A DNA stretch of 64,000 nucleotides from Thermus thermophilus (GTDB lineage Bacteria; Deinococcota; Deinococci; Deinococcales; Thermaceae): contig NZ_AP025158.1 of the NCBI RefSeq assembly GCF_019974155.1, positions 1,054,001-1,118,000 of the forward strand. Reading direction: 5' to 3'. Of the stretch, positions 1 to 64,000 are shown piece after piece (within the stretch, counting starts at the first letter, position 1; each line of letters begins with the position of its first letter). A model generated the notes under the pieces. That model did not search any database, was not told the DNA's origin, and was given only the letters and a program-made list of their open reading frames with translations. The translations under genes were made by a program, and so were the position numbers.

Positions 1-173
1 CCGGCACGAGGCGGGAGGAGTTGCTTCTCGGCGAGGAGGTTACCCACAAGATGTGGCTCCTGCGCAAGGTCCTGGCAGACATGGACCCCGCGGAGGCCAT
101 GGAGATGCTCCTCGCCCGGCTCGCCCGCACCAAGAACAACAAGGAGTTCCTGGCCTCCCTGGCTGCCCGCTGA
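1..173 (+). CDS. rho: Transcription termination factor Rho, C-terminal end (partial)
   Basis: The reading frame is open from the window edge to TGA at 171-173 and encodes the last 56 residues of a protein. The stretch [10 protein letters not shown] followed by MWLLRKVL and the end [16 protein letters not shown] match the conserved C-terminal region of the hexameric RNA helicase Rho, which terminates transcription of untranslated RNA. Only this tail is visible, so the Walker and RNA-binding motifs cannot be checked. It ends just before a hairpin and the riboflavin leader. Confidence 0.85.
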
Positions 174-180
174 CCCCTTT

Positions 181-198
181 GGGTTTCCGCGGAAACCC
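181..198 (+). terminator. Hairpin after rho
   Basis: A perfect inverted repeat (GGGTTTCC-GC-GGAAACCC) lies 8 bases after the rho stop codon. It is followed by CTCTG and not by a T run, so it may be a weak or factor-dependent terminator. Confidence 0.4.
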
Positions 199-266
199 TC
201 TGCCGGGGCCTCCCTGGGGGCTTGGGCTCCCGGCGGGTGGTATGCTAAGGCCAGGTGCTTCGGCAC

Positions 267-382
267 CTCCTTCGGGGCGGGGTGGAAGTCCCCACCGGCG
301 GTGAAAGCCCGCGAAGCCCCTAAAGGGGCCCGACCCGGTGGAATTCCGGGGCCGACGGTGAAAGTCCGGATGGGAGAAGGAG
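267..382 (+). promoter_or_regulatory. FMN riboswitch (RFN element) upstream of ribD
   Basis: The conserved RFN blocks are visible in order: TTCGGGGCGGGGTGGAAGTC, then CCGGCGGTGAAAGCCCGCGA, then CCGGTGGAATTCCGG, then CCGACGGTGAAAGTCCGGAT and GGGAGAAGGAG. The closing stem P1 pairs CTCCTTC (267-273) with GAAGGAG (376-382). The 3' strand of P1 overlaps the ribosome-binding site of ribD (TTG start at 389), so ligand-bound P1 would hide it. Translational control is therefore the likely mechanism; this last point is inferred. A TATGCT -10-like box lies at 241-246, and a small AGGTGC/GCACCT hairpin precedes P1. Confidence 0.93.
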
Positions 383-388
383 GGCCAC

Positions 389-1522
389 TTGCGCGACCTG
401 GACGAGCGCTTTCTGCGAAGAGCCTTGCAGCTGGCCGAGCGCGCCCGGGGCCACACGAGCCCGAACCCCCTGGTGGGGGCGGTGCTGGTAAAGGAGGGGC
501 GGATCGTGGGGGAGGGGTTCCACCCCCGGGCGGGGGAGCCCCACGCCGAGGTCTTCGCCCTCCGGCAGGCGGGGGAGGAGGCCCGGGGGGCCACGGCCTA
601 CGTGACCCTCGAGCCCTGCGACCACCATGGCCGCACCCCGCCCTGCTCCTTAGCCCTCCTCCAGGCGGGGGTTTCCCGGGTGGTGGTGGCGGCCCGGGAG
701 GAAAACCCCGTGGCCAAGGGGGGGCTTGAGCGCCTGCGGGCGGGGGGGGTCCAGGTGGAGGCGGGCCTTTTGGAGGCCGAGGCCCGGGCCCAGAACGAGG
801 TCTTCTTCGCCGTGCAGAGAAAGGGCCTTCCCTTCGTCCTCCTCAAGGCGGCCCTCACCCTGGACGGGAAGGTGGCCGCCCCTTCGGGGGACGCCCGCTG
901 GATCTCCTCGGAGGCGAGCCGCCGCGTGGCCCACGCCTACCGGCAGTGGCTTCCCGCCGTGATGGTGGGGGTGGGGACCGTCCTAAAGGACGACCCCGCC
1001 CTCACCGTGCGGGAGCCCGACTTCCGCCCCTTCCCCCTCATGGTGGAGCCCCCGCCCCTCCGCGACCCCCTCAAGGTGGTCCTGGACACCGAGGCCCGCA
1101 CCCCCCCCACGGCCCGCCTTTTCCGGAAGGGCCCCAGGGGCGAGCCCGCCCGGGTTCTGGTCTTCGTGGGGGAGGGGGCCCCGAGGGCGCGGGTTTCGGT
1201 CCTGGAGGAGGCGGGGGCCCGGGTGGTGGCCCTTCCCCGGGAGGGGGGGCGGGTGGACCTGCAAAAGGCCCTCGCCTTCCTCCTGGAGGAGGGGGTGGAC
1301 GGGGTGCTCCTGGAGGGAGGGCCGGGGCTTGCCGGGGCCTTTCTGGAAAGGGGCCTGGTGGACAAGCTCGCCCTCTTCCTCGCCCCCAAGCTCCTGGGGG
1401 AGGGGAGGGGGCTTGCCGAGGGCTTTAGGGTGGAGCGGATGGCGGAGGCCCTCCGCCTGCGCCTTGCCCGCAGGGAGTGGTTGGGGGAGGACCTCTGGCT
1501 CGAGGCCTACCCGGAGGGATAG
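389..1522 (+). CDS. ribD: Bifunctional riboflavin deaminase/reductase RibD
   Basis: This 377-residue protein carries out two steps of riboflavin synthesis: deamination of the diaminopyrimidinone phosphate and reduction of its ribose side chain. The N-terminal deaminase has the zinc motif HAE (52-54) with PCDHHGRTPPC (Cys77, Cys86). The reductase domain starts near residue 145 (KGLPFVLLKAALTLDGKVA). The start is TTG, chosen because it follows the GGAG inside the riboswitch P1 stem at a normal distance; the frame has no better start. It heads the ribD-ribE-ribBA operon, and the next gene starts immediately after the stop codon. Confidence 0.95.
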   Translation: MRDLDERFLRRALQLAERARGHTSPNPLVGAVLVKEGRIVGEGFHPRAGEPHAEVFALRQAGEEARGATAYVTLEPCDHHGRTPPCSLALLQAGVSRVVVAAREENPVAKGGLERLRAGGVQVEAGLLEAEARAQNEVFFAVQRKGLPFVLLKAALTLDGKVAAPSGDARWISSEASRRVAHAYRQWLPAVMVGVGTVLKDDPALTVREPDFRPFPLMVEPPPLRDPLKVVLDTEARTPPTARLFRKGPRGEPARVLVFVGEGAPRARVSVLEEAGARVVALPREGGRVDLQKALAFLLEEGVDGVLLEGGPGLAGAFLERGLVDKLALFLAPKLLGEGRGLAEGFRVERMAEALRLRLARREWLGEDLWLEAYPEG

Positions 1523-2107
1523 ATGTTCACGGGACTCGTGGAGGAAACGGGGGAGATCCTGAAGGTGGAGGAAGGGCCCTTCCTCCGGGTTCATATCGCC
1601 GCCCGGAGGGTGCTGGAGGACCTCAAGGTGGGGGACTCCGTGGCCGTGGACGGGGCCTGCCTCACCGCGGTGGCGGTGGAGGAGGGGGGGTTTTGGGTGG
1701 AGCTCGCCCAGGAGACCCTGCGCCGCACCGCCCCCACCTGGCGGGTGGGGCACAGGCCCAACTTGGAGCGGGCCCTGAAGGTGGGGGACAGGCTTGGGGG
1801 GCACTTCGTCACCGGGCACGTGGACGGGGTGGCGAGGCTTTTGGAGGTGCGGGAGGCCCCGGGGGCCAAGGACTTCTACTTCCTCCCCCCCAAGGGGCTC
1901 GCCCCCTACATCGCCGAGAAGGGGAGCGTGGCCCTGAACGGGGTCTCCCTCACGGTGGCGGGGCTTGCGGGGGAGGCCTTCTGGGTCACCCTCATTCCCC
2001 ACACCCTCGAGGTGACCAACCTGGGGAGGCTTCGCGTGGGGGATGGGGTGAACCTCGAGGTGGACCTCATCGCCCGTTACGTGGCGCGGCTTTTGGGGAG
2101 AGCGTGA
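1523..2107 (+). CDS. ribE: Riboflavin synthase alpha chain
   Basis: This 194-residue protein joins two 6,7-dimethyl-8-ribityllumazine molecules to form riboflavin. It begins with the typical MFTGLVEETG and shows the two tandem lumazine-binding barrels of the family, the second starting near residue 98 (GHFVTGHVDG). The length is normal (about 195-210). ATG follows the ribD stop directly, and the stop shares a base with the ribBA start (TGATG), so translation is coupled along the operon. No ribH (lumazine synthase) follows in this window; it must be encoded elsewhere. Confidence 0.95.
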   Translation: MFTGLVEETGEILKVEEGPFLRVHIAARRVLEDLKVGDSVAVDGACLTAVAVEEGGFWVELAQETLRRTAPTWRVGHRPNLERALKVGDRLGGHFVTGHVDGVARLLEVREAPGAKDFYFLPPKGLAPYIAEKGSVALNGVSLTVAGLAGEAFWVTLIPHTLEVTNLGRLRVGDGVNLEVDLIARYVARLLGRA

Positions 2108-3306
2108 TGGAAGGCATCGCCAGCGTCAAGGAACTCCTGGAGGAGCTCAAGGCGGGCCGCCCCGTGATCCTGGTGGACGACGAGGACCGGGAGAACGAGG
2201 GCGACCTCATCATGGCGGCGGAGCACGTGACCCCGGAGTGGGTGAACTTCATGCTCAAGGAGTGCCGGGGCCTCCTCTGCGTGGCCCTCACGGAGGAAAG
2301 GGCCAAGGCCCTGGACCTCCCCCTCATGGTGGAGAGGAACCAGGACCCCCAAGGGACCCGCTTCACCGTGAGCGTGGACGCCCGGGGGACCACCACGGGG
2401 ATCAGCGCCTTTGAGCGGGCGGCCACCATCAGGCTCCTCGCCGACCCCGAGGCCACGGCCCAGGACTTCCGCCGCCCGGGGCACGTCTTCCCCCTGGTGG
2501 CGAGGCCCGGGGGGGTCTTGCGCCGCGCCGGGCACACGGAGGCCACGGTGGACCTCCTCCGCCTCGCCGGCCTCACCCCGGTGGGCAGCCTCATTGAGAT
2601 CCTCAAGGAGGACGGCACCATGGCCCGCCTGCCCGACCTCATGGAGTTCGCCAAAAGGCACGGCCTCAAGGTGGGCACCATCGCCGACCTCATCCGCTAC
2701 CGCCTGGAGAAGGGGGACCTCTACGTGCGGCGGGAGGCGGAGGCCCTGCTCCCCACCCGCTTCGGGGAGTTCCGCATCCTGGGCTACCGCGACACCCTCA
2801 CGGGGGAGGAGCACGCCGCCTTGGTCATGGGGGCGTGGGACCCCGAGGAGCCCGTCTTGGTGCGCATGCACTCCGAGTGCCTCACCGGGGACGCCCTCCA
2901 CTCCCTGCGGTGCGACTGCGGCTTCCAGAGGGATTTGGCCCTGCAGCGGATCGCCGAGGAGGGGAAGGGGGTCTTGGTCTACCTGAGGCAGGAGGGGCGG
3001 GGGATCGGCCTCGTGAACAAGATCAAGGCCTACCACCTCCAGGACCAGGGGCTGGACACGGTGGAGGCCAACCTGGCCCTGGGGTTTCCCCCGGACCTCC
3101 GGGACTACGGCGTGGGGGCCCAGATCCTCTACGACCTCGGGGTGCGGAAGATGCGCCTCCTCACCAACAACCCCCGCAAGGTGAAGGCCCTTTCCGGCTT
3201 CGGCATAGAGATCGTGGAGCGCATCCCCTTGAGGGCCGGGGACAACCCCCACAACGAGCGCTACCTCCAGGCCAAGAAGGAGAAGCTCGGGCACTGGATG
3301 GACTGA
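2107..3306 (+). CDS. ribBA: DHBP synthase / GTP cyclohydrolase II
   Basis: A 399-residue fusion making both riboflavin precursors. The N-terminal half (about 1-203) is 3,4-dihydroxy-2-butanone-4-phosphate synthase with the acidic metal loop DDEDRENEGDLI. The C-terminal half is GTP cyclohydrolase II with the zinc-binding cysteines in SECLTGDALHSLRCDCGFQ and the RQEGRGIGL motif. The ATG at 2107 overlaps the ribE stop by one base and gives a standard N-terminus. A longer upstream reading frame exists but lies over ribE and is not needed. Confidence 0.96.
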   Translation: MEGIASVKELLEELKAGRPVILVDDEDRENEGDLIMAAEHVTPEWVNFMLKECRGLLCVALTEERAKALDLPLMVERNQDPQGTRFTVSVDARGTTTGISAFERAATIRLLADPEATAQDFRRPGHVFPLVARPGGVLRRAGHTEATVDLLRLAGLTPVGSLIEILKEDGTMARLPDLMEFAKRHGLKVGTIADLIRYRLEKGDLYVRREAEALLPTRFGEFRILGYRDTLTGEEHAALVMGAWDPEEPVLVRMHSECLTGDALHSLRCDCGFQRDLALQRIAEEGKGVLVYLRQEGRGIGLVNKIKAYHLQDQGLDTVEANLALGFPPDLRDYGVGAQILYDLGVRKMRLLTNNPRKVKALSGFGIEIVERIPLRAGDNPHNERYLQAKKEKLGHWMD

Positions 3307-3324
3307 TCCTACCCCAGGCCCGGG

Positions 3325-3330
3325 TAGCAT
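3325..3330 (+). promoter_or_regulatory. -10 box (TAGCAT) for the VWA gene, leaderless layout
   Basis: TAGCAT is followed by exactly 6 bases and then the ATG at 3337. The same -10/N6-7/start arrangement recurs before many genes here and implies a leaderless transcript. No clear -35 box was seen. Confidence 0.45.
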
Positions 3331-3336
3331 GGGGCC

Positions 3337-5460
3337 ATGCTCCGCCTCCTGCGGGGAGCGGTGCTCCTCCTCTTGGTTCTGGCCTTTTTGGATCCCAAGG
3401 GGTCCTTGCCGGGCCGGGTGGTCTACCTCCTGGACTTCTCCCCCTCGGCCCGGGAGAGCGTCTTCGCCCTGGCCCCTCGCCTTCCCCGGGATGGGGTCTA
3501 CGTGGCCTTCGCCGAGCGGGCCGCCACCCTGCCCTCGCCCACGGCGAGAAGGCTGGACCTCGGGGAGGGGACGGACCTCCGGGAGGCCTACAAGGAGGCC
3601 CTCCGCCACCGGCCAAGCCGGGTGGTCCTGGTCTCCGACGGGCTTTTGGAGCCCATCCCCCCGCCCTTTCCCCTGGACGCCCTTTACGTCCCTCCAAGGC
3701 CTTACGTGGCGGTGCGGCTCGTCCCCCCGGCCTACCCCCTCTACGGGGAGACCGTGGGGGTGGGGGTGGTGCTGGAGGCCCCCGCGCCCGCGGAGGCGAG
3801 GCTTAGGGTGGAGGGGCCTGGGGGGGTTTTGGAGAGGACCTTGAGGGTGGAGGGGAGGAAGGCCCTCGTCTACACCTTTTCCCTCACGGAGAAGGCCAGG
3901 GTGCAGGCGGTGGCGGAAGGCCCCTGGGGGCGGAGCGAGGCGGCGGTGGAGGTGGCCCCCGCGGACCGGGCCAAGGCCTTGGTCCTCGGGGATGCGGCCC
4001 TCGCCCGCTACCTCGAGGCCCAGGGCTTCCAGGTGGAGGAGGGCCCCTTCCGCCTCCCCCTGGAGGCCGACCTGGTGGTCGTGGGGGTGGGGGTTTTGGA
4101 CCTCCCCGAGGGGGCGCCCGAGGCCCTTAAGGCCTTCCTCCGCCAAGGAGGCGGCCTCCTTTTCACCGCCACCCCGAAGGGCCTCTTCTTTGGGGGCTGG
4201 GACCGGGCTTTGCCCGAGGAGCTTCCCCTAAAGCCCCTGGGCCGGGAGGGGGCGGCCTTGGTCCTTGTCCTGGACGTTTCGGGAAGCATGGAGGGGGAGA
4301 AGCTCGCCTTGGCGGTCTCCGCCGCCTTGGCCCTCGCCCGCACCGCTACCCCGGAGGACTACCTGGGGGTGGTGGTCTTCGCCTCCGGCCACCGGGTCCT
4401 CTTCCCCCCGCGGCCCATGACCGACCGGGCCAGGAAGGAGCTGGAAACCCTCCTCCTCTCCTTGCGGGCTGGCGGGGGCACGGTCATGGGCGGGGCGCTC
4501 CGGGAGGCGTTCCGCCTCCTCGAGGGGGTGCCCCGGTCCCGGAAGGGGGTCCTGGTCCTCACCGACGGCCAGGTGGCGGACGACCGGGAGGTCCTCCTTG
4601 CTCTCGCGGAACGGAGCGGGGTGGAGGTCTCCGCCATCGCCCTGGGAGGGGACGCCGACGCCCCCTTCCTCGAGGCCCTGGCCCAAAGGGGCGGGGGGCG
4701 GTTCTACCGGGCGGCCTCCCCCAGGGAGCTTCCCCGCCTCTTCCTGCGGGAGGGGCAGGAGGTCTTCCGGGGAGAGGCCCTGGAGGGAAGGTTCCCCGTG
4801 GAGGCCAGGCCCCACCCCCTCACCGAGGGCTTCCGCTTTCCCCCCCTTTCCGTCCTCCTCCCCGCGAGGGCCGAGCCTTGGGCCGAGGTCCTCCTCACGA
4901 GCGGCGAGCGGGCCGTCCTCGCCGTGGGGGAGCGGGGGGAAGGGAGGGTTGCGGCCCTCGCCACGGACCTCTCCCGCTCCTGGCGGGACTTCCCCGAGGC
5001 CTCCGCCTTCCTCGGGGGGCTTTTCCGCTGGCTCATCGGGGCGAGGCGGGCCCTCGCCCTCTACGCCTACCCGGAGGGGGAGGGGGTGAGGGTGGTGGCC
5101 TTGGGCCCCCTGGAGGCGCCCGAGCTCCTCTCGGGAGGGGCGAGGCGGCCCATGGTTCCCACCGGGCCCCTCCGCTTTGAGGCCCGGGTGGAAGGGGAGG
5201 GGGTGCTTTTGGACAGGGGGCTCCGCCTCCCCCTCGCCCTTCCCCTCCCGGGGGAGTGGAGCCCGCGGGACGGGCGGGAGGTCCTGAGGGCCTTGGCCGA
5301 GGCCTCGGGGGGCAGGCTCCTCGCGGGCCCGGCGGCCTCCTCGGGGAAGGAGGCCCTTCCCTTGAGGCCCTTCCTCGTGGGCCTCGCCCTGGCCCTCTTC
5401 CTGTTGGAGCGCTTCCTGGAGGCCCGCCTTGACAAGGGGGCTTCCTGGGCCCTACTTTAG
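3337..5460 (+). CDS. von Willebrand A domain membrane protein
   Basis: A 707-residue protein. An N-terminal hydrophobic segment (LLRGAVLLLLVLAFL) should direct it to the membrane. A central VWA domain begins near residue 307 and has a complete metal-ion-dependent adhesion site, DVSGSM, with D313. A C-terminal hydrophobic helix (PFLVGLALALFLLERF) anchors the other end. The architecture (N-terminal segment, class I amidotransferase-like or Rossmann region, VWA, C-terminal helix) resembles bacterial chloride-channel-like or aerotolerance VWA proteins. The true partner is unknown. It stands alone, 30 bases after ribBA, with its own -10 box. Confidence 0.8.
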   Translation: MLRLLRGAVLLLLVLAFLDPKGSLPGRVVYLLDFSPSARESVFALAPRLPRDGVYVAFAERAATLPSPTARRLDLGEGTDLREAYKEALRHRPSRVVLVSDGLLEPIPPPFPLDALYVPPRPYVAVRLVPPAYPLYGETVGVGVVLEAPAPAEARLRVEGPGGVLERTLRVEGRKALVYTFSLTEKARVQAVAEGPWGRSEAAVEVAPADRAKALVLGDAALARYLEAQGFQVEEGPFRLPLEADLVVVGVGVLDLPEGAPEALKAFLRQGGGLLFTATPKGLFFGGWDRALPEELPLKPLGREGAALVLVLDVSGSMEGEKLALAVSAALALARTATPEDYLGVVVFASGHRVLFPPRPMTDRARKELETLLLSLRAGGGTVMGGALREAFRLLEGVPRSRKGVLVLTDGQVADDREVLLALAERSGVEVSAIALGGDADAPFLEALAQRGGGRFYRAASPRELPRLFLREGQEVFRGEALEGRFPVEARPHPLTEGFRFPPLSVLLPARAEPWAEVLLTSGERAVLAVGERGEGRVAALATDLSRSWRDFPEASAFLGGLFRWLIGARRALALYAYPEGEGVRVVALGPLEAPELLSGGARRPMVPTGPLRFEARVEGEGVLLDRGLRLPLALPLPGEWSPRDGREVLRALAEASGGRLLAGPAASSGKEALPLRPFLVGLALALFLLERFLEARLDKGASWALL

Positions 5461-5507
5461 GGCGGGTATGCGCGAAGGGCCCTTGCCCTCGAGTCCCGAG
5501 CGCTGAG

Positions 5508-5525
5508 GGCCGCCTCCGGGCGGCC
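5508..5525 (+). terminator. GC-rich hairpin between the VWA gene and mgtE
   Basis: GGCCGCC-TCCG-GGCGGCC forms a perfect 7-bp stem, followed by TTCGG. It lies 23 bases upstream of the mgtE start. It may terminate the VWA transcript or act in the mgtE leader. No Mg-sensing M-box was recognised. Confidence 0.35.
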
Positions 5526-5548
5526 TTCGGCGGGAAAGGAGGCCGCCT

Positions 5549-6901
5549 GTGGAGGAAAAGCTGACCGTTTCCCTCCAAGAAGCGTTGCAGGAAGGGGACA
5601 CCCGGGCCCTCCGGGAGCTCTTGGAGGAGGTCCACCCCCAGGACCTCCTCGCCTTCTGGGACGAGCTTAAGGGAGAGCACCGCTATGTGGTCCTCACCCT
5701 CCTCCCCAAGGCCAAGGCCGCCGAGGTCCTCTCCCACCTCTCCCCGGAGGAGCAGGCGGAGTACCTGAAGACCCTTCCCCCCTGGCGCCTGAGGGAGATC
5801 CTGGAGGAGCTCTCCTTGGACGACCTCGCCGACGCCCTCCAGGCGGTGGGGAAGGAGGACCCCGCCTACTTCCAGCGCCTCAAAGACCTCCTGGACCCGA
5901 GGACGCGGGCCGAGGTGGAGGCCCTGGCCAGGTACGAGGAGGACGAGGCGGGCGGGCTCATGACCCCGGAGTACGTGGCCGTGCGCGAGGGGATGACCGT
6001 GGAGGAGGTCCTCCGCTTCCTGCGCCGGGCCGCCCCCGACGCCGAGACCATCTACTACATCTACGTGGTGGACGAGGAGGGTCGCCTCAAGGGGGTGCTC
6101 TCCCTGCGGGACCTCATCGTGGCCGACCCCAGGACGCGGGTGGCGGAGATCCTGAACCCCAAGGTGGTCTACGCCCGCACGGACACGGACCAGGAGGAGG
6201 TGGCCCGCCTCATGGCCGACTACGACTTCACCGTGCTGCCCGTGGTGGACGAGGAGGGCCGCCTGGTGGGGATCGTCACCGTGGACGACGTCCTGGACGT
6301 CCTGGAGGCCGAGGCCACGGAGGACATCCACAAGCTCGGCGCCGTGGACGTGCCCGACCTCGTCTACAGCCAGGCGGGCCCGGTACAGCTTTGGCTCGCC
6401 CGGGTGCGTTGGCTGGTGATCCTCATCCTCACGGGGATGGTCACGAGCTCCATTCTCCAGGGGTTTGAGGGCGTCCTCGAGGCCATCACCGCCTTAGCCT
6501 TCTACGTCCCGGTCCTCATCGGCACCGGGGGGAACACCGGCAACCAGTCCGCCACCCTCATCATCCGCGCCCTCGCCACCCGGGACCTGGACCTCAGGGA
6601 CTGGTGGCGGGTCTTCCTCAAGGAGGTGGCGGTGGGCCTCCTCCTGGGCCTCACCCTAAGCCTCCTCCTCCTGGGCAAGGTCTACTGGGACGGCCACCCC
6701 CTCCTCCTCCCCGTGGTGGGCCTGTCCCTGGTCCTCATCGTCTTCTTCGCCAACCTGGTGGGGGCCATGCTCCCCTTCCTCCTTAGGCGCCTCGGCGTGG
6801 ACCCGGCCTTGGTGTCCAACCCCCTGGTGGCCACCCTCACGGACATCACCGGCCTCCTCATCTACCTCTCCGTGGCCCGCCTGCTTTTGGAGGCGGTATG
6901 A
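5549..6901 (+). CDS. mgtE: Magnesium channel/transporter MgtE
   Basis: A 450-residue Mg2+-gated inner membrane channel, the same length as the structurally studied T. thermophilus protein and nearly identical to the sequence I remember. The order is: acidic N domain (about 1-131) that senses cytosolic Mg2+, tandem CBS domains (132-257, MTPEYVAVREGM and ILNPKVVYARTDTD), a connecting helix, and five transmembrane helices with the pore signature GGNTGNQSA near 335. The start is GTG, preceded by a strong GGAAAGGAGG site. Its stop overlaps the next gene (ATGA). Confidence 0.97.
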   Translation: MEEKLTVSLQEALQEGDTRALRELLEEVHPQDLLAFWDELKGEHRYVVLTLLPKAKAAEVLSHLSPEEQAEYLKTLPPWRLREILEELSLDDLADALQAVGKEDPAYFQRLKDLLDPRTRAEVEALARYEEDEAGGLMTPEYVAVREGMTVEEVLRFLRRAAPDAETIYYIYVVDEEGRLKGVLSLRDLIVADPRTRVAEILNPKVVYARTDTDQEEVARLMADYDFTVLPVVDEEGRLVGIVTVDDVLDVLEAEATEDIHKLGAVDVPDLVYSQAGPVQLWLARVRWLVILILTGMVTSSILQGFEGVLEAITALAFYVPVLIGTGGNTGNQSATLIIRALATRDLDLRDWWRVFLKEVAVGLLLGLTLSLLLLGKVYWDGHPLLLPVVGLSLVLIVFFANLVGAMLPFLLRRLGVDPALVSNPLVATLTDITGLLIYLSVARLLLEAV

Positions 6902-8175
6902 GGCTTCGGATGCGCGTGGAATGGAGCCGGGGAAGCCCCCACCGCTACGCCTGGGAGGGGGGAAGGCTTCGCTTCGTGGGCCAAGACCGCCCCGCCCCCG
7001 TGAACTACGGCCTTCTCCCGGGCCTCCTGAACCCCGCCGACGGGGAGGAGGTGGACGCGGTCTACCTGGGGCCGCCCCTGCCCCCGGGGGAGGAGGCGGA
7101 GGGCCTTTTGCTGGGCATGGTGGCCCTGGCCGACGGGGACCACAAGCTCCTCCTGGCCCAAAGCCCCGAGGGCCTGGACCCCCAGGAGGCCGCCCGCCTC
7201 CTCGCCTGGTTCTCCCCGGAACGCAGGCCCACCCTCCTGGGGCCTGAGGAGGCCGGGGCCTGGGTGAAGGGCCTAAAGGAGGAGCAGGACCGGCGCCTCG
7301 GGGCCCTCCTGGGCCTCGCCGTGGGGGACGCCCTGGGGGCCCAGGTGGAGGGCCTATCCAAGGGCACCTTCCCGGAGGTTCGGGAGATGCGGGGCGGGGG
7401 GCCCCACCGCCTTCCCCCCGGGTTCTGGACGGACGACACGAGCCAGGCCCTCTGCCTCGCGGAAAGCCTCTTGCAGCGGGGGTTTGACCCCAAGGACCAG
7501 ATGGACCGCTACCTGCGCTGGTACCGGGAGGGGTACCGGAGCGCCACCGGGACCTGCTTCGGCCTCGGCCACGCCACCAGGAGGGCCCTGGAGCGCTACG
7601 CCGCCACGGGCGACCCCTACCAGGGGGACGAGGCGGGGGCGGGAAACGGGCCCTTGATGCGCCTTGCTCCCCTGGTCCTCGCCTACGAGAACCACCCTGA
7701 TCTCCTTTCCCTGGCCCGCCTCTCCGCCCGCACCACCCACGGGGCGAGGGAGGCCCTCGAGGCCACCGAGGTCCTCGCCTGGCTCCTCCGGGAGGCCCTC
7801 AAGGGGGCGCCCAAAGAGGCCCTCCTCGCCCTTAAGCCCTTCCGGGAGGCCGACCTCCACCCCGCCCTGAAGCGGGTGGTGGAAGGAGGGTTTTGGGAGG
7901 CGCCGGAGGAAGGCCCGGGCCACGCCCCCGGGACCCTGGCCGCGGCCCTTTGGGCCTTCGCCCGGGGGCGGGACTTTGAGGAAGGCATGGTGCTGGCCGT
8001 GAACCTAGGGGGGGACGCGGACACCGTGGGGGCGGTCTACGGCGAGCTCGCCGGGGCCCACTACGGCAAGGAGGCCATCCCCGAGCGCTGGCTTAGAGCC
8101 CTCCACCTAAGGGAGGAGATGGAGGCCCTGGCCCTCGCCCTCTACAGGATGAGCATGGCGTCCCCCAAGGAGTAG
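6898..8175 (+). CDS. Pyrophosphatase-like domain fused to ADP-ribosylglycohydrolase
   Basis: A 425-residue protein. The C-terminal part (about 132-425) is an ADP-ribosylglycohydrolase/DraG domain: LGALLGLAVGDALGAQVEG, the metal site WTDDTSQ, NGPLMRLAPL and GGDADTVGAV, which coordinate the two magnesium ions and remove ADP-ribose from targets. The N-terminal 125 residues look like a small family I inorganic pyrophosphatase: VEW near 8, PVNYGLLPG at 34-42, DGEEVD at 48-53 in place of DGDPVD, then LADGDHKLL. One catalytic Asp is replaced by Glu. The ATG overlaps the mgtE stop, so it is translated with mgtE. Substrate and the role of the N-domain are unknown. Confidence 0.82.
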   Translation: MRLRMRVEWSRGSPHRYAWEGGRLRFVGQDRPAPVNYGLLPGLLNPADGEEVDAVYLGPPLPPGEEAEGLLLGMVALADGDHKLLLAQSPEGLDPQEAARLLAWFSPERRPTLLGPEEAGAWVKGLKEEQDRRLGALLGLAVGDALGAQVEGLSKGTFPEVREMRGGGPHRLPPGFWTDDTSQALCLAESLLQRGFDPKDQMDRYLRWYREGYRSATGTCFGLGHATRRALERYAATGDPYQGDEAGAGNGPLMRLAPLVLAYENHPDLLSLARLSARTTHGAREALEATEVLAWLLREALKGAPKEALLALKPFREADLHPALKRVVEGGFWEAPEEGPGHAPGTLAAALWAFARGRDFEEGMVLAVNLGGDADTVGAVYGELAGAHYGKEAIPERWLRALHLREEMEALALALYRMSMASPKE

Positions 8176-9179
8176 AAGCGGTAGCCCTCCTCCACCGCCA
8201 GGCGGTAGGCCTTAAGGGTCCGCTCCCTCCCCAAGAAGGCGGCCACCAGCATGAGGAGGGTGGAGCGGGGCAGGTGGAAGTTGGTGAAGAGGGCGTCAAC
8301 GACCTTGAAGGTATAGGGGGGGCGGATGAAGAGCCGCGTCTCCCCCTCGCCCGCCACCACCCCGACCCCTTCCCGGTAGGCGCTCTCCAGGGCCCGGACC
8401 ACCGTGGTGCCCACGGCCACGACCCGCCGCCCCTCCGCCTTGGCCCGGTTCACGGCCTCCGCCACCTCCTCGGGGATGGCGTAGGGCTCGGCGTGCATCT
8501 CGTGCTTCTCAGGGTCCCCCTTCACCGGGCGGAAGGTGCCCGGGCCCACGTGGAGGGTGAGGAAGCGAAGCTCCACCCCCATCCCCCGGAGCCTCTCCAA
8601 AAGCTCTGGGGTGAAGTGGAGGCCGGCGGTGGGGGCGGCCACGGACCCCGGGCGTTTGGCGTAGACCGTCTGGTAGCGCTCCATGGGGATCTTGGCCTTG
8701 ATGTAGGGGGGAAGGGGCACCTCCCCCACCTCCTCCAGGTGGGCTATGAGGTCGCCTTGGAAGCGGAGGAGGCGCACCCCGTCCTCCTCCACCCCCACCA
8801 CCTCCGCCTCGAGGCCCGGGACCGGGGCCAGGTCCTTGGGGGAGAGGAGGAGAAGCCGGGTCCCGGGGGGCGCCTTTCTCGCGGGGCCCAAAAGGGCCTC
8901 CCAAAGTCCCGGGGAGCGCTCCCTCACCAGGAGGATCTCCACCTTTCCCCCCGTGGGCTTCCTGGCGAGAAGCCTCGCCGGGATCACCTTGCTCTCGTTG
9001 AAGACGAGGACGTCCCCCGGGCGCAGGAACTCGGGCAGGTCCCGCACCCGCTTGTGCGCCACCCGGAAGGGGCCTTCCCGGTAGACCACCATCATCCGGG
9101 CCATGTCCCGGGGCTCCACCCCTTCCTGGGCGATCTGCTCGGGAGGGAGGTGGTAGTCGTAGGCTTCCAGGCCTTCCAT
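8142..9179 (-). CDS. queA: S-adenosylmethionine:tRNA ribosyltransferase-isomerase QueA
   Basis: A 345-residue enzyme that transfers and isomerises the ribose of SAM onto 7-aminomethyl-deazaguanine in tRNA, giving epoxyqueuosine. Recognised by YDYHLPPEQIAQ at the start, VFNESKVIPARL, and AAPTAGLHFTPELLERL with LHVGPGTFRPV. The length is typical (340-360). Its last 34 bases overlap the end of the convergent ADP-ribosylglycohydrolase gene. It follows the NYN gene by 2 bases and is probably co-transcribed with it. Confidence 0.96.
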   Translation of the reverse strand: MEGLEAYDYHLPPEQIAQEGVEPRDMARMMVVYREGPFRVAHKRVRDLPEFLRPGDVLVFNESKVIPARLLARKPTGGKVEILLVRERSPGLWEALLGPARKAPPGTRLLLLSPKDLAPVPGLEAEVVGVEEDGVRLLRFQGDLIAHLEEVGEVPLPPYIKAKIPMERYQTVYAKRPGSVAAPTAGLHFTPELLERLRGMGVELRFLTLHVGPGTFRPVKGDPEKHEMHAEPYAIPEEVAEAVNRAKAEGRRVVAVGTTVVRALESAYREGVGVVAGEGETRLFIRPPYTFKVVDALFTNFHLPRSTLLMLVAAFLGRERTLKAYRLAVEEGYRFYSLGDAMLIL

Positions 9180-9181
9180 GG

Positions 9182-9724
9182 CTAGCGCTCAGGCGACCGA
9201 GGCTCCATGAAGGCCCCGGGGATCTCGGGGAGGTGGGTGAAGCGGTCCACGGCGTCAATGAGCCTTTGGGCCGTGGTCTCCCGGAAGGCGATGACCTCCA
9301 CCCGGATGCCCCGCTCCATCAGGACCTCGAGGATCTCCACGAAGTCCCCGTCCCCGCTCCCCAGGACCACCACGTCCAGGTAGGGCATGAGGCGCACCAT
9401 GTCCGCGGCGATGCCCATGTCCCAGTTGCCGGAGTAGATGGGCCGCCCCCCTTCCCCCGTCTCCTTCACCGTGAGGTACATCCGGCGGACCTTGTACCCG
9501 ATGGTGGAAAGCTTGTAGATGAAGGGCCAGGCGGAGGTGTCCCCCTCCTTCTCCACCACGTAGGCGGTGGCCCGCACCAGACGTCTTCCCCCCACGGCGA
9601 AGCGCAGGAGGCTCTCAAAGTTGACGTTGCGCTCGTAGTAGTCCCGGGCCGAGTGGTAGAGGTTCTGGGTGTCCACGAACACCCCTACCCGCTGCTCCTG
9701 GTAGTGGCCGAGGGGTTCCGCCAT
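9182..9724 (-). CDS. NYN domain protein (LabA/DUF88 family)
   Basis: A 180-residue PIN-like nuclease of the NYN family. The first conserved acidic residue lies in GVFVDTQNLYHSA (Asp18), the next acidic cluster in GNWDMGIAADM, and the third in VVLGSGDGDF. These match the Mg-binding carboxylates of this fold, so an RNA or DNA cleaving role is likely, but the target is unknown. A TATGAT -10 box with 8 bases to the ATG suggests a near-leaderless transcript. queA follows after 2 bases. Confidence 0.85.
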   Translation of the reverse strand: MAEPLGHYQEQRVGVFVDTQNLYHSARDYYERNVNFESLLRFAVGGRRLVRATAYVVEKEGDTSAWPFIYKLSTIGYKVRRMYLTVKETGEGGRPIYSGNWDMGIAADMVRLMPYLDVVVLGSGDGDFVEILEVLMERGIRVEVIAFRETTAQRLIDAVDRFTHLPEIPGAFMEPRSPER

Positions 9725-9732
9725 CGGGGTCC

Positions 9733-9738
9733 ATCATA
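9733..9738 (-). promoter_or_regulatory. -10 box (TATGAT) for the NYN-queA unit
   Basis: Read on the minus strand, TATGAT is followed by 8 bases and the ATG at 9724. It overlaps the last codons of glmM. Confidence 0.4.
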
Positions 9739-11047
9739 CCGCCTGGGCCTCTTGGGAGAGGGCCCGGACGCGCTCGGCGAGCTCCCGCGCCACCTCCTCT
9801 GCCCCTTCTTCCGCCTCCACCATGACCCGGATCACGGGCTCCGTGCCCGAGGGGCGGACGTTTACCCGGCCTCTTCCCCCTAGCCGGGCCTCGGCCTCGC
9901 GGACGGCCTCCCCAAGCCTCGGGTCGGCCATCACCTTGGCCTTGTCGGAGACCCGCACGTTGAGGAGCACCTGGGGGTAGAGGGGAAGCGCCTCGTACCA
10001 GTCGGCGAGGTCCCCGCCCAGGGCCTTGAGGGCCTTCAGGGTGAGGAGGGCGGTGAGGAGGCCGTCCCCCGTGGTGTGGTGGCGGAGGAAGATCACGTGC
10101 CCCGAGGGCTCCCCTCCCAGGGCCAGGCCCGTCTCCTTGAGCTTCTCCAGGACGTACCGGTCCCCCACCGCCGCCCGGTGGAAGGCGAGGCCCCTTTCTC
10201 TTAGGGCCACCTCCAGGGCCATGTTGCTCATCACCGTCCCCACCACCCCCTTCTCCCCAAAGGCCAAGGCGGCGAGGTAGAGGACGTGGTCCCCGTGGAA
10301 GAGGCGCCCCTTGCGGTCTATGAACTGCACCCGGTCCCCGTCCCCGTCAAAGGCGAGGCCCAGGTCCAGCCCGAGCTCCACCACGAAGCGGCTCAAGGCC
10401 TCGGGGTGGGTGGAGCCGCACCCCCGGTTGATGTTCCGGCCGTCCGGGGTGTTGAAGAAGGCCATGACCTCGGCCCCCGCCTTCTGGAAGAGCTTGGGCC
10501 CGATGCGGTAGGTGGCCCCGTGGGCGAGGTCCAGGCCCACCTTGAGCCCCGTGAGGTCCGGGGCGTGGGCGAGGAGGAAGTCCAGGTACATCCTCTCCGC
10601 CTCCCGGAAGTCCCCCACGGTGCCGATGCCCCGGGTGGGGTGGTCTTCCGAAAGAAGCCGCTCAATCTCCTCCTCGGCCTCGTCGGGAAGCTTCTCCCCC
10701 GTGGGCCCGAAGAACTTGATGCCGTTGTCCTGGTAGGGGTTGTGGCTCGCCGAGATCACCGCCCCCGCCGTGGCCTTGAGGGCCTTGGTGAGGTGGGCGA
10801 CCCCGGGAGTGGGGAGGACCCCCAGGTGCTCCACCCGCACCCCCTGGCTCATGAGCCCCGCGGCCAAGGCAGCCTCCAGGAGGTCCGAGGACTCCCGGGT
10901 GTCCTTGGCGAGGAGGACCACGGGCCTCTTCTCCTGGGTAAGGAAATAGGCCCCCGCCGCCTGGCCGAGCTTTAGGACGAAGTCCGGGGTCAAGGGGGGC
11001 TTTCCCGCCTCCCCCCGCACCCCGTCGGTGCCGAAGTAGCGCCTCAT
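9734..11047 (-). CDS. glmM: Phosphoglucosamine mutase
   Basis: A 437-residue enzyme converting glucosamine-6-phosphate to glucosamine-1-phosphate for cell wall precursors. It starts with the standard RRYFGTDGVRG. The phosphoserine loop is ISASHNPYQDNGIK, the metal loop AFDGDGDRVQ, the sugar-binding loop GGEPSGH, and the phosphate-binding end RPSGTEPVIRVM. I chose ATG at 11047 because the upstream in-frame GTG (11056) overlaps a TATAGT -10 box that sits 7 bases before this ATG. Confidence 0.96.
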   Translation of the reverse strand: MRRYFGTDGVRGEAGKPPLTPDFVLKLGQAAGAYFLTQEKRPVVLLAKDTRESSDLLEAALAAGLMSQGVRVEHLGVLPTPGVAHLTKALKATAGAVISASHNPYQDNGIKFFGPTGEKLPDEAEEEIERLLSEDHPTRGIGTVGDFREAERMYLDFLLAHAPDLTGLKVGLDLAHGATYRIGPKLFQKAGAEVMAFFNTPDGRNINRGCGSTHPEALSRFVVELGLDLGLAFDGDGDRVQFIDRKGRLFHGDHVLYLAALAFGEKGVVGTVMSNMALEVALRERGLAFHRAAVGDRYVLEKLKETGLALGGEPSGHVIFLRHHTTGDGLLTALLTLKALKALGGDLADWYEALPLYPQVLLNVRVSDKAKVMADPRLGEAVREAEARLGGRGRVNVRPSGTEPVIRVMVEAEEGAEEVARELAERVRALSQEAQAV

Positions 11048-11054
11048 GGCGGCC

Positions 11055-11060
11055 ACTATA
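11055..11060 (-). promoter_or_regulatory. -10 box (TATAGT) for glmM, leaderless layout
   Basis: TATAGT on the minus strand is followed by 7 bases and the ATG at 11047. This decides the start codon of glmM. Confidence 0.5.
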
Positions 11061-11071
11061 CCAGGGCTCCT

Positions 11072-13576
11072 TTAGCCCTTGGCGGAAAGCCAGTCCTCCC
11101 CCATCCCCACCTCCACCTCCAGGGGCACCGCCAGGGGGTAGACCCCTTCCATCACCTCCTTGGCCAGGGCGGCCACCTCCTGGGCCCGGTCTTTAGGCGC
11201 CTCCAGGACCAGCTCGTCGTGCACCTGGAGGAGCATGCGGGCCCCCGTCCCCTGGAGGCGGGGGAAGAGCTTCACCATGGCGAGCTTCATGAGGTCGGCG
11301 GCGGTGCCCTGGACGGGCATGTTGAAGGCCATGCGCTCCGCGGCCTCCCGGACGCTCTTCACCCGGGCGTTGAGGTCGGGCACGTAGCGCCTTCTTCCGA
11401 AGAGGGTCTCCACGTAGCCCCGCGCCCTCCCCTCCTCCAGGGTCTTCTCTATCCAGGCCTTCACCTTGGGGAAGCTCTGGAAGTAGCGCTCAATGAAGGC
11501 CACCGCCTCCTCGTAGGGGATGGAAAGCTCCTGGGAGAGGCGGTGGGCGGACATGCCGTAGAGGACCCCGAAGTTCACCGTCTTGGCCGCCCGGCGCATC
11601 AGGGGGTCTATGGCCTCCGGGGGGACGCCGAACATCCAGCTTGCGGTCTGGGTGTGGATGTCCTTCCCCTCCTGGAAGACCCTTATCAGGTTCTCGTCCC
11701 CGGAGAGGTGGGCGAGGACCCGGAGCTCTATTTGGCTATAGTCCAGGGCCAAAAGGAGGTGGCCCTCCTCGGCCACGAAGGCCCGGCGGATCCTCTGGCC
11801 CAAGGGGGTGCGGACGGGGATGTTCTGCAGGTTGGGGTCGGAGCTAGAAAGCCTCCCCGTGGCCGTGGCCGTCTGGTTGAAGCGGGTGTGGAGGCGGCCT
11901 GTCTTGGGGTGGACGAGGCCCGGGAGGGGGTCTATGTAGGTGCTCTTGAGCTTGGTGAGCTCCCGGTACTCCAGGATCTTCCCCACGATGGGGTGGGCCT
12001 CGCGGAGGGCTTCCAGCACCGCGGCGCTGGTGGAGCGCTTGCCCGTCTTCTCCGTCTTGCCGATGGCGGGAAGCCCGAGCTCGTCAAAGAGGACCCTTTC
12101 CAGCTGGTCCCGGGAGTTCAGGTTGAAGGGGTGGCCCGCCAGGCGGAAGACCTCCTCCTCTAGCCTCTTTATCTCCGCCTCCACCTCCAGGGAGAGGGCC
12201 TTTAGGTAGGCCACGTCCAGCCGGACCCCGGTGGCCTCCATGTGGGCCAGGACCCGGGAGAGGGGCCTTTCCACCTCGTAGTAGAGCCAAAGGAGCCTCT
12301 CCTCCCCCTGGAGGCGCCCGAGGAGGTTCTGCTGGAGCCTCTCCGAGAGGAGGGCCCGCTGGGCGGCGTCCTCCGTCCACTCCCCCCCGTAGCGCCGCGC
12401 CACCCCCTCGGGGGTGGTGTTGGAGGGGTCCAGGAGGTAGGCGAGGAGCATGGGGTCGTCCCCCGGCACCAGGTCCAGCCCTTCCCTCGAGGCCAAGACG
12501 GCGAGGTCCTTGGCGAGGAGGCCCCGGACCTCCTTGAGGTCCTTTAGCCCCGCCAAGGGGTCCTCCGCCCGGTGCACCCGGCCCTCCTTGCAGGCGGCGA
12601 GGGCCTTGAGCTCGGCCCACATGGGCTCGGGCCGGGAGAGGAGGAAGCCCACGAAGGCCCCTTCCGGCGGGGGCCAGGGGGCCTCCTCCAGGGGGGCGGG
12701 GGCCTCCAGGAGGCCGAACTCGTGGAGGAGGCTACCGAACTCCAGCCTCTCCAGGAAGGCCCTAAGCCCCTCCCGGTCGGGCTCCCGTCCCTGGGCGAGG
12801 TTCACCTCCAGGGGGAGGTCGGCGCGCACCCGGGAAAGCTTCAAGGAGAGCCTGAGGTCTTCCAGGTGGGCCTGGATCTTCTCCCGGACGCTTTCCGGCT
12901 TCACCCGGTCCAGGTTCTTGAGGAGGTTTTCCAGGCTTCCCCACTCCTTGAGGAGCTTGAGGGCGGTCTTCTCCCCGATGCCCTTGACCCCGGGGAGGTT
13001 GTCTGAAGGGTCCCCCACCAGGGCGCGGAAGTCCACCCACTGCTCGGGCCTGAGGCCGTACCTCTCCCAAAGCCACTCCGGGGTGATGAGGTGGCCCTCG
13101 GGGTGGAGGATGTGGACGCGCTCGGAAAGGAGCTGGTAGAGGTCGCGGTCGGCGGTGAGGATGCGCACCTCGTACCCCTCCCCTTCCGCCTTCTTGGCCA
13201 AGGTGGCGAGGACGTCGTCCGCCTCGTAGCCGGGGACCTCGAGGCGGACTAGCCCCAGGAGGTCCACGAGCTCCTTGATGAGGGCAAGCTGTCTCGGAAA
13301 GTCCTCGGGGGTGGGGGCCCGGCCCGCCTTGTAGGCCTCGTAGGCCTCGTGGCGGAAGGAGGGGGCCTTGGCGTCAAAGACCACGAAGACGGCCTTGTAC
13401 CCGTCCTCCTTCAGGGCCTTGACGAGGCTTTTGGCGAAGCCGTACACCGCCTGCACCGGCTCGCCCCGGCTCGTGGTGAGGCCTTTGAGGGCGAAGAAGG
13501 TGCGGTAGGCCAGGTGGTGGCCGTCCACCAGGAGGACCCGGCCTTTGGGTTCAAAGAGGGGCAGCATCGGCTCCAT
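11072..13576 (-). CDS. polA: DNA polymerase I (Taq/Tth type)
   Basis: An 834-residue family A polymerase for repair and Okazaki fragment processing. The N-terminal 5' nuclease (about 1-290) has VDGHHLAYR, ILTADRDLYQL and GVKGIGEKTALKLL. The middle 3'-5' exonuclease domain lacks the catalytic carboxylates, as in Taq. The polymerase domain has motif A LDYSQIELR, motif B RRAAKTVNFGVLYG and motif C VHDELVLEAP. The protein mixes features I remember from Tth and Taq. The ATG at 13576 lies one base after the yigZ stop (TAGCATG). TAGCAT followed by 7 bases leads to a second ATG at 13567, which may be the real, leaderless start. Confidence 0.97.
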   Translation of the reverse strand: MEPMLPLFEPKGRVLLVDGHHLAYRTFFALKGLTTSRGEPVQAVYGFAKSLVKALKEDGYKAVFVVFDAKAPSFRHEAYEAYKAGRAPTPEDFPRQLALIKELVDLLGLVRLEVPGYEADDVLATLAKKAEGEGYEVRILTADRDLYQLLSERVHILHPEGHLITPEWLWERYGLRPEQWVDFRALVGDPSDNLPGVKGIGEKTALKLLKEWGSLENLLKNLDRVKPESVREKIQAHLEDLRLSLKLSRVRADLPLEVNLAQGREPDREGLRAFLERLEFGSLLHEFGLLEAPAPLEEAPWPPPEGAFVGFLLSRPEPMWAELKALAACKEGRVHRAEDPLAGLKDLKEVRGLLAKDLAVLASREGLDLVPGDDPMLLAYLLDPSNTTPEGVARRYGGEWTEDAAQRALLSERLQQNLLGRLQGEERLLWLYYEVERPLSRVLAHMEATGVRLDVAYLKALSLEVEAEIKRLEEEVFRLAGHPFNLNSRDQLERVLFDELGLPAIGKTEKTGKRSTSAAVLEALREAHPIVGKILEYRELTKLKSTYIDPLPGLVHPKTGRLHTRFNQTATATGRLSSSDPNLQNIPVRTPLGQRIRRAFVAEEGHLLLALDYSQIELRVLAHLSGDENLIRVFQEGKDIHTQTASWMFGVPPEAIDPLMRRAAKTVNFGVLYGMSAHRLSQELSIPYEEAVAFIERYFQSFPKVKAWIEKTLEEGRARGYVETLFGRRRYVPDLNARVKSVREAAERMAFNMPVQGTAADLMKLAMVKLFPRLQGTGARMLLQVHDELVLEAPKDRAQEVAALAKEVMEGVYPLAVPLEVEVGMGEDWLSAKG

Positions 13577-13577
13577 G

Positions 13578-14153
13578 CTACAGGAGGACCGCCCGCCCCC
13601 GGGTGGCGTCCCGGAGGGCCTTGAGGAACCCTTCCCGCTCGGGCTTCGGGAGGAGGAGGGCGAAGCGCACGCCCTCTGGGGTGTAGGCCTCCTCGGCCTT
13701 TAGGGCGCGGGCCTCCAGGAGGGCGTGGACCCGGCCCACCTCGGCGAAGGGCACGAGGAAGGCGAGCCCCACCCGCTCCACCAGGGGGACCTTGGGCGCC
13801 CGCCTTAAGGCCTCCGCCGCCACCCCCCCGTAGGCCCGCACCAGCCCCCCGGCCCCGAGCTTCACCCCGCCGAAGTAGCGCACCACCAGCACCGCCACCC
13901 GGTCCAGGCCCTGGGCCTCTATGGCGTGGAGGATGGGCTTCCCCGCGGTGCCCGAGGGCTCCCCGTCGTCAGAGAAGCGGTAGAGGGGGCCGATCTTGTA
14001 GGCGTAGCTGTTGTGGGTGGCCTCCGGTTCCCGGTTCTCGGCCAAAAACGCCAAGGCCTCCTCCTCCGAGGCCACGGGGGCGGCCTTGGCGATAAAGCGG
14101 CTCTTCCGGACCTCCTCCTCGTAGACCACCTTATCCGCCAGGGTGAGGCTCAT
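13578..14153 (-). CDS. YigZ/IMPACT family protein
   Basis: A 191-residue member of the UPF0029/IMPACT family, whose eukaryotic relatives modulate Gcn2 and whose bacterial members bind nucleic acid or elongation factors. Recognised by VRKSRFIAKAAPV, ATHNSYAYKIG, FSDDGEPSGTAGKPILHAIE and VVRYFGGVKLGAGGLVRAY. The C-terminal ferredoxin-like DUF1949 domain is present. The ATG overlaps the upstream toxin gene by 4 bases and its end nearly touches polA, so vapB-vapC-yigZ-polA could be one transcript. Confidence 0.93.
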   Translation of the reverse strand: MSLTLADKVVYEEEVRKSRFIAKAAPVASEEEALAFLAENREPEATHNSYAYKIGPLYRFSDDGEPSGTAGKPILHAIEAQGLDRVAVLVVRYFGGVKLGAGGLVRAYGGVAAEALRRAPKVPLVERVGLAFLVPFAEVGRVHALLEARALKAEEAYTPEGVRFALLLPKPEREGFLKALRDATRGRAVLL

Positions 14154-14584
14154 GCTTCCTCTAGACCTTTGACCCTGGGGAAGCCCAACGCCCTTAGGCC
14201 TTGGACCAAACGGGCATCGGCCGTCCAGAGGAGGGCCCTCTTCCTCTCGGCCAGGGCCACATAGAAGGCATCGTAGGCCCGCGCCTGGCCCAGCTTAGAT
14301 GCCCAGCGCAGGGCGGGGAGGGCAAGTTCCTCGTCTTTGGCATAGATCCAGGGGAGTTTGAGAAGCAGGTCCAAGGCCCTTTCCGCGGCCTCCTGGGTCA
14401 AGGCGCCGTGGAAGGAGGCCCGCCGAAGGGCCGAGGCCACCTCGGCGGCGAAGAGCCGGGGGACGAAGAGGGGCCTCTCCTCCACCACGGCCCGCCGGAG
14501 GAGCCTCTGGGCATGTTCCCGCAAGGGATGGCCCGTGGCCGCGGCCACGGCCACGGAAGCGTCAAGGACCCAGGCGCTCGTCAT
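14150..14584 (-). CDS. vapC: PIN-domain toxin, VapC family
   Basis: A 144-residue PIN ribonuclease. The acidic active-site residues are visible: Asp8 in VLDASVAVAAA, Glu in AAEVASALRR, Asp in AYDAFYVALAE and Asp in LLWTADARLV. Family members cleave tRNA or rRNA when freed from the antitoxin. The gene overlaps the antitoxin gene upstream by 23 bases and yigZ downstream by 4 bases, a translationally coupled layout. Target RNA is unknown. Confidence 0.9.
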   Translation of the reverse strand: MTSAWVLDASVAVAAATGHPLREHAQRLLRRAVVEERPLFVPRLFAAEVASALRRASFHGALTQEAAERALDLLLKLPWIYAKDEELALPALRWASKLGQARAYDAFYVALAERKRALLWTADARLVQGLRALGFPRVKGLEEA

Positions 14585-14837
14585 GGGCCCGCCTGTCCTC
14601 TTCCATGAGGTCTTGCCCCACGGGGGCTTCCCCGCCGAGGCGGCTTAGCTCCTCCAGAAGGGCGAGGTAGTCTTCCTTTCGCTTGGCCTCCTCGGCGAGG
14701 CCTCGGGCCACGAGCTCCTTCAAGGCCTCGCTGGCGCTCACCCGTCGTCCACGGATGAGGGCGAGCCTTCGCGCCAGGCGCTGGACCTCGGCCCACTGGT
14801 CCTCCTCCAGCACCACCTGAACCCGGTGAAGCTTCAT
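14562..14837 (-). CDS. vapB: Ribbon-helix-helix antitoxin of the VapC pair
   Basis: A 91-residue protein with a short beta strand (HRVQVVLEEDQWAEVQRLAR) and helices typical of RHH DNA-binding antitoxins, followed by an acidic, Leu-rich C-terminal tail (EDYLALLEELSRL) that would wrap the toxin. ATG at 14837 is preferred over GTG at 14846 because a TATAAG -10 box at 14848-14853 would leave the GTG outside the transcript. It precedes and overlaps the toxin gene and would repress its own promoter, as is usual. Confidence 0.82.
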   Translation of the reverse strand: MKLHRVQVVLEEDQWAEVQRLARRLALIRGRRVSASEALKELVARGLAEEAKRKEDYLALLEELSRLGGEAPVGQDLMEEDRRAHDERLGP

Positions 14838-14899
14838 CCTCACCACCTTATACCCTTTCTCCGCCTTCCTTCGCTTGGCTAACCCGAGGACCCTTTGCC

Positions 14900-15015
14900 G
14901 GGGCCCCCATGCTGGCCCTAAGTGCCCGCACTTGATTTCGCCACATGGAACGCCGGAGGTAGGGCTCTGCGAAGCCTCTTTTGGGGCCCCCGCTCTGGCG
15001 CAAGCCAGCGCGGGG
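14900..15015. repeat. Repeated GGGGCCCCC-TGGC block ending in a GCAA-loop hairpin
   Basis: The gap between vapB and aroE holds two direct copies of a GGGGCCCCC block followed after a few bases by CTGGC (14900-14916 and 14983-14999). The second runs into a hairpin with a 12-bp stem (CCCCGCTCTGGC/GCCAGCGCGGGG, one mismatch) and a GCAA loop at 14988-15015. It lies 3 bases from the aroE stop, so it may end the aroE transcript, but its two-copy structure looks more like a REP-type intergenic repeat. No ORF is credible here. Confidence 0.5.
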
Positions 15016-15018
15016 TAC

Positions 15019-15810
15019 TTAAACCCCCAAGGCCCTAAGGGCCGCCTCCTCCATCCCCCAGGGGTCCGGGAGGAGGCCCGTCCAGATGCGGAAGGCCAAA
15101 GCCCCCTGCCAGGCGAGCATGGGAAGGCCGGTCTGGACCTTCAGGCCCCGCTCCTTGGCCTCCCGCAGAAACCGGGTCCAGAGGGGGCGGTAGACGAGGT
15201 CCACCGCCGCCCCCTCCTCCGGGAGGAGTTCCGGCGGCAAGGGGGTGGCCCCGGGGTCGCCGAGCCCCACGCTGGTGGCGTTCACGAGGAGCCGGGCCTC
15301 CTTCGCCCTCTCCAGGGGCACGGCCCTGAGGCCGAATTCCTCCGCCAGGGCGAGGGCCCGCTTTGGGGTGCGGTTCCAGACCCAGACCTCGAGGCCCGCC
15401 TCCTTCAGGGCGAAGGCCACGGCCCGGCCCGCCCCCCCCGCTCCCAGGACCAGGGCGGGGCCTTTTAGGGGGATCCCCCCCGCCTTCAGGGCCTCGAGGA
15501 AGCCCGGGGCGTCGGTGTTGAAGCCGAAAAGCCTTCCCTCCACCTGGAGGACGGTGTTCACCGCCCCGATCCTTTGGGCCTCGGGGGAGGCCCAGTCCAG
15601 GTGGGCCAGGGCCGCCTCCTTCAGGGGGAGGGTGAGGTTGACCCCCCGGAAGGCCCGACGCACCTCCTTTAGGCGCCCGGGCAAGGCCTCCAAGGGGGTT
15701 TCCCAGGCCTCGTACCTGCCCTCAAGCCCCAGGCTTTCCAGGGCGAAGGCGTGCATGGCGGGGGAGAGGGAGTGGGCCACGGGGTGGCCCAGCACGGCGA
15801 AGCGCAGCAT
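15019..15810 (-). CDS. aroE: Shikimate dehydrogenase
   Basis: A 263-residue NADPH enzyme reducing 3-dehydroshikimate in aromatic amino acid synthesis. Substrate-binding motifs are GHPVAHSLSPAMHAFA and NLTLPLKEAA (catalytic Lys), plus GAVNTV; the dinucleotide site is LGAGGAGRAVAFAL and the NADP phosphate is held by WNRTPKRA. The start at 15810 gives the family length and lies 7 bases after a TATCCT -10 box; the 14 extra in-frame codons upstream are not needed. Confidence 0.95.
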   Translation of the reverse strand: MLRFAVLGHPVAHSLSPAMHAFALESLGLEGRYEAWETPLEALPGRLKEVRRAFRGVNLTLPLKEAALAHLDWASPEAQRIGAVNTVLQVEGRLFGFNTDAPGFLEALKAGGIPLKGPALVLGAGGAGRAVAFALKEAGLEVWVWNRTPKRALALAEEFGLRAVPLERAKEARLLVNATSVGLGDPGATPLPPELLPEEGAAVDLVYRPLWTRFLREAKERGLKVQTGLPMLAWQGALAFRIWTGLLPDPWGMEEAALRALGV

Positions 15811-15817
15811 CCCCTTA

Positions 15818-15823
15818 AGGATA
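15818..15823 (-). promoter_or_regulatory. -10 box (TATCCT) for aroE, leaderless layout
   Basis: TATCCT on the minus strand, 7 bases before the aroE ATG. It is back-to-back with the nfeD promoter. Confidence 0.45.
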
Positions 15824-15859
15824 GCGCGGCTTGGGGCACACTTTTTCCCCACGGGCCTA

Positions 15860-15865
15860 TAGAAT
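15860..15865 (+). promoter_or_regulatory. -10 box (TAGAAT) for the nfeD-floA unit
   Basis: TAGAAT is followed by 7 bases and a GTG at 15873. An AAGGA lies inside this spacer but would hardly be transcribed. Confidence 0.45.
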
Positions 15866-15872
15866 AAGGACG

Positions 15873-17135
15873 GTGAAAAGGCTTTGGGCTTTGATCCTCC
15901 TCCTCCTCCCCCTGGCCCTGGGGAAGACCTACCTCGTGCCCATACAAGGGGAGATTGATCCCGCCTTGGCGGTCTTCGTGGAGCAGGCCCTCGCCCGGGC
16001 GGAGCGGGAAGGGGCGAGCGGCGTGGCCTTCCTCATAGACACCCCGGGAGGGCGGGTGGACGCGGCCATCCGCATCTCCGACCGCATCCTCCAGACCCCC
16101 CTCCCCACCCTGGCCATCGTCCAGAACGCCTTCTCCGCCGGGGCCCTCATCGCCCTCTCCTGCCGCCAGATCGTCATGCTCCCGGGCTCGGAGATCGGGG
16201 CCGCCCTCCCCGTGGTGGCCCTGCCCTTCCAGGAGCCCCAGGCCGCGGACCAAAAGGTGATCTCCGCCCTCAAGGGGAAGTTCCGGGCCGTGGCCGAGGC
16301 CCGGGGGCGGCCCGTGGAGCTCGCCGAGGCCATGGTGGACCCGAACCTCGAGGTCCCCGGCCTTTCCGCCAAGGGGGAGCCCTTGACCCTCTCCGCCGAC
16401 AAGGCGGTGGAGCTCAAGGTGGCCGACCTCAAGGCGGCGAGCCTCTCCGAGGCCCTTCAGGCCGCGGGCTTCAGCCCTGAGGTGGAGCGGCTCGCCCCGG
16501 GCCCCCGCGTCCAGGTGGCCCGCTTTCTCACGAGCTCCACCGTGGCGGGCCTCCTCCTCGCCTTGGGGCTTCTCCTCCTTCTGGTGGAGCTCTTCACCCC
16601 GGGGTTTGGGGTGGCGGGGGCCCTGGGGCTGGCCTTCCTCGCCCTCTACTTCGCCGGGGGGTGGCTTGCGGGGCTTTCCGGAGCCTTTGAGCTCCTCCTC
16701 TTCCTCCTCGGGGTCGCCCTCCTCCTCGTGGAGGTCTTCCTCTTCCCGGGCTTCGGCATCGCCGGGGTCTTGGGGGTGGGGAGCATCCTGGCCTCCGTCT
16801 ACTTCACCTTCGGGGAGAACGCCCTCCTCGTCCTCTCCGTGGCCGTGATCGCCTTGGGGCTCGGCCTGGTGCTGGTCTTCCGCTACCTCCCGCGGACGAG
16901 GCCCGCCCAGGCCTTGGTCCTGGAAAGCGCCATCCAGGGGCACGCCACCGAGGAGGCGGTGGAGGTGGGGGCGGTGGGGACCGCCCTCACGGACCTAAGG
17001 CCCGGGGGCGTGGCCCGCTTCGGGGCCAAGCGGGTGGACGTGGTGGCGAACCGGGGGTTCATCCCCAAGGGGACCCCGGTGCGCGTGGTGGAGGTCCGGG
17101 GCATAACGGTCGTGGTGGAACCGTTGGAGGAGTAG
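15873..17135 (+). CDS. nfeD: NfeD-type membrane serine protease
   Basis: A 420-residue protein that works with flotillins. A signal peptide ([17 protein letters not shown]) precedes a ClpP-like serine protease domain with [14 protein letters not shown] and the nucleophile in [11 protein letters not shown]. Next come 5-6 transmembrane helices (from about 218) and a C-terminal OB-fold NfeD domain ([19 protein letters not shown]). GTG at 15873 was chosen because it starts right at the signal peptide and after the -10 box. It is followed by floA after 2 bases, the classical nfeD-flotillin pair. Confidence 0.92.
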
Positions 17136-17137
17136 CT

Positions 17138-18115
17138 ATGGAAGGACTGGGCATCGTTTTCCTGGCGGCGGTCGTCCTGCTTCTCGTCTTCCTCTTCTTC
17201 AGCTTCATCCCGGTGGGGCTTTGGATCTCGGCCTGGGCGGCGGGGGTCAGGGTCCCCCTCCTCACCCTGGTGGCCATGCGCCTAAGGCGCGTCCCCCCGG
17301 CCAAGATCATCTACCCCCTCATCAAGGCCACCAAGGCGGGGCTGGACGTGAGGCTGGACCGCCTCGAGGCCCACTACCTGGCCGGGGGGAACGTGGACCG
17401 GGTGGTGGACGCCCTCATCGCCGCCGACAAGGCGGGGATCAAGCTCACCTTTGACCGGGCGGCGGCCATAGACCTCGCGGGCCGGGACGTCCTGGAGGCG
17501 GTGCGGGTCAGCGTGAACCCCAAGGTCATCCAGACCCCCATGGTGGCCGCGGTGGCCAAGGACGGGATCCAGCTCCTCGCCACCGCCCGGGTCACGGTGC
17601 GGGCCAACATTGACCGCCTGGTGGGCGGGGCGGGGGAGGAGACGATCATCGCCCGGGTGGGGGAAGGCATCGTCACCACCATCGGCAGCGCCAACTCCCA
17701 CAAGGAGGTCCTGGAGAACCCCGACCGCATCTCCAAGACCGTGCTGGAAAAGGGCCTGGACGCGGGCACCGCCTTTGAGATCCTCTCCGTGGACATCGCC
17801 GACGTGGACGTGGGCAAGAACATCGGCGCCCAGCTCCAGATTGACCAGGCGGAGGCCGACAAGAAGATCGCCCAGGCCAAGGCCGAGGAGCGCCGGGCCA
17901 TGGCCGTGGCCGCCGAGCAGGAAAACCGCGCCCTGGTGGAGGCCATGCGGGCCAAGCTGGTGGAGGCCCAGGCCCAGGTGCCCCTGGCCCTGGCGGAGGC
18001 GTTGAGAAAAGGCCACCTTGGGGTGATGGACTACTACCGCCTGAAGAACATTGAGGCCGACACGGATATGCGGGAGTCCATCAGCCGCGCGGCGAAGCCC
18101 GAGGGTGAGGAATGA
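17138..18115 (+). CDS. floA: Flotillin-like protein FloA
   Basis: A 325-residue membrane scaffold of functional microdomains (YqfA type). One N-terminal membrane hairpin ([20 protein letters not shown]) precedes an SPFH-like domain ([37 protein letters not shown]). The C-terminus is an Ala/Glu-rich coiled coil ([20 protein letters not shown]). The length is typical (about 325-335). It directly follows nfeD and overlaps the next gene by 4 bases (ATGA). Confidence 0.94.
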
Positions 18116-18465
18116 GCTTAGACGACCTTTTGGGCCTCCTCTTCGTCTTCTTCTTCATCGTCCTTCCGGCCCTCCAGGGGCTTTTCCGCCGGAACCCCCC
18201 GCCCGACCTCCCCTTTCCCGTGGAGGGGGAGGCCGAGGCGCCCCCGCCCCCCCCGCCCCCTCCGCGGTGGCCTGAGTCCTCCCTGGAGGTGCTCCAGGCC
18301 ACACCCCCCAGGCCACCGGAAGTGGGCCTCCGGGAGGCGGAGCCTGGGGCGCCTTTCGAGGAGGCGCCCGAGCGGCCCAAAGGCAGGCGGCTTGGCACCC
18401 GCGCCAAGGACGTGGTCCAGGGAATGATATGGCACGAAATCCTGAAGAAGCCCAAAGGGTTGTGA
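18112..18465 (+). CDS. Small proline-rich membrane protein, unknown function
   Basis: A 117-residue protein with one N-terminal transmembrane helix ([16 protein letters not shown]), then a Pro-rich linker including eight consecutive prolines, and a charged C-terminus ([20 protein letters not shown]). It overlaps floA (ATGA) and the phoH-like gene (37 bases). The position suggests an accessory of the flotillin unit; I do not recognise a family. Confidence 0.7.
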
Positions 18466-19424
18466 TCCCCCTGGGAAGCGAGGAGGCCCTGGCCTTTCTG
18501 GGCCAGGCCGACCGCAACCTGAAGCGCTTGCGGAGCCTCTTCCGGACCTACCTGGGGGACGAGGTCCGCCTCGTCTCCCGGGGGGAGCAGGTGGAGGTCT
18601 TGGGGCCTCCCGAGGCCGTGGAGAAGGCGGAGAGGGCCCTCCGGGACCTCCTCGCCCTCCTGCGCCAGGGAGCGGAGCTGGACGAGGCCACGCTGGAGCA
18701 GGCGGTCCGCCTGGCGGCGGAAGGGGAGGGGCTTTACCAGGCCACCGAGCCCGAGTTGGAGCTCCAGCTCCCGGGCCGCCTGCGCCCCAAAACCCCGGGG
18801 CAGAAGCGGTACGTGGAGGCCATCGCCCGGCACGACATCACCTTCGGCATCGGCCCCGCGGGCACGGGGAAGACCTACCTGGCCGTGGCCATGGCCGTGA
18901 GCCACCTTCGGGCGCGCCGGGTGAAGCGCATCGTCCTCACCCGCCCGGCGGTGGAGGCGGGAGAGAAGCTGGGCTTTCTGCCGGGGGACATCCAGGCCAA
19001 GGTGGACCCCTACCTCAGACCCCTCTACGACGCCCTCTTTGACATGATTGACGCGGAGCGGTTTGAGCAGTACCTGCAGTCGGGGATCATTGAGGTGGCG
19101 CCTTTGGCCTTTATGCGTGGAAGAACTTTGAATGATGCCTTCATCATCCTGGACGAGGCCCAGAACACCACCCCAGAACAGATGAAGATGTTCCTCACCC
19201 GCATGGGCTTCTCCTCCAAGATGGTCATCACGGGGGACGTGACCCAGATTGACCTGCCCAAGCACCAGCGGTCCGGCCTGGTGGAGGCCGTCCGCATCCT
19301 CAAGGGCATAGAGGGGATCGCCTTCGTCTACTTCAAGGAGTCGGACGTGGTGCGCCACCCCCTGGTGGCCCGCATCATCAAGGCCTACGAGGAGGCGGAG
19401 CGTGGTGGAGGTGGTGCGCAATAA
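18429..19424 (+). CDS. PhoH-like ATPase
   Basis: A 331-residue protein of the PhoH/YbeZ family, an RNA-associated ATPase usually paired with YbeY. An N-terminal KH-like region is followed by Walker A GPAGTGKT (near residue 140), [18 protein letters not shown] and Walker [16 protein letters not shown] with [12 protein letters not shown]. The ATG lies inside the preceding gene and the end overlaps ybeY by 23 bases, consistent with the conserved phoH-ybeY-dgkA order. Confidence 0.93.
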
Positions 19425-19821
19425 GCGCCCTCCCCGGGGGCTCGTCCCCAGGCTTAGGCGGGCCCTGGCCGCCCTCATGGAGGAGCTCGGCGTGGGGGAC
19501 AAGGGGGTCACCGTGATCCTCACCGGGGACCGGAGAATGCGGGCCCTGAAGCGGGAGTGGTGGGGGGAGGACGAGGCCACGGACGTCCTCTCCTTCCCCC
19601 ACTACGAGCCGGGGGACCCCTTCGTTCCCCCCCACCTCGGGGACATCTGGATCAGCCTGGACACCGCGAGGAGGCAGGCCGAGGCCCGGGGGGCCTCCTT
19701 GGAAGAGGAGGTCCTGGTCCTCGCCGCCCACGGGCTTTGGCACCTCCTCGGCCACGACCACCGGGAGGAGGAGGATTGGGAGGGGTTCCGCCGCGTCCAA
19801 GAGAGGATCCTCGCCCTCTAA
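19402..19821 (+). CDS. ybeY: Endoribonuclease YbeY
   Basis: A 139-residue metal-dependent RNase needed for 16S rRNA 3' maturation. The zinc motif [11 protein letters not shown] (H-x3-H-x5-H) lies near residues 113-123, and [15 protein letters not shown] is the family signature before it. The start is GTG inside the phoH-like gene. The length is at the short end of the family (about 140-165) but complete. Confidence 0.93.
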
Positions 19822-20174
19822 AAGGGGTTCTCCGGTCCTTCGGCTACGCGTGGGAGGGCCTCGCCTACGCCTGGCGGGTCCAGCGGAACTTCCGGGTGGA
19901 GGTGGCCTTGGGCCTCTTTGCCCTGGGGCTTGGCCTTTGGCTTGGGGTGGACCTCGTGCCCATCCTCCTCGTGGCCGCCCTGGTCCTTTCCTTGGAGCTT
20001 GTCAACACGGCCCTCGAGGCCCTCACCGACCTGGCAAGCCCCGTCTACCATCCCTTGGCCAAGCGGGCCAAGGACACCGCCGCGGCGGCCGTCTTCCTGG
20101 CGAGCCTTTTCGCCCTCGGCCTCGGGGTCTACCTCTTTCTCCCCGCCCTTTGGGCCCGGTTTGGGCTAAGCTAG
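19818..20174 (+). CDS. dgkA: Diacylglycerol/undecaprenol kinase DgkA, start codon unclear
   Basis: About 118 residues of a small three-helix membrane kinase that phosphorylates lipid alcohols. Family motifs are clear: RSFGYAWEGLAYAWRVQRNF, the catalytic ELVNTALEALTDL and YHPLAKRAKDTAAAAV. The conserved N-terminus begins at 19821, but the frame has no ATG, GTG or TTG near it; the codon overlapping the ybeY stop is CTA. The next GTG (19896) would remove the first conserved helix. Possible explanations are an unusual start, a -1 shift from ybeY, or a lost start. The IS982 insertion lies 8 bases after its stop. Confidence 0.75.
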   Translation, partial: LKGVLRSFGYAWEGLAYAWRVQRNFRVEVALGLFALGLGLWLGVDLVPILLVAALVLSLELVNTALEALTDLASPVYHPLAKRAKDTAAAAVFLASLFALGLGVYLFLPALWARFGLS

Positions 20175-20182
20175 GGATATGC

Positions 20183-21096
20183 CTTCGTGTGCTACCTCAT
20201 AGCTCCACCCCGGCCATCCTGAGAAGCACCCGGCTACGTATGAGGTTGTGAACGAGCAGGATGAGATTCACCCGGGCCACCAGCCCCCAGTAGGACCGCG
20301 CTTCTATCCGATGAAGCCCCAAAGACCGCACCATCACGCTAAACCGCGTCTCAATCCAGTTCCGTACCCTCCCCATCCACTCTTTCCATCCCGTCTCCAC
20401 CACCGTTCCTCCCCTGACCCGATAGGGTGGCGTCTTGACCCCCTGGACCCAGCGAAAGCCCCGGTCCCCCAAGACCGCGGGCAGACCGTCCAGCAGGTCC
20501 CTCCCCCAGGTCTCCCGGGCATTCCCGGGGAGGATAGCCCAACGAAAAAAGAGGCCGCGCTCGTTCATCACCGGCATGAGAACGTAGCCCGCGAAAGCCC
20601 CCAGGGGGCCCACCCCCACAGCGGCCTCAGGAAGGTCCAAGCCGTGAATCCGGTGGCCGTGGGCCAGGGGGATGGGTTTGAGGTCCACCACCTGCAGAAG
20701 ACCTTGCCCTCCGGAGAGCCTTATGGCCAGGTGAGCCAACAACCCCTGAGCCTTCTGAAGGACCCGGTAGAAGCGGGAGAGGTGGGGGAGGGAGGGGAAG
20801 TAGGCCTTGAGGGTGGTCTTGGCGGCCAGGTAGCCTTTGGCGAGGTCCTGGCCTTGCAACAGGACGAAGATGGCGAGGGTCAAGAGCTCGGCCAGGGTGG
20901 CCTTCTGGTGCTTTTGCTTTGGGGGGAGCTTGAATCCTTGGGCCTGCAGGGCTTTCAGTTCGTCATCTACCCAGACGTAGATAGCCACGAGAAGGGTCTC
21001 TGCGTCAAGATGGTAAAGGGGGTGCTCACGATCTTGCCGCATGGCACCCCCTCTTTTTTCACACCCCGGGGGTCCAGATCAAGTAGCACACGAAGG
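20183..21096 (-). mobile_element. IS982-type insertion sequence on a start codon
   Basis: The 914-bp element has terminal inverted repeats CCTTCGTGTGCTACC at 20183-20197 and its complement GTAGCACACGAAGG ending at 21096 (one difference in 15). It is flanked by a direct duplication TATG at 20179-20182 and 21097-21100. The duplicated TATG contains the ATG of the next gene. Closing the gap restores TAGGGATATGGAATACGAGG, meaning the small zinc protein once followed dgkA by 5 bases. Confidence 0.9.
20197..21042 (-). CDS. IS982 family transposase
   Basis: A 281-residue DDE transposase, intact. The three acidic sites are in LQVVDLKPIPLAHG, AVLGDRGFRWV and RNWIETRFSVMV, with the spacing and surrounding GYVLMPVMNERG and WAILPGNARE typical of IS982. 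An N-terminal helical region (LLTLAIFVLLQGQDLAKGYL, then SRFYRVLQKAQ) matches the family. Because it looks complete and its ends are clean, the element may still be mobile. Confidence 0.88.
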   Translation of the reverse strand: MRQDREHPLYHLDAETLLVAIYVWVDDELKALQAQGFKLPPKQKHQKATLAELLTLAIFVLLQGQDLAKGYLAAKTTLKAYFPSLPHLSRFYRVLQKAQGLLAHLAIRLSGGQGLLQVVDLKPIPLAHGHRIHGLDLPEAAVGVGPLGAFAGYVLMPVMNERGLFFRWAILPGNARETWGRDLLDGLPAVLGDRGFRWVQGVKTPPYRVRGGTVVETGWKEWMGRVRNWIETRFSVMVRSLGLHRIEARSYWGLVARVNLILLVHNLIRSRVLLRMAGVEL

Positions 21097-21097
21097 T

Positions 21098-21460
21098 ATG
21101 GAATACGAGGAGAGGGAGCTGATCCTGGAGCTATTTCCAGGAACCTCCCCCGACCTCCTGCCCATAGGGGAGATCCTCTATTACCGGGACGGGGAGGGCC
21201 GGGTGGTGATCCTGGAGAAGGGCCCGCCCGAGCTCAAGCTCGTCTTGGAACCCCTCCCGGGAAGCCCCGCCACCCCCCAGGTCTGCGAGGCCTGCCACCG
21301 CCACCTCTCCGGGCAGGCGGCTGGGTTTTTCCGCCACACCGTGGGAGGGGACCCGAGGCACCTGCGCTACCTGGTCCTCTGCCAGGACACGGCCCGCTGC
21401 GCCAGCCACGCCCCACCCGGGCGTTTGAGGGAGATCCTCCTTCGGGGTATACTCTCCTGA
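21098..21460 (+). CDS. Small treble-clef/FBP-like zinc protein, 5' end displaced by IS
   Basis: A 120-residue protein beginning MEYEERELILELF. The C-terminal half holds two cysteine pairs, CEAC near residue 66 and, about 36 residues on, LCQDTARC, resembling the FBP/FusB C-terminal treble-clef zinc finger that binds translation factors. The start codon survives as part of the target duplication of the IS982 element, but the native AGGG ribosome site and the dgkA transcript are now 914 bp away. Expression would need a promoter at the IS end. Confidence 0.72.
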   Translation: MEYEERELILELFPGTSPDLLPIGEILYYRDGEGRVVILEKGPPELKLVLEPLPGSPATPQVCEACHRHLSGQAAGFFRHTVGGDPRHLRYLVLCQDTARCASHAPPGRLREILLRGILS

Positions 21461-21480
21461 GAAAGGCCCCAGGGCCGCGC

Positions 21481-21504
21481 GGAGGTCGGCAGCCGCCGGC
21501 CTCC
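21481..21504 (+). terminator. Hairpin before gfh1
   Basis: GGAGGTCGGC-AGCC-GCCGGCCTCC forms a strong stem and is followed by CGTTT. It separates the zinc protein from gfh1. Confidence 0.5.
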
Positions 21505-21535
21505 CGTTTGCCAGTGGGGGTTAGCGAGGTGACCT

Positions 21536-23489
<1,954 letters not shown>

Positions 23490-24365
23490 ATGGCCGAAAA
23501 CGCCGCCCGGTTGAGCCTCGTCGTCGCCCTCCTCGTCTTGGGGCTCAAGGCCTTCGCCTACCTTCTCACGGGTTCGGTGGCCCTGCTCTCGGACGCCCTC
23601 GAGTCCCTGGTGAACGTGGCCGCGGCCCTCGCCGCCCTTCTCGCCCTCCGGGTCGCCCGCAAACCGCCGGACCAGAACCACCCTTTCGGCCACACCAAGG
23701 CCGAGTACGTTTCCGCCGTCCTGGAAGGGGTGCTGGTGGTCTTGGCCGCCTTTTGGATCGCCAAGGAGGCCCTGCCCCGCCTCCTCCACCCCGTGCCCCT
23801 CGAGGGCTTGGGCTTGGGGCTTGGGGTGAGCCTCCTCGCCTCCCTCCTCAACGGCCTCCTGGCCTACCACCTCCTCAAGGAGGGCCGCCGCCACCGCTCC
23901 CCCGCCCTCGCCGCCGACGGGTACCACGTCCTCTCCGACGTCCTTACCACCTTGGGGGTGGTCCTGGGCGTGGGCCTCGCCGGGCTCACGGGCCTTTGGG
24001 TCTTGGACCCCCTCCTCGCCCTCGCGGTGGCGGTCCAGATCCTCTTCCTGGGCTACCGCATCGTGCGGGACTCCGTGGGGGGGCTTATGGACGAGGGCCT
24101 TCCCCCGGAGGAGGTGGAGCGCATCCGCGCCTTCCTTCAGGAGCGCATCCGGGGCCGGGCCCTCGAGGTGCACGACCTCAGAACCCGAAGGGCCGGTCCC
24201 AGGAGCTTCCTGGAGTTCCACCTCGTGGTGCGGGGGGACACCCCCGTGGAGGAGGCCCACCGCCTCTGCGACGAGCTGGAAGGGGCCCTGGCCCAGGCCT
24301 TTCCCGGCCTGCAGGCCACCATCCACGTGGAGCCCGAGGGCGAGCGGAAGCGGGTAAACCCCTAA
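23490..24365 (+). CDS. czrB: Cation diffusion facilitator CzrB (zinc/cadmium efflux)
   Basis: A 291-residue CDF transporter exchanging Zn2+/Cd2+ for protons. Six transmembrane helices carry the metal sites in [15 protein letters not shown] and [13 protein letters not shown]. The [10 protein letters not shown] motif is present, and the cytosolic metallochaperone-like domain begins near residue 207. The protein matches closely the T. thermophilus CzrB I remember. The ATG follows the lysS stop directly. Confidence 0.93.
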
Positions 24366-24392
24366 CGCTCTTTTCCTTCCCGGCAAAAAAGC

Positions 24393-24398
24393 GTAAAC
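24393..24398 (+). promoter_or_regulatory. Possible -10 box for the mutase operon
   Basis: GTAAACTATGG contains a TAAACT-like -10 about 20 bases before the ATG. This is the first gap after czrB long enough for a promoter. No convincing -35 box. Confidence 0.3.
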
Positions 24399-24418
24399 TA
24401 TGGGGCAAAGGAGGCCCC

Positions 24419-26074
<1,656 letters not shown>

Positions 26075-26100
26075 GGAGCCCCAAGAGGACATCCACGCCC

Positions 26101-26508
26101 ATGAACCAGGAAGAGCTTTCACGGGTGTTCACGGCGCCTTTTGTGAACCACCTGGGGATCAGGCTCGTGGAAGCCGGGGAGGGGTGGTGCCTCACGGAAA
26201 TGCCCGTGGGCCCAGTCCACCTGCAGCAGGACGGCTTCGTCCACGCCGGGGTGCAGGCCACCTTGGCCGACCACACCGCAGGGGCGGCGGCCACCACCCT
26301 GGTGGCCCCGGGGGAAGCCGTCCTCACCGTGGAGTTCAAGCTCAACCTGCTCCGGCCAGCCCAAGGGGAACGCCTTCGGTGCCGGGCCCAGGTGTTGCGG
26401 GGAGGGCGGACCTTGAGCGTGGTGGAGTCCGAGGTGCACACGGACCGCCTGGTGGCCAAGGCCACGGTGACCCTGGCCATCGTGAGAAGCCTGGGAAGGG
26501 AGGGGTAG
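26101..26508 (+). CDS. PaaI-type hotdog thioesterase
   Basis: A 135-residue hotdog-fold acyl-CoA thioesterase. The family signature is [25 protein letters not shown], with the catalytic Asp/Glu region in LADHTAG. The ATG at 26101 was chosen since upstream codons lie inside mcmA. It sits between the two mutase subunit genes, so its substrate may be an acyl-CoA from propionate or branched-chain metabolism; that is inference. Confidence 0.85.
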
Positions 26509-26509
26509 A

Positions 26510-26938
26510 ATGGCAGACGTGGACAGGCGGATACGGGTCCTCATCGCTAAGCCGGGCCTGGACGGCCACGACCGGGGGGCCAAGGTGGTGGCCCGGGCCC
26601 TCAGGGACGCGGGGATGGAGGTCATCTATACGGGGCTAAGGCAGACCCCGGAGATGATCGTCTCCGCCGCCATCCAGGAGGACGTGGACGCCATTGGGCT
26701 TTCCATCCTCTCCGGGGCCCACATGCACTACTTCCGCGAGGTGAAGCGCCTTTTGGACGAGCAGGGGGCCTCGGACATCCTCCTCTTCGGCGGGGGGATC
26801 ATCCCCGACGAGGACGTGCCCAAGCTGAAGGCGCTGGGCGTGGCCGCCGTCTTCGGTCCCGGCACCAGCACCCAGGAGATCGTGGACTTCCTGAAGAAGG
26901 CGGTGCCGGAGCGCTGGAAGGCCCAGGGGCTCGCATGA
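26510..26938 (+). CDS. mcmB: Methylmalonyl-CoA mutase, cobalamin-binding subunit
   Basis: A 142-residue B12-binding Rossmann domain that partners the large subunit. The lower-axial histidine motif is [10 protein letters not shown], followed by [13 protein letters not shown] and [13 protein letters not shown]. Such a stand-alone small subunit is known from archaea and Thermus. The start follows the thioesterase stop by one base, and its end overlaps the next gene by 4 bases (ATGA). Confidence 0.94.
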
Positions 26939-27408
26939 AGGCCATCCAGCTCTACTACCCCCCGGAGTGGGCCCACTGCTACGGGTGCGGCTACCTGAAC
27001 GCCCACGGCCTCCACATCCAGACCTACTGGGACCCGGAGAAGGGGGAGAGCGAGACCCGCTTCACCCCCCGCCCCTACCACACCGCCATCCCCGGCTTCG
27101 TCTACGGGGGGCTTCTCGCCTCCCTGGTGGACTGCCACTCCACCGCCACCGCGGCCGCGGCCAAGGCCCAGGCCGAGGGGCTTTCCCTGGAGGCCACCCC
27201 TCTCCGCTTCGTCACCGCGAGCCTCAAGGTGGACTTCCTCAAGCCCACCCCCCTGGGGCCGGGCCTCCGCCTCGTGGGCCGGCCCAAGGAGGTGAAGGGG
27301 AGGAAGGTGGTGGTGGAGACGGAGCTCTACGCGGACGGAACGCTCACGGTCCGGGGGGAGGCGGTCCTGGTTCAGATCGCCGAGGGCTTCGGCGGCGGGG
27401 CGGGCTAG
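26935..27408 (+). CDS. PaaI-family hotdog thioesterase, second copy
   Basis: A 157-residue hotdog protein with an unusual N-terminus containing CYGCG, then [21 protein letters not shown] as the active-site helix. It is distinct from the other thioesterase in this operon. It overlaps mcmB and ends before a strong promoter region, so it is the last gene of the mutase operon. Confidence 0.82.
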
Positions 27409-27445
27409 CCCTCGAGGCCCGGTAAACACATCAGAAAAATTGCGG

Positions 27446-27475
27446 TTGACACGCTCAACCCCCTTGGTCTATCCT
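27446..27475 (+). promoter_or_regulatory. Promoter of the ffh operon
   Basis: A perfect -35 TTGACA (27446-27451) and a -10 TATCCT (27470-27475) are separated by 18 bases. A short CCGGCC-TTAA-GGGCCGG hairpin in the leader lies just before the GGGGAG ribosome site. Confidence 0.8.
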
Positions 27476-27505
27476 GGACCCCGGCCTTAAGGGCCGGGGA
27501 GCCTT

Positions 27506-28810
27506 ATGTTCCAGCAACTGGCCGCGCGACTCCAGGAGGCCATTGACCGGCTCAGGGGCCGGGGCCGGATCACGGAGGAGGACCTGAAGGGGACCCTCCG
27601 GGAGATCCGCCGCGCCCTCATTGAGGCCGACGTGAACCTGGAGGTGGCCCGGGCCTTCGTGGAGGAGGTGCGGGAGCGGGCCCTGGGGCGGAAGGTCCTG
27701 GAGAGCCTCACCCCGGCCGAGGTGGTCCTGGCCACGGTCTACGAGGCCCTGAAGGAGGCCCTGGGCGGGGAGCCCAAGCATCCCCAGCTGAAGGACCGGA
27801 ACGTCTGGTTCCTCGTGGGGCTCCAGGGGTCGGGGAAGACCACCACCGCCGCCAAGCTCGCCCTTTACTACAAGGGGAAGGGGCGGCGCCCCTTACTGGT
27901 GGCGGCGGACACCCAGCGCCCGGCGGCGCGGGAGCAGCTCCGCGTCCTGGGGGAGAAGGTGGGGGTGCCGGTCCTCGAGGTCCAGGACGGGGAAAGCCCC
28001 GAGTCCATCCGGCGGCGGGTGGAGGAGCGGGCCCGCCTGGAGGTGCGGGACCTCGTCCTGGTGGACACCGCCGGCCGCCTCCAGATTGACGAGCGCCTCA
28101 TGGAGGAGCTCGTGCGCCTCAAGGCGGCGCTGCGCCCCGACGAGGTCCTCCTCGTCCTGGATGCCATGACGGGCCAGGAGGCCCTCTCCGTGGCCCAGGC
28201 TTTTGACGAGCGGGTGGGGGTCACGGGCCTCGTCCTCACCAAGCTGGACGGGGACGCCCGGGGCGGGGCGGCCCTCTCCGCGCGGCGGGTCACGGGCAAG
28301 CCCATCTACTTCGCCGGGGTTTCCGAGCGGCCGGAGGGCCTGGAGCCCTTCTACCCCGACCGCCTCGCGGGCAGGATCCTCGGCATGGGGGACGTGGCCA
28401 CCCTGGCGGAGAAGGTGCGCCAGGCGGGCCTCGAGGCCGAGGCGCCCAAGTCCGCCAAGGAGCTCACCCTGGAGGACTTCCTCAAGCAGATGCAGAACCT
28501 CAAGCGGCTGGGCTCCTTCTCCGAGCTCCTAAAGCTTCTTCCCGGGGTGAGCCGGGCCCTGCCCCAGGGGTTCCAGGTGGACGAGCGGGCCTTCAAGCGC
28601 CTGGAGGCCATCGTCCTCTCCATGACCCCGGAGGAGCGCAAGGACCCCCGGATCCTCAACGCCTCCCGCAGGCGGCGCATCGCCAAAGGAAGCGGCACCA
28701 CGGTTCAGGAGGTCAACCGGCTGGTCAAGGCCTTTGAGGAAGCCAAGGCCCTGATGAAGTCCCTGGAGCGTCGCAAGGGCCGGGGACTCATGGGAATGTT
28801 CAGGAGGTAA
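27506..28810 (+). CDS. ffh: Signal recognition particle protein Ffh (SRP54)
   Basis: A 434-residue GTPase that binds 4.5S RNA and signal sequences for co-translational membrane targeting. The N domain is followed by the G domain with [35 protein letters not shown] and [10 protein letters not shown]. The C-terminal M domain is methionine-rich and basic ([20 protein letters not shown]). It opens the ffh-rpsP-khpA-rimM-trmD-rplS cluster. Confidence 0.96.
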
Positions 28811-28814
28811 GCGC

Positions 28815-29081
28815 ATGGTCAAGATCCGTCTGGCTCGGTTTGGTTCCAAGCACAACCCCCACTACCGCATCGTGGTCGCCGACGCCCGCAGGAAGCGGGA
28901 CGGCAAGTACATTGAGAAGATCGGCTACTACGACCCCCGGAAGACCACGCCCGACTGGCTCAAGGTGGACGTGGAGCGGGCCCGGTACTGGCTTTCCGTG
29001 GGCGCCCAGCCCACGGACACCGCCCGCAGGCTCCTCCGCCAGGCGGGGGTCTTTCGGCAGGAGGCCCAGGAGGGCGCCTGA
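28815..29081 (+). CDS. rpsP: 30S ribosomal protein S16
   Basis: An 88-residue ribosomal protein, matching the normal size for Thermus S16. It begins [20 protein letters not shown] and includes [11 protein letters not shown] and [17 protein letters not shown]. It follows ffh by 4 bases and is followed by a hairpin terminator. Confidence 0.97.
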
Positions 29082-29097
29082 GGGGAGGGCCGGCCGA

Positions 29098-29127
29098 GGC
29101 CCCGGGAAGTCCCCGGGGCCTTTCGTT
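29098..29127 (+). terminator. Rho-independent terminator after rpsP
   Basis: GGCCCCGGG-AAGT-CCCCGGGGCC is followed by TTTCGTTT. It would separate or attenuate ffh-rpsP from khpA. Confidence 0.65.
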
Positions 29128-29133
29128 TAGCAT
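29128..29133 (+). promoter_or_regulatory. -10 box (TAGCAT) for khpA, leaderless layout
   Basis: TAGCAT followed by 6 bases and ATG at 29140, immediately after the terminator. Confidence 0.4.
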
Positions 29134-29139
29134 GGACGT

Positions 29140-29358
29140 ATGAAGGACGTGGTGGAGTACCTGGTGCGCTACCTGGTGGACCGCCCCGAGGCGGTGCGGG
29201 TTCAGGTGCGTAGGGGCAAGGAGGGCACGGTCTACCTGGTGGAGGTCGCCCCGGAGGACAAGGGGCGGCTCATCGGCAAAGGGGGGAGGGTCATTGAGTC
29301 CCTCCGCACCGTGGTCCGGGCGTACGCCAAGCGCAAGGTGGGCGTGGAGGTGCGCTGA
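29140..29358 (+). CDS. khpA: KH-domain RNA-binding protein KhpA
   Basis: A 72-residue single KH domain protein (YlqC family) that forms an RNA chaperone complex with KhpB. The GxxG loop is LIGKGGRVIESLR. The position between S16 and RimM is conserved in many bacteria. Confidence 0.93.
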   Translation: MKDVVEYLVRYLVDRPEAVRVQVRRGKEGTVYLVEVAPEDKGRLIGKGGRVIESLRTVVRAYAKRKVGVEVR

Positions 29359-29379
29359 GGCCGCGGCGGAAGGACCCGG

Positions 29380-29385
29380 CATAAT
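29380..29385 (+). promoter_or_regulatory. -10 box (CATAAT) for rimM, leaderless layout
   Basis: CATAAT followed by 6 bases and ATG at 29392. Confidence 0.4.
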
Positions 29386-29391
29386 GAGGGT

Positions 29392-29880
29392 ATGCGCCTG
29401 GTGGAGATCGGCCGGTTCGGCGCCCCTTACGCCCTGAAAGGGGGCCTTAGGTTCCGGGGAGAGCCCGTGGTGCTCCATTTGGAACGGGTCTACGTGGAAG
29501 GCCACGGGTGGCGGGCCATTGAGGACCTCTACCGGGTGGGGGAGGAGCTGGTGGTCCACCTGGCGGGCGTCACCGACCGCACCCTGGCCGAGGCCCTGGT
29601 GGGGCTTCGCGTCTACGCGGAGGTGGCCGACCTCCCCCCCTTGGAGGAGGGGCGGTACTACTACTTCGCCCTCATCGGCCTGCCCGTGTACGTGGAGGGG
29701 CGGCAGGTGGGGGAGGTGGTGGACATCCTGGACGCCGGGGCCCAGGACGTCCTCATCATCCGGGGCGTAGGGGAGAGGCTCAGGGACCGGGCCGAGCGGC
29801 TCGTGCCCCTGCAGGCCCCCTACGTGCGGGTGGAGGAGGGGGGCATCCACGTGGACCCCATCCCCGGCCTCTTTGACTGA
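29392..29880 (+). CDS. rimM: 16S rRNA processing protein RimM
   Basis: A 162-residue 30S maturation factor that binds S19. The N-terminal RimM barrel begins [17 protein letters not shown]; the C-terminal PRC-like barrel includes [17 protein letters not shown] and [19 protein letters not shown]. Its stop codon shares a base with the trmD start. Confidence 0.95.
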
Positions 29881-30599
29881 TGCGCTACACCGTCATCACC
29901 CTTTTCCCCAACCTCGTCCGCCCCTGGCTGGAGGAGTCCCTCCTGAAGAAGGCCCTGGAGCGGGGCCTGATCCAGGTGGAGGTGGTGGACCTCAGGGCCT
30001 TCGGCCTCGGCCGGCACCGCACGGTGGACGACACCCCTTACGGCGGCGGGGCGGGGATGGTGATCCGTCCCGACGTGGCGGTGGCGGCCCTGGAGCGGGC
30101 GCTCCCGGCGGACGAGGTGGTGCTCCTCTCCCCGGCGGGGAGGCCTTTCACGCAGAAGGTGGCGGAGGAGCTCGCCGGAAAGGAGCACCTCGTCCTCCTG
30201 GCCGGCCGCTACGAGGGGTTTGACGCCAGGGTAGAGGCCTTCGCCACCCGGATCCTCTCCATCGGGGACTACGTCCTCATGGGAGGGGAGGTGGCGGCCC
30301 TGGCGGTCCTCGAGGCCACCGCCCGCCTCGTCCCCGGGGTGATCGGGGACCCGCAAAGCCACCGGGAGGACTCCTTCGTCCGCGGCCTTCTGGACTACCC
30401 CCAGTACACCCGCCCCCCCGAGTTCCGGGGGCTTAGGGTGCCCGAGGTCCTCCTTTCGGGCCACCATCAAGAGGTGGAGAGGTGGCGGCGGCAGGAGGCC
30501 TTGCGCCGCACCCTGGCCCTGCGGCCCGAGCTCGTCGCCCGGGCGCCCCTTAGCCTCTTGGAGGCCCGCTTGCTTGCGGAAATGGATCGGGAGGAGTAA
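29880..30599 (+). CDS. trmD: tRNA (guanine-N1)-methyltransferase TrmD
   Basis: A 239-residue SPOUT enzyme methylating G37 of tRNAs. It shows [55 protein letters not shown] and the active-site region [14 protein letters not shown]. It starts with ATG overlapping the rimM stop. Confidence 0.96.
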
Positions 30600-30655
30600 A
30601 CTTGGGGCTGTTTGCCCATGAACCCGCCGAGGGTTCCTCTGGGGAAGGAGGGAGC

Positions 30656-31087
30656 ATGAACCGAGGAGCGCTCATCAAGTTGGTGGAGTCCCGCTACGTT
30701 CGCACGGACCTTCCCGAGTTCCGTCCCGGCGACACCGTCCGGGTGTCCTACCAGGTCAAGGAAGGCAACCGCACCCGCATCCAGGACTTTGAGGGCATCG
30801 TGATCCGCATCCGCCGCAACGGCTTCAACACCACCTTCACCGTGCGGAAGATGAGCTACGGCGTGGGCGTGGAGCGCATCTTCCCCCTGCACTCCCCCCT
30901 CATCCAGAAGATTGAAATCGTCCAGCGGGGCCGCGCGCGCCGGGCTAAGCTCTACTTCATCCGCAACCTCTCCGACCGGGAGATCCGCCGCAAGCTCCGG
31001 GCCGACCGGAAGCGGATTGACCAGGACCGGGCCGCCGAGCGGGCCGCCAAGGAGGAGGCCCAGAAGCCCGAGGCTTCCCAGGAGTAA
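30656..31087 (+). CDS. rplS: 50S ribosomal protein L19
   Basis: A 143-residue L19. It begins [19 protein letters not shown] and contains [21 protein letters not shown] and [16 protein letters not shown]. The long basic tail ([20 protein letters not shown]) extends beyond the E. coli protein, as in Thermus. ATG at 30656 is preceded by GGGGAAGGAGGG and is preferred over an in-frame ATG 18 codons upstream. Confidence 0.95.
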
Positions 31088-31100
31088 AGGGAGCGCGGGA

Positions 31101-31125
31101 AGGGGGGCGGCCTGGCCGCCCTCCT
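31101..31125. terminator. Bidirectional hairpin between rplS and a convergent regulator gene
   Basis: AGG-GGGCGG-CCTGG-CCGCCC-TCCT pairs along its length and lies between two convergent genes. It is flanked by TCCTTC on the plus side. Confidence 0.45.
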
Positions 31126-31130
31126 TCGGC

Positions 31131-31709
31131 TTAGGAAAGGAAGCCCAAAGACCGGGCCCGGGAGAGGGCCTCCACCCGGTTGCGGGCTTCCAGCTTGGCG
31201 TAGAGGCTTTCCAGGTGGCTCCGCACCGTCTCCGGAGAGAGGCGGAGGGCCCGGGCGATCTCCTTGGTGGAAAGGCCCTCGGCCAGGAGGCGGAGCACCT
31301 CCTCTTCCCGCGGGGTGAGGGCCGGGATGTCGGGGGGGGTGAACCGCTCCTCGCCCTGCCGGATCCGGAGAAGCCGCCGCTTGAGCTCCGGGGCCGAGAG
31401 CTCCTTGGAGAGATAGGCGTCGGCCCCCGCCTTGTGGGCCTCCAGGAGCAGGGCGGGCTCCTGGTAGGTGGTGAGGAGGATGACGAGGCCGCGGTAGCCC
31501 ATCTCCCGCAGGCGCCGGGCGCAGGTGAGGCCGTCCATCCCCGGCATGCGCAGGTCCAGGAGGACGGCATCGGGAGCCTTCTCCAGGGCCTGGGCCAGGG
31601 CCTCCTCCCCGGTGCCCGCCTCCGCCACCACCTCGAGGCCCTCCGCCTCGAGGGCCACCTTGAGCCCCAGGCGGAAGAGGGGGTGGTCGTCCGCCACAAG
31701 GAGGCGCAC
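31131..31709 (-). CDS. LuxR/NarL-type response regulator
   Basis: A 192-residue regulator with an N-terminal receiver (acidic pair Asp7-Asp8, phospho-acceptor Asp52 in LLDLRMPGMDG, Lys in YLSKELS) and a C-terminal LuxR helix-turn-helix (LTPREEEVLRLLAEGLSTKE, RLSPETVRSHLESLYAKL). No histidine kinase gene lies next to it, so it is an orphan here. The start is GTG, 6 bases after a TAGGAT -10 box, so a leaderless message is likely. Confidence 0.9.
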   Translation of the reverse strand: MRLLVADDHPLFRLGLKVALEAEGLEVVAEAGTGEEALAQALEKAPDAVLLDLRMPGMDGLTCARRLREMGYRGLVILLTTYQEPALLLEAHKAGADAYLSKELSAPELKRRLLRIRQGEERFTPPDIPALTPREEEVLRLLAEGLSTKEIARALRLSPETVRSHLESLYAKLEARNRVEALSRARSLGFLS

Positions 31710-31715
31710 GCCTCC

Positions 31716-31737
31716 ATCCTAAGCCCCGGCGTATACT
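31716..31737. promoter_or_regulatory. Divergent -10 boxes for the regulator and serine dehydratase genes
   Basis: On the minus strand TAGGAT (31716-31721) precedes the GTG at 31709 by 6 bases. On the plus strand TATACT (31732-31737) precedes the ATG at 31744 by 6 bases. The two promoters are about 10 bases apart, so one bound regulator could affect both. Confidence 0.5.
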
Positions 31738-31743
31738 TAGGGC

Positions 31744-32598
31744 ATGCCCCTTACCCTGAACCAGCTGGCCGAGCTTTCCGGCCGGGCCTCGGAGCACGTG
31801 CTCGCCGAGGAGGTGGAGGAGACGGGGACGCCTGCGGAGGAGATCCTGGCGCGCCTAAGGGAGCGCCTCGCCGTGATGCGGGACTCGGTGCGGCGGGGCC
31901 TCGCTTCCGATGCCCCCAGCGTGGCGGGCCTGGTGGGGAAGAACGCCAAAACCCTCTGGGAGGCCCCTGACCCCTTGCGGGACCCCCTTCTCAAGCGGGT
32001 ACAGGCCTACGCCATGGCCGTGAACGAGGAGAACGCCCGCATGGGGCGGATCGTGGCCGCCCCCACGGCAGGAAGCGCCGGGACGCTTCCCGGGGCCCTT
32101 TTGGGCGTGGCGGACCACCTGGGGATCCCCGACGAAGAGCTCCTCATGCCCCTGGTCCTCGCCGGGGGGGTAGCGAAGATGATCGGCCGGGTGATCCACA
32201 TCGCCGGGGCAAGCGGGGGATGCCAGGCCGAGATCGGCTCCAGCGCCGCCATGGCCGCGGCGGCCGTCACCGAGCTTTTAGGCGGCACCCCGGAGGCCTC
32301 GGCCCACGCGGCGGCTTTGGCCCTGCAGAACACCCTGGGCCTGGTCTGCGACCCCGTGGGGGGGTTCGTGGAGGTGCCCTGCGTGATGCGGAACGGCTTC
32401 TACGCCGTCCACGCGGTGAGCGCCGCCTCCATGGCCCTTGCGGGGATCCGGAGCGTGATCCCGCCCGACGAGGTGGTCCTGGCTATGGCGGGCATCGGCC
32501 GCCTCCTCCCCCTGGAGCTCAAGGAAACCGGCCTGGGGGGCTTGGCGGACACCCCCACAGGCCGGAGGCTGGCGGAAGAGGCGCTGAAGAAGACGTAG
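31744..32598 (+). CDS. sdaAA: L-serine dehydratase, iron-sulfur type, alpha subunit
   Basis: A 284-residue subunit of the [4Fe-4S] serine deaminase giving pyruvate and ammonia. Cluster ligands are visible as [20 protein letters not shown] and [26 protein letters not shown] is the family motif. The beta subunit gene is not adjacent in this window, so it must lie elsewhere. Confidence 0.92.
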
Positions 32599-32600
32599 CC

Positions 32601-33458
32601 CTACTCCTCGCCTTTAGCGATGGGCACCCCCACCAGGTTGCCCCACTCGGTCCAGGAGCCGTCGTAGTTCTTCACGTGGGGGTAGCCCAGGAGGTACTTG
32701 AGGACGAACCAGGAGTGGCTGGACCGCTCGGCGATGCGGCAGTAGACGACGATGTCCTTGTCTTTGGTGATCCCAAGGGGCTCGTAGAGGGCCCGGAGTT
32801 CCTCGGCGCTTTTGAAGGTGCCGTCGGGGTTCACCGCCTTGGCCCAGGGGATGTTCTTCGCCCCGGGGATGTGGCCGGCGCGGAGGGCCCCCTCCTGGGG
32901 GTAGTCGGGCATGTGGGTGAGCTCCCCGCGGTACTCCTGGGGGCTACGCACGTCCACCAGGGCGCCCTTGCCTTCTTTCACCTTGATGATGTGCTCCAGG
33001 ACGTCGTCCCGGTAGGCCCGGATGGACTCGTCCCGGTAGGGGACCTCGTAGCGCCCCGGGGGATAGGAGGGGATCTCGGTGGTGAGGGGGCGGCCTTCTT
33101 CCACCCACTTCTGCCGTCCCCCGTTCATGAGCCGCACGTCCTTGTGGCCGTTGTACTTGAAGAACCAGAAGGCGTAGGCGGCCCACCAGTTGTTCTTGTC
33201 CCCGTAGAGGACCACGGTGGTGTCGTTGGAGATGCCGAGCCTTTCCATGAGCTTGGCGAACTCCTCCTCGCTGATGAAGTCCCGGACCACCGGGTCCCAG
33301 AAGTCCCGCTGCCAGTCAATCTTCTGGGCCCCCGGGATGTGCCCGGTGTCGTAGAGGAGGATGTCCTCGTCCACCTCGAGGACCCGTACCTTGGGGTCCT
33401 CCAGGTGCTCCTGGACCCAGTCGGTGCTCACCAGAACCTCGGGGTGGGCGTATCCCAT
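32601..33458 (-). CDS. Thiosulfate sulfurtransferase (rhodanese), two-domain
   Basis: A 285-residue tandem rhodanese. The N-terminal domain is inactive ([12 protein letters not shown] where the Cys loop would be). The C-terminal domain holds the active Cys in [24 protein letters not shown] is the thiosulfate type loop. ATG at 33458 is preceded by GGAAGGTGG and replaces the in-frame GTG two codons upstream. Tail-to-tail with sdaAA, 2 bases apart. Confidence 0.92.
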
Positions 33459-33557
33459 AACCACCTTCCGGGGATACTATACCCTTGAGCCTGTGGATAT
33501 TAAAGGGCGGAGGACACAATGTGCCCTTTGGAAAGGCGCCTGGCCACGCCGGTTTGC

Positions 33558-33586
33558 TTGACAGGGGGAAGGGGGCATGCTAGGCT
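33558..33586 (+). promoter_or_regulatory. Promoter of tRNA-Val
   Basis: TTGACA (33558-33563) and TAGGCT (33581-33586) are 17 bases apart, 13 bases upstream of the tRNA. Confidence 0.8.
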
Positions 33587-33599
33587 ATCTAGCGGTTGC

Positions 33600-33674
33600 G
33601 GGCGGCTAGCTCAGTGGAAGAGCGCTCGCCTCACACGCGAGAGGTCGTAGGTTCAAGTCCTACGCCGCCCACCA
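33600..33674 (+). tRNA. tRNA-Val(CAC), host gene of the integrated element
   Basis: A complete cloverleaf: acceptor GGGCGGC/GCCGCCC, D arm GCTC-AGTGGAA-GAGC, anticodon arm CTCGC-CTCACAC-GCGAG giving anticodon CAC, T arm GTAGG-TTCAAGT-CCTAC, discriminator A and encoded CCA. The 3' half from 33628 is repeated exactly at 42925-42971, so the copy here was restored by the integrated element. Confidence 0.95.
33628..33674. repeat. attL: tRNA-Val 3' half
   Basis: The 47 bases from GCCTCACACG to CCACCA are identical to 42925-42971. This copy completes the functional tRNA. Confidence 0.93.
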
Positions 33675-33693
33675 GCTCCAGGACACAAAGCTT

Positions 33694-33715
33694 CCCCCCA
33701 CGGTAGCGTGGGGGG
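33694..33715. terminator. Hairpin between tRNA-Val and the integrase gene
   Basis: CCCCCCACG-GTAG-CGTGGGGGG forms a strong stem flanked by CTT and AAAA. It can end transcripts arriving from either side, the tRNA or the integrase. Confidence 0.6.
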
Positions 33716-33725
33716 AAAACCTTTA

Positions 33726-33749
33726 GCCGGTTTATCAGCCGGTCTATCC
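33726..33749. repeat. Tandem 12-bp repeat, left arm of the element
   Basis: GCCGGTTTATCA and GCCGGTCTATCC lie head to tail. The same tandem pair occurs near the right end at 42800-42823 and in the inverted remnant at 59962-59985. Position near both ends suggests arm-type binding sites for the integrase or excisionase. Confidence 0.7.
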
Positions 33750-33751
33750 GT

Positions 33752-34927
33752 TCAGGCTTGGGCGCGGGGGGCGGGGTAGAGAAGTTCTTCCAGGTCCAGC
33801 ACCCACCCCCGGCGCTCCTCCTCCAGAAGGTGGCGGTACACATTCAGGGTGATGGTGGGGCTGGCGTGGCCCAGCCTTTCGCTCACCACCTCCAGGGGCA
33901 CGCCCCGGGAGAGGGCCAGGGTGGCCCAGGTGTGCCTGAGGTCGTGCACCCTCACCCGGCCCAAGCCCGCCCTTTCCGCCAGGCGGCGCAGGTAGTGGTT
34001 GAACGCGTCCGGATCCACGGGCTTTACCCCGCCCACCAGGAAGAGCCCGTCCACCTCCTCCGGGGTGAGCCTCGCCAGAAGCTCCTCCCTCCGGGCCCTG
34101 AGGCGAAGGAGGAGGCCACGGGGCAAGGGCACCTTGCGCTTGGCCGTGGGGGTCTTGGGCTCGGAGAAGGCTCCCCTTCCGGCCACCTTTACCCAAGCCC
34201 GCCACACGGTAAGCTCCCCGGCCTCCAGGTCTATGTCCCGCCACTGCAGGGCCAGGGCCTCGCCCCGGCGGAGCCCGGTTTCCAGCATGAGCCGGAGGAG
34301 CAGGGCCATGTCCTTGGACCGGGAGGCTTCGGCGGCCTCCAGAAGCCGGGCCACCTCGTGGGGCTCCAGGGCCCTGGCCGCCTTCTCCCCCTTGGGCAGG
34401 CGCAACCTCACGGCTTCGGCGGGGTTTCTGGCCACCAGTTCCAGCCGTAGGGCCTCCCGGAAGAGGGCCTTGAGCCGCATGAGCACCCGGCCCACGGTGC
34501 GGGGGGCGTAGCCTGCTTCCACCACCCGGTCCACGGCGGCCCGCACATGGACCGGCTTCACCTCCTGGAGCCGCATGCGGCCCAGGGGGTCGTGGGCCTT
34601 GGGGTCCTTGAGGGAGGGGAGGGCGTGGGCCAGCTCGTCCAAGGCCAGGCGGATGGAGTTCGGCCTAAGCCCCTCCCGCTCCAGGCGTTTCAGGTACTCC
34701 AGGGCGAAGTCCCGCGTGGTGAGCCTGGAGGGGTCGGTGAGGAGCCCTTTGGCCTGGGCGGCCACCATATCCGCCAGGGCCCTTTCGGCCTCCTTGCGGG
34801 TTTCGCAATGCTTCTCCCGCTTGACCTTCCGGCCCGTGGCGGGGTCTACCCAGGTGAGCTGGGCTATCCACTTCCCCTTGCCCTCGTGGTAGAAGACGCT
34901 TCCGCCCCCTTTGCCGCGCCTTCGCAT
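33752..34927 (-). CDS. int: Tyrosine recombinase (integrase)
   Basis: A 391-residue phage-type integrase. N-terminal arm-binding region (GGSVFYHEGKGKWIAQLTW), core-binding SAM-like domain (LTTRDFALEYLKRLEREGL), and catalytic domain with Arg in TGLRRGEALALQW, His-x-x-Arg in HDLRHTWATLAL, His in LGHASPTI and the Tyr nucleophile in NVYRHLL. It lies next to attL, as usual for tRNA-integrating elements. ATG at 34927 overlaps the upstream small ORF stop (TGATG), which couples their translation; AGGAGG precedes it. Confidence 0.96.
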   Translation of the reverse strand: MRRRGKGGGSVFYHEGKGKWIAQLTWVDPATGRKVKREKHCETRKEAERALADMVAAQAKGLLTDPSRLTTRDFALEYLKRLEREGLRPNSIRLALDELAHALPSLKDPKAHDPLGRMRLQEVKPVHVRAAVDRVVEAGYAPRTVGRVLMRLKALFREALRLELVARNPAEAVRLRLPKGEKAARALEPHEVARLLEAAEASRSKDMALLLRLMLETGLRRGEALALQWRDIDLEAGELTVWRAWVKVAGRGAFSEPKTPTAKRKVPLPRGLLLRLRARREELLARLTPEEVDGLFLVGGVKPVDPDAFNHYLRRLAERAGLGRVRVHDLRHTWATLALSRGVPLEVVSERLGHASPTITLNVYRHLLEEERRGWVLDLEELLYPAPRAQA

Positions 34928-35058
34928 CACCACCTCCTACGCTTCCTTCCCTTGCGCCAAAGCCACCGGGCCCGGCGTAGGGCCCACCGCTTGCCCACCC
35001 GGCCCCGGGCCAGCATCTTGGCGAAGCGAAGCCAGGACCAGAGCTTCCTAAGGTTCAC
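34927..35058 (-). CDS. 43-residue Arg/Trp-rich basic peptide between xis and int
   Basis: Starts at GTG (35058) inside the last codons of the excisionase-like gene and ends with TGA overlapping the int ATG. It encodes 43 residues beginning MNLRKLWSWLRFAKMLARG and ending LWRKGRKRRRW. Sixteen arginines/lysines or more and five tryptophans, with no acidic residues, give a strongly basic amphipathic helix-like peptide. The nested overlaps with both neighbours argue that it is translated. It may be a DNA-bending or recombination accessory factor, or merely a coupling ORF; function unknown. Confidence 0.55.
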   Translation of the reverse strand: MNLRKLWSWLRFAKMLARGRVGKRWALRRARWLWRKGRKRRRW

Positions 35059-35227
35059 GGTACTCCTTCCCCTCCAAGAACGCCTCCACGGCGGCCCTCG
35101 GGATGCGCCAAACCCGGCCCACCTTCACCGCGTGGAGCTTTTTGGCGTAGATGAGCTTTTCCACCGTCTTGCGGCTAACCCGGAGGAGCTTGGCCACTTC
35201 CTCCACGGTCAAGACTTCTCCTTGCAT
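35048..35227 (-). CDS. xis: Excisionase-like HTH protein
   Basis: A 59-residue winged-helix protein of the excisionase/MerR-like HTH_17 family: EVLTVEEVAKLLRVSRKTVE is the DNA-binding helix pair and VGRVWRIPRAAVEAFL the wing. The ATG at 35227 was chosen as it lies 6 bases after a TATCTT -10 box and gives the family length; an in-frame upstream extension covers non-coding repeats. It is placed directly upstream of int, as directionality factors usually are. Confidence 0.8.
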   Translation of the reverse strand: MQGEVLTVEEVAKLLRVSRKTVEKLIYAKKLHAVKVGRVWRIPRAAVEAFLEGKEYREP

Positions 35228-35233
35228 GCCTGT

Positions 35234-35239
35234 AAGATA
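35234..35239 (-). promoter_or_regulatory. -10 box (TATCTT) for the xis-int operon
   Basis: Minus-strand TATCTT with 6 bases to the ATG at 35227. Confidence 0.45.
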
Positions 35240-35276
35240 CCACAGAAGCCCGGAGGAGGGTAGTGAGGGGTGTTCA

Positions 35277-35300
35277 TTCGCGAAATCTTTCTTTCGCGAA
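35277..35300. promoter_or_regulatory. Paired TTCGCGAA palindromes upstream of xis
   Basis: Two copies of the perfect palindrome TTCGCGAA lie at 35277-35284 and 35293-35300, 16 bp centre to centre, about 40-60 bp upstream of the xis -10 box. The arrangement looks like an operator for the HTH protein of the element. Confidence 0.5.
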
Positions 35301-35380
35301 GATGGCAGGGCGGCCTCGAGGCCCCGGGGCAACCCGTCAGCCCTTGACGGGGAGGAGGGGTAGGTTAGAGGTTTCCCGGT

Positions 35381-35573
35381 GGCCGCAAAACCCCGGTTTT
35401 GGACCGCTATGGTCCGTTATCGGCCACCCCGAGGGCTAGCCCCCCTCTTCCCGGTGTTCCGTTTCGGAACGGAACGCTTAGTGTTCCGCTATGTTCCGAA
35501 ACGCCAAAGTGTCCCGTTATGTCCCGTTTCGGCCAAAACCCCGGTTTGCGCCGTTATGCGCCGAAACGCCAAA
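35381..35573. repeat. Array of variant repeats, candidate origin or control region
   Basis: This 193-bp non-coding stretch holds four 16-bp units of the form NNNCCG-YTAT-NNNCCG at 35401, 35483, 35511 and 35548. Within a unit the two hexamers match each other (GTTCCG/GTTCCG, GTCCCG/GTCCCG, GCGCCG/GCGCCG; the first is GGACCG/GGTCCG), while differing between units. Units are followed by AAACGCCAAA or TTTCGGCCAAAA. CAAAACCCCGGTTT occurs twice, and a GTTCCG-TTT-CGGAAC palindrome lies at 35456-35470. The region lies between the replication operon and xis. No credible gene: long plus-strand frames here are repeats translated by chance. Confidence 0.75.
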
Positions 35574-35639
35574 CTCGTGGCCCCTTCCAAATCCCCGAGA
35601 GTCCTCTTGCGCGTGGGCATTCTCTCACCTCCTCACCCC

Positions 35640-35918
35640 TCACCCCCCGGGGGGTTGCCACGCCCACAGGGTCTTGGGCGGGTCTACCCACACCGTACCG
35701 AGGGGGCCAAGGTCCACCGCCTCCTTGAGAAACTTCCCCCCGAGGTAGGGCCACATGCGGGCCGTGATGCCCGCGAACCTGGCCCACGGCCACATGGCCG
35801 CTACCCACCGGGCTACGGTGTGGAGGGGGCAAGGGTCTTCCGGGCTGGCCTCGAGGCCGGGGACCTCCGGGGGTGCCGCCCCCTCAAGGTCCTCAAGCAA
35901 GGGCTTCTTCGCGGTCAT
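35640..35918 (-). CDS. Unknown 92-residue protein of the element
   Basis: Starts MTAKKPLLEDLEGAAPPEVP after a GGAGGAGGAAGC ribosome site and overlaps the polymerase stop by 4 bases (ATGA), so it belongs to the replication operon. It is rich in Trp and aromatic residues in the second half (WVAAMWPWARFAG, TVWVDPPKTLWAW). No family recognised. Confidence 0.6.
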   Translation of the reverse strand: MTAKKPLLEDLEGAAPPEVPGLEASPEDPCPLHTVARWVAAMWPWARFAGITARMWPYLGGKFLKEAVDLGPLGTVWVDPPKTLWAWQPPGG

Positions 35919-36155
35919 GCTTCCTCCTCCTCCCACGGCGTAGCCCCCCAGTCCCGGTAAACGCCCCCTTCCACCTCCACGGGCACCGCGTTCCCAAGCA
36001 CCTCCTCCATCCCTTGGCGCATGAGGGCGGTGAGGGCTTCCAGGTTCTCCCTGGCCCCTTCCTCGGGGGACTCCAATACCAGCTCGTCATGCACGGCCAG
36101 GACGGGGAAGGCTTTCCAGAGCAACGCCCGGTTCTCCCAGAGGAGGGCCAGGGCC
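35915..36155 (-). pseudogene. Family A DNA polymerase, C-terminal fragment after IS insertion
   Basis: It encodes ALALLWENRALLWKAFPV, then polymerase motif C in LAVHDELVLES and the C-terminus. It is the 3' part of the gene at 37330-39152. Removing the IS4 element and one 9-bp duplication joins the two parts in one frame of 684 codons plus stop. Confidence 0.9.
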
Positions 36156-37338
36156 CTGAGCTCTCATCACTTTGAGGGCTGGGGCTTGACAAGGGAAGAG
36201 AAGAGGGGGGTAAGTAAGGTGTGCCGCCCACCACCCCCCTTTCCCAAGTTATCACCCTCTGGGTCCATAAGGTCTTCGCCTCCCTCAGGAAAACCATCCG
36301 CTCCAACCTCGCCCTCTTCCTGTCCACCCTCCTCACTACCCCCCTGGACCCCACCCTCTCCGACCTCGCCCGCAGAACCCCCCTCCCCACCCTGGCCCAA
36401 AGCCGCCTCAATCGCCTCTGGCGCTTCCTCCATCACCCCACCCTGCAAGACCCCTGGGCCCTCACCGAAGCCCTCCTCCCCCTCCTCGTCCCTCGTTTCC
36501 CCAAAGACCGCCCCCTCCCCCTCATCGTGGACTGGACCTTCACAGAGGACGGTAGGCACCAAGCCCTGGTGGCCGCCCTTCCCCTCAAGGGAAGGGCCCT
36601 GGTGGTGGCCTTCGCTCTTCACCCCCTCTCCCCTTTCCCCAGTCAAAACCGGGTGGAGGAGGAGTTCCTCCACCGCCTGGGCCGCGCCGTCCAGGACCTG
36701 GGATATACCCCCCTCTTCCTCCTGGACCGCGGCTTTGACCGGGTCTCCCTGATGCGAAAGCTCCAGGGGTGGGGCATGGGCTTCCTCATCCGCCTGCGGC
36801 AGAACCGGGAGGTGGAACCCCAAGGGGGGAAGCGCCTTCCCCTGAAGGAGGGCTACCGGCGTGTGGTCCACCCCCTGCGGGAGGAGGTCCGCCTTTTCGG
36901 ACACGGTGGGGAGGGGGTAGAAGTCACCCTCCTGGTGTACCCAGGGGGTCGGGATCCCTGGTATCTGGCCTATTCGGGCCCTTTTGGGGGGGAGCCGCCC
37001 TATGGGTGGCGGATGTGGATTGAAGAGGGGTTTAGGGACCTGAAGGGGCAGGGGTTTGGGCTGGACCGCCATCGGCTGCGGACGGGGGCGAGCCTCAGGG
37101 GGTGGTTATGGCTTCTGGCCTTGGGGATGGCGCTCTTGGTCCTTCTGGGGGCGCGCTTGCAGGGCAGGGAATGGCTTCCCCGGCTTCTGGCCCATCCCGA
37201 GCGGCAAAGCCTCTTCCGTCTGGGCCGGATCGCCCTGGCCCAGGGGCCCCCGCCTTGGAGGGAAGCAGTGGTGGAGGAGCTGGTCAGGTTGCTTCAGGAA
37301 CTGGGGGGAGGAAAGTGATGAGAGCTCAGGCCAGGGCC
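36147..37338. mobile_element. IS4-type insertion sequence with 9-bp target duplication
   Basis: The element spans 36156-37329 (1174 bp). Terminal inverted repeats are CTGAGCTCTCATCACTTT (36156-36173) and its exact complement (37312-37329). The 9-bp target GCCAGGGCC is present at 36147-36155 and 37330-37338. A TTGACA box at 36186-36191 inside the left end may drive the transposase gene. Clean ends and duplication imply a recent insertion. Confidence 0.95.
36221..37318 (+). CDS. IS4 family transposase
   Basis: A 365-residue DDE transposase, intact. The acidic residues are in LIVDWTFTED, LFLLDRGFDRVSL and the YREK signature YGWRMWIEEGFRDLKG (Y-2-R-3-E-6-K), which is diagnostic of IS4. The start is GTG at 36221 with AAGG upstream. 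It ends 11 bases before the right end of the element. Confidence 0.92.
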   Translation: MPPTTPLSQVITLWVHKVFASLRKTIRSNLALFLSTLLTTPLDPTLSDLARRTPLPTLAQSRLNRLWRFLHHPTLQDPWALTEALLPLLVPRFPKDRPLPLIVDWTFTEDGRHQALVAALPLKGRALVVAFALHPLSPFPSQNRVEEEFLHRLGRAVQDLGYTPLFLLDRGFDRVSLMRKLQGWGMGFLIRLRQNREVEPQGGKRLPLKEGYRRVVHPLREEVRLFGHGGEGVEVTLLVYPGGRDPWYLAYSGPFGGEPPYGWRMWIEEGFRDLKGQGFGLDRHRLRTGASLRGWLWLLALGMALLVLLGARLQGREWLPRLLAHPERQSLFRLGRIALAQGPPPWREAVVEELVRLLQELGGGK

Positions 37339-39152
37339 ATCTTGAGCCCGTCCGCCCCGGTTCCCTGTACCGGGGTGTTGAGCTTTTCCGTGTAGCGGTC
37401 CGTGGTCCTCCTCCGGCCCAAGAGGGTCCTCACCACCACCTCCCCCTCGGGCTGGGACCGGTGCCAGCGCTTGAGGGCGGGGTAAGCCCGGAAGAACGCG
37501 TCCCGAAGCTTCTGGGCCTCCTCGGGGGTGAGCTTCACCCCGTAGGCGGTGAGGGCGTACCTCCGGAGCCCTTCCGCCCCCAGCCCGTAGAGAAGCCCGA
37601 AGTTCAGCGCCTTGGCCAGTTGCCGGTCCTCCTTGCCCACCTCTTCCAGGGGCTTCCCCAGGACCAGGCTGGCGGTGAGGGCGTGAAGGTCCTTCCCCTC
37701 CCGGAACGCCCTAAGCATCCGCCCTTCCCGGGCTATGGCGGCGGCAATCCGCAGTTCAATCTGGGAGAAGTCGGCCTTGAGGAGCACCCTACCTTCGGGG
37801 GCCCGGAAGGCCCTCCTTAAGGCGGGGTCCCGGGGCACCTGCTGGAGGTTGGGCTTGCGGCACGCCATGCGGCCGGTTTCCGCCCCTATCTGTTGCCAGG
37901 AAGGATGGATGCGCCCCGTGGCCGGGTTCAGATGCTTGGCCCACTCCTTCCCGTAGGTGCTCGCCCGCTTGGCCGCTTCCCGGTACCGGAGGAGCTTGGC
38001 CACCAGGGGATGGTCCCGGTAGGCGGCCAAGGTGTCCTCCCGGGTGTCGGGGAGGTCCAGCCCCTCCTTCTTCAGATAGGCCAGCGCCTGGGCGGGGCTG
38101 TTCCAGTTCACCCCGAAGGGGAGTTCCGCGCGTAGGGCTTCCGCCTCCCGTTCCGCTTCCCTGGCCGCCTCCTCCCAGAGGTCCGGGGCGAAGGGCACCC
38201 CCCGAAGCTCCATCCACGCCACGGCGGGGAGGGCGCGGTGCTCCACCTCAAGGACCTTCTCAAGCCCCATGGCCCGGGCCCGTTCCCTCTGCTCCCGGTA
38301 GAGGGCTAGGCCGGCCAGGGCATCCGTGGCGGCGTAGGCCAGTTGCTCCGGGGAGAGGGGGCCGCTCCAGTCCGAGGTCTGCAGGGACTTGTCCAGCCCC
38401 GAAACCAGGTCCTTTAAGGCGGGCATGCGGGCTTGGGCGTGGAGCACCTGGTGGGCCAGTCCGGTGTCCCAAAGCCGCTTGCCGCTAGCCCCCCACACCC
38501 CGGCCTTGAGGAGGAAGAGGAGGTCAAACTTCAGGTTGTGCCCCACCAAAAGGGGCCCCTCCTCCCGGGAGAAGAGGGGGCGGAAGACTTCCAGGGGCAC
38601 CCCGAAGAGGTCAAGCACGACTACCGCCCCCGGCGTGGCCAGGGAGAGGAGCCGGGGCTTGGCCGTGTGGGGGTCAAGCCCCGTGGTTTCCAGGTCCACC
38701 CCCAGGACGGGCTGGCGCATGAGGAGGTCCACCAGCTCCCCCATGCCGGGGCCTACTTCCGGGATGTAGTGGAGTTCAAACCCCTCCACCTTCGCCGGCA
38801 ACCCGGCCACCTCCACCACCCCCTCCTCGGGGGTAGCTACACGCCCCCCTCCAAACCCACCCGGCAAACCCGGCAACCCCCCTTCAAGGAGGGGTTTATG
38901 CCCTTCCTCATCGGAAAAATCCTTGCCGGGTACCTCTCCCGGCACCCACCCGGCACCACCCGGCACTTCCCCGGCACCCCCACCCTTGCCAGGTTCTGCA
39001 GGGGGTTGCCGGGTAGGTGCCGGGTAGTCCACCCGGCAGGGGGTTTCATCGTGCAGGACGGAGTTTTTGGCCTCTTTTTCCCCCGGTGCCGGGTTTGCCG
39101 GGTGGGTTCCCGAGTCAATGAGTCTAGCCAGGGCCTCGAGGTCAATGGGCAT
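37330..39152 (-). pseudogene. Family A DNA polymerase of the element, N-terminal part, disrupted
   Basis: A plasmid/phage-type polymerase. After a Gly/Pro-rich, probably disordered N-terminus (about 1-120) comes a 3'-5' exonuclease domain with the catalytic acids intact (LGVDLETTGLDPH, HNLKFDLLFLL, YAATDALAGLALY), unlike the chromosomal polA. It continues with polymerase motif A LKADFSQIELRIAA and motif B RQLAKALNFGLLYGLG. It then stops in the IS after DGLKMALA, so motif C is lost. There is no 5' nuclease domain. ATG at 39152 has GGAGGTGGGG upstream and overlaps the ATPase gene end by 11 bases. Confidence 0.92.
38860..39102. repeat. Cluster of CCCGGCA/TGCCGGG heptamers
   Basis: About twelve copies of CCCGGCA in either orientation lie within 243 bp, inside the coding region for the low-complexity N-terminus of the element polymerase. 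The clustering is dense even for this GC content and could mark a protein-binding or replication origin site; a coding explanation (Pro/Gly repeats) is equally possible. Confidence 0.45.
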
Positions 39153-41358
39153 GCCCCACCTCCTCATGAACGCGGGGGTTGACCAGGTAGGCCCGGGCCT
39201 CGGGGTCATACGCCACCCACCCCGCCTTCTCCAGAAGCCAAAGAGCCCGGCCCGCTTCCTCGGAAGTGGTGATGCCGCCCCACTCTTTGGTGTAGACCTC
39301 CCGGCGGGTGAAGCGCTCCACCTTCCCCTCCCTGAGCCGTTTGGCCAGCCGGATGGCCGGGGAGATGTCCCCCACCTCTCCCACGCGCCAAGCCCGCTTG
39401 GCGTGGGGTTCAAGGATGGCCTTGACCAGGAAGATGGCCCGGGCCATGGTCCTCTCGCTTATCACCCCCGGTTCGCCCCACAAGGCGCTAAGGATGCCCG
39501 CCATCCTGGCCGTGAGCCCCATCCGCTTGCTCAGGTACCCGCGCCACGCCTCGGGAAGCTCAGGGTTGCGTTGCTCCTGGAGGGTTTCAAAGCGCCACTC
39601 CTTCCAGAGCCGGTACGCCTCGGGGGAGGGGCTGACCATCGTGGGCACTTCCTCAGCCCAAAGCCGCATCACCAGGTCCCGGTAGCCCCAAAGCGTTTCC
39701 TCCGGCACCGGCGGGGGCTCCTTGACCGGAGGAAGGGGGTCAAGGACCACGGGGGTAAACCTCTGCAGTAGCCCATCCGCGTCCTCCCCTTTGCCAAGCC
39801 CGCCCCGCACCACCTGGTGCCATGGCCCGGCTTGAATACCGCCAAGAAGGGCCACCTGCGGCCGTGGCAGGTATGTGGTGCCCCTGCTCACCCGGTCCAC
39901 CACGAAGGGGGTGCCGTGGTAGGCGCTAAGGAAGAACGCCCGCCCTTGGGCCCGGTCCTCCCGCCTCCAAGCGAGGAGAAGCCCCTTTAGCTCGTCCACC
40001 ACGGCCAGCACGGCAGGGTTGCCCTCCAGGATGCTGGCCAGCTTCTCCGGGGTAGCGTCGCCAACCACCAACCGGCGGGGAACGGGGGGCTTGGGCTTCT
40101 CACCCCGCTCTCCCTTCTTGGCAGCTTGCCACTCAAGAAGCTCCTGCTCGTACGCCTCTAGGGCAGCCTTGTTTTCCTCGGCCAAGGAGTGCTCAATGGC
40201 CCAAAGGGGCTTTGCGGCTTCCCGGATGATGGGGGTCTTCCCGCTTCCCGGCGGCCCCACCAGCACCGCCCAAAGGACGGGGGTTTCCTCCCAACCGGCG
40301 TTCGCGGGCTCGGGGGCCACCGCCAGCTTGCGGTGGGCCAAGACGGCGCTCACGGCGGCCAGCATGGCCACGGCGGGGGCGGTGGGCTCCACCAAAAGCT
40401 GGCCGGCTAGGGCGTTGGCCAGGTCCTCCATGGCCGGGGGGAGGAGCCCCCGCTTCCAGGGGGGCAAGGGGGCTTCCAGCTCCTCCAGGGGCTTGGGCTT
40501 GGGCCACTCCCTGGGCTCCTCCCCGAGGAGCTTGGCGATGGGGCTGGGGTCAAGCCCCACCTCCTTGAGGAAGGGAATGCCGCGCTTATTCGGGTAATCC
40601 GATGAGCTTGCGGCTTCGGCCAGCCGGCTTAGTTCCTCCCTCCAATCCTCGAGGGTGCGGGTATCCGCAAGCTCCCATGCCTCGTAGACCTTGGAGGTCC
40701 CGAGGAGCACCTTCACTTCTTCCAGCACCCCGGCCCGGTGAGCCAGGTTGAGGAGGGTCATGGCCGCTTCATGCCGTGGCCCCGAGGGGCGGCGTTGCAA
40801 AGCAACCTCCAGGAACGGCACAGCCCGCACCAACCGGCGTATGGCCTCCGGGCTGGCGTACCGGGGCCGGAAGGGAAGGGAAACGGGGCTTTTGCTCCAA
40901 GCCCCGTAGAGGGGCCGGGGCTGGCCGTTCAAAGCTCCGAAAAGGGGGAGGAAAAGGCCGTGCTGGCCGTTAGGGTAGCCCTCCACGCTGTGCCCCTCCC
41001 CGAGGAGGAGCTTGGCTAGGGCGGCCAGTCCTCGGGCCAACTCCTCCAGGTCCGGTAGGGGCTCCTCAAAGAAAAACCATACCTTGGAGCCCCGCGTGTT
41101 GCCCGGGCCAGCGTAGGCCGGGACTTCCAGGGCGTTCAGGACTTCAATGAGGGGACGGAGGTCCCGGAGGTCCGTGCGGTCAAGGTCCAGGTTGATGGCC
41201 TTATCCGGTACCAGCCCGAGGAGCCGGCGGCCCTCAAGGTGGGCTTTCAGGTCATCACCAGAGGGAGGCCGGTTTTCCCACCAAACCTTCTTGGTCCCGT
41301 TCTCAATGACTCCCAAAAGGGTGCGGGGCTGGGGCTTGGAAGCGAAGAAGTCAAGCAT
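39142..41358 (-). CDS. Primase-like and DUF3987 P-loop ATPase replication protein
   Basis: A 738-residue protein. The N-terminal ~190 residues resemble an archaeo-eukaryotic primase-polymerase core: AINLDLDRTD supplies an Asp-x-Asp pair and GSKVWFFFEEPLP recalls the conserved strand of PrimPol/TOTE-type primases. The middle (about 340-640) is a DUF3987-type helicase/ATPase with Walker A VGPPGSGKTPI and acidic AVVDELKGLL. The C-terminal end looks like a winged helix (TTSEEAGRALWLLEKAGWV). ATG at 41358 follows GGGGGAGGTGG and lies inside the end of the zinc-ribbon gene. With the adjacent polymerase it forms a replication module. The primase assignment is inference. Confidence 0.72.
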   Translation of the reverse strand: MLDFFASKPQPRTLLGVIENGTKKVWWENRPPSGDDLKAHLEGRRLLGLVPDKAINLDLDRTDLRDLRPLIEVLNALEVPAYAGPGNTRGSKVWFFFEEPLPDLEELARGLAALAKLLLGEGHSVEGYPNGQHGLFLPLFGALNGQPRPLYGAWSKSPVSLPFRPRYASPEAIRRLVRAVPFLEVALQRRPSGPRHEAAMTLLNLAHRAGVLEEVKVLLGTSKVYEAWELADTRTLEDWREELSRLAEAASSSDYPNKRGIPFLKEVGLDPSPIAKLLGEEPREWPKPKPLEELEAPLPPWKRGLLPPAMEDLANALAGQLLVEPTAPAVAMLAAVSAVLAHRKLAVAPEPANAGWEETPVLWAVLVGPPGSGKTPIIREAAKPLWAIEHSLAEENKAALEAYEQELLEWQAAKKGERGEKPKPPVPRRLVVGDATPEKLASILEGNPAVLAVVDELKGLLLAWRREDRAQGRAFFLSAYHGTPFVVDRVSRGTTYLPRPQVALLGGIQAGPWHQVVRGGLGKGEDADGLLQRFTPVVLDPLPPVKEPPPVPEETLWGYRDLVMRLWAEEVPTMVSPSPEAYRLWKEWRFETLQEQRNPELPEAWRGYLSKRMGLTARMAGILSALWGEPGVISERTMARAIFLVKAILEPHAKRAWRVGEVGDISPAIRLAKRLREGKVERFTRREVYTKEWGGITTSEEAGRALWLLEKAGWVAYDPEARAYLVNPRVHEEVGHAH

Positions 41359-41515
41359 CGTCCACCTCCCCCTCGCCTTCTGCAACGGGCCACTCGGCCC
41401 CACAGCGCGGGCAAAAGACGCGTCCCCCGAGGTCAAAACGCTCGTAGTTCTCTGGCACGGGGCAACCGCAATGCGGGCAGGTTGCCGTGTAGAATGGTTC
41501 CGTAGCCGCTACCAC
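41351..41515 (-). CDS. 54-residue zinc-ribbon protein
   Basis: It starts at GTG (41515) after TAGGAGGTT and ends with TGA inside the start of the primase-like gene. It encodes two zinc knuckles, TCPHCGCP and FCPRCGAEW, spaced as in a zinc ribbon, with an acidic tail (EGEGEVDD). Coupling to the primase-like gene suggests a role in replication or transcription of the element. Confidence 0.65.
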   Translation of the reverse strand: MVAATEPFYTATCPHCGCPVPENYERFDLGGRVFCPRCGAEWPVAEGEGEVDDA

Positions 41516-41524
41516 GGCAACCTC

Positions 41525-41737
41525 CTACCGCCCCCGGGCCTCCACCCCGGGGGTCTTCTCCAACTCCTCCATGCGGCCTTCAGCGATAGCCTCCGCCACG
41601 CGAAGCGGCACCAGCCAGCGCCGTCCCAAGCGCACCCCGTAGCGCCGGGCAAGTTCGTAGCTTAGGTCCCTCCCAACTTTGTCCCGTCCCAGGTAATCTC
41701 GCAGTTCTTCCGGCGTGAGCAACCTCTTCTCGTGCAT
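41525..41737 (-). CDS. Small HTH protein, excisionase/regulator type
   Basis: A 70-residue protein with LLTPEELRDYLGRDKVGRDL as a probable helix-turn-helix and VRLGRRWLVPLRVAEAI as the wing, as in excisionase-type DNA-binding proteins. ATG at 41737 is preferred; the longer frame upstream covers the divergent gene. It is the first gene of the replication operon and probably controls it. Confidence 0.6.
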   Translation of the reverse strand: MHEKRLLTPEELRDYLGRDKVGRDLSYELARRYGVRLGRRWLVPLRVAEAIAEGRMEELEKTPGVEARGR

Positions 41738-41771
41738 GGCCCCATGTTTTCGTGGTAAAACGGGAATAGCA

Positions 41772-42728
41772 ATGGCTGTATCCGTAACGGTAGCCGTAAC
41801 GCTAACCGCCCACCCGGTTAGGGTGCCCGTAGCCTGGGCCGATGGGCCCGAGGAGCTTCCCGAATGGGAGGGGGTTTCCCCCTTGGTCGCTTTTCTCTCA
41901 ACCGAGAGGGGCACATGGAGGAAACATGTGCTTCAACGGCCAGCCCGAAGCGTCTTCCCCAGGCTCGTGCGCAGGTCCCTCCTGGCTCAGGACTTGCCTC
42001 AAGGAAAACCCGTTTCGCCTCTTGAGGCCCTGTCCCGGGTATTCAGGACGGCGTTGAAAGACTCAAACCCCTACGCCAAAGGAAGCCCTACGCGGGAAGC
42101 CGTTCTCTGGGCCGCAGAGAACGCGGGCCTTCTCGTCCCCTTCAAGGTGGAAAGGGCCGCATGGCCTCCTCTGGTTTCGGGGGAGGATTTGGTTTCGTGG
42201 TTGGCCGCGGCCTATGTCGTAGGGACTTGGCGCATCGTCCTTCGCCTTCTCAGCGATGGGCACTCGTACAAGGAAATCCGTCAGGAAGTCTTCTCCAGGT
42301 TCGGGTTAGAGTTTGCTTCCGGGTCCAATGACCTAGTGCGAAGCCAGTCCGGTGATTCACCTGATATTCCCCTATGGGCCCTGGATGTGCTGGAAGCCCT
42401 CTGGCGCAAGAAGCCCAAGACTCAAGTAGTCCGGGCTTGGCTTAGAGAGGCCGCCCTTAGTGGGCTGGTTCTTGACAGCCGGGGTGAGTTCTGGCCCTTC
42501 TTTTCTAACCGTCCCGAGGAGCCGGAGCTACCTCTTGCGGCCCCTAAGTGGGTTGCTACGGGCGGGGTTTACCACCTCGCCCTCCTCCAACTGGCTCAGG
42601 CGCGAAAGAAAGAGCGTCTATGCGTCTGGTGTGGTGGGGGCATTTTGGGCCGGGGGGACAAGCGCTACTGCTCCAACGCATGCCGTCAGGCGGCCTATAG
42701 GGCCAAGAAAAAGGTGGGGACTATCTGA
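41772..42728 (+). CDS. Unknown protein with C-terminal YCSxxCR zinc finger
   Basis: About 318 residues from ATG 41772; an earlier ATG at 41715 would overlap the divergent HTH gene. The middle is helical (VSWLAAAYVVGTWRIVLRLL, SYKEIRQEVFSRF) and the C-terminus has CVWCGGG and KRYCSNACRQAAYRAKK, a zinc finger common at the end of mobile-element regulators. Its GC content is lower than the chromosome, in keeping with transfer. It reads opposite to the other element genes. Confidence 0.6.
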   Translation: MAVSVTVAVTLTAHPVRVPVAWADGPEELPEWEGVSPLVAFLSTERGTWRKHVLQRPARSVFPRLVRRSLLAQDLPQGKPVSPLEALSRVFRTALKDSNPYAKGSPTREAVLWAAENAGLLVPFKVERAAWPPLVSGEDLVSWLAAAYVVGTWRIVLRLLSDGHSYKEIRQEVFSRFGLEFASGSNDLVRSQSGDSPDIPLWALDVLEALWRKKPKTQVVRAWLREAALSGLVLDSRGEFWPFFSNRPEEPELPLAAPKWVATGGVYHLALLQLAQARKKERLCVWCGGGILGRGDKRYCSNACRQAAYRAKKKVGTI

Positions 42729-42796
42729 GCTTGCCTGATGAAGGCGCACCTCGAGGCTCCTCGGCCTCCTCAATGTTTCCTAGAACGACTCTACGG

Positions 42797-42930
42797 CCAG
42801 CCGGTTTATCAGCCGGTCTATCACCCCGGAAATGGCCGGCTATTGGAGAAAGTTCCAGGAAAGCGCATCGGAGAAAACCGCGTCTGGAAGGGGAAAAACG
42901 GAAGATTGCGGGGGTTCTGGGCTTGCCTCA
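42797..42930. repeat. Right arm of the element, homologous to 59855-59988
   Basis: Non-coding, 134 bp up to the att core. It includes the tandem pair GCCGGTTTATCA/GCCGGTCTATCA (42800-42823) and a third, weaker copy GCCGGCTATTGG (42835-42846). Compared by eye with the reverse complement of 59855-59988 there are about 12 differences in 134 bases. Confidence 0.85.
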
Positions 42931-42971
42931 CACGCGAGAGGTCGTAGGTTCAAGTCCTACGCCGCCCACCA
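42925..42971. repeat. attR: duplicated tRNA-Val 3' half
   Basis: Exact 47-bp copy of 33628-33674. The acceptor 5' strand and D arm are absent, so it is not a tRNA. Confidence 0.95.
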
Positions 42972-42977
42972 AAGGAA

Positions 42978-43012
42978 CTCCCCCCGCCCTCGGGCGGGGG
43001 GAGCCGGTTTTT
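42978..43012 (+). terminator. Rho-independent terminator right after attR
   Basis: CTCCCCCCGCCC-TC-GGGCGGGGGGAG is followed by CCGGTTTTTAG. Before integration it would have stood just after tRNA-Val, so it is probably the original tRNA terminator, now 9.3 kb away. It can also serve the convergent LolA-like gene region. Confidence 0.75.
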
Positions 43013-43655
43013 AGCGGCGGACCACCTGGGCGTCCTTGGGGTAGCGCTTGAGCTGGGCCTCCGTGAGGTTGGTCCGCTTGAACTCCACCACCTTGAGGTC
43101 GGCGAGGACCTTTCCCTTCTCGTCCAGGAAGACGAAGCGAAGGGGCCTGGGGTCGGCCTTGAGGAGGTACAACTCCATTGCGGCGAAGCCCTGGCCTTCC
43201 TTGCTTCGGCCCACAAGCTTCCAGGCCATCCCTTCCGGCAGGCGCACCTCCCCCTCGAGGCGGAGGTCCACCTGCTCCGAGAGGGCCTTCAGGTCGCCCA
43301 AGCCCTGGGGCGCGAAGCCCAGGCCTTGGATCTTGGCCTTCTCCCTGGGGGAGATGACCAGCTGGTTGGTGAGGTAGAGGTAGTTCCACACCTCCTTCTC
43401 GGTGATTACGGTGAAGTTCCCCTCCAGGGAGCCCGGCTTCAAGAACTCCACCCGGAAGAGCCGGGCCTGGGGCAGGGCGTACACCCGGGCAAGGAGCTCC
43501 TCCTCTCCGCCCGGGCCTTGGATCCGGCCTTGGACCGTGGCCTGCCAGGGGGTGGAGAGGTTCTTCTCCACCCGGTCCAGGATGTCCGGCGCCGACTGTG
43601 CCAGACCTAGGGAGAGCAACCCGACCCAACCCAAAAACGCCGCCAGCTTTCTCAT
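43011..43655 (-). CDS. LolA-like outer membrane lipoprotein-sorting protein
   Basis: A 214-residue exported protein with signal peptide (MRKLAAFLGWVGLLSLGLAQ) and the LolA/LolB half-barrel pattern: ILDRVEKNLSTPWQATVQGR, then EEELLARVYALPQARLFRVE and EVWNYLYLTNQLVISP. Such proteins accompany ABC exporters in Thermus. The upstream in-frame codons overlap the barrel gene and are not needed. It overlaps the upstream gene by 4 bases. Confidence 0.82.
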   Translation of the reverse strand: MRKLAAFLGWVGLLSLGLAQSAPDILDRVEKNLSTPWQATVQGRIQGPGGEEELLARVYALPQARLFRVEFLKPGSLEGNFTVITEKEVWNYLYLTNQLVISPREKAKIQGLGFAPQGLGDLKALSEQVDLRLEGEVRLPEGMAWKLVGRSKEGQGFAAMELYLLKADPRPLRFVFLDEKGKVLADLKVVEFKRTNLTEAQLKRYPKDAQVVRR

Positions 43656-44446
43656 GGCCACCTCCAGGCGTAGCGGACCCAGGCGTAGGGGGCGCCTTTG
43701 TGCCCCGCCTCCAGGCCCAGGTCCCCGAGCCACGCCACCACGCTACCCGCCCAAGGGTAGGAGAGGGTGAGGAAGAGGCTAGCTTCCCCTAAGAAGAGGG
43801 CCCCCTCGAGGCGGTTTGTCCCTCCGAGGCGGAGGGAAAGTTCCAGCACCTCCCCCCCTTCCCCCACCTCCCCCTTCCAACCCAAAAGGGCGTAGGGCCC
43901 CGGGGCGAGCCCCGCGCCCAAGGTGTAGGTGGCCCCTTCCCGGAAGGCGTAGCTTCCCTCCAGGCGCCAGGGGGAAAGGCCCGGCTGGAGCCCGAAGGAG
44001 AGGGGCCTGGGGGGGGTGGCCCGGGCGAGCTCCAGGCTTAGGACCTCCTTAGGGGCCGGGCGGTAGCGCAGGACGAGCCTGCCGAAAAGGCCCTCCTCCG
44101 GGAAGAGGGGAAGGGCCTGCTTGGGCCGGTAGCCGATCCGCCCCTCCAGGGCGAAAGGCCCCGCACCCCCTTCCCCGTAGGCCACCCCGCCGGGGCCCCC
44201 TTCCCCCACCTCCCCTTGGAGGCCGAAGGCGAAGAAGCCTAAGGGCCCCAGGGCGAGGCTTTCCCCGTAGCCCAAGGCGGCCCGGAAGGGGGCCAGGCGG
44301 AGGAAGACCTCCCCCTCTTCCAGGGAGAGGCCGGCCTCGAGGGCCGGGGCGGGCCCCGGGGGGGCGGCGTAGAGGCCGGCCTCGAGGCGGCCCTGGGCGA
44401 GGGCGAAACCCAGAAGAACCGTGAGGAGAACTGCTTTTCCCTTCAT
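43652..44446 (-). CDS. Predicted outer-membrane beta-barrel protein
   Basis: A 264-residue protein with a signal peptide (MKGKAVLLTVLLGFALAQ) and alternating hydrophobic strands with Tyr/Gly/Leu (LEAGLYAAPPGP, ALGYGESLALGPLGFFAFG), ending WVRYAWRWP, an aromatic C-terminal strand typical of barrel proteins. No specific family recognised. Its ATG overlaps the stop of the truncated ABC gene upstream. Confidence 0.6.
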   Translation of the reverse strand: MKGKAVLLTVLLGFALAQGRLEAGLYAAPPGPAPALEAGLSLEEGEVFLRLAPFRAALGYGESLALGPLGFFAFGLQGEVGEGGPGGVAYGEGGAGPFALEGRIGYRPKQALPLFPEEGLFGRLVLRYRPAPKEVLSLELARATPPRPLSFGLQPGLSPWRLEGSYAFREGATYTLGAGLAPGPYALLGWKGEVGEGGEVLELSLRLGGTNRLEGALFLGEASLFLTLSYPWAGSVVAWLGDLGLEAGHKGAPYAWVRYAWRWP

Positions 44447-44625
44447 ACCGCCACCTGCTTCCTGAAGCGGACCGAGGCCAGGAAGAGGGCCCCGGCCAGG
44501 GCCTGGGCCTCCCGGGCGCGGAAGCGCAGGTTCTCCTCCACGGTGAGGTCCCGGTAGACGCTCTGCTCCTGGGTGGCGTAGCCGATTTTGGCCTTGACCC
44601 GGAAGGCCTCTTGGCCCATCTCCAT
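44443..44625 (-). pseudogene. Remnant of an ABC transporter (ATPase fragment joined to permease end)
   Basis: Sixty codons. Residues 10-33 (KAKIGYATQEQSVYRDLTVEE) match the Q-loop region of an ABC-2 type ATPase; the remainder (ALAGALFLASVRFRKQVAV) resembles the last helix and tail of a permease. A deletion has fused the two and removed the Walker B and most of the permease. The frame is still coupled to the barrel gene by ATGA. Confidence 0.65.
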
Positions 44626-44658
44626 CCTCAGCCGCCCAGGCCCGCCCCGCCTTGGGCC

Positions 44659-44830
44659 TGAGAGGCTATCGTAAAACTCCTCCGCGAGGGGCTAGGCGGC
44701 CCTGGCCAGCCGCTTCACCCATAAGCGTAGCATGCCCAGATACGCCCGGGTCTCCTTCCGTCAAATCGTTGGGGTATGCTCTACGAGGAGCCACCCTTTG
44801 GGCATAACACACTTTTACGACAGCCTCTCA
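44659..44830. mobile_element. 172-bp internally deleted IS5-type element (MITE)
   Basis: Terminal inverted repeats TGAGAGGCTATCGTAAAA (44659-44676) and TTTTACGACAGCCTCTCA (44813-44830), one mismatch in 18. Inside, the minus strand reads RRAYPNDLTE, an IS5 transposase start, joined to ETRAYLGMLRLWVKRLARAA and a stop, a transposase end. The rest is deleted. It would depend on a full-length copy elsewhere. No target duplication was seen. Confidence 0.75.
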
Positions 44831-44883
44831 AACCCCAAGGCCAAGGCCCAAGAGCCCATCAAGGAGGCCCTGAAGCGGCTCCG

Positions 44884-45432
44884 CTAGCGCTTCTCAAGCC
44901 GGGCGATGAGGGCCTTGAGGTCCTCCGCGGCGCCCCCCTGGCGGAAGGGGTTGAAAGGCTCCCCGCGTAGGAGGGCCTGGAAACCCCCTGGCCCCTGCCC
45001 ACCCGGGTTCGCACCTCGCTGGCCTTGGCCGTTCCCCGGCCTCTGCCCCTCGGGCGGAGCCTGGCGCGCCCTTTGCACCTCCAACCTGCGGGTGTCCAGC
45101 CACTTGAGCTGGGCCGGGGTGAGGATCTTCTCCTCAATCTCCGTCAGGATCCTTTCCGCCTCCACGGGTTTCAAGTCGGGCAGGCTCTGCAGCCTCCTTA
45201 AGAGGGGGAGAAGCCTTTGCGCCTGGGCCTTGGTGAGGGTGAAGCCCCTTTGCCCGTCCATCTCCAGAAGGAGGCGCACGGTGCCGACCAGTTCAAAAAC
45301 CGGCCGGTAAGCCTGCAGCCTCTCCCGGACCGCCGGGTCCATGGGCGCACCGCCGGGTCCAAGACCCTGGCCTTGGGCCAAGGCCTGGCCAACCAGGACC
45401 AATCCCAACACCGCAAGGTTCCTCCACCTCAT
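44884..45432 (-). CDS. Exported Spy/CpxP-like or unknown periplasmic protein
   Basis: A 182-residue protein with signal peptide (MRWRNLAVLGLVLVGQALAQ). A helical middle (TLTKAQAQRLLPLLRRLQSL, EKILTPAQLKWLDTRRLEVQ) recalls LTxxQ motifs of Spy-type periplasmic chaperones, then a Gln/Gly/Pro-rich linker and a final helix. It is the last intact gene of the efflux operon, 10 bases after the permease. Function uncertain. Confidence 0.6.
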   Translation of the reverse strand: MRWRNLAVLGLVLVGQALAQGQGLGPGGAPMDPAVRERLQAYRPVFELVGTVRLLLEMDGQRGFTLTKAQAQRLLPLLRRLQSLPDLKPVEAERILTEIEEKILTPAQLKWLDTRRLEVQRARQAPPEGQRPGNGQGQRGANPGGQGPGGFQALLRGEPFNPFRQGGAAEDLKALIARLEKR

Positions 45433-45442
45433 GTGCCCCCTC

Positions 45443-46720
45443 CTACTCGTACCGCAAGGCCTCCACCGGGTCCAGGCGGGCCGCCCGCCAGGCCGGATAG
45501 AGGCCGAAGAAAACGCCCACGAAGACCGCGAAGAGAAAGGCGACGGCCACGCTCCAAGGGGAGAACACCGGGCTTACCCCGATGGCCTGTCCCACGAACC
45601 TGGCCATCAAGAGCCCCAACGCCACCCCCAAAACCCCGCCTCCCACGGAGAGGACCACGGACTCCGCCAAGAACTGGGCCAGGATATCCCTGGGCCGTGC
45701 CCCCAAGGCCTTGCGCACCCCGATCTCCCGCGTCCGCTCCGTGACGGAGACCAGCATGATGTTCATGATGCCAATCCCCCCCACCAAGAGGCTGATGGCC
45801 GCCACGCCCCCTAGGAAGAGGGTCATGACCAGGGTGGTCTGGTTCACGCTCTGAAGGGCGTCCTGTTGGTTGGTGATGGAAAAGTCGTAGGCGCTGGGGT
45901 CCACCAAGCCCCGGCGCTCCGCCAAGAGGCGGGTTATCGCCTCCTGAAGCTCCTTCAGGCGGTTATGGTCCCTCCCCTGCACGTAGATGGCGTTTACCAT
46001 GGGCTCCCCCGCCTCGAGGCGGGCCAGGCGCTGCAAGTAGGTAGAAAGGGGAACAAATACCTGGTAGTTGGTGCTGGCAAACCCCTGGTCCCCCTTATCG
46101 GGCAAAACCCCCACCACGGTGAAGGGGATTCCCCCGATGCGCAAGCGCTGACCCAGCGGGTCCTCGCCCCCGAAGAGGTCCTGGGCAACGCCGTAGCCGA
46201 TGACGGCCACCCGCCTCCTCAGGTCCACATCCTCCTGGGTGAGGAAACTGCCCCTCTCCGGCACGGCGGTGCGCACCTGGGCGAAATCGGGCCAGGTGCC
46301 CACCACGGTGGCCCTGAGGTTGTTGGCCCCGTACTTCAGCTGGAAGTTCCCCTGGACCACCGGGGCGACCCCCACCACCTCCTGAGGGAAGGCCTCCTGG
46401 ATGGCGTAGGCGTCGGCTAGGGGGAGGGTGGCCGGGCCGCCAAAGCGCACCAGCCCACCCCCGAAGCCCCTTCCCCCCTGGGCCGGGCCCACGGTGAGGA
46501 GGTTGGTGCCCAAGCCCTGCAGGAGGGAGGTGATCCTCCGGGTGGTTCCCTGGCCCACCATGGTGAGGGCCACCACCGCCGCCACCCCGATCACGACGCC
46601 CAAGGCGGTGAGGGCGGAGCGCAAGGGGTTGGCGGCGATGGCCCTCAGGGCGATGCGCACCACCTCCCCGGGGGAAAGGCCCACCCTTGGGGTACCCGCC
46701 GCCTGTCCAAACTCCGCCAC
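45443..46720 (-). CDS. MacB-like ABC transporter permease
   Basis: A 425-residue permease with one N-terminal helix (SALTALGVVIGVAAVVALTM), a large periplasmic MacB_PCD domain (QEAFPQEVVGVAPVVQGNF, RIGGIPFTVVGVLPDKGDQG) and three C-terminal helices (FtsX domain; GIMNIMLVSVTERTREIGVR). GTG at 46720 is preceded by AGGAGGGG. It works with the adjacent ATPase and the HlyD-type adaptor to expel substrates through TolC. Confidence 0.93.
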   Translation of the reverse strand: MAEFGQAAGTPRVGLSPGEVVRIALRAIAANPLRSALTALGVVIGVAAVVALTMVGQGTTRRITSLLQGLGTNLLTVGPAQGGRGFGGGLVRFGGPATLPLADAYAIQEAFPQEVVGVAPVVQGNFQLKYGANNLRATVVGTWPDFAQVRTAVPERGSFLTQEDVDLRRRVAVIGYGVAQDLFGGEDPLGQRLRIGGIPFTVVGVLPDKGDQGFASTNYQVFVPLSTYLQRLARLEAGEPMVNAIYVQGRDHNRLKELQEAITRLLAERRGLVDPSAYDFSITNQQDALQSVNQTTLVMTLFLGGVAAISLLVGGIGIMNIMLVSVTERTREIGVRKALGARPRDILAQFLAESVVLSVGGGVLGVALGLLMARFVGQAIGVSPVFSPWSVAVAFLFAVFVGVFFGLYPAWRAARLDPVEALRYE

Positions 46721-46721
46721 G

Positions 46722-47402
46722 CTATCCCCTCCTTTCGTCGCCCACGATCTCCCCATCCCGCACCCGGACGATGCGCCGCATCTTTTCCGCCACTAGGGGC
46801 TCGTGGGTGACGACGATGACCGTGGTCCCCCCGCGGTTGAGTTCCTGAAAAAGGGCCATGATCTCCTCCCCCGTCCTGGAGTCCAAGGCCCCGGTGGGTT
46901 CGTCGGCCAGGAGAAGGGGTGGGTCCAGGGCCAAGGCGCGGGCGATGGCCACCCGCTGGCGCTGGCCCCCGGAAAGTTGATTGGGAAGGCTCCCTGCCTT
47001 TTCCAAAAGCCCCACCCGCTCCAGGAGGGCGAGGGCCCGGCGGCGCCGCTCCCTAGGAGGTACCCCCGCGTAGGCCAGGGGCACCTCCACGTTCTCCACG
47101 GCCGTCAACCGCGGGAGGAGGAAAAAGGCCTGAAAGACGAAACCGAGGAAGCGGTTTCTCAGGTACGCCCGCTCTTCCTCGGAGAGGCTGGAAGTCGGCC
47201 TTCCCATGAGGAAATACTCCCCCTCCGTGGGCCGGTCCAACAGGCCCAGGATGTGGAGGAGGGTGCTCTTGCCGCTTCCCGAAGGCCCCATGATGGCAAG
47301 CATCTCCCCCTCCTCCACCCGAAGGTCAACGCCCCTCAGGGCCGGGAAAACCACGCTCCCGTTCTGGTAGGCCTTTTTCACCCCCTTAAGCTCCAGGAGC
47401 AC
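46722..47402 (-). CDS. MacB/LolD-type ABC transporter ATP-binding protein
   Basis: A 226-residue ATPase with Walker [10 protein letters not shown], signature [15 protein letters not shown], Walker [14 protein letters not shown] and His switch VVTHEP. The GTG start immediately precedes the conserved [14 protein letters not shown]. One base separates it from the permease gene. Confidence 0.95.
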
Positions 47403-47405
47403 CCT

Positions 47406-48695
47406 TCACCTCCCGAACCCCGGAAAGGGCACGGGCGCCGGGGCCGAAGGGGTGCGGGGGGTCGGCGATCCCGGGCTGGGCCTGGGCAGGACCACCTGGT
47501 CCCCCTCCTTCAAGCCCTCCAGCACCGCCACCATTCGGGCGTCCTCCGGGCCCAGCACCACCCGCACGCTATCCGTGGAGCCGTCGGGGAGAAGCACGGT
47601 GACGTAAGCCCGGCCCCGCACCCGCTCCACCGCTCGCTTGGGCACCACCAAGACGTCCCGGGCCTCCTCCACCACGATCTCCCCGTCGGCGCTCATGCCC
47701 GGGCGCAAGCGCGCATCATAGGGAAGCTGCACCGTCACCTTGAAGACGGGGATGTTGTTCACCACCTGAGCCTGGGGGCTCACGGCCACCACCCGGCCCC
47801 GGAACACCTCTCCGGGAAGGCCTTCCAGGGTCACATTTACCTCCTGGCCCACCCGGACCTTGGCGATCTCGGTCTCGTCCACCTCCAAGGCCAAGGCGTA
47901 GGCCGAGAGGTCCCCAAGGGTAAGAAGGGGGGTGTTCGGGCCCACCTGGGCCCCCGGACTGGGGAAGACCGCAAGCACCACCCCCGCGAAGGGAGCCCGC
48001 ACCCGGGTCTTCTCCAGATTGGCCCGGGCTTCCGCCAAGGCCAGGTGGGCTTGGGCCAAAGCCGCTTCCTGCGCCTTCAGGTCCTCCTGGAGCTGGACCT
48101 GGCGCAGGCGCAGGGCTTCCCGTTGCGCCTCTAGGCCAGCCCGGGCGTTCTCCAGGGCCCTCTGGGCGTTGGCGTAACCCACCTCCGCCTCCAAGAGGGC
48201 CTGACGGCTGGCCCCTCCCGCCTGGTAGAGGGCGCGCGTTGCCTCCAGGTTGCGCCGGGCCGTCTCCAGGGAGGCCTCGGCGTTGGCGTAGGCCACTTCG
48301 GCGTTCTTCAAGGCGGCCCGCAAGGAGGCCAAGCTGTTTTCCCCTTGGGCGCGGGTGTTGGCCAGGTTAGCCTCCGCCCTCTTCAGATCCGCCTGGGCCT
48401 TTTCCAGGGCCCGGCGGAAGGGAACGGGATCCAGCTCCGCCACCACCTCCCCCTGCCGCACCTCCTTCCCCTCGGCCACCAGGGAGAGGAGGGTTCCCTG
48501 GACCTCCGGGCGCACCTCGAGGGTCCGCCAGGGCTCCAGCCGGCCCGAGCCCGCCACCACCACCCGCACGTCCCCCCGCGCCACGGTGTAGACCTCGGGA
48601 ACCTCTTGGGCCTGGGAGGGCGCCTTGGGGCGGAGAAGGAAGTACCCCCCCAGGCCTAAAAGCAGAAGTAAGGCGAGGAGGAACCCACGCCTCAT
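47406..48695 (-). CDS. HlyD/MacA-type periplasmic adaptor
   Basis: A 429-residue membrane fusion protein. N-terminal helix (LLALLLLLGLGGYFLL), lipoyl halves (GSGRLEPWRTLEVRPEVQGT and APFAGVVLAVFPSPGAQVG) around a long coiled coil rich in Ala/Leu/Glu, then a beta-barrel domain. ATG at 48695 overlaps the TolC-like gene stop (ATGA). It bridges the MacB-like transporter and the outer membrane channel. Confidence 0.93.
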   Translation of the reverse strand: MRRGFLLALLLLLGLGGYFLLRPKAPSQAQEVPEVYTVARGDVRVVVAGSGRLEPWRTLEVRPEVQGTLLSLVAEGKEVRQGEVVAELDPVPFRRALEKAQADLKRAEANLANTRAQGENSLASLRAALKNAEVAYANAEASLETARRNLEATRALYQAGGASRQALLEAEVGYANAQRALENARAGLEAQREALRLRQVQLQEDLKAQEAALAQAHLALAEARANLEKTRVRAPFAGVVLAVFPSPGAQVGPNTPLLTLGDLSAYALALEVDETEIAKVRVGQEVNVTLEGLPGEVFRGRVVAVSPQAQVVNNIPVFKVTVQLPYDARLRPGMSADGEIVVEEARDVLVVPKRAVERVRGRAYVTVLLPDGSTDSVRVVLGPEDARMVAVLEGLKEGDQVVLPRPSPGSPTPRTPSAPAPVPFPGFGR

Positions 48696-49723
48696 GGCCC
48701 CACCCCCAGCCCCGTGAGGTCCATCCCCGCCGCCACGCTCAAAGCCGCCAGGGCCCGCCAGTAGGCGTTTTGCGCCTGCAGGAGGCCCTGCCGGGACTGC
48801 AGGTAGCCCACCTCCTCCTGCTGGAGCTGTACCTGGCTGATGGTCCCCGCCTGGAAGGAGCGCCGCGCCACCTCCAGGGTCCTCTCCTGGTTGGCCAGGG
48901 TTTCCCGGGCGGTGAGCACCTGGCTCCAAGCCGCTTGGGCCTGGGCATAAGCGCTCTCCAGGGTGGCAAGGGCCTGGGCCCGAACGTTGGCTTGGCTCCT
49001 GCGGGCGGTCTCCAGGTTGGCCCGGGCCTTTTCCAAGGTGAGGCGGGGGGTGTAGTCGTTGTCGGCCAGGCTTACTTGGAGTTCCGCCAACTCCACGGCC
49101 TGCCGGGCCTGCAACAGGCTGGGAAGCCGCTCCTCCAGACCCTCCTTCAGGGCGTCCAGGACGGGTTCCAAAGGCTTGGGCTCCGGCAAGGGGGAAAGCC
49201 TGGGCTCCTGGGCCAGGGAGATCCCCATGGCCCCCTCCAGGGCCTTCAAGAGGGCGGGCCGCTGGGCCTTGGCGTTTTCAAGGGCCAGCTCCGCCGAGCG
49301 CAGGGCCGCCTCCGCCTTGGCCACGTCCAGGTCGGTGGCGTTGCCCACCTGGCGCCGGGCACGGGCCACCGCCAAGTTCCTCTCCGCCAGGGCCCGGTTA
49401 GCCTCCAGCACCCGTTCGTTTTCCTGGGCCTCCAGGAGGGCGGTGTAAGCCGACATGAGGTTCTGAAGCAAGGTGAGGCGGCTCGCCTCCACCTGGAGTT
49501 CCGCCAGGGCTAAAGCCTGCCGCGCCTGGGCGAGGGGCTGGACCAAGGTGGTGGGATCCGCCTCCAGGGCCTTAAGCTCCGCCCTCGCCGCTTCCCGGGA
49601 AAGGAGCGCGTTCTGGTAAGCGGGGTTGTGCTGCAAAGCCAGCCCCCACGCGCCCCGCCAGTCCAGGGCCGGCTGGGCCAGGGCCATGGCCCCCAAGGAC
49701 AAAACCGCCAGCGTTCGCCTCAT
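48692..49723 (-). CDS. TolC-like outer membrane efflux protein (short)
   Basis: A 343-residue protein with signal peptide (MRRTLAVLSLGAMALAQ) and the two coiled-coil repeats of TolC (ARAELKALEADPTTLVQPL; RSFQAGTISQVQLQQEEVGY). It is shorter than usual (420-480). It overlaps the other TolC-like gene by 4 bases, so the operon encodes two. It could form hetero-trimers with the longer one. Confidence 0.85.
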   Translation of the reverse strand: MRRTLAVLSLGAMALAQPALDWRGAWGLALQHNPAYQNALLSREAARAELKALEADPTTLVQPLAQARQALALAELQVEASRLTLLQNLMSAYTALLEAQENERVLEANRALAERNLAVARARRQVGNATDLDVAKAEAALRSAELALENAKAQRPALLKALEGAMGISLAQEPRLSPLPEPKPLEPVLDALKEGLEERLPSLLQARQAVELAELQVSLADNDYTPRLTLEKARANLETARRSQANVRAQALATLESAYAQAQAAWSQVLTARETLANQERTLEVARRSFQAGTISQVQLQQEEVGYLQSRQGLLQAQNAYWRALAALSVAAGMDLTGLGVGP

Positions 49724-50979
49724 TTCTCACCTCCCAGAAAAGACTCCCCCATGGCTTCCAAAAGGGCGTAGTAGGCCTGCAGGAAGGCGGCCTTGGCCCC
49801 CTCCCACGAGCGCTGGGCCTGGAGCAGGTTGAACTCCGCCTGCTTCACCTCAAGCGGGGTCCCCGTACCGGCCGCAAGGCGCTTCCTCGCGGTATCCAAA
49901 GCGCTCTCCGCCGCCTTCAGGCCCCTCGCCGCCACCTCCAGCCGGCTTTGGGCCTGCCGCAGGGCCTGGTGCTTGGCCTTAAGGTCCAGCTCGGCAGCCA
50001 CCAAGGCGTTGGCGAGGGCCCGCCGGGCCCGCTCCACCGCCTCCTCCCTTAGGGAAAGGGCGGCGTCTTGGGAGGGCTGGAAGAGGGGAAGGTTGGCTTG
50101 AAGCTGGAAGCTAGCGAGGCTTTGCGACCTCCCCGGGTAGAGCAAGAGGCTGTACCCTAGCTGCCCGGCCTTCAGGTCCAGGCGCACCTCGAGGCCCGCC
50201 TGCCCTTCCGCCAAGCTCACGCCCAGGTTCACCGAGGGCAGGTACCGGTCCCGGCGGGCCTGGGCAAGGAGGGCCTCCGCCTCCTCCAGGGCCAGCCGGG
50301 CCTTTTGCACATCTGGACGCCGTTCCAGGGCGGCCAAAGCCTCCTCCAGGGAAGGCAGAACCTGAGGCAGGGGCAAGGGCAGGGGCTCCACCTGGGTCCC
50401 CAGGGTGGCCTGGAGCCGGGCCCGGGCCAAGCTCAAGGCCGACTCCGCCCCCAGGACCTCCGCCTGGGCCTGGGCCTGGTTCGTTTGGGCCTCCAAAAGG
50501 GCCTGAAAGGTGGCCTGGCCCCGGGCATACTGCGCCTCCACCGCTTGGAGTTGGGCTTCCCTTAGTTCCAAGGCCTTTTGCGCCACCGCCAGGTCCAGCC
50601 CTGCCAGGTAGGCCTCCAGGTACTGGGAGAGAACCCTTAGGAAAAGGGCGTTCTCCTGGGCCCTTAGGTCCAGGAGGGCCTGGCGGTAGGCCCGCTCCGC
50701 GGCTTGCAGGGCGTCCTGGGCGGGGCCCCAGGGCAAGAGGGGGAAGCCGCCCCCCACCCCCAGGGAAAGGCTCTCCTGCCCCGTGGAAGCGCGGGAATAG
50801 CTCCCCTGGGGGGCTAAGGTGGGAAGAAGCCCGGCCCGAGCGGCCTCCAAGGAAAGCCGGGCCTGGTTCCGTTCCGCCTCCAGGTCCTGGAAGCCGGGAC
50901 TCCCTTGCACCAGGGCCTTGAGGTCAACCCCTTGGGCCCAGGCCACGGCGAGGAGAAAGGGGAGCCATGCTTTCCTCAT
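49720..50979 (-). CDS. TolC-like outer membrane efflux protein
   Basis: A 419-residue protein with signal peptide (RKAWLPFLLAVAWAQG) and two outer membrane efflux repeats (EAQLQAVEAQYARGQATFQ; DTARKRLAAGTGTPLEVKQ). ATG at 50979 lies 7 bases after a TAGAGT -10 box. It heads the efflux operon. Confidence 0.9.
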   Translation of the reverse strand: MRKAWLPFLLAVAWAQGVDLKALVQGSPGFQDLEAERNQARLSLEAARAGLLPTLAPQGSYSRASTGQESLSLGVGGGFPLLPWGPAQDALQAAERAYRQALLDLRAQENALFLRVLSQYLEAYLAGLDLAVAQKALELREAQLQAVEAQYARGQATFQALLEAQTNQAQAQAEVLGAESALSLARARLQATLGTQVEPLPLPLPQVLPSLEEALAALERRPDVQKARLALEEAEALLAQARRDRYLPSVNLGVSLAEGQAGLEVRLDLKAGQLGYSLLLYPGRSQSLASFQLQANLPLFQPSQDAALSLREEAVERARRALANALVAAELDLKAKHQALRQAQSRLEVAARGLKAAESALDTARKRLAAGTGTPLEVKQAEFNLLQAQRSWEGAKAAFLQAYYALLEAMGESFLGGEK

Positions 50980-50986
50980 CACTCCC

Positions 50987-50992
50987 ACTCTA
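50987..50992 (-). promoter_or_regulatory. -10 box (TAGAGT) of the efflux operon
   Basis: Minus-strand TAGAGT, 7 bases before the ATG at 50979, preceded by the GGTTA direct repeat at 51002-51018. Confidence 0.5.
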
Positions 50993-51001
50993 GGGTTCGG
51001 A

Positions 51002-51018
51002 GGTTAGCCTGGGGTTAA
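51002..51018. promoter_or_regulatory. Candidate response-regulator operator: GGTTA repeat, efflux promoter
   Basis: GGTTAG-CCTGG-GGTTAA gives two GGTTA half-sites 11 bp apart, just upstream of the -10 box of the efflux operon and covering the -35 region. The histidine kinase stop codon lies inside it. The same pattern is at 52879-52895. Confidence 0.55.
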
Positions 51019-52208
51019 CGAGGAAGCCGGAGGCGCGCCCTGAGACCCGAGGGGGGGTGGGGCAGAAGCTCAAGCCGCCCCCCGTGGGCCTCGGCCACCT
51101 TTTTCGCCACGGAAAGCCCAAGCCCCTCCCCGGGTTTCGCCGAGGCCCGGAAAAAGGCCCTGCCCGCCTCCTTCAGGGCCTCCTCGGGCATCCCCGGGCC
51201 TTCGTCCTTCACCTCCAGGACGAGGTCCTTCCCCTCCTGGAAAAGCCGCACCTCCACCCCCTTTCCCTCCCCGTGGAGGAAGGCGTTTCTGAGGAGGTTC
51301 CGCAGGGCCTGGGCGAGGAGGAGGGGGTCGCCTTCGTAGGGGAGGGTTTCGGGCCCCCGGTAGGGCACCCCGAAGGCCCTGGCCTCCTCCCGGGCGAGGG
51401 CGGCAAGGTCCAAGGGCACGGGCGTCACCCGCCCCTCCCGCGCCAGGACGAGGAGGGCCTCCACCAGGCGCTTCATGCGGAGAAGCTCCTCCTTCACCGC
51501 CTCCTGGGCCTCCTGGGGAGGAAGGTAGCCCGCCTCCGCCGCCTCCAGCTGGGCCAAAGCGGCGGCCACCGGGGTCCTGAGCTCGTGGGCCGCGTCCCGG
51601 GTGAAGCGCTTCTCCCGCTCCAGGAAGGCCTCGAGGCGCTCCAGCATGTGGTTGAAGGCCTCGGCCAAGGCCTTGAGCTCCCCGCCCCCCTCCGGGGGCA
51701 CCCGGTGGGAGAGGTCCTGGGAGTCCGCCACCCGCCGCGCCACCTCCGTGAGGCGGGAGAGGGGCCGTAGAGCGGCCCCGGCGAGGCGGGTGGCGAGGAG
51801 GGCGAAGGCCAGGGTGAGGGCCGCTCCCGAGGCGAAGAGGGCCAGGCGGAAGCGGGAAAGGGCCAGGAGGGCCTCAGGCTCGTACCGGGCCAGGGTGAGG
51901 GTGCCCCCAGGCGCCTCCATGACCCAGACCCGCCACCCCTCCTTCCAGTACCGCCCCGGGGCAAGGGGGGGTAGGTCGGGGAAGCCGGGGCTTTGGGTCC
52001 TTGTCCCGCCTTGGACCAGGCGGAAGGCGAACTCGCCCCTAGGGCCAGGCCGTCCCTCGGCGAGGGCGCGGGCGTAGAAGAGGAGGGAGCGGTCCAGGTC
52101 GGCCTCTATGAGCCCTTTGAAGGCCACGTAGCTCAAGGCCCCCTGGAAGAAGAGGGCAAGCCCAATGGAAAGGGCGAAGAAGAGAGCAAGCCGCGTCCTA
52201 AGGCTCAT
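51015..52208 (-). CDS. Sensor histidine kinase
   Basis: A 397-residue membrane kinase. Two transmembrane helices (ALFFALSIGLALFFQGAL; ALFASGAALTLAFALLATRL) flank a periplasmic sensor loop of about 95 residues, then HAMP, the H-box FTRDAAHELRTPVAA, N-box LRNLLRNAFLHGEG, and G-boxes DEGPGMP and GEGLGLSVAK. It overlaps the regulator gene by 11 bases. The signal is unknown; the layout is like heavy-metal or envelope-stress sensors. Confidence 0.94.
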   Translation of the reverse strand: MSLRTRLALFFALSIGLALFFQGALSYVAFKGLIEADLDRSLLFYARALAEGRPGPRGEFAFRLVQGGTRTQSPGFPDLPPLAPGRYWKEGWRVWVMEAPGGTLTLARYEPEALLALSRFRLALFASGAALTLAFALLATRLAGAALRPLSRLTEVARRVADSQDLSHRVPPEGGGELKALAEAFNHMLERLEAFLEREKRFTRDAAHELRTPVAAALAQLEAAEAGYLPPQEAQEAVKEELLRMKRLVEALLVLAREGRVTPVPLDLAALAREEARAFGVPYRGPETLPYEGDPLLLAQALRNLLRNAFLHGEGKGVEVRLFQEGKDLVLEVKDEGPGMPEEALKEAGRAFFRASAKPGEGLGLSVAKKVAEAHGGRLELLPHPPSGLRARLRLPR

Positions 52209-52857
52209 GGCCGAGCCGGTACCCCCCGGGCACGGTGCGCACCACCTCGGGGAAGAGCTTCTGCCGGAGGTAGTGGACGTAGACCTTCACCGCCCCCACC
52301 TTCTCGGGGTCGCCGAAGACCCGCTCGGCGAGCTCCTCGGGGGCGAAGACCCGGCCCGGGTGGAGGAGGAAGGCCTCCAGGAGGGCGAACTCCTTCAGGG
52401 AGAGGTCCACCCGCTTTCCCCCCAGGTAGACCCCCCGCCCCGCCAAGTCCACCTCCAAGGGGCCAAGCCGCACCCGGGAGGCCTTCACCTCCGAGGCCCG
52501 GCGGAGGAGGGCCCGCACCCGGGCCAAAAGCTCCTCCAGGTGGAAGGGCTTCACCAGGTAGTCGTCCCCGCCCAGGTCCAGGCCCTGGACGCGGTCCTCG
52601 AGGGCGTCCCGGGCGGTGAGGAAGAGGATGGGCCCCTTGTAGCCCGCCTCCCGCGCTTCCTCGGCGAAGCGGAAGCCGCCGTCCTCGTCCTCGGGAAGGC
52701 GCACGTCCAGGACCATGAGGTCGGGCTCCAGCTCCAGGAAGGCCTCCCGGGCTTCCTCCAAGTTTTTGGCCCAGCGGACCCCGTAGCCCTGGGCGGCGAG
52801 GGCCCGGGCCACCGCCTGCCCCAGGCGGGGCTCGTCCTCCAGAAGAAGCACCTGCAC
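52198..52857 (-). CDS. OmpR/PhoB-type response regulator
   Basis: A 219-residue regulator. Receiver: acidic pair Glu7-Asp8 (LLLEDEP), phospho-acceptor Asp51 (LMVLDVRLPEDEDGG), Lys in YLVKPFH. DNA-binding winged helix: LSLKEFALLEAFLLHPGRVF and VYVHYLRQKLFPEVVRTVPG. The GTG start lies 6 bases after a CATACT -10 box. It is transcribed with the kinase and divergent from apbE. Confidence 0.95.
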   Translation of the reverse strand: MQVLLLEDEPRLGQAVARALAAQGYGVRWAKNLEEAREAFLELEPDLMVLDVRLPEDEDGGFRFAEEAREAGYKGPILFLTARDALEDRVQGLDLGGDDYLVKPFHLEELLARVRALLRRASEVKASRVRLGPLEVDLAGRGVYLGGKRVDLSLKEFALLEAFLLHPGRVFAPEELAERVFGDPEKVGAVKVYVHYLRQKLFPEVVRTVPGGYRLGHEP

Positions 52858-52863
52858 CCCTCC

Positions 52864-52898
52864 AGTATGGACCGGTCCGGTTAGGCGGGGGTTACCCT
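52864..52898. promoter_or_regulatory. Divergent promoters and operator between the regulator and apbE genes
   Basis: CATACT (52864-52869) is the minus-strand -10 for the regulator. A perfect palindrome GGACCGGTCC lies at 52869-52878. GGTTAG-GCGGG-GGTTAC at 52879-52895 repeats the half-site spacing seen at 51002. TACCCT (52893-52898) is a plus-strand -10. The region can bind a single regulator acting on both sides. Confidence 0.55.
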
Positions 52899-52923
52899 GG
52901 ACCCCATGCTGCGGACGCTTAAC

Positions 52924-52943
52924 GGCCGTCTAACCAGACGGCC
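52924..52943 (+). promoter_or_regulatory. Leader hairpin upstream of apbE
   Basis: GGCCGTCT-AACC-AGACGGCC is a perfect 8-bp stem, 14 bases before the apbE GTG. An ATG at 52906 placed 7 bases after the TACCCT box starts a different frame that reads through the hairpin, so a leader peptide is possible. Confidence 0.4.
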
Positions 52944-52957
52944 CTACCCTCCCTTCC

Positions 52958-53713
52958 GTGGGCCGGTACGGGGCCAGGTGGGAAGGGGTTTTGGGAAGCT
53001 TCCTGGAGGTGCAGCTCCTCGCCCCTCCCTGGCGGGCCCGGAGGGCCTTTGGGGCGGTGCTGCGGGAAGTGAGGCGTTTGGAAGGGGTCTTCAGCCGCCA
53101 CCGGGAAAGCGAGCTCACCCGCCTGGTGCGCCAGGGGGGCGGGAGGCCGAGCCCGGAGATGCGGGAGGTGCTGGCCCTCGCCCTCCACCTCCAGGAGGCC
53201 ACGGGCGGGGCCTTCCACCCGGCCCCCGCCCACGGCGGGGAGGCCTTCCGCTTCGTGGGCGAGGAGGTGGAGGTCCTGGCGCCCCTGGACCTGGACGGCC
53301 TGGCCAAGGGGTACATCGCCGACAAAGGGGCGGAGGCCGCCCTGAAGGCCGGGGCCAGGGCCGCCTTGGTGAACCTGGGGGGGGACCTGGCGCGAAGGGG
53401 CCCGGGGCGGGCCGAGGTGTTGGTGGAAGCCCCCACGGGCCCCGACAACGCCCCGCCCGTCCACCGCTTCCTCCTGGAGGAGGGGGGCGTGGCCACGAGC
53501 GGGGTGCGGCACAAGGGGGCCCACCTCCTGGACCCGAGGACGGGAAGGCCCGCCCTTGGCCTTCAGGCCACGGTGCTCGCCCCCTCGGCCCTCCTCGCCG
53601 ACGGCCTCGCTAAGGCCCTCTTCGTCCTTAAGGAGGAGGCTTTCCCCGTGCTTCGGGCCTTCCGCGCCCAAGGCCTCCTCCTCACTCCCGAAGGCCCCGT
53701 GGCCGGCCCCTAA
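52958..53713 (+). CDS. apbE: FAD:protein FMN transferase ApbE
   Basis: A 251-residue enzyme attaching FMN covalently to Thr/Ser in exported redox proteins. Motifs include GVFSRHRESELTRL, LDLDGLAKGYIADKGAEAA, LVNLGGDLARRG, GVATSGVRHKGAHLLDPRTG and LADGLAKALFVL. There is no obvious signal peptide at the GTG start; a leader extension in another frame does not supply one. It starts an operon with DUF2271 and PepSY genes. Confidence 0.9.
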   Translation: MGRYGARWEGVLGSFLEVQLLAPPWRARRAFGAVLREVRRLEGVFSRHRESELTRLVRQGGGRPSPEMREVLALALHLQEATGGAFHPAPAHGGEAFRFVGEEVEVLAPLDLDGLAKGYIADKGAEAALKAGARAALVNLGGDLARRGPGRAEVLVEAPTGPDNAPPVHRFLLEEGGVATSGVRHKGAHLLDPRTGRPALGLQATVLAPSALLADGLAKALFVLKEEAFPVLRAFRAQGLLLTPEGPVAGP

Positions 53714-53723
53714 GGAGGCGAAG

Positions 53724-54266
53724 ATGCTGAAGCGCTACTACAGCCGGAGGAGCTTTTTCCGCAGGGTGCTGGGCGGGGCGCTCGCCCTGGGCCTTTCTCG
53801 GGCCCAGGCGGGGAAGCCCTGGCCCCAGGGGTTCGTCCTGGAGGTCGCCTTCGCCTACGAGGGCGGGGGCTTCCGCTACCGGGCCCCCTATGTGGCGGCC
53901 TACGTGGAGGACGAGAAGGGGAACCTGGTGAGGACCCTGGCCCTCTTCCTCATGCCGGGGAAGGGGGAGCGCTGGTGGGACGCCTTGAGGCGCTACTACC
54001 TCCTGGGGGACGTGGCCGCCATGCGCACCCTCTCCGGCCCCACCCGCCCCCCGGGGCGGTACGCCGTGGCCTGGGACGGCAAGGACGAGCGGGGAAGGAC
54101 GGTGACCCAGGGCGTCTACTACGTCTGCGTGGAGTACGCCCGCGAGCACGGCCCCTACGAGCTTTTCCGGGAGAAGGTGGAGCTTTCGGACAAGCCCTTC
54201 CAGAAGGCCTACACGCTGAAGGGGGAGCTTAAGGAGGTGGTCCTTGACTACCGCAAGAAGGCCTAG
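53724..54266 (+). CDS. DUF2271 protein with Tat signal
   Basis: A 180-residue protein. A twin-arginine motif SRRSFFRRVLGGALALGL gives Tat export. The mature part carries the DUF2271 pattern (LEVAFAYEGGGFRYRAPYVA, YAVAWDGKDERGRTVTQGVY). DUF2271 proteins are known partners of ApbE and PepSY in extracytosolic flavin-based electron transfer. TAAGGAGGCGAAG precedes the ATG. Confidence 0.88.
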   Translation: MLKRYYSRRSFFRRVLGGALALGLSRAQAGKPWPQGFVLEVAFAYEGGGFRYRAPYVAAYVEDEKGNLVRTLALFLMPGKGERWWDALRRYYLLGDVAAMRTLSGPTRPPGRYAVAWDGKDERGRTVTQGVYYVCVEYAREHGPYELFREKVELSDKPFQKAYTLKGELKEVVLDYRKKA

Positions 54267-54858
54267 GTCTAAAGCGGGCGCCTGGCGGAGCCGGGCCTAC
54301 ACCCTAAGCCGCACCCTCCACCTCTACCTCTCCCTCCTCGCCTTCCTCACCCTCCTCTTCTTCGCCGTCACCGGCCTCACCCTGAACCACCCCGAGTGGT
54401 TCGGGGAGGGCGCCCCGAGGAAGCTTTCCGGGACCCTCCCCGGGGCGCCTTACCTCGAGGGGGAGGCCGTGGACTGGCTCCGCCTGGCGGAGGACCTTAG
54501 GGCCTTGGGCCTTAGGGGGCGGGTGGCGGACCACGGGGAGGCGGGGGAGGAGGTCTGGGTCTCCTTCCGCGCCCCCGGCTACGCCGCCGACGCCCAGGTG
54601 GACCCCAGGACGGGGGCCTACCGCCTGGTGGTCACGGACCACGGCCTGGTGGCCCTGCTCAACGACCTGCACAAGGGGCGGGACGCGCCCGGAGGGTGGA
54701 AGCTCTTTCTGGACCTCTCCGCCCTGTTCCTCGCCCTGGTCAGCCTCACGGGGCTTCTCCTCGGCGTCCTCCTTCCTAAAAGCCGCAGGGCGGCCCTCTT
54801 CGTCCTCGGCCTAGGGGGCCTCCTCTTCTTTGCCTTCGCCCTCTACGCCGCCCGCTAA
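54244..54858 (+). CDS. PepSY-associated membrane protein
   Basis: A 204-residue protein with an N-terminal helix (LSLLAFLTLLFFAVTGLTLN), a periplasmic PepSY-like domain (AQVDPRTGAYRLVVTDHG, ALLNDLHKGRDAPGGWKLF) and two C-terminal helices (LFLALVSLTGLLLGVLLP; FVLGLGGLLFFAFAL). The start is TTG at 54244, inside DUF2271 by 23 bases; no later start fits. It probably relays electrons across the membrane to flavinylated partners. Confidence 0.85.
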   Translation: MTTARRPRSKAGAWRSRAYTLSRTLHLYLSLLAFLTLLFFAVTGLTLNHPEWFGEGAPRKLSGTLPGAPYLEGEAVDWLRLAEDLRALGLRGRVADHGEAGEEVWVSFRAPGYAADAQVDPRTGAYRLVVTDHGLVALLNDLHKGRDAPGGWKLFLDLSALFLALVSLTGLLLGVLLPKSRRAALFVLGLGGLLFFAFALYAAR

Positions 54859-54890
54859 ATCCCCCACCGCGGCTTCCGCCGGGGGCCGGG

Positions 54891-54896
54891 TAGAAT
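54891..54896 (+). promoter_or_regulatory. -10 box (TAGAAT) for the addBA-like pair
   Basis: TAGAAT followed by 9 bases and ATG at 54906. Confidence 0.4.
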
Positions 54897-54905
54897 GGAG
54901 CCGCT

Positions 54906-57116
54906 ATGAAGCCCGGCCTCCATATCGTCCAGGGGCCGCCCGCCTCGGGGAAGACTTCTCTGGCGCTGGCATGGGCCCTGGAGGTCCTCAGGAGGCGGGG
55001 CCGCGTCTTCTGGGTGGGGCTTCCCCACCAGCGGGCCTACGTCTACCGGCTGCTTTCGCAGCAAGGGGCCTTTTTGGGCCTGGAGTTCCTCTCCTTCCAG
55101 GCCCTCTACTACCGGGTTTTGGCCGAGGCGGGGTGGCTTAAGCCCCTCCTTCCCGGGGCGGGGCGGGTGGCCTTGGTGGGGGAGGCCTTACGCCAGGCCG
55201 AGGGGGGGACCGTGGCCCCAGGGGAGGCGCGGCTCTTCGCCCGGGCCATCGCCGAGCTGAAGCGGTACGGGATCTCCCCCTTCGCCCTGCCCAAGGAGGG
55301 GGAGGCCGGACGGCTTAGGCGGGTCTACCGCCTCTACGAGCGCCTGAAGGCGGGAAGCCTAGACTACGACGACTTCCGGCACCGGGCCCTAAAAGCCCCC
55401 TTGCGCCTCTTCCCCTGGCCCGACCTCGTGGTGGTGGACGGGTTCCGGGAGGTGGGGCCTTTGGACCTCCGCTTCCTCCGGCGGCTTTCCGAGCGGGTTC
55501 CCGTCCTCCTCACCCTGGAGGTGCTCCCCGAGGGGTGCGCCCCCCACCGCGTCCTCGAGGCCCGCCCGGTCGCCCGCCGGGTCTTCCGCCTCGCCAACCC
55601 CGTGGAGGAGGCCCGCTACCTCCTCCGGGCCCTGAAGCGGGCCCTGGCGCCCAAGGCGCTCGGGGGGGAGGGGCTTGCCCCCGAGGACGTCCTCGTGGTG
55701 GCCCCGCCGGAGCGCATCGGGGGGCTCATGCTCCTTAAGGACGAGTACGGCCTTCCCCTCGAGGACGGCCGGGAGCGCGCCCTCGCGGAGACGGAGGAAG
55801 GGGAGCGGGTCCTCGCCCTCCTCAACCCCTTCCCCACGGGGCGGGACCTCCTTGCCCTGGGCTTTTCCGCTTTGGGGCGGAAGGCGCTGAGGCTCGGGCT
55901 TGCCGGGGAGGAGGCCCTAAGGGCCTTGGCGGAGCGGGAGGGTTTGGAGGCGGAATGGGAGGCCTTCCTGCGCCTGCGCACCCCGGGCCCCGACCTCGAG
56001 GCCTGGGCCGAGGCGGCCTTGGAGGCCTTGGGGGTGGAGGCCAAGGAGGTCTTCCTCTCCCGCTTCCGCATGGCCCTCCGGGTGGACCGGGGCGAGCCTT
56101 TGGCCTGGTGGCGGAGCCTCCTCCTGGACGAGGTTCTGCCCCCGGAGGTGGGCCGGGGCGTGGCCGTCCTCCCCCCCTTGAGGGCCATGGGGGTTAGGGC
56201 CCGGAGGGCCTACGTGCTGGAGTGGGTGGCGGGCCGGTACACCCTGGGGGAGCGGGAGGACTACTTCCTCCTGGAGGACCTGCGGGAGCAGGGCCTCCTG
56301 AAGGGCCTTCCCCGGCGGCTTCGCGGGCTTGACCCTTTGTTTTTGGAGGAGCTTTCCACCCGGGGGGAGGAGGTGGTCCTCCTCTACCCCGAGGCCGGGC
56401 CCGGGGGGCCTGTGGAGCCCTTGGCGGTGGGGGAGCGGCCCGAGGCCCTGCCCCCGGCGAGCCGCCTCGAGGCCCTGCCCCAGGTCCCCTTCCGCCCCGC
56501 CCACCCCACCTCGCCCGCCTCCCCGCCCCACGCGGAGGCCCTCCGCCGCTATTTGGAGTGCCCCTTTAGGGCCTATCTGGAGCGCTACCCCCTCCGGGAT
56601 GGGGAGAAGAGCCCTTGGCGCGCCCTGCCTTCCCCCGTGGACCTGGGGGCCTTGGAGGAGCTTTTCGCCGACGGACGGGTGGGGTCCTGGCTTCGCGCCC
56701 ACGGGGCCCACCTCCGGGGCCTGAGGCTTTACGTCCTCTGGCCCGGGCGGCGCTACCGGCTCCGCCTGGACGGGGTGCGGTGGGAGGGGCGGGCGGTCCA
56801 CCTCTACCGCCTCTTGGGCGAGGGGGCCGAGCCCGACCTGAGCCCCAAGCGGCGCTGGACGGAGTGGCTCGCCCTCAAGGCCCTCCTCCAGCGGGAGGAC
56901 GTGGAGGCCGTTCACCTTTGGGCCTGGCCTTGGCTGGGCAGGCCCAGACCGGTGGGGAAGGGGGTTTACCGCAAGGGAGAGGCGCTTCCCGCCCTCAAGG
57001 CGGTGGAGCCCCTTCTGGAGAAGGCCCTCCAGTCCTGGGGCGCCTTTCCCCCGAGGCCCGGGCCCCACTGCCACGCCTGCGGCCTCGCCGACCTTTGCCG
57101 GAAGGAGGAGGAGTGA
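54906..57116 (+). CDS. AddB-like helicase-nuclease subunit
   Basis: A 736-residue protein. N-terminal Walker A QGPPASGKTSLALAW and YDDFRHRAL, PDLVVVDGFREV (Walker B-like) follow the inactivated helicase fold of AddB. The C-terminus has a first Cys in RRYLECPFRAYLERYPL and a final CHACGLADLC, the iron-sulfur cysteines of AddB-type nucleases. The nuclease Asp/Lys motif is not obvious between them, so the nuclease may be degenerate. It overlaps the next gene by 4 bases (GTGA). Confidence 0.82.
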   Translation: MKPGLHIVQGPPASGKTSLALAWALEVLRRRGRVFWVGLPHQRAYVYRLLSQQGAFLGLEFLSFQALYYRVLAEAGWLKPLLPGAGRVALVGEALRQAEGGTVAPGEARLFARAIAELKRYGISPFALPKEGEAGRLRRVYRLYERLKAGSLDYDDFRHRALKAPLRLFPWPDLVVVDGFREVGPLDLRFLRRLSERVPVLLTLEVLPEGCAPHRVLEARPVARRVFRLANPVEEARYLLRALKRALAPKALGGEGLAPEDVLVVAPPERIGGLMLLKDEYGLPLEDGRERALAETEEGERVLALLNPFPTGRDLLALGFSALGRKALRLGLAGEEALRALAEREGLEAEWEAFLRLRTPGPDLEAWAEAALEALGVEAKEVFLSRFRMALRVDRGEPLAWWRSLLLDEVLPPEVGRGVAVLPPLRAMGVRARRAYVLEWVAGRYTLGEREDYFLLEDLREQGLLKGLPRRLRGLDPLFLEELSTRGEEVVLLYPEAGPGGPVEPLAVGERPEALPPASRLEALPQVPFRPAHPTSPASPPHAEALRRYLECPFRAYLERYPLRDGEKSPWRALPSPVDLGALEELFADGRVGSWLRAHGAHLRGLRLYVLWPGRRYRLRLDGVRWEGRAVHLYRLLGEGAEPDLSPKRRWTEWLALKALLQREDVEAVHLWAWPWLGRPRPVGKGVYRKGEALPALKAVEPLLEKALQSWGAFPPRPGPHCHACGLADLCRKEEE

Positions 57117-59686
57117 AGCTCTACGTGGCCTCGGCGGGCACGGGGAAGACCCATACCCTGGTGGAGGAGCTTTTGGCCCTGGTGAAGGAGGGCGTGCCCC
57201 TGCGGCGCATCGCCGCCGTCACCTTCACCCGCAAGGCGGCGGAGGAGCTTCGGGCCCGGGCGAGGAAGGGGGTGGAGGCCCTGGCCCGGGAGGAGCCGGG
57301 CTTTAGCGGGGCGGTCCGGGAGGTCCACGGGGCGGTCTTCGGCACCATCCACGGCTTCATGGCGGAGGCCTTGCGCCACGCGGCCCCCTTCCTCTCCCTG
57401 GACCCGGACTTCGCCGTGGTGGACGAGCTCCTCGCCGAGGCCCTCTTCCTGGAGGAGGCGCGAAGCCTCCTCTACCTCCTGGGGGAGGACCCGGGGCTTG
57501 AGGCCCTCCTCCGCCGCCTCTACCAGGGGCGGACCCTGGCCGAGGCGTTTAGGCCCCTGGAGGGGGCGGAGGGGCTTGTGCGCCTCTTTATGGAGGTCCT
57601 GGCCCGGTACCGCCGCCGCGCCCAAGAGGTCCTGGGCCCGGGGGACCTCGAGGCCCTCGCCCTCCGCCTCCTCCGCCACCCCAAGGCCCTTGCCCGGGTG
57701 GTGGAGCGCTTCCCCTACGTCCTCGTGGACGAGTACCAGGACACAAGCCCCCTTCAGGGCCGCTTTTTCCAGGCCCTGGAGGAGGCGGGGGCCCGGGTGG
57801 TGGCCGTGGGGGACCCGAAGCAGTCCATTTACCTCTTCCGCAACGCCCGGCTGGAGGTCTTCCGCGAGGCCCTGGGGCGGGCGGAGGAGGTCTTGGTCCT
57901 GGACAAGACCCGCCGCCACGCCCGGAGGGTGGCCGCTTTTTTGAACCGCTTCGTGGCCCTCTTCCCCGAGGGGGAGCGGGTGGCGGTGCGCCCCACCAGG
58001 GAAGCTGAGGGCCGGGTGGAGGTCCACTGGGTGGAGGGGGGGGCGGGGCTTGAGGAGCGGAGGCGGTTTGAGGCCGATCTCCTCGCCCGCCGCCTCCTCG
58101 CCCTGAAGGCGGAGGGTTACGCCTTCGGGGAGATGGCCGTCTTGGTGCGGAGCCGTGCGAGCCTTTCCCTTTTGGAGTGGGCCTTCCGCGCCCGGGGGGT
58201 GCCTTACGTCCTTCGCCGGGGGCAGAGCTTCTTCAACCGCCTCGAGGTCCGGGACCTTTACCACGCCCTGCGGCTCGCCCTCCTCGAGGGGCCCCCGGGG
58301 CCTGAGGAGCGCCGCTCCCTCCTCGCCTTTCTGCGAAGCCCCTTTGTGGGGCTCAACCTCGGGGAGGTGGAGGAGGCCCTCCTCCGGGAAGACCCGCTTC
58401 CCCACCTCCCCCAGGCGGTGCGGGACCGGGTGGCCTGGCTGAAGGGCCTCGCCGGGAAGCGGCCCCTCGAGGCCCTCAAGGCCCTGGTGCGGGACGAGGT
58501 CTTCCTTTCGCGGCTTTCCCCCCGGGCCCGGGCCAACCTGGACGCCCTCCTCCTCCTCGCGGGCCTGGAGCGTTTCCCCGACCTGGAGGCCCTCCTGGAA
58601 TGGCTCAGGCTCCGGGCCCTGGACCCGGAGGCGAGCGAGCTTCCCGAGGGTGGGGAAGGGGTAAGCCTCCTCACGGTCCACGCCGCCAAGGGGCTGGAGT
58701 GGCCGGTGGTGGCCGTCTACGACGTGGCCCGAGGGGAGCCAGGCCCGGCCTCCTCGGTCCTCGTGGGGCCTGAGGGGGAGGTGGCCGTGGCGGGGACGCG
58801 GGCCTACCGGGACCTCGCCCAAAGGCTTGCTCAGGCCCAAAGGGAGGAGGCGGTCCGCCTCCTCTACGTGGCCCTCTCCCGGGCCCGGGATGTCCTCCTC
58901 GTCACCGGAAGCCGCTCGGGCCGGGAAAGCCCCTGGGTCCAGGCCCTGGAAAGGCTCGGCCTGGGCCCGGAAAGCCAGGACCCCCTGGTGGCGCGCCACC
59001 CTGTGCCCCAGGGCTGGAGGCCGCCCCGCTCCGCGCCCGCCGCGAGGCGGGAGGGGCCTCCAGCCTCCTACGCCGAGCACCTCCTTCCCCCAAGGCCCCT
59101 CCCCCTCGTCCACTCCCCGAGCGCCCACCTGAAGGCGGAGCCCAAGCCCCTCGCCGAGGCCTTGGAGGGGGAGGCCGTTTCCGGGTTCGCCCGCGCCCTC
59201 GGTACCCTGGTTCACTACGCCCTCGCCCGGGACCTGGACCCGGAGGACGAAAGGGCCATGCGGGCCCTCCTCCACCAGGAGGTGGCCTTTCCCTTCGCCG
59301 AGGGGGAGAAGGAACGGCTTTTGGCCGAGGTCCGGGCCCTGCTTCGGCGCTACCGGGGGATGCTGGGGCGGGAGCTTCCCGCTTTGGAGGAGCGGGCGGA
59401 GGATTACCGGGAGCTTCCCCTCGTCCTCCCCCTCAAGGGCACGGTCTGGCACGGGGTGCTGGACCGGGTCTACCGGGTGGGGGACCGCTGGTACCTGGAC
59501 GACTACAAGACGGACCGGGAGGTCCGGCCCGAGGCCTACCGCCTCCAGCTCGCCCTCTACCGGCAGGCCCTCCTCGAGGCCTGGGGCGTGAGGGCCGAGG
59601 CCCGGCTCGTCTACCTGCGCGCCGGGCGGGTCCACGCCTTCGGCGAGGCGGAGCTTGAGGAGGCCTTGGCGGCCCTCCCCTCATAG
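57113..59686 (+). CDS. AddA-like UvrD-family helicase-nuclease
   Basis: An 857-residue protein processing double-strand breaks with the AddB-like partner. Helicase motifs: SAGTGKTHTLVEELL, AVTFTRKAAEELRARA, VDEYQDTSPLQ, VAVGDPKQSIYLFRNA, LLTVHAAKGLEWPVV and LLYVALSRARDVLLVTG. The C-terminal RecB-type nuclease has GTLVHYALARDLD, VLDRVYRVGDRWYLDDYKTD (catalytic Asp-Asp-Lys). Start is GTG overlapping the addB-like stop. Confidence 0.9.
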   Translation: MKLYVASAGTGKTHTLVEELLALVKEGVPLRRIAAVTFTRKAAEELRARARKGVEALAREEPGFSGAVREVHGAVFGTIHGFMAEALRHAAPFLSLDPDFAVVDELLAEALFLEEARSLLYLLGEDPGLEALLRRLYQGRTLAEAFRPLEGAEGLVRLFMEVLARYRRRAQEVLGPGDLEALALRLLRHPKALARVVERFPYVLVDEYQDTSPLQGRFFQALEEAGARVVAVGDPKQSIYLFRNARLEVFREALGRAEEVLVLDKTRRHARRVAAFLNRFVALFPEGERVAVRPTREAEGRVEVHWVEGGAGLEERRRFEADLLARRLLALKAEGYAFGEMAVLVRSRASLSLLEWAFRARGVPYVLRRGQSFFNRLEVRDLYHALRLALLEGPPGPEERRSLLAFLRSPFVGLNLGEVEEALLREDPLPHLPQAVRDRVAWLKGLAGKRPLEALKALVRDEVFLSRLSPRARANLDALLLLAGLERFPDLEALLEWLRLRALDPEASELPEGGEGVSLLTVHAAKGLEWPVVAVYDVARGEPGPASSVLVGPEGEVAVAGTRAYRDLAQRLAQAQREEAVRLLYVALSRARDVLLVTGSRSGRESPWVQALERLGLGPESQDPLVARHPVPQGWRPPRSAPAARREGPPASYAEHLLPPRPLPLVHSPSAHLKAEPKPLAEALEGEAVSGFARALGTLVHYALARDLDPEDERAMRALLHQEVAFPFAEGEKERLLAEVRALLRRYRGMLGRELPALEERAEDYRELPLVLPLKGTVWHGVLDRVYRVGDRWYLDDYKTDREVRPEAYRLQLALYRQALLEAWGVRAEARLVYLRAGRVHAFGEAELEEALAALPS

Positions 59687-59770
59687 CTCCAGGCGCTGGG
59701 CGTCGTGGCGGCCTCCCCAGAGGCGCTCCTCTCCCTCGGGGGTGATAAGAACTCCCCGTAGGTTTTTCCC
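59681..59770 (-). pseudogene. Short gene fragment overlapping the addA-like end
   Basis: The minus strand reads GKNLRGVLITPEGEERLWGG and continues for nine codons to a TGA that overlaps the addA-like stop. In-frame stops lie just upstream, so only about 29 codons remain. The codon usage is Thermus-like. It is probably the end of a gene cut off by the event that brought in the neighbouring sequence; the family is unknown. Confidence 0.4.
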
Positions 59771-59776
59771 TTATCA
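59742..59776. repeat. GTGATAAG/CTTATCAC inverted repeat
   Basis: GTGATAAG and CTTATCAC face each other over about 18 bases; a further CTTATCAG lies at 59851-59858 at the edge of the element remnant. It may mark an insertion or excision site; the sequence here is clearly lower in GC than the chromosome. Confidence 0.35.
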
Positions 59777-59854
59777 CGAGAACGTCGCGCTGGCCGTGTC
59801 CTCTTCTACGGGTGGCCTGGGAGCGCTGGGGAACAGGATCAGGAGGATTTCTTA

Positions 59855-59988
59855 TCAGGCACGCCCAGAACCCCCGTCATCTTCCGTTTTGTCCCTTCCA
59901 GACGCGGCTTTCTCCGATGCGTCTTCCTGGAACTTTCTCCAATAGCCGGTCATTTCCGGGTGGATAGACCGGCTGATAAACCGGCTGG
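59855..59988. mobile_element. Remnant of a second related element (right arm only)
   Basis: Reverse complement of this stretch matches 42797-42930 at about 90% by eye, including the tandem arm repeats (GGATAGACCGGC and TGATAAACCGGC, 59962-59985). Homology stops exactly at the base where the att core of the intact element begins. There is no tRNA sequence at this end. No integrase or replication genes follow. Confidence 0.8.
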
Positions 59989-60026
59989 AGGTAGAACCGT
60001 TCTTTCTTACGATGGACAGCAAAGCC

Positions 60027-60221
60027 CTAAAACTTTTTCGGTAAACCAGCCTGCTTCAAGACCGCGTTGGCTGTGTGGCGAGACTTTATCTTGCTGTCCA
60101 CCACGAACTTGCGGCCCGTGATGGGGCTGAACCAGATCTCGTGGTCCCCTTTGCCCTGACGCACGGGGTAGCATCCCGCCTCCCGAAGGAGGCGCTTGAC
60201 CTCTGGAGCGTAGTCGGCCAT
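60027..60221 (-). CDS. hicA: HicA-type toxin (YcfA family)
   Basis: A 64-residue double-stranded RNA-binding-fold toxin. It has VKRLLREAGCYPVRQGKGDH with the catalytic His in GDHEIWF, then SRHTANAVLKQAGL. Members are mRNA interferases. The ATG overlaps the stop of the antitoxin gene by one base. Confidence 0.85.
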   Translation of the reverse strand: MADYAPEVKRLLREAGCYPVRQGKGDHEIWFSPITGRKFVVDSKIKSRHTANAVLKQAGLPKKF

Positions 60222-60442
60222 CAGGAGAAGACTAGGGGCCGGGTAGCTTCAAGGTGAAGTTCTACCGGGAACTCCACGGCTACACCGTTCTCCTCAAGAA
60301 GCTCCGGTACCATGACCGTAAGCTTGGCCATCAGGTCCTCCAAGGTTTCGGCTTCGGTGGCGAGCCCAGGTACATCCTCACTTTCCGCCACCCAGACCGC
60401 TGCCTCCCTGTCCCAAAAAGCTCGCACCCTCAGGGTGTGCAT
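60221..60442 (-). CDS. DUF1902/HicB-like antitoxin
   Basis: A 73-residue protein: VRAFWDREAAVWVAESEDVP and GLATEAETLEDLMAKL are the DUF1902 pattern, a shortened HicB fold without a DNA-binding domain. It lies first in the pair, before the toxin. TATCCT (60450-60455) is 7 bases before the ATG. Confidence 0.85.
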   Translation of the reverse strand: MHTLRVRAFWDREAAVWVAESEDVPGLATEAETLEDLMAKLTVMVPELLEENGVAVEFPVELHLEATRPLVFS

Positions 60443-60449
60443 AGCTCTT

Positions 60450-60455
60450 AGGATA
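60450..60455 (-). promoter_or_regulatory. -10 box (TATCCT) for the HicAB-type pair
   Basis: Minus-strand TATCCT, 7 bases before the ATG at 60442. The 150 bases further right show no gene. Confidence 0.45.
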
Positions 60456-60598
60456 CACCTAGGCTTCCCTTGTTGTAGTTGAAGCCCTAAGTCTTAGCCT
60501 TGCCAGGGCCGAATTGAGGAGCTCAAGAGCCCTTACCCCCCTAAGGTCTTCCGGATCTAAGGGGCCGCGGTCTTACGGTGGGAGACGCCCTTCTCGGG

Positions 60599-61276
60599 TA
60601 GGCTTGGGGTATGGAGGTCAAGGAAGCACCCACGGAGGCCCTCATCGGTGGGGCGTGGCGGCGCTTGGAGCGGAGGTTTCCCGTGGTCTCCCCGGCCACG
60701 GGGGAGGTGCTGGCCGAGGTGGCGGACTGCGGGGAGGCGGAGGCGCGGGAGGCCTTGGAGGAGGCGGTTTTGGCCTTCCCCGCCTGGGGCCGGGCCACGG
60801 CCTACGAACGGGCCCAGGTCCTCAGGCGCTGGTACGAGGGCATCTTGGAACACAAGGAGCCCCTCGCCCGGCTCATGGCCCTGGAGATGGGGAAGCCCCT
60901 CAAGGAGGGGAGGGCCGAGGTGGCCTACGCCGCGGGGTTCGTGGAGTGGTACGCCGAGGAGGCGAAGCGGGTCTACGGGGAGACGGTCCCCTCCCAGTTT
61001 CCCCACAAGCGGATCCTGGTGCGCTACGAGCCCGTGGGGCCGGTCTACGGCATCACCCCCTGGAACTTCCCCGCGGCCATGGTGACCCGCAAGGTGGCCC
61101 CGGCCCTGGCCGCGGGGGGCGGCCTTTTCCAGAAAGCCTCGGTACCGGGCGTCTTCTGGGAGGTTCCTTTGGAGACGGAAGCGGGCCTGGGGACCGGGAA
61201 GCTGGTCTCGGTAGCGGTTAAGCTCGTCGTGAAGGGGGACCGAGGGAAAGGAGGGCCTTTTCCGTGGGCCAGTTGA
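60599..61276 (+). pseudogene. Truncated NAD(P)-aldehyde dehydrogenase (succinate-semialdehyde type)
   Basis: A TAGGCT -10 box at 60599 precedes the ATG at 60611 by 6 bases. The first ~169 codons match an aldehyde dehydrogenase (SPATGEVLAEVADC, FPAWGRATAYERAQVL, EPVGPVYGITPWNFP), about a third of the usual 480. The remaining 52 codons are unrelated and lie antisense to another broken gene. Catalytic Cys and Glu are absent, so it cannot be active. Confidence 0.85.
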
Positions 61277-61410
61277 GGCGTACCCGGTGCTGGGGACGGA
61301 GTTGGGGGAGGAACTCAAAGCTTCCTTCCCGCGCTTCCAGCAGGGTAAGAAGGACCGCCTTGGCGGCCTCCGGGGGGAGGGGCTTCCCCCAACCCACCTC
61401 CTTTCTGCTT
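61121..61410 (-). pseudogene. Remnant of a DUF4388/PATAN-like regulator gene with a frameshift
   Basis: The minus strand reads KEVGWGKPLPPEAAKAVLLT and on to FEFLPQ, resembling the PATAN (DUF4388) domain common in Thermus. After ALLSL the frame shifts by one and continues as VPLHDELNRYRDQLPGPQAR up to the junction with the dehydrogenase. No start or end is preserved. The family call is an inference from pattern only. Confidence 0.5.
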
Positions 61411-61449
61411 CCAAGGTAGGGGGAGGGTGTGAAAACCGTGTAAAAAACC

Positions 61450-62436
61450 TCACGGCCGGAAGGTCCCGGCCACGAACTCGCCCATGCCGCGGGCGCGGAC
61501 GCGGTAGCCCCTGAAGCGGCCCTCCCCCGCCACGGGCCCTTCCCAGTAGGCTACCCGGGTGGTGCGGGAGAGGATCTCCCCCTCGGGGAAGAGGGGCCTC
61601 AGGACCAAGGCGAGTTCTGGCCCTTCCAGGCGCCAGGCCAGGGTGTAGGCGCGGCCCGAGGGGCTCGTCCAGGTCTCCAAGGGAAGGAAGTCCAGGACGA
61701 GGTCCTCCCTGTGGCCTAGGGGGTCCACCCGGCTCGCCAGGGTCTGGACCACCCGTCCCGAGGCCGCCTTGACCCGGTAGGCCATGAGCTCGGAGCCGTC
61801 GGAGAGGTGGAGGCCGAACCAGTCCCAGGTGGCGGCAAGCCCGGAGAGCTGTTCTCCCCACTGGTGGTCCAGCCAGGCTTCCCCCCGCGCCTCCTCCCCC
61901 AGGACCTCCCCCCAGGCGGCGACCCGGGTGTAGGACTGGTAGTGCATCCGCCCCGTTTCCGCAGTGCCCGAGGGGGGGTGGACCACGGGAGGCTTCAGGG
62001 GACGGAAGCGGAGGTCCACGCCCGGCGCCTCGAGGCGAAACCCCTCCCCCTCCCGGTAAAACCGCCACCCCATGAGGTCCAGCTGCGGGCCGGGCAGGGC
62101 CTCGCCCCTCTTTGCGAAGAGGTCTTGGTCCGCCACCTCCAAGAAGCGCCGCTTCCCGGTGCGGAGGTCGGTGAGGGCGAGGTGGGCGGCGTGAAAGGGC
62201 CCGAAGAGGCTCCCGGGGAGGCCCAGGATGCGGTAGGAGGGCGGGGCGTAGGCCTTGAAGAAGGCGAAGTGGAAGGCGTAGGGCTCCACCCACCCCGAGG
62301 CGTACCACCACTCCAGTTGGGCGGGCTTGGGGTCCCAGTCCTTGGGATCGGGGAGGCGGCCCGGGTCCACGGCGAGGAGGACGGGGGCGCAGGCCGCGAG
62401 GAGGAGGGCAAGCCAGGCGGTCCGGAGAGGGCGCAT
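61450..62436 (-). CDS. Lipocalin-like lipoprotein (AttH/CrtC type)
   Basis: A 328-residue lipoprotein with lipobox LLLAAC in the signal peptide. The mature part shows the AttH/carotenoid 1,2-hydratase pattern: QLEWWYASGWVEPYAFHFAF, AAHLALTDLRTGKRRF, GEAWLDHQWGEQLSG and WDWFGLHLSDGSELMAYRV. Members are exported lipocalin-like enzymes or lipid binders; substrate unknown. ATG at 62436 follows a TATTAT box by 8 bases. Confidence 0.85.
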   Translation of the reverse strand: MRPLRTAWLALLLAACAPVLLAVDPGRLPDPKDWDPKPAQLEWWYASGWVEPYAFHFAFFKAYAPPSYRILGLPGSLFGPFHAAHLALTDLRTGKRRFLEVADQDLFAKRGEALPGPQLDLMGWRFYREGEGFRLEAPGVDLRFRPLKPPVVHPPSGTAETGRMHYQSYTRVAAWGEVLGEEARGEAWLDHQWGEQLSGLAATWDWFGLHLSDGSELMAYRVKAASGRVVQTLASRVDPLGHREDLVLDFLPLETWTSPSGRAYTLAWRLEGPELALVLRPLFPEGEILSRTTRVAYWEGPVAGEGRFRGYRVRARGMGEFVAGTFRP

Positions 62437-62443
62437 CTTCGTC

Positions 62444-62450
62444 CATAATA
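62444..62450. promoter_or_regulatory. Overlapping divergent -10 boxes
   Basis: CATAAT (62444-62449, plus strand) lies 6 bases before the kinase ATG at 62456; TATTAT (62445-62450, minus strand) lies 8 bases before the lipoprotein ATG. The two promoters share the same bases, so they should exclude each other. Confidence 0.5.
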
Positions 62451-62455
62451 GCCGC

Positions 62456-63379
62456 ATGGGGGAGAAGCCCGCGATCGCCCTCGTGGGGGAAAGCCTGGTG
62501 GACTTGGTCTTGGAGGGGGAAAGCCCCCTTGCCTTCACCGGGATCTTGGGCGGCTCGGTCCTGAACACGGCCACGGTCCTCGCCCGGCTCGGCTACCCCG
62601 TTCGCTTCTTTTCCGAGGTGGGGGAGGACTGGCTTTCCGCCTGGAGCGAGGCGGAGATGGCCCGTAGGGGCCTGAACCCGAAGCTTCAGCGCCACCCCGG
62701 TCCCATGCCCTTGGCTCTCGTCCGTTTGGACCCGGAGGGGAACGCCCGCTACAGCTTCCACCGCCCCTTCCAGGCCCCCTTCCGGCCGGAGGCCGGCGCC
62801 TTTCGTGGGGTGGGGGCCTTCCACTTCGGCTCCCTCTTCGCCCTCGAGGCCCGCACCGCGGAAGGGGTGGCCGCCCTTTTGGAGGAGGCCGGGAGGGCGG
62901 GGGCCCTCCTTTCCTACGACCCCAACCTCAGGGGCCTCCCCTCGCCCGAGGAAAGGGCCCGGGTGGAAGCCTACCTCGGGCGGGTGGACCTCCTGAAGCT
63001 CTCCTTGGAGGACGCCCGCCTTCTCTTCCCCGAGGCGCCTTTGGAGGCCGTGCGCCGCCTCCCTCCCAGGCTCAAGGTCCTTACCCTCGGGCCCGAGGGG
63101 GCCTTGGCCTTCCTCGGGGAGGGGGAGGTGCGGGTTCCCGGGGTGCGGGTGCGGGTGGTGGACACCGTGGGCGCGGGGGACACCTTCACGGCAGGCCTCC
63201 TTGCCCTCCTCCTCAGGCGGGGCAGGGGGAGGGGGGTTCTGGAGGGCCTGGACCTCGAGGGCCTGCGGAAGGCTTTGGAAGGGGCCGTAGCCCTCGCCGC
63301 CTTGGCCTGCACCGTCCGGGGGGCGGGCCTCCCCGAGGAGGGCCTTGCCGCCTGGCGGGCCCGGTGGCTTGCGGGCTAG
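62456..63379 (+). CDS. PfkB-family carbohydrate kinase
   Basis: A 307-residue kinase phosphorylating a sugar such as fructose or 2-keto-3-deoxygluconate. N-terminal GESLVDLVLEGESPLAF and GGSVLNTATVLARLGYPVRF; ATP-binding and catalytic DTVGAGDTFTAGLLALLL. The ATG at 62456 fits the leaderless promoter. Its stop overlaps that of the convergent HD-GYP gene by 2 bases. Confidence 0.9.
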   Translation: MGEKPAIALVGESLVDLVLEGESPLAFTGILGGSVLNTATVLARLGYPVRFFSEVGEDWLSAWSEAEMARRGLNPKLQRHPGPMPLALVRLDPEGNARYSFHRPFQAPFRPEAGAFRGVGAFHFGSLFALEARTAEGVAALLEEAGRAGALLSYDPNLRGLPSPEERARVEAYLGRVDLLKLSLEDARLLFPEAPLEAVRRLPPRLKVLTLGPEGALAFLGEGEVRVPGVRVRVVDTVGAGDTFTAGLLALLLRRGRGRGVLEGLDLEGLRKALEGAVALAALACTVRGAGLPEEGLAAWRARWLAG

Positions 63380-64000
63380 GCCTCCTCGGCCATGAGCCTC
63401 AGAAAGGCCTCCACCACCTCGGGGTCAAACTGCCTGCCCGCCTGCTCCCGGAGGTAGGCCAGGGCCTTCGCCTTGGGCCAGGCCTTGCGGTAGGGCCGGT
63501 CCGAGGTGAGGGCGTCGTACACGTCCACCACGGCGAAGATGCGGGCGGAGAGGGGGATCTCCAGGCCCCTTAGCCCCCTCGGGTAGCCGGAGCCGTCCCA
63601 GCGCTCGTGGTGGGCGTAGGGGATCTCCAGGGCCTTCTTGAGGAAGGGGATCCCGGAGAGCCACTCGTAGGCGTAGACGGGATGGAGCTTCATCACCCGC
63701 CACTCCTCCTCCTCCTCCGTGAGAGGGCCGGGCTTTAAGAGGATGCTGTCGGGGATGGCGATCTTGCCCACGTCGTGGAGAATGGCCCCGCGCCGTAAAT
63801 CAGGGTGTCCCGGAGCCAGACGTAGGTTCCCTTCTGCCCGTGGAGGAAGCGGTAGGTGGCGATCTGGACCTCTCCCGGGTGGGCCACGGCCCGGCGCACA
63901 GCCTCCTCCACCTTGGCCCGGTCCTCCGGGTGGACCTTGGCGAAGAGAAAGGCGGGGTCTTCTAGGAGGGCTTCCGCCGGGTGGCCCAAAACCTCCCATG
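63376..64000 (-). pseudogene. PAS/HD-GYP protein with internal deletion (partial at window edge)
   Basis: From the right edge the minus strand encodes a PAS-like domain (PAEALLEDPAFLFAKVHPED, then TYVWLRDTLIYG) in one frame. At about 63795 this jumps into another frame that carries HD-GYP: GAILHDVGKIAIPD, HHERWDGSGYPRGLRGLEIP, VVDVYDALTSDRPYR. The stretch between PAS and HDVGK, including the first HD-GYP helices, is missing, and the frame changes. Cyclic-di-GMP hydrolysis is unlikely in this copy, unless the assembly is wrong. Confidence 0.75.

Follow-up and report, generated by a model that had tools for sequence, protein, structure and literature searches.

The window analysed here, a 64-kb stretch of Thermus thermophilus DNA, holds a whole ICETh2-type integrative element of 9.3 kb (33628-42971, att to att), which is delimited by a 47-bp exact direct repeat, one copy at the 3' end of tRNA-Val (33628-33674) and the distal copy at 42925-42971. 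On the minus strand the genes follow the order DUF3987 helicase (39142-41436; PF13148, E 4.8e-57), polA, ORF98 (35640-35936, the last gene before the repeats), the repeat array that we call array 2, an HTH_17 protein that is the likely excisionase (xis, 35048-35227; PF12728 and PHROG excisionase families) and a tyrosine integrase of the Int2 type (33752-34933; PF00589, E 4.6e-29). This order agrees with the location given to the repeats in an earlier sequence-only reading, between the replication genes and xis-int. The polA gene is split by an insertion sequence (about 36150-37320) with a transposase ORF at 36221-37318 on the plus strand, and the copy of the gene in T. brockianus has no interruption. 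The element is of the ICETh2 type by its 47-nt att at tRNA-Val and by an Int2-type integrase adjoining the excisionase, the integrase having been compared with 98% relatives in other Thermus. A Pfam match to Prim-Pol was absent from the nine element proteins scanned, and the pair of PrimPol and helicase was not found among them.

Two further features of these genes deserve a comment. Most of the differences that separate the helicase (39145-41418) from that of T. brockianus, gaps included, fall in the first 200 residues (41 of 67), 12 more are found in the last 58 residues and the middle is nearly unchanged. Upstream of xis there is a palindromic operator-like site (35277-35300, TTCGCGAA-N8-TTCGCGAA), a pattern present in 25 of 27 Thermus genomes and in 0 of 23 other Thermaceae. 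The GCGAAATGTACCTTTCGCGAA version of this palindrome is found once in most Thermus genomes, and from this recurrence a host regulator may control excision.

Array 2 consists of four GYTAT-centred units within 35401-35562. Their consensus is CGNNNC-ATAR-CGNNNC on the int/xis strand and GNNCC-GYTAT-GNNCC on the plus strand, with the two half-sites of each unit arranged head-to-tail 10 bp apart. Each unit is a 1.5-copy 10-bp repeat. The four units carry four words. The halves are identical in unit C (35483-35497, GTTCC-GCTAT-GTTCC), unit D (35511-35525, GTCCC-GTTAT-GTCCC) and, in the window, unit E (35548-35562, GCGCC-GTTAT-GCGCC), the three exact matches that had been claimed from the sequence. 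The fourth member of the proposed family, unit A (35401-35415, GGACC-GCTAT-GGTCC), does share the GYTAT centre but its halves are reverse complements without a direct match. The block CAAAACCCCGGTTT indeed occurs twice (35386-35399 and 35534-35547). Exact N6-N4-N6 repeats are found at 22 places in the window, three of them in array 2, and three such repeats inside 100 bp appeared in 0 of 100 dinucleotide shuffles of the window, which confirms that the cluster is real. The spacing from unit to unit (28 and 37 bp) is not helical. No AT-rich segment was found in array 2, where GC in 60-bp windows ranges from 0.52 to 0.67.

Some of the units lie within potential secondary structures. Module A (35378-35428) holds CAAAACCCCGGTTTTG and unit A enclosed by the stem GGTGGCCG / CGGCCACC, and an analogous stem module is present in the element L184. 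Unit C is held in a hairpin (35460-35503, CGTTTCGGAAC / GTTCCGAAACG) identified by an 11-bp perfect inverted repeat and by fold prediction. A possible ORF of 43 aa (35489-35620, minus strand) with a GAGGTGAGAG leader enters array 2 and has its stop inside unit C, and its first residues are similar to those of ORF98 (DLEGA). A blast search of array 2 against plasmids and phages gave no match beyond chance.

Relatives were gathered by searches with the integrase, ORF98 and the unit pattern, and many Thermaceae elements were recovered. The same element as in the window is carried by T. brockianus YIM 77927, where 35377-35546 is unchanged at 170 of 170 bases, no other stretch being as well conserved between the two; the neighbouring ORF98/polA-end stretch has 429 matches and 53 mismatches in 482 aligned positions. 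Units of the form CGNNNC-ATAR-CGNNNC are found upstream of integrase genes in Thermus (G000, G041, G042, G008 and G018) and in other genera, by inference the Meiothermus group (G053, G054, G059, G061, G068, G069, G070 and G074), while those of G062 lie at a contig end in the same ORF as in these other genera. In several Thermus and other Thermaceae elements they stand 0.1-1.3 kb upstream of Int2-type integrases. The pattern GTNCCGYTATGTNCC gave 20 matches in 111 genomes, 14 of them upstream of Int2-type integrases at that distance, two in the same ORF at contig ends and four elsewhere, against one match in all for the reversed control. Matches in G006 and in the IMG/VR contigs L039 and L041 were discarded as unrelated coding DNA for the helix-turn-helix residues R-N-I-A-E. 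The orientation of the units relative to int varies among elements.

Outside Thermus, the units are mostly located within an ORF, in a linker (residues 79-99) predicted to be disordered, between a winged-helix-like part and a second domain. In L328 one of the four units does not share the reading frame of the others, which suggests that it is the DNA and not the peptide that is kept. In Thermus the units accompany ORF98 (in the window, L045 and L184), and L185 has ORF98 with a degenerate copy of array 2 in which the ATA step is missing. Two elements, L186 and L187, have the same xis and a 98% identical integrase but neither ORF98 nor array 2, so that homologous elements lacking the repeats do exist, a finding that the sequence-only reading had named as adverse to its case. 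By this distribution, array 2 goes with ORF98 and not with xis. In L190/L191, no more than about 40 bp separate the nearer unit from the palindrome upstream of xis. A separate palindrome, CCGTCA..TGACGG, together with its AACCYCTAAC/CTACCCCTCCT flank, is inverted in L184 (about 3800-3865) with respect to window positions 35330-35370.

A way to evaluate the matching of the two halves is to score the three variable bases and to shuffle the right halves among units. In 23 distinct units the halves differ at 17 variable-base positions vs. 43 after shuffling (P<5e-5), a figure that, like those that follow, is a guide because the units were listed manually and those that are homologous do not count as independent. 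Some of the 23 had been retrieved with a pattern in which two of the three variable bases are fixed, and the test was therefore repeated on 16 units that were not selected by that pattern and without the window element, with 17 mismatches vs. 32 shuffled (P<2e-5); a set of 12 units with fewer homologues gave 14 vs. 25 (P 4e-4). Exact identity of the halves in the 16-unit set was not significant (3 vs. 1.1, P 0.09). The likeness of the halves is thus beyond chance, and the covariation proposed from the window stands to this extent in independent elements. Its strict form, in which both halves change together, is refuted by changes in one half only: unit E of T. brockianus is GCGCC-GCTAT-GAGCC (GCG/GAG, the match being lost), and in other Thermaceae unit 1 occurs both as CGGAAC/CGGCAC and as CGGCAC/CGGCAC. 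The halves are similar, not locked. Counts in IMG/VR contigs point in the same direction (matched words 32 and 26 vs. mixed words 3 and 6; 21 and 18 vs. 3 and 5 after removing repeats) but give weak support because they are confounded, 15 of the 33 GGA matches being ordinary single-word iteron arrays and the GCA matches looking mostly like ordinary coding DNA.

A second array, array 1 (38744-39102), is located where helicase and polA meet, in the frame of the polA N terminus, and contains 13 copies of TGCCGGG in both orientations. Many of these elements have such an array near the helicase gene. Each element uses a single word, repeated roughly 6 to 16 times in either orientation and frequently arranged in direct pairs separated by three bases, around palindromes like CGTCCAGGACG; words found elsewhere include GCGTGCGC, GTGCAAG, TTCCCGG, TGTTCCC and more. 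Array 1 is built from the same kind of direct word pairs as array 2. Within an element the words shift in concert while the CGTCCAGGACG-like skeleton is kept (window 38744-39102; L045 5066-5548; L043 8791-9180). In T. brockianus, TGTCGGG is mixed with TGCCGGG, which looks like an intermediate state. Identical copies of array 2 occur with the array-1 words CGGTAAC, CACTGAC, TACCGCA and CGTGCAC in different elements and, since the word of array 1 varies while array 2 stays the same, the reader of array 1 is not the reader of array 2. This module swapping rules out a single reader for both arrays.

We interpret array 2 as a predicted protein-binding cluster of iteron-like double half-sites, involved in the control of replication or excision, a reading to which we give about an even chance. 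Array 2 would belong to a control region that separates the replication genes from the xis-int operon, with two head-to-tail half-sites per unit, one helical turn apart around the ATA step. The reader would be a DNA-binding protein that the element encodes and that is passed on with the int-proximal module; the candidates are the ORF98 type in Thermus and, in other Thermaceae, the predicted winged-helix ORF. By occupying array 2 it might couple xis-int expression to replication of the excised circle. Readers specific to each unit, an option of the sequence-only reading, are possible but not needed, and its binding array and origin options both survive. The absence of an AT-rich segment, the use of several words, the position away from the helicase gene and the non-helical spacing of the units in the window count against our reading. 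DNA binding by ORF98 is a guess, given the low confidence of its structure model. In L322, the winged-helix part of the ORF resembles the C terminus of the primase-helicase of the same element (E 0.003, weak); a Foldseek search with the model of this ORF gave no significant match, and no relatives of it were found in viral contigs.

The similarity of the halves may have a simpler origin. If each unit arose as a tandem duplication homogenised by slippage, with variable bases that are neutral irrespective of what binds the fixed ones, no selection for matching would be involved; the 1.5-copy structure of the units and the one-half changes in T. brockianus and other Thermaceae fit this view, which we regard as possible if somewhat unlikely, as the ATAR centre and the 10-bp spacing persist across genera and 170 bp have remained unchanged while the neighbouring sequence drifts. 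Slippage concerns the origin of the likeness and can be compatible with double half-sites. The opposite idea, that likeness itself is required whatever the word so that both halves must change together (for instance if a short primer or strand, once synthesised on one of the halves, had to pair again with the other across the ATA step), seems to us very doubtful. Array 2 could also be an operator cluster only, binding a regulator of xis-int transcription without any role in replication. It does lie just upstream of the xis promoter region and the palindrome at 35277-35300, and the nearer unit of L190/L191 is at about 40 bp or less from this palindrome. L186 and L187, however, share xis, promoter and palindrome and are without array 2, and in other genera the array lies within the upstream ORF and far from xis, all of which makes this alternative unlikely.

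Structure in a single strand is another matter to consider. The structured RNA suggested from the sequence is disfavoured because there is no Rfam match at gathering score for array 2 (only two sub-threshold chance matches), the RNA fold z is only -2.5/-2.6 and in other genera the units in the coding linker are found in more than one frame. As single-stranded DNA, the plus strand folds with z=-5.2, and hairpins with GYTAT unpaired could represent a single-strand origin or a primase start site: the stem-plus-AAACCCCGGTTTTG module is retained in L184 on a stem of another sequence, two changes in the inter-unit hairpin of L190/L191 leave it paired through G-T, and ICEBs1 has an sso made of stem-loops (PMC4595007). 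This is nevertheless improbable in our view, given that units D and E lack a clear partner to pair with, that the units of other genera are direct repeats in coding DNA and that unit orientation vs. int is not constant among elements. Accessory sites of recombination, either arm-type Int sites or Xis sites, have even less to recommend them. Direct repeats at about 10 bp resemble the general design of arm-type sites, and this likeness and the association of array 2 with Int2-type integrases are in their favour; the distance from the att core (about 1.8 kb) and the lack of an array in L186 and L187, despite a 98% identical integrase, leave them a slim chance. Double half-sites for an element-encoded protein are our preferred reading of array 2.

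Array 2 and its counterparts form a family of cis sites common to integrative elements of a whole bacterial family, with half-sites that are correlated yet freely varying. If bound as we propose, array 2 would make it possible to test directly how changes of word are tolerated by a DNA-binding system while the pairs stay alike. The decoupling of both arrays shows that the replication and int-proximal modules are exchanged separately among these elements, and the arrays give concrete sites at which to look, in a genetically tractable thermophile, for the origin of ICETh2-type elements and for the control of their excision.

In the part of its description consulted (PMC7693054), ICETh2 of Thermus thermophilus HB27 targets tRNA-Val with a 47-nt att and shares with the element in the window this target, an integrase plus excisionase and a replication module in between; that part makes no mention of an iteron array, and as far as it goes the differences are the DUF3987 helicase, the polA split by an IS and the lack of a PrimPol match among the proteins scanned here. 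The origins of SaPI/PICI and SCCmec (PMC6092414, where a cis site of phage P4 is also mentioned, and PMC7581432) likewise have short repeated words near replication genes, and in SaPI and SCCmec the iterons are bound by the C-terminal domain of the helicase (PMC7581432). Array 1 fits origins of these types as described there (PMC6092414, PMC7581432), and is like those of SaPI/PICI in adjoining the helicase gene and in having one word per element in both orientations. Array 2 is not classed with SaPI/PICI-type origins because it differs from them in three defining features: polA and ORF98 intervene between it and the helicase, it has several words instead of many copies of one, and it has no AT-rich segment flanked by two iteron sets. 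That array-1 words vary beside an unchanged array 2 speaks, indirectly, against binding of array 2 by the C-terminal domain of the helicase. Its pairs with an ATAR centre lie one module further on, adjoining xis-int, and we report it as a new variant of iteron-like sites. In phage P4, ori and crr are two iteron clusters that are both read by the same alpha protein. Two separated clusters in one satellite-type element are thus a shared feature, but the two arrays here carry unrelated words that vary independently.
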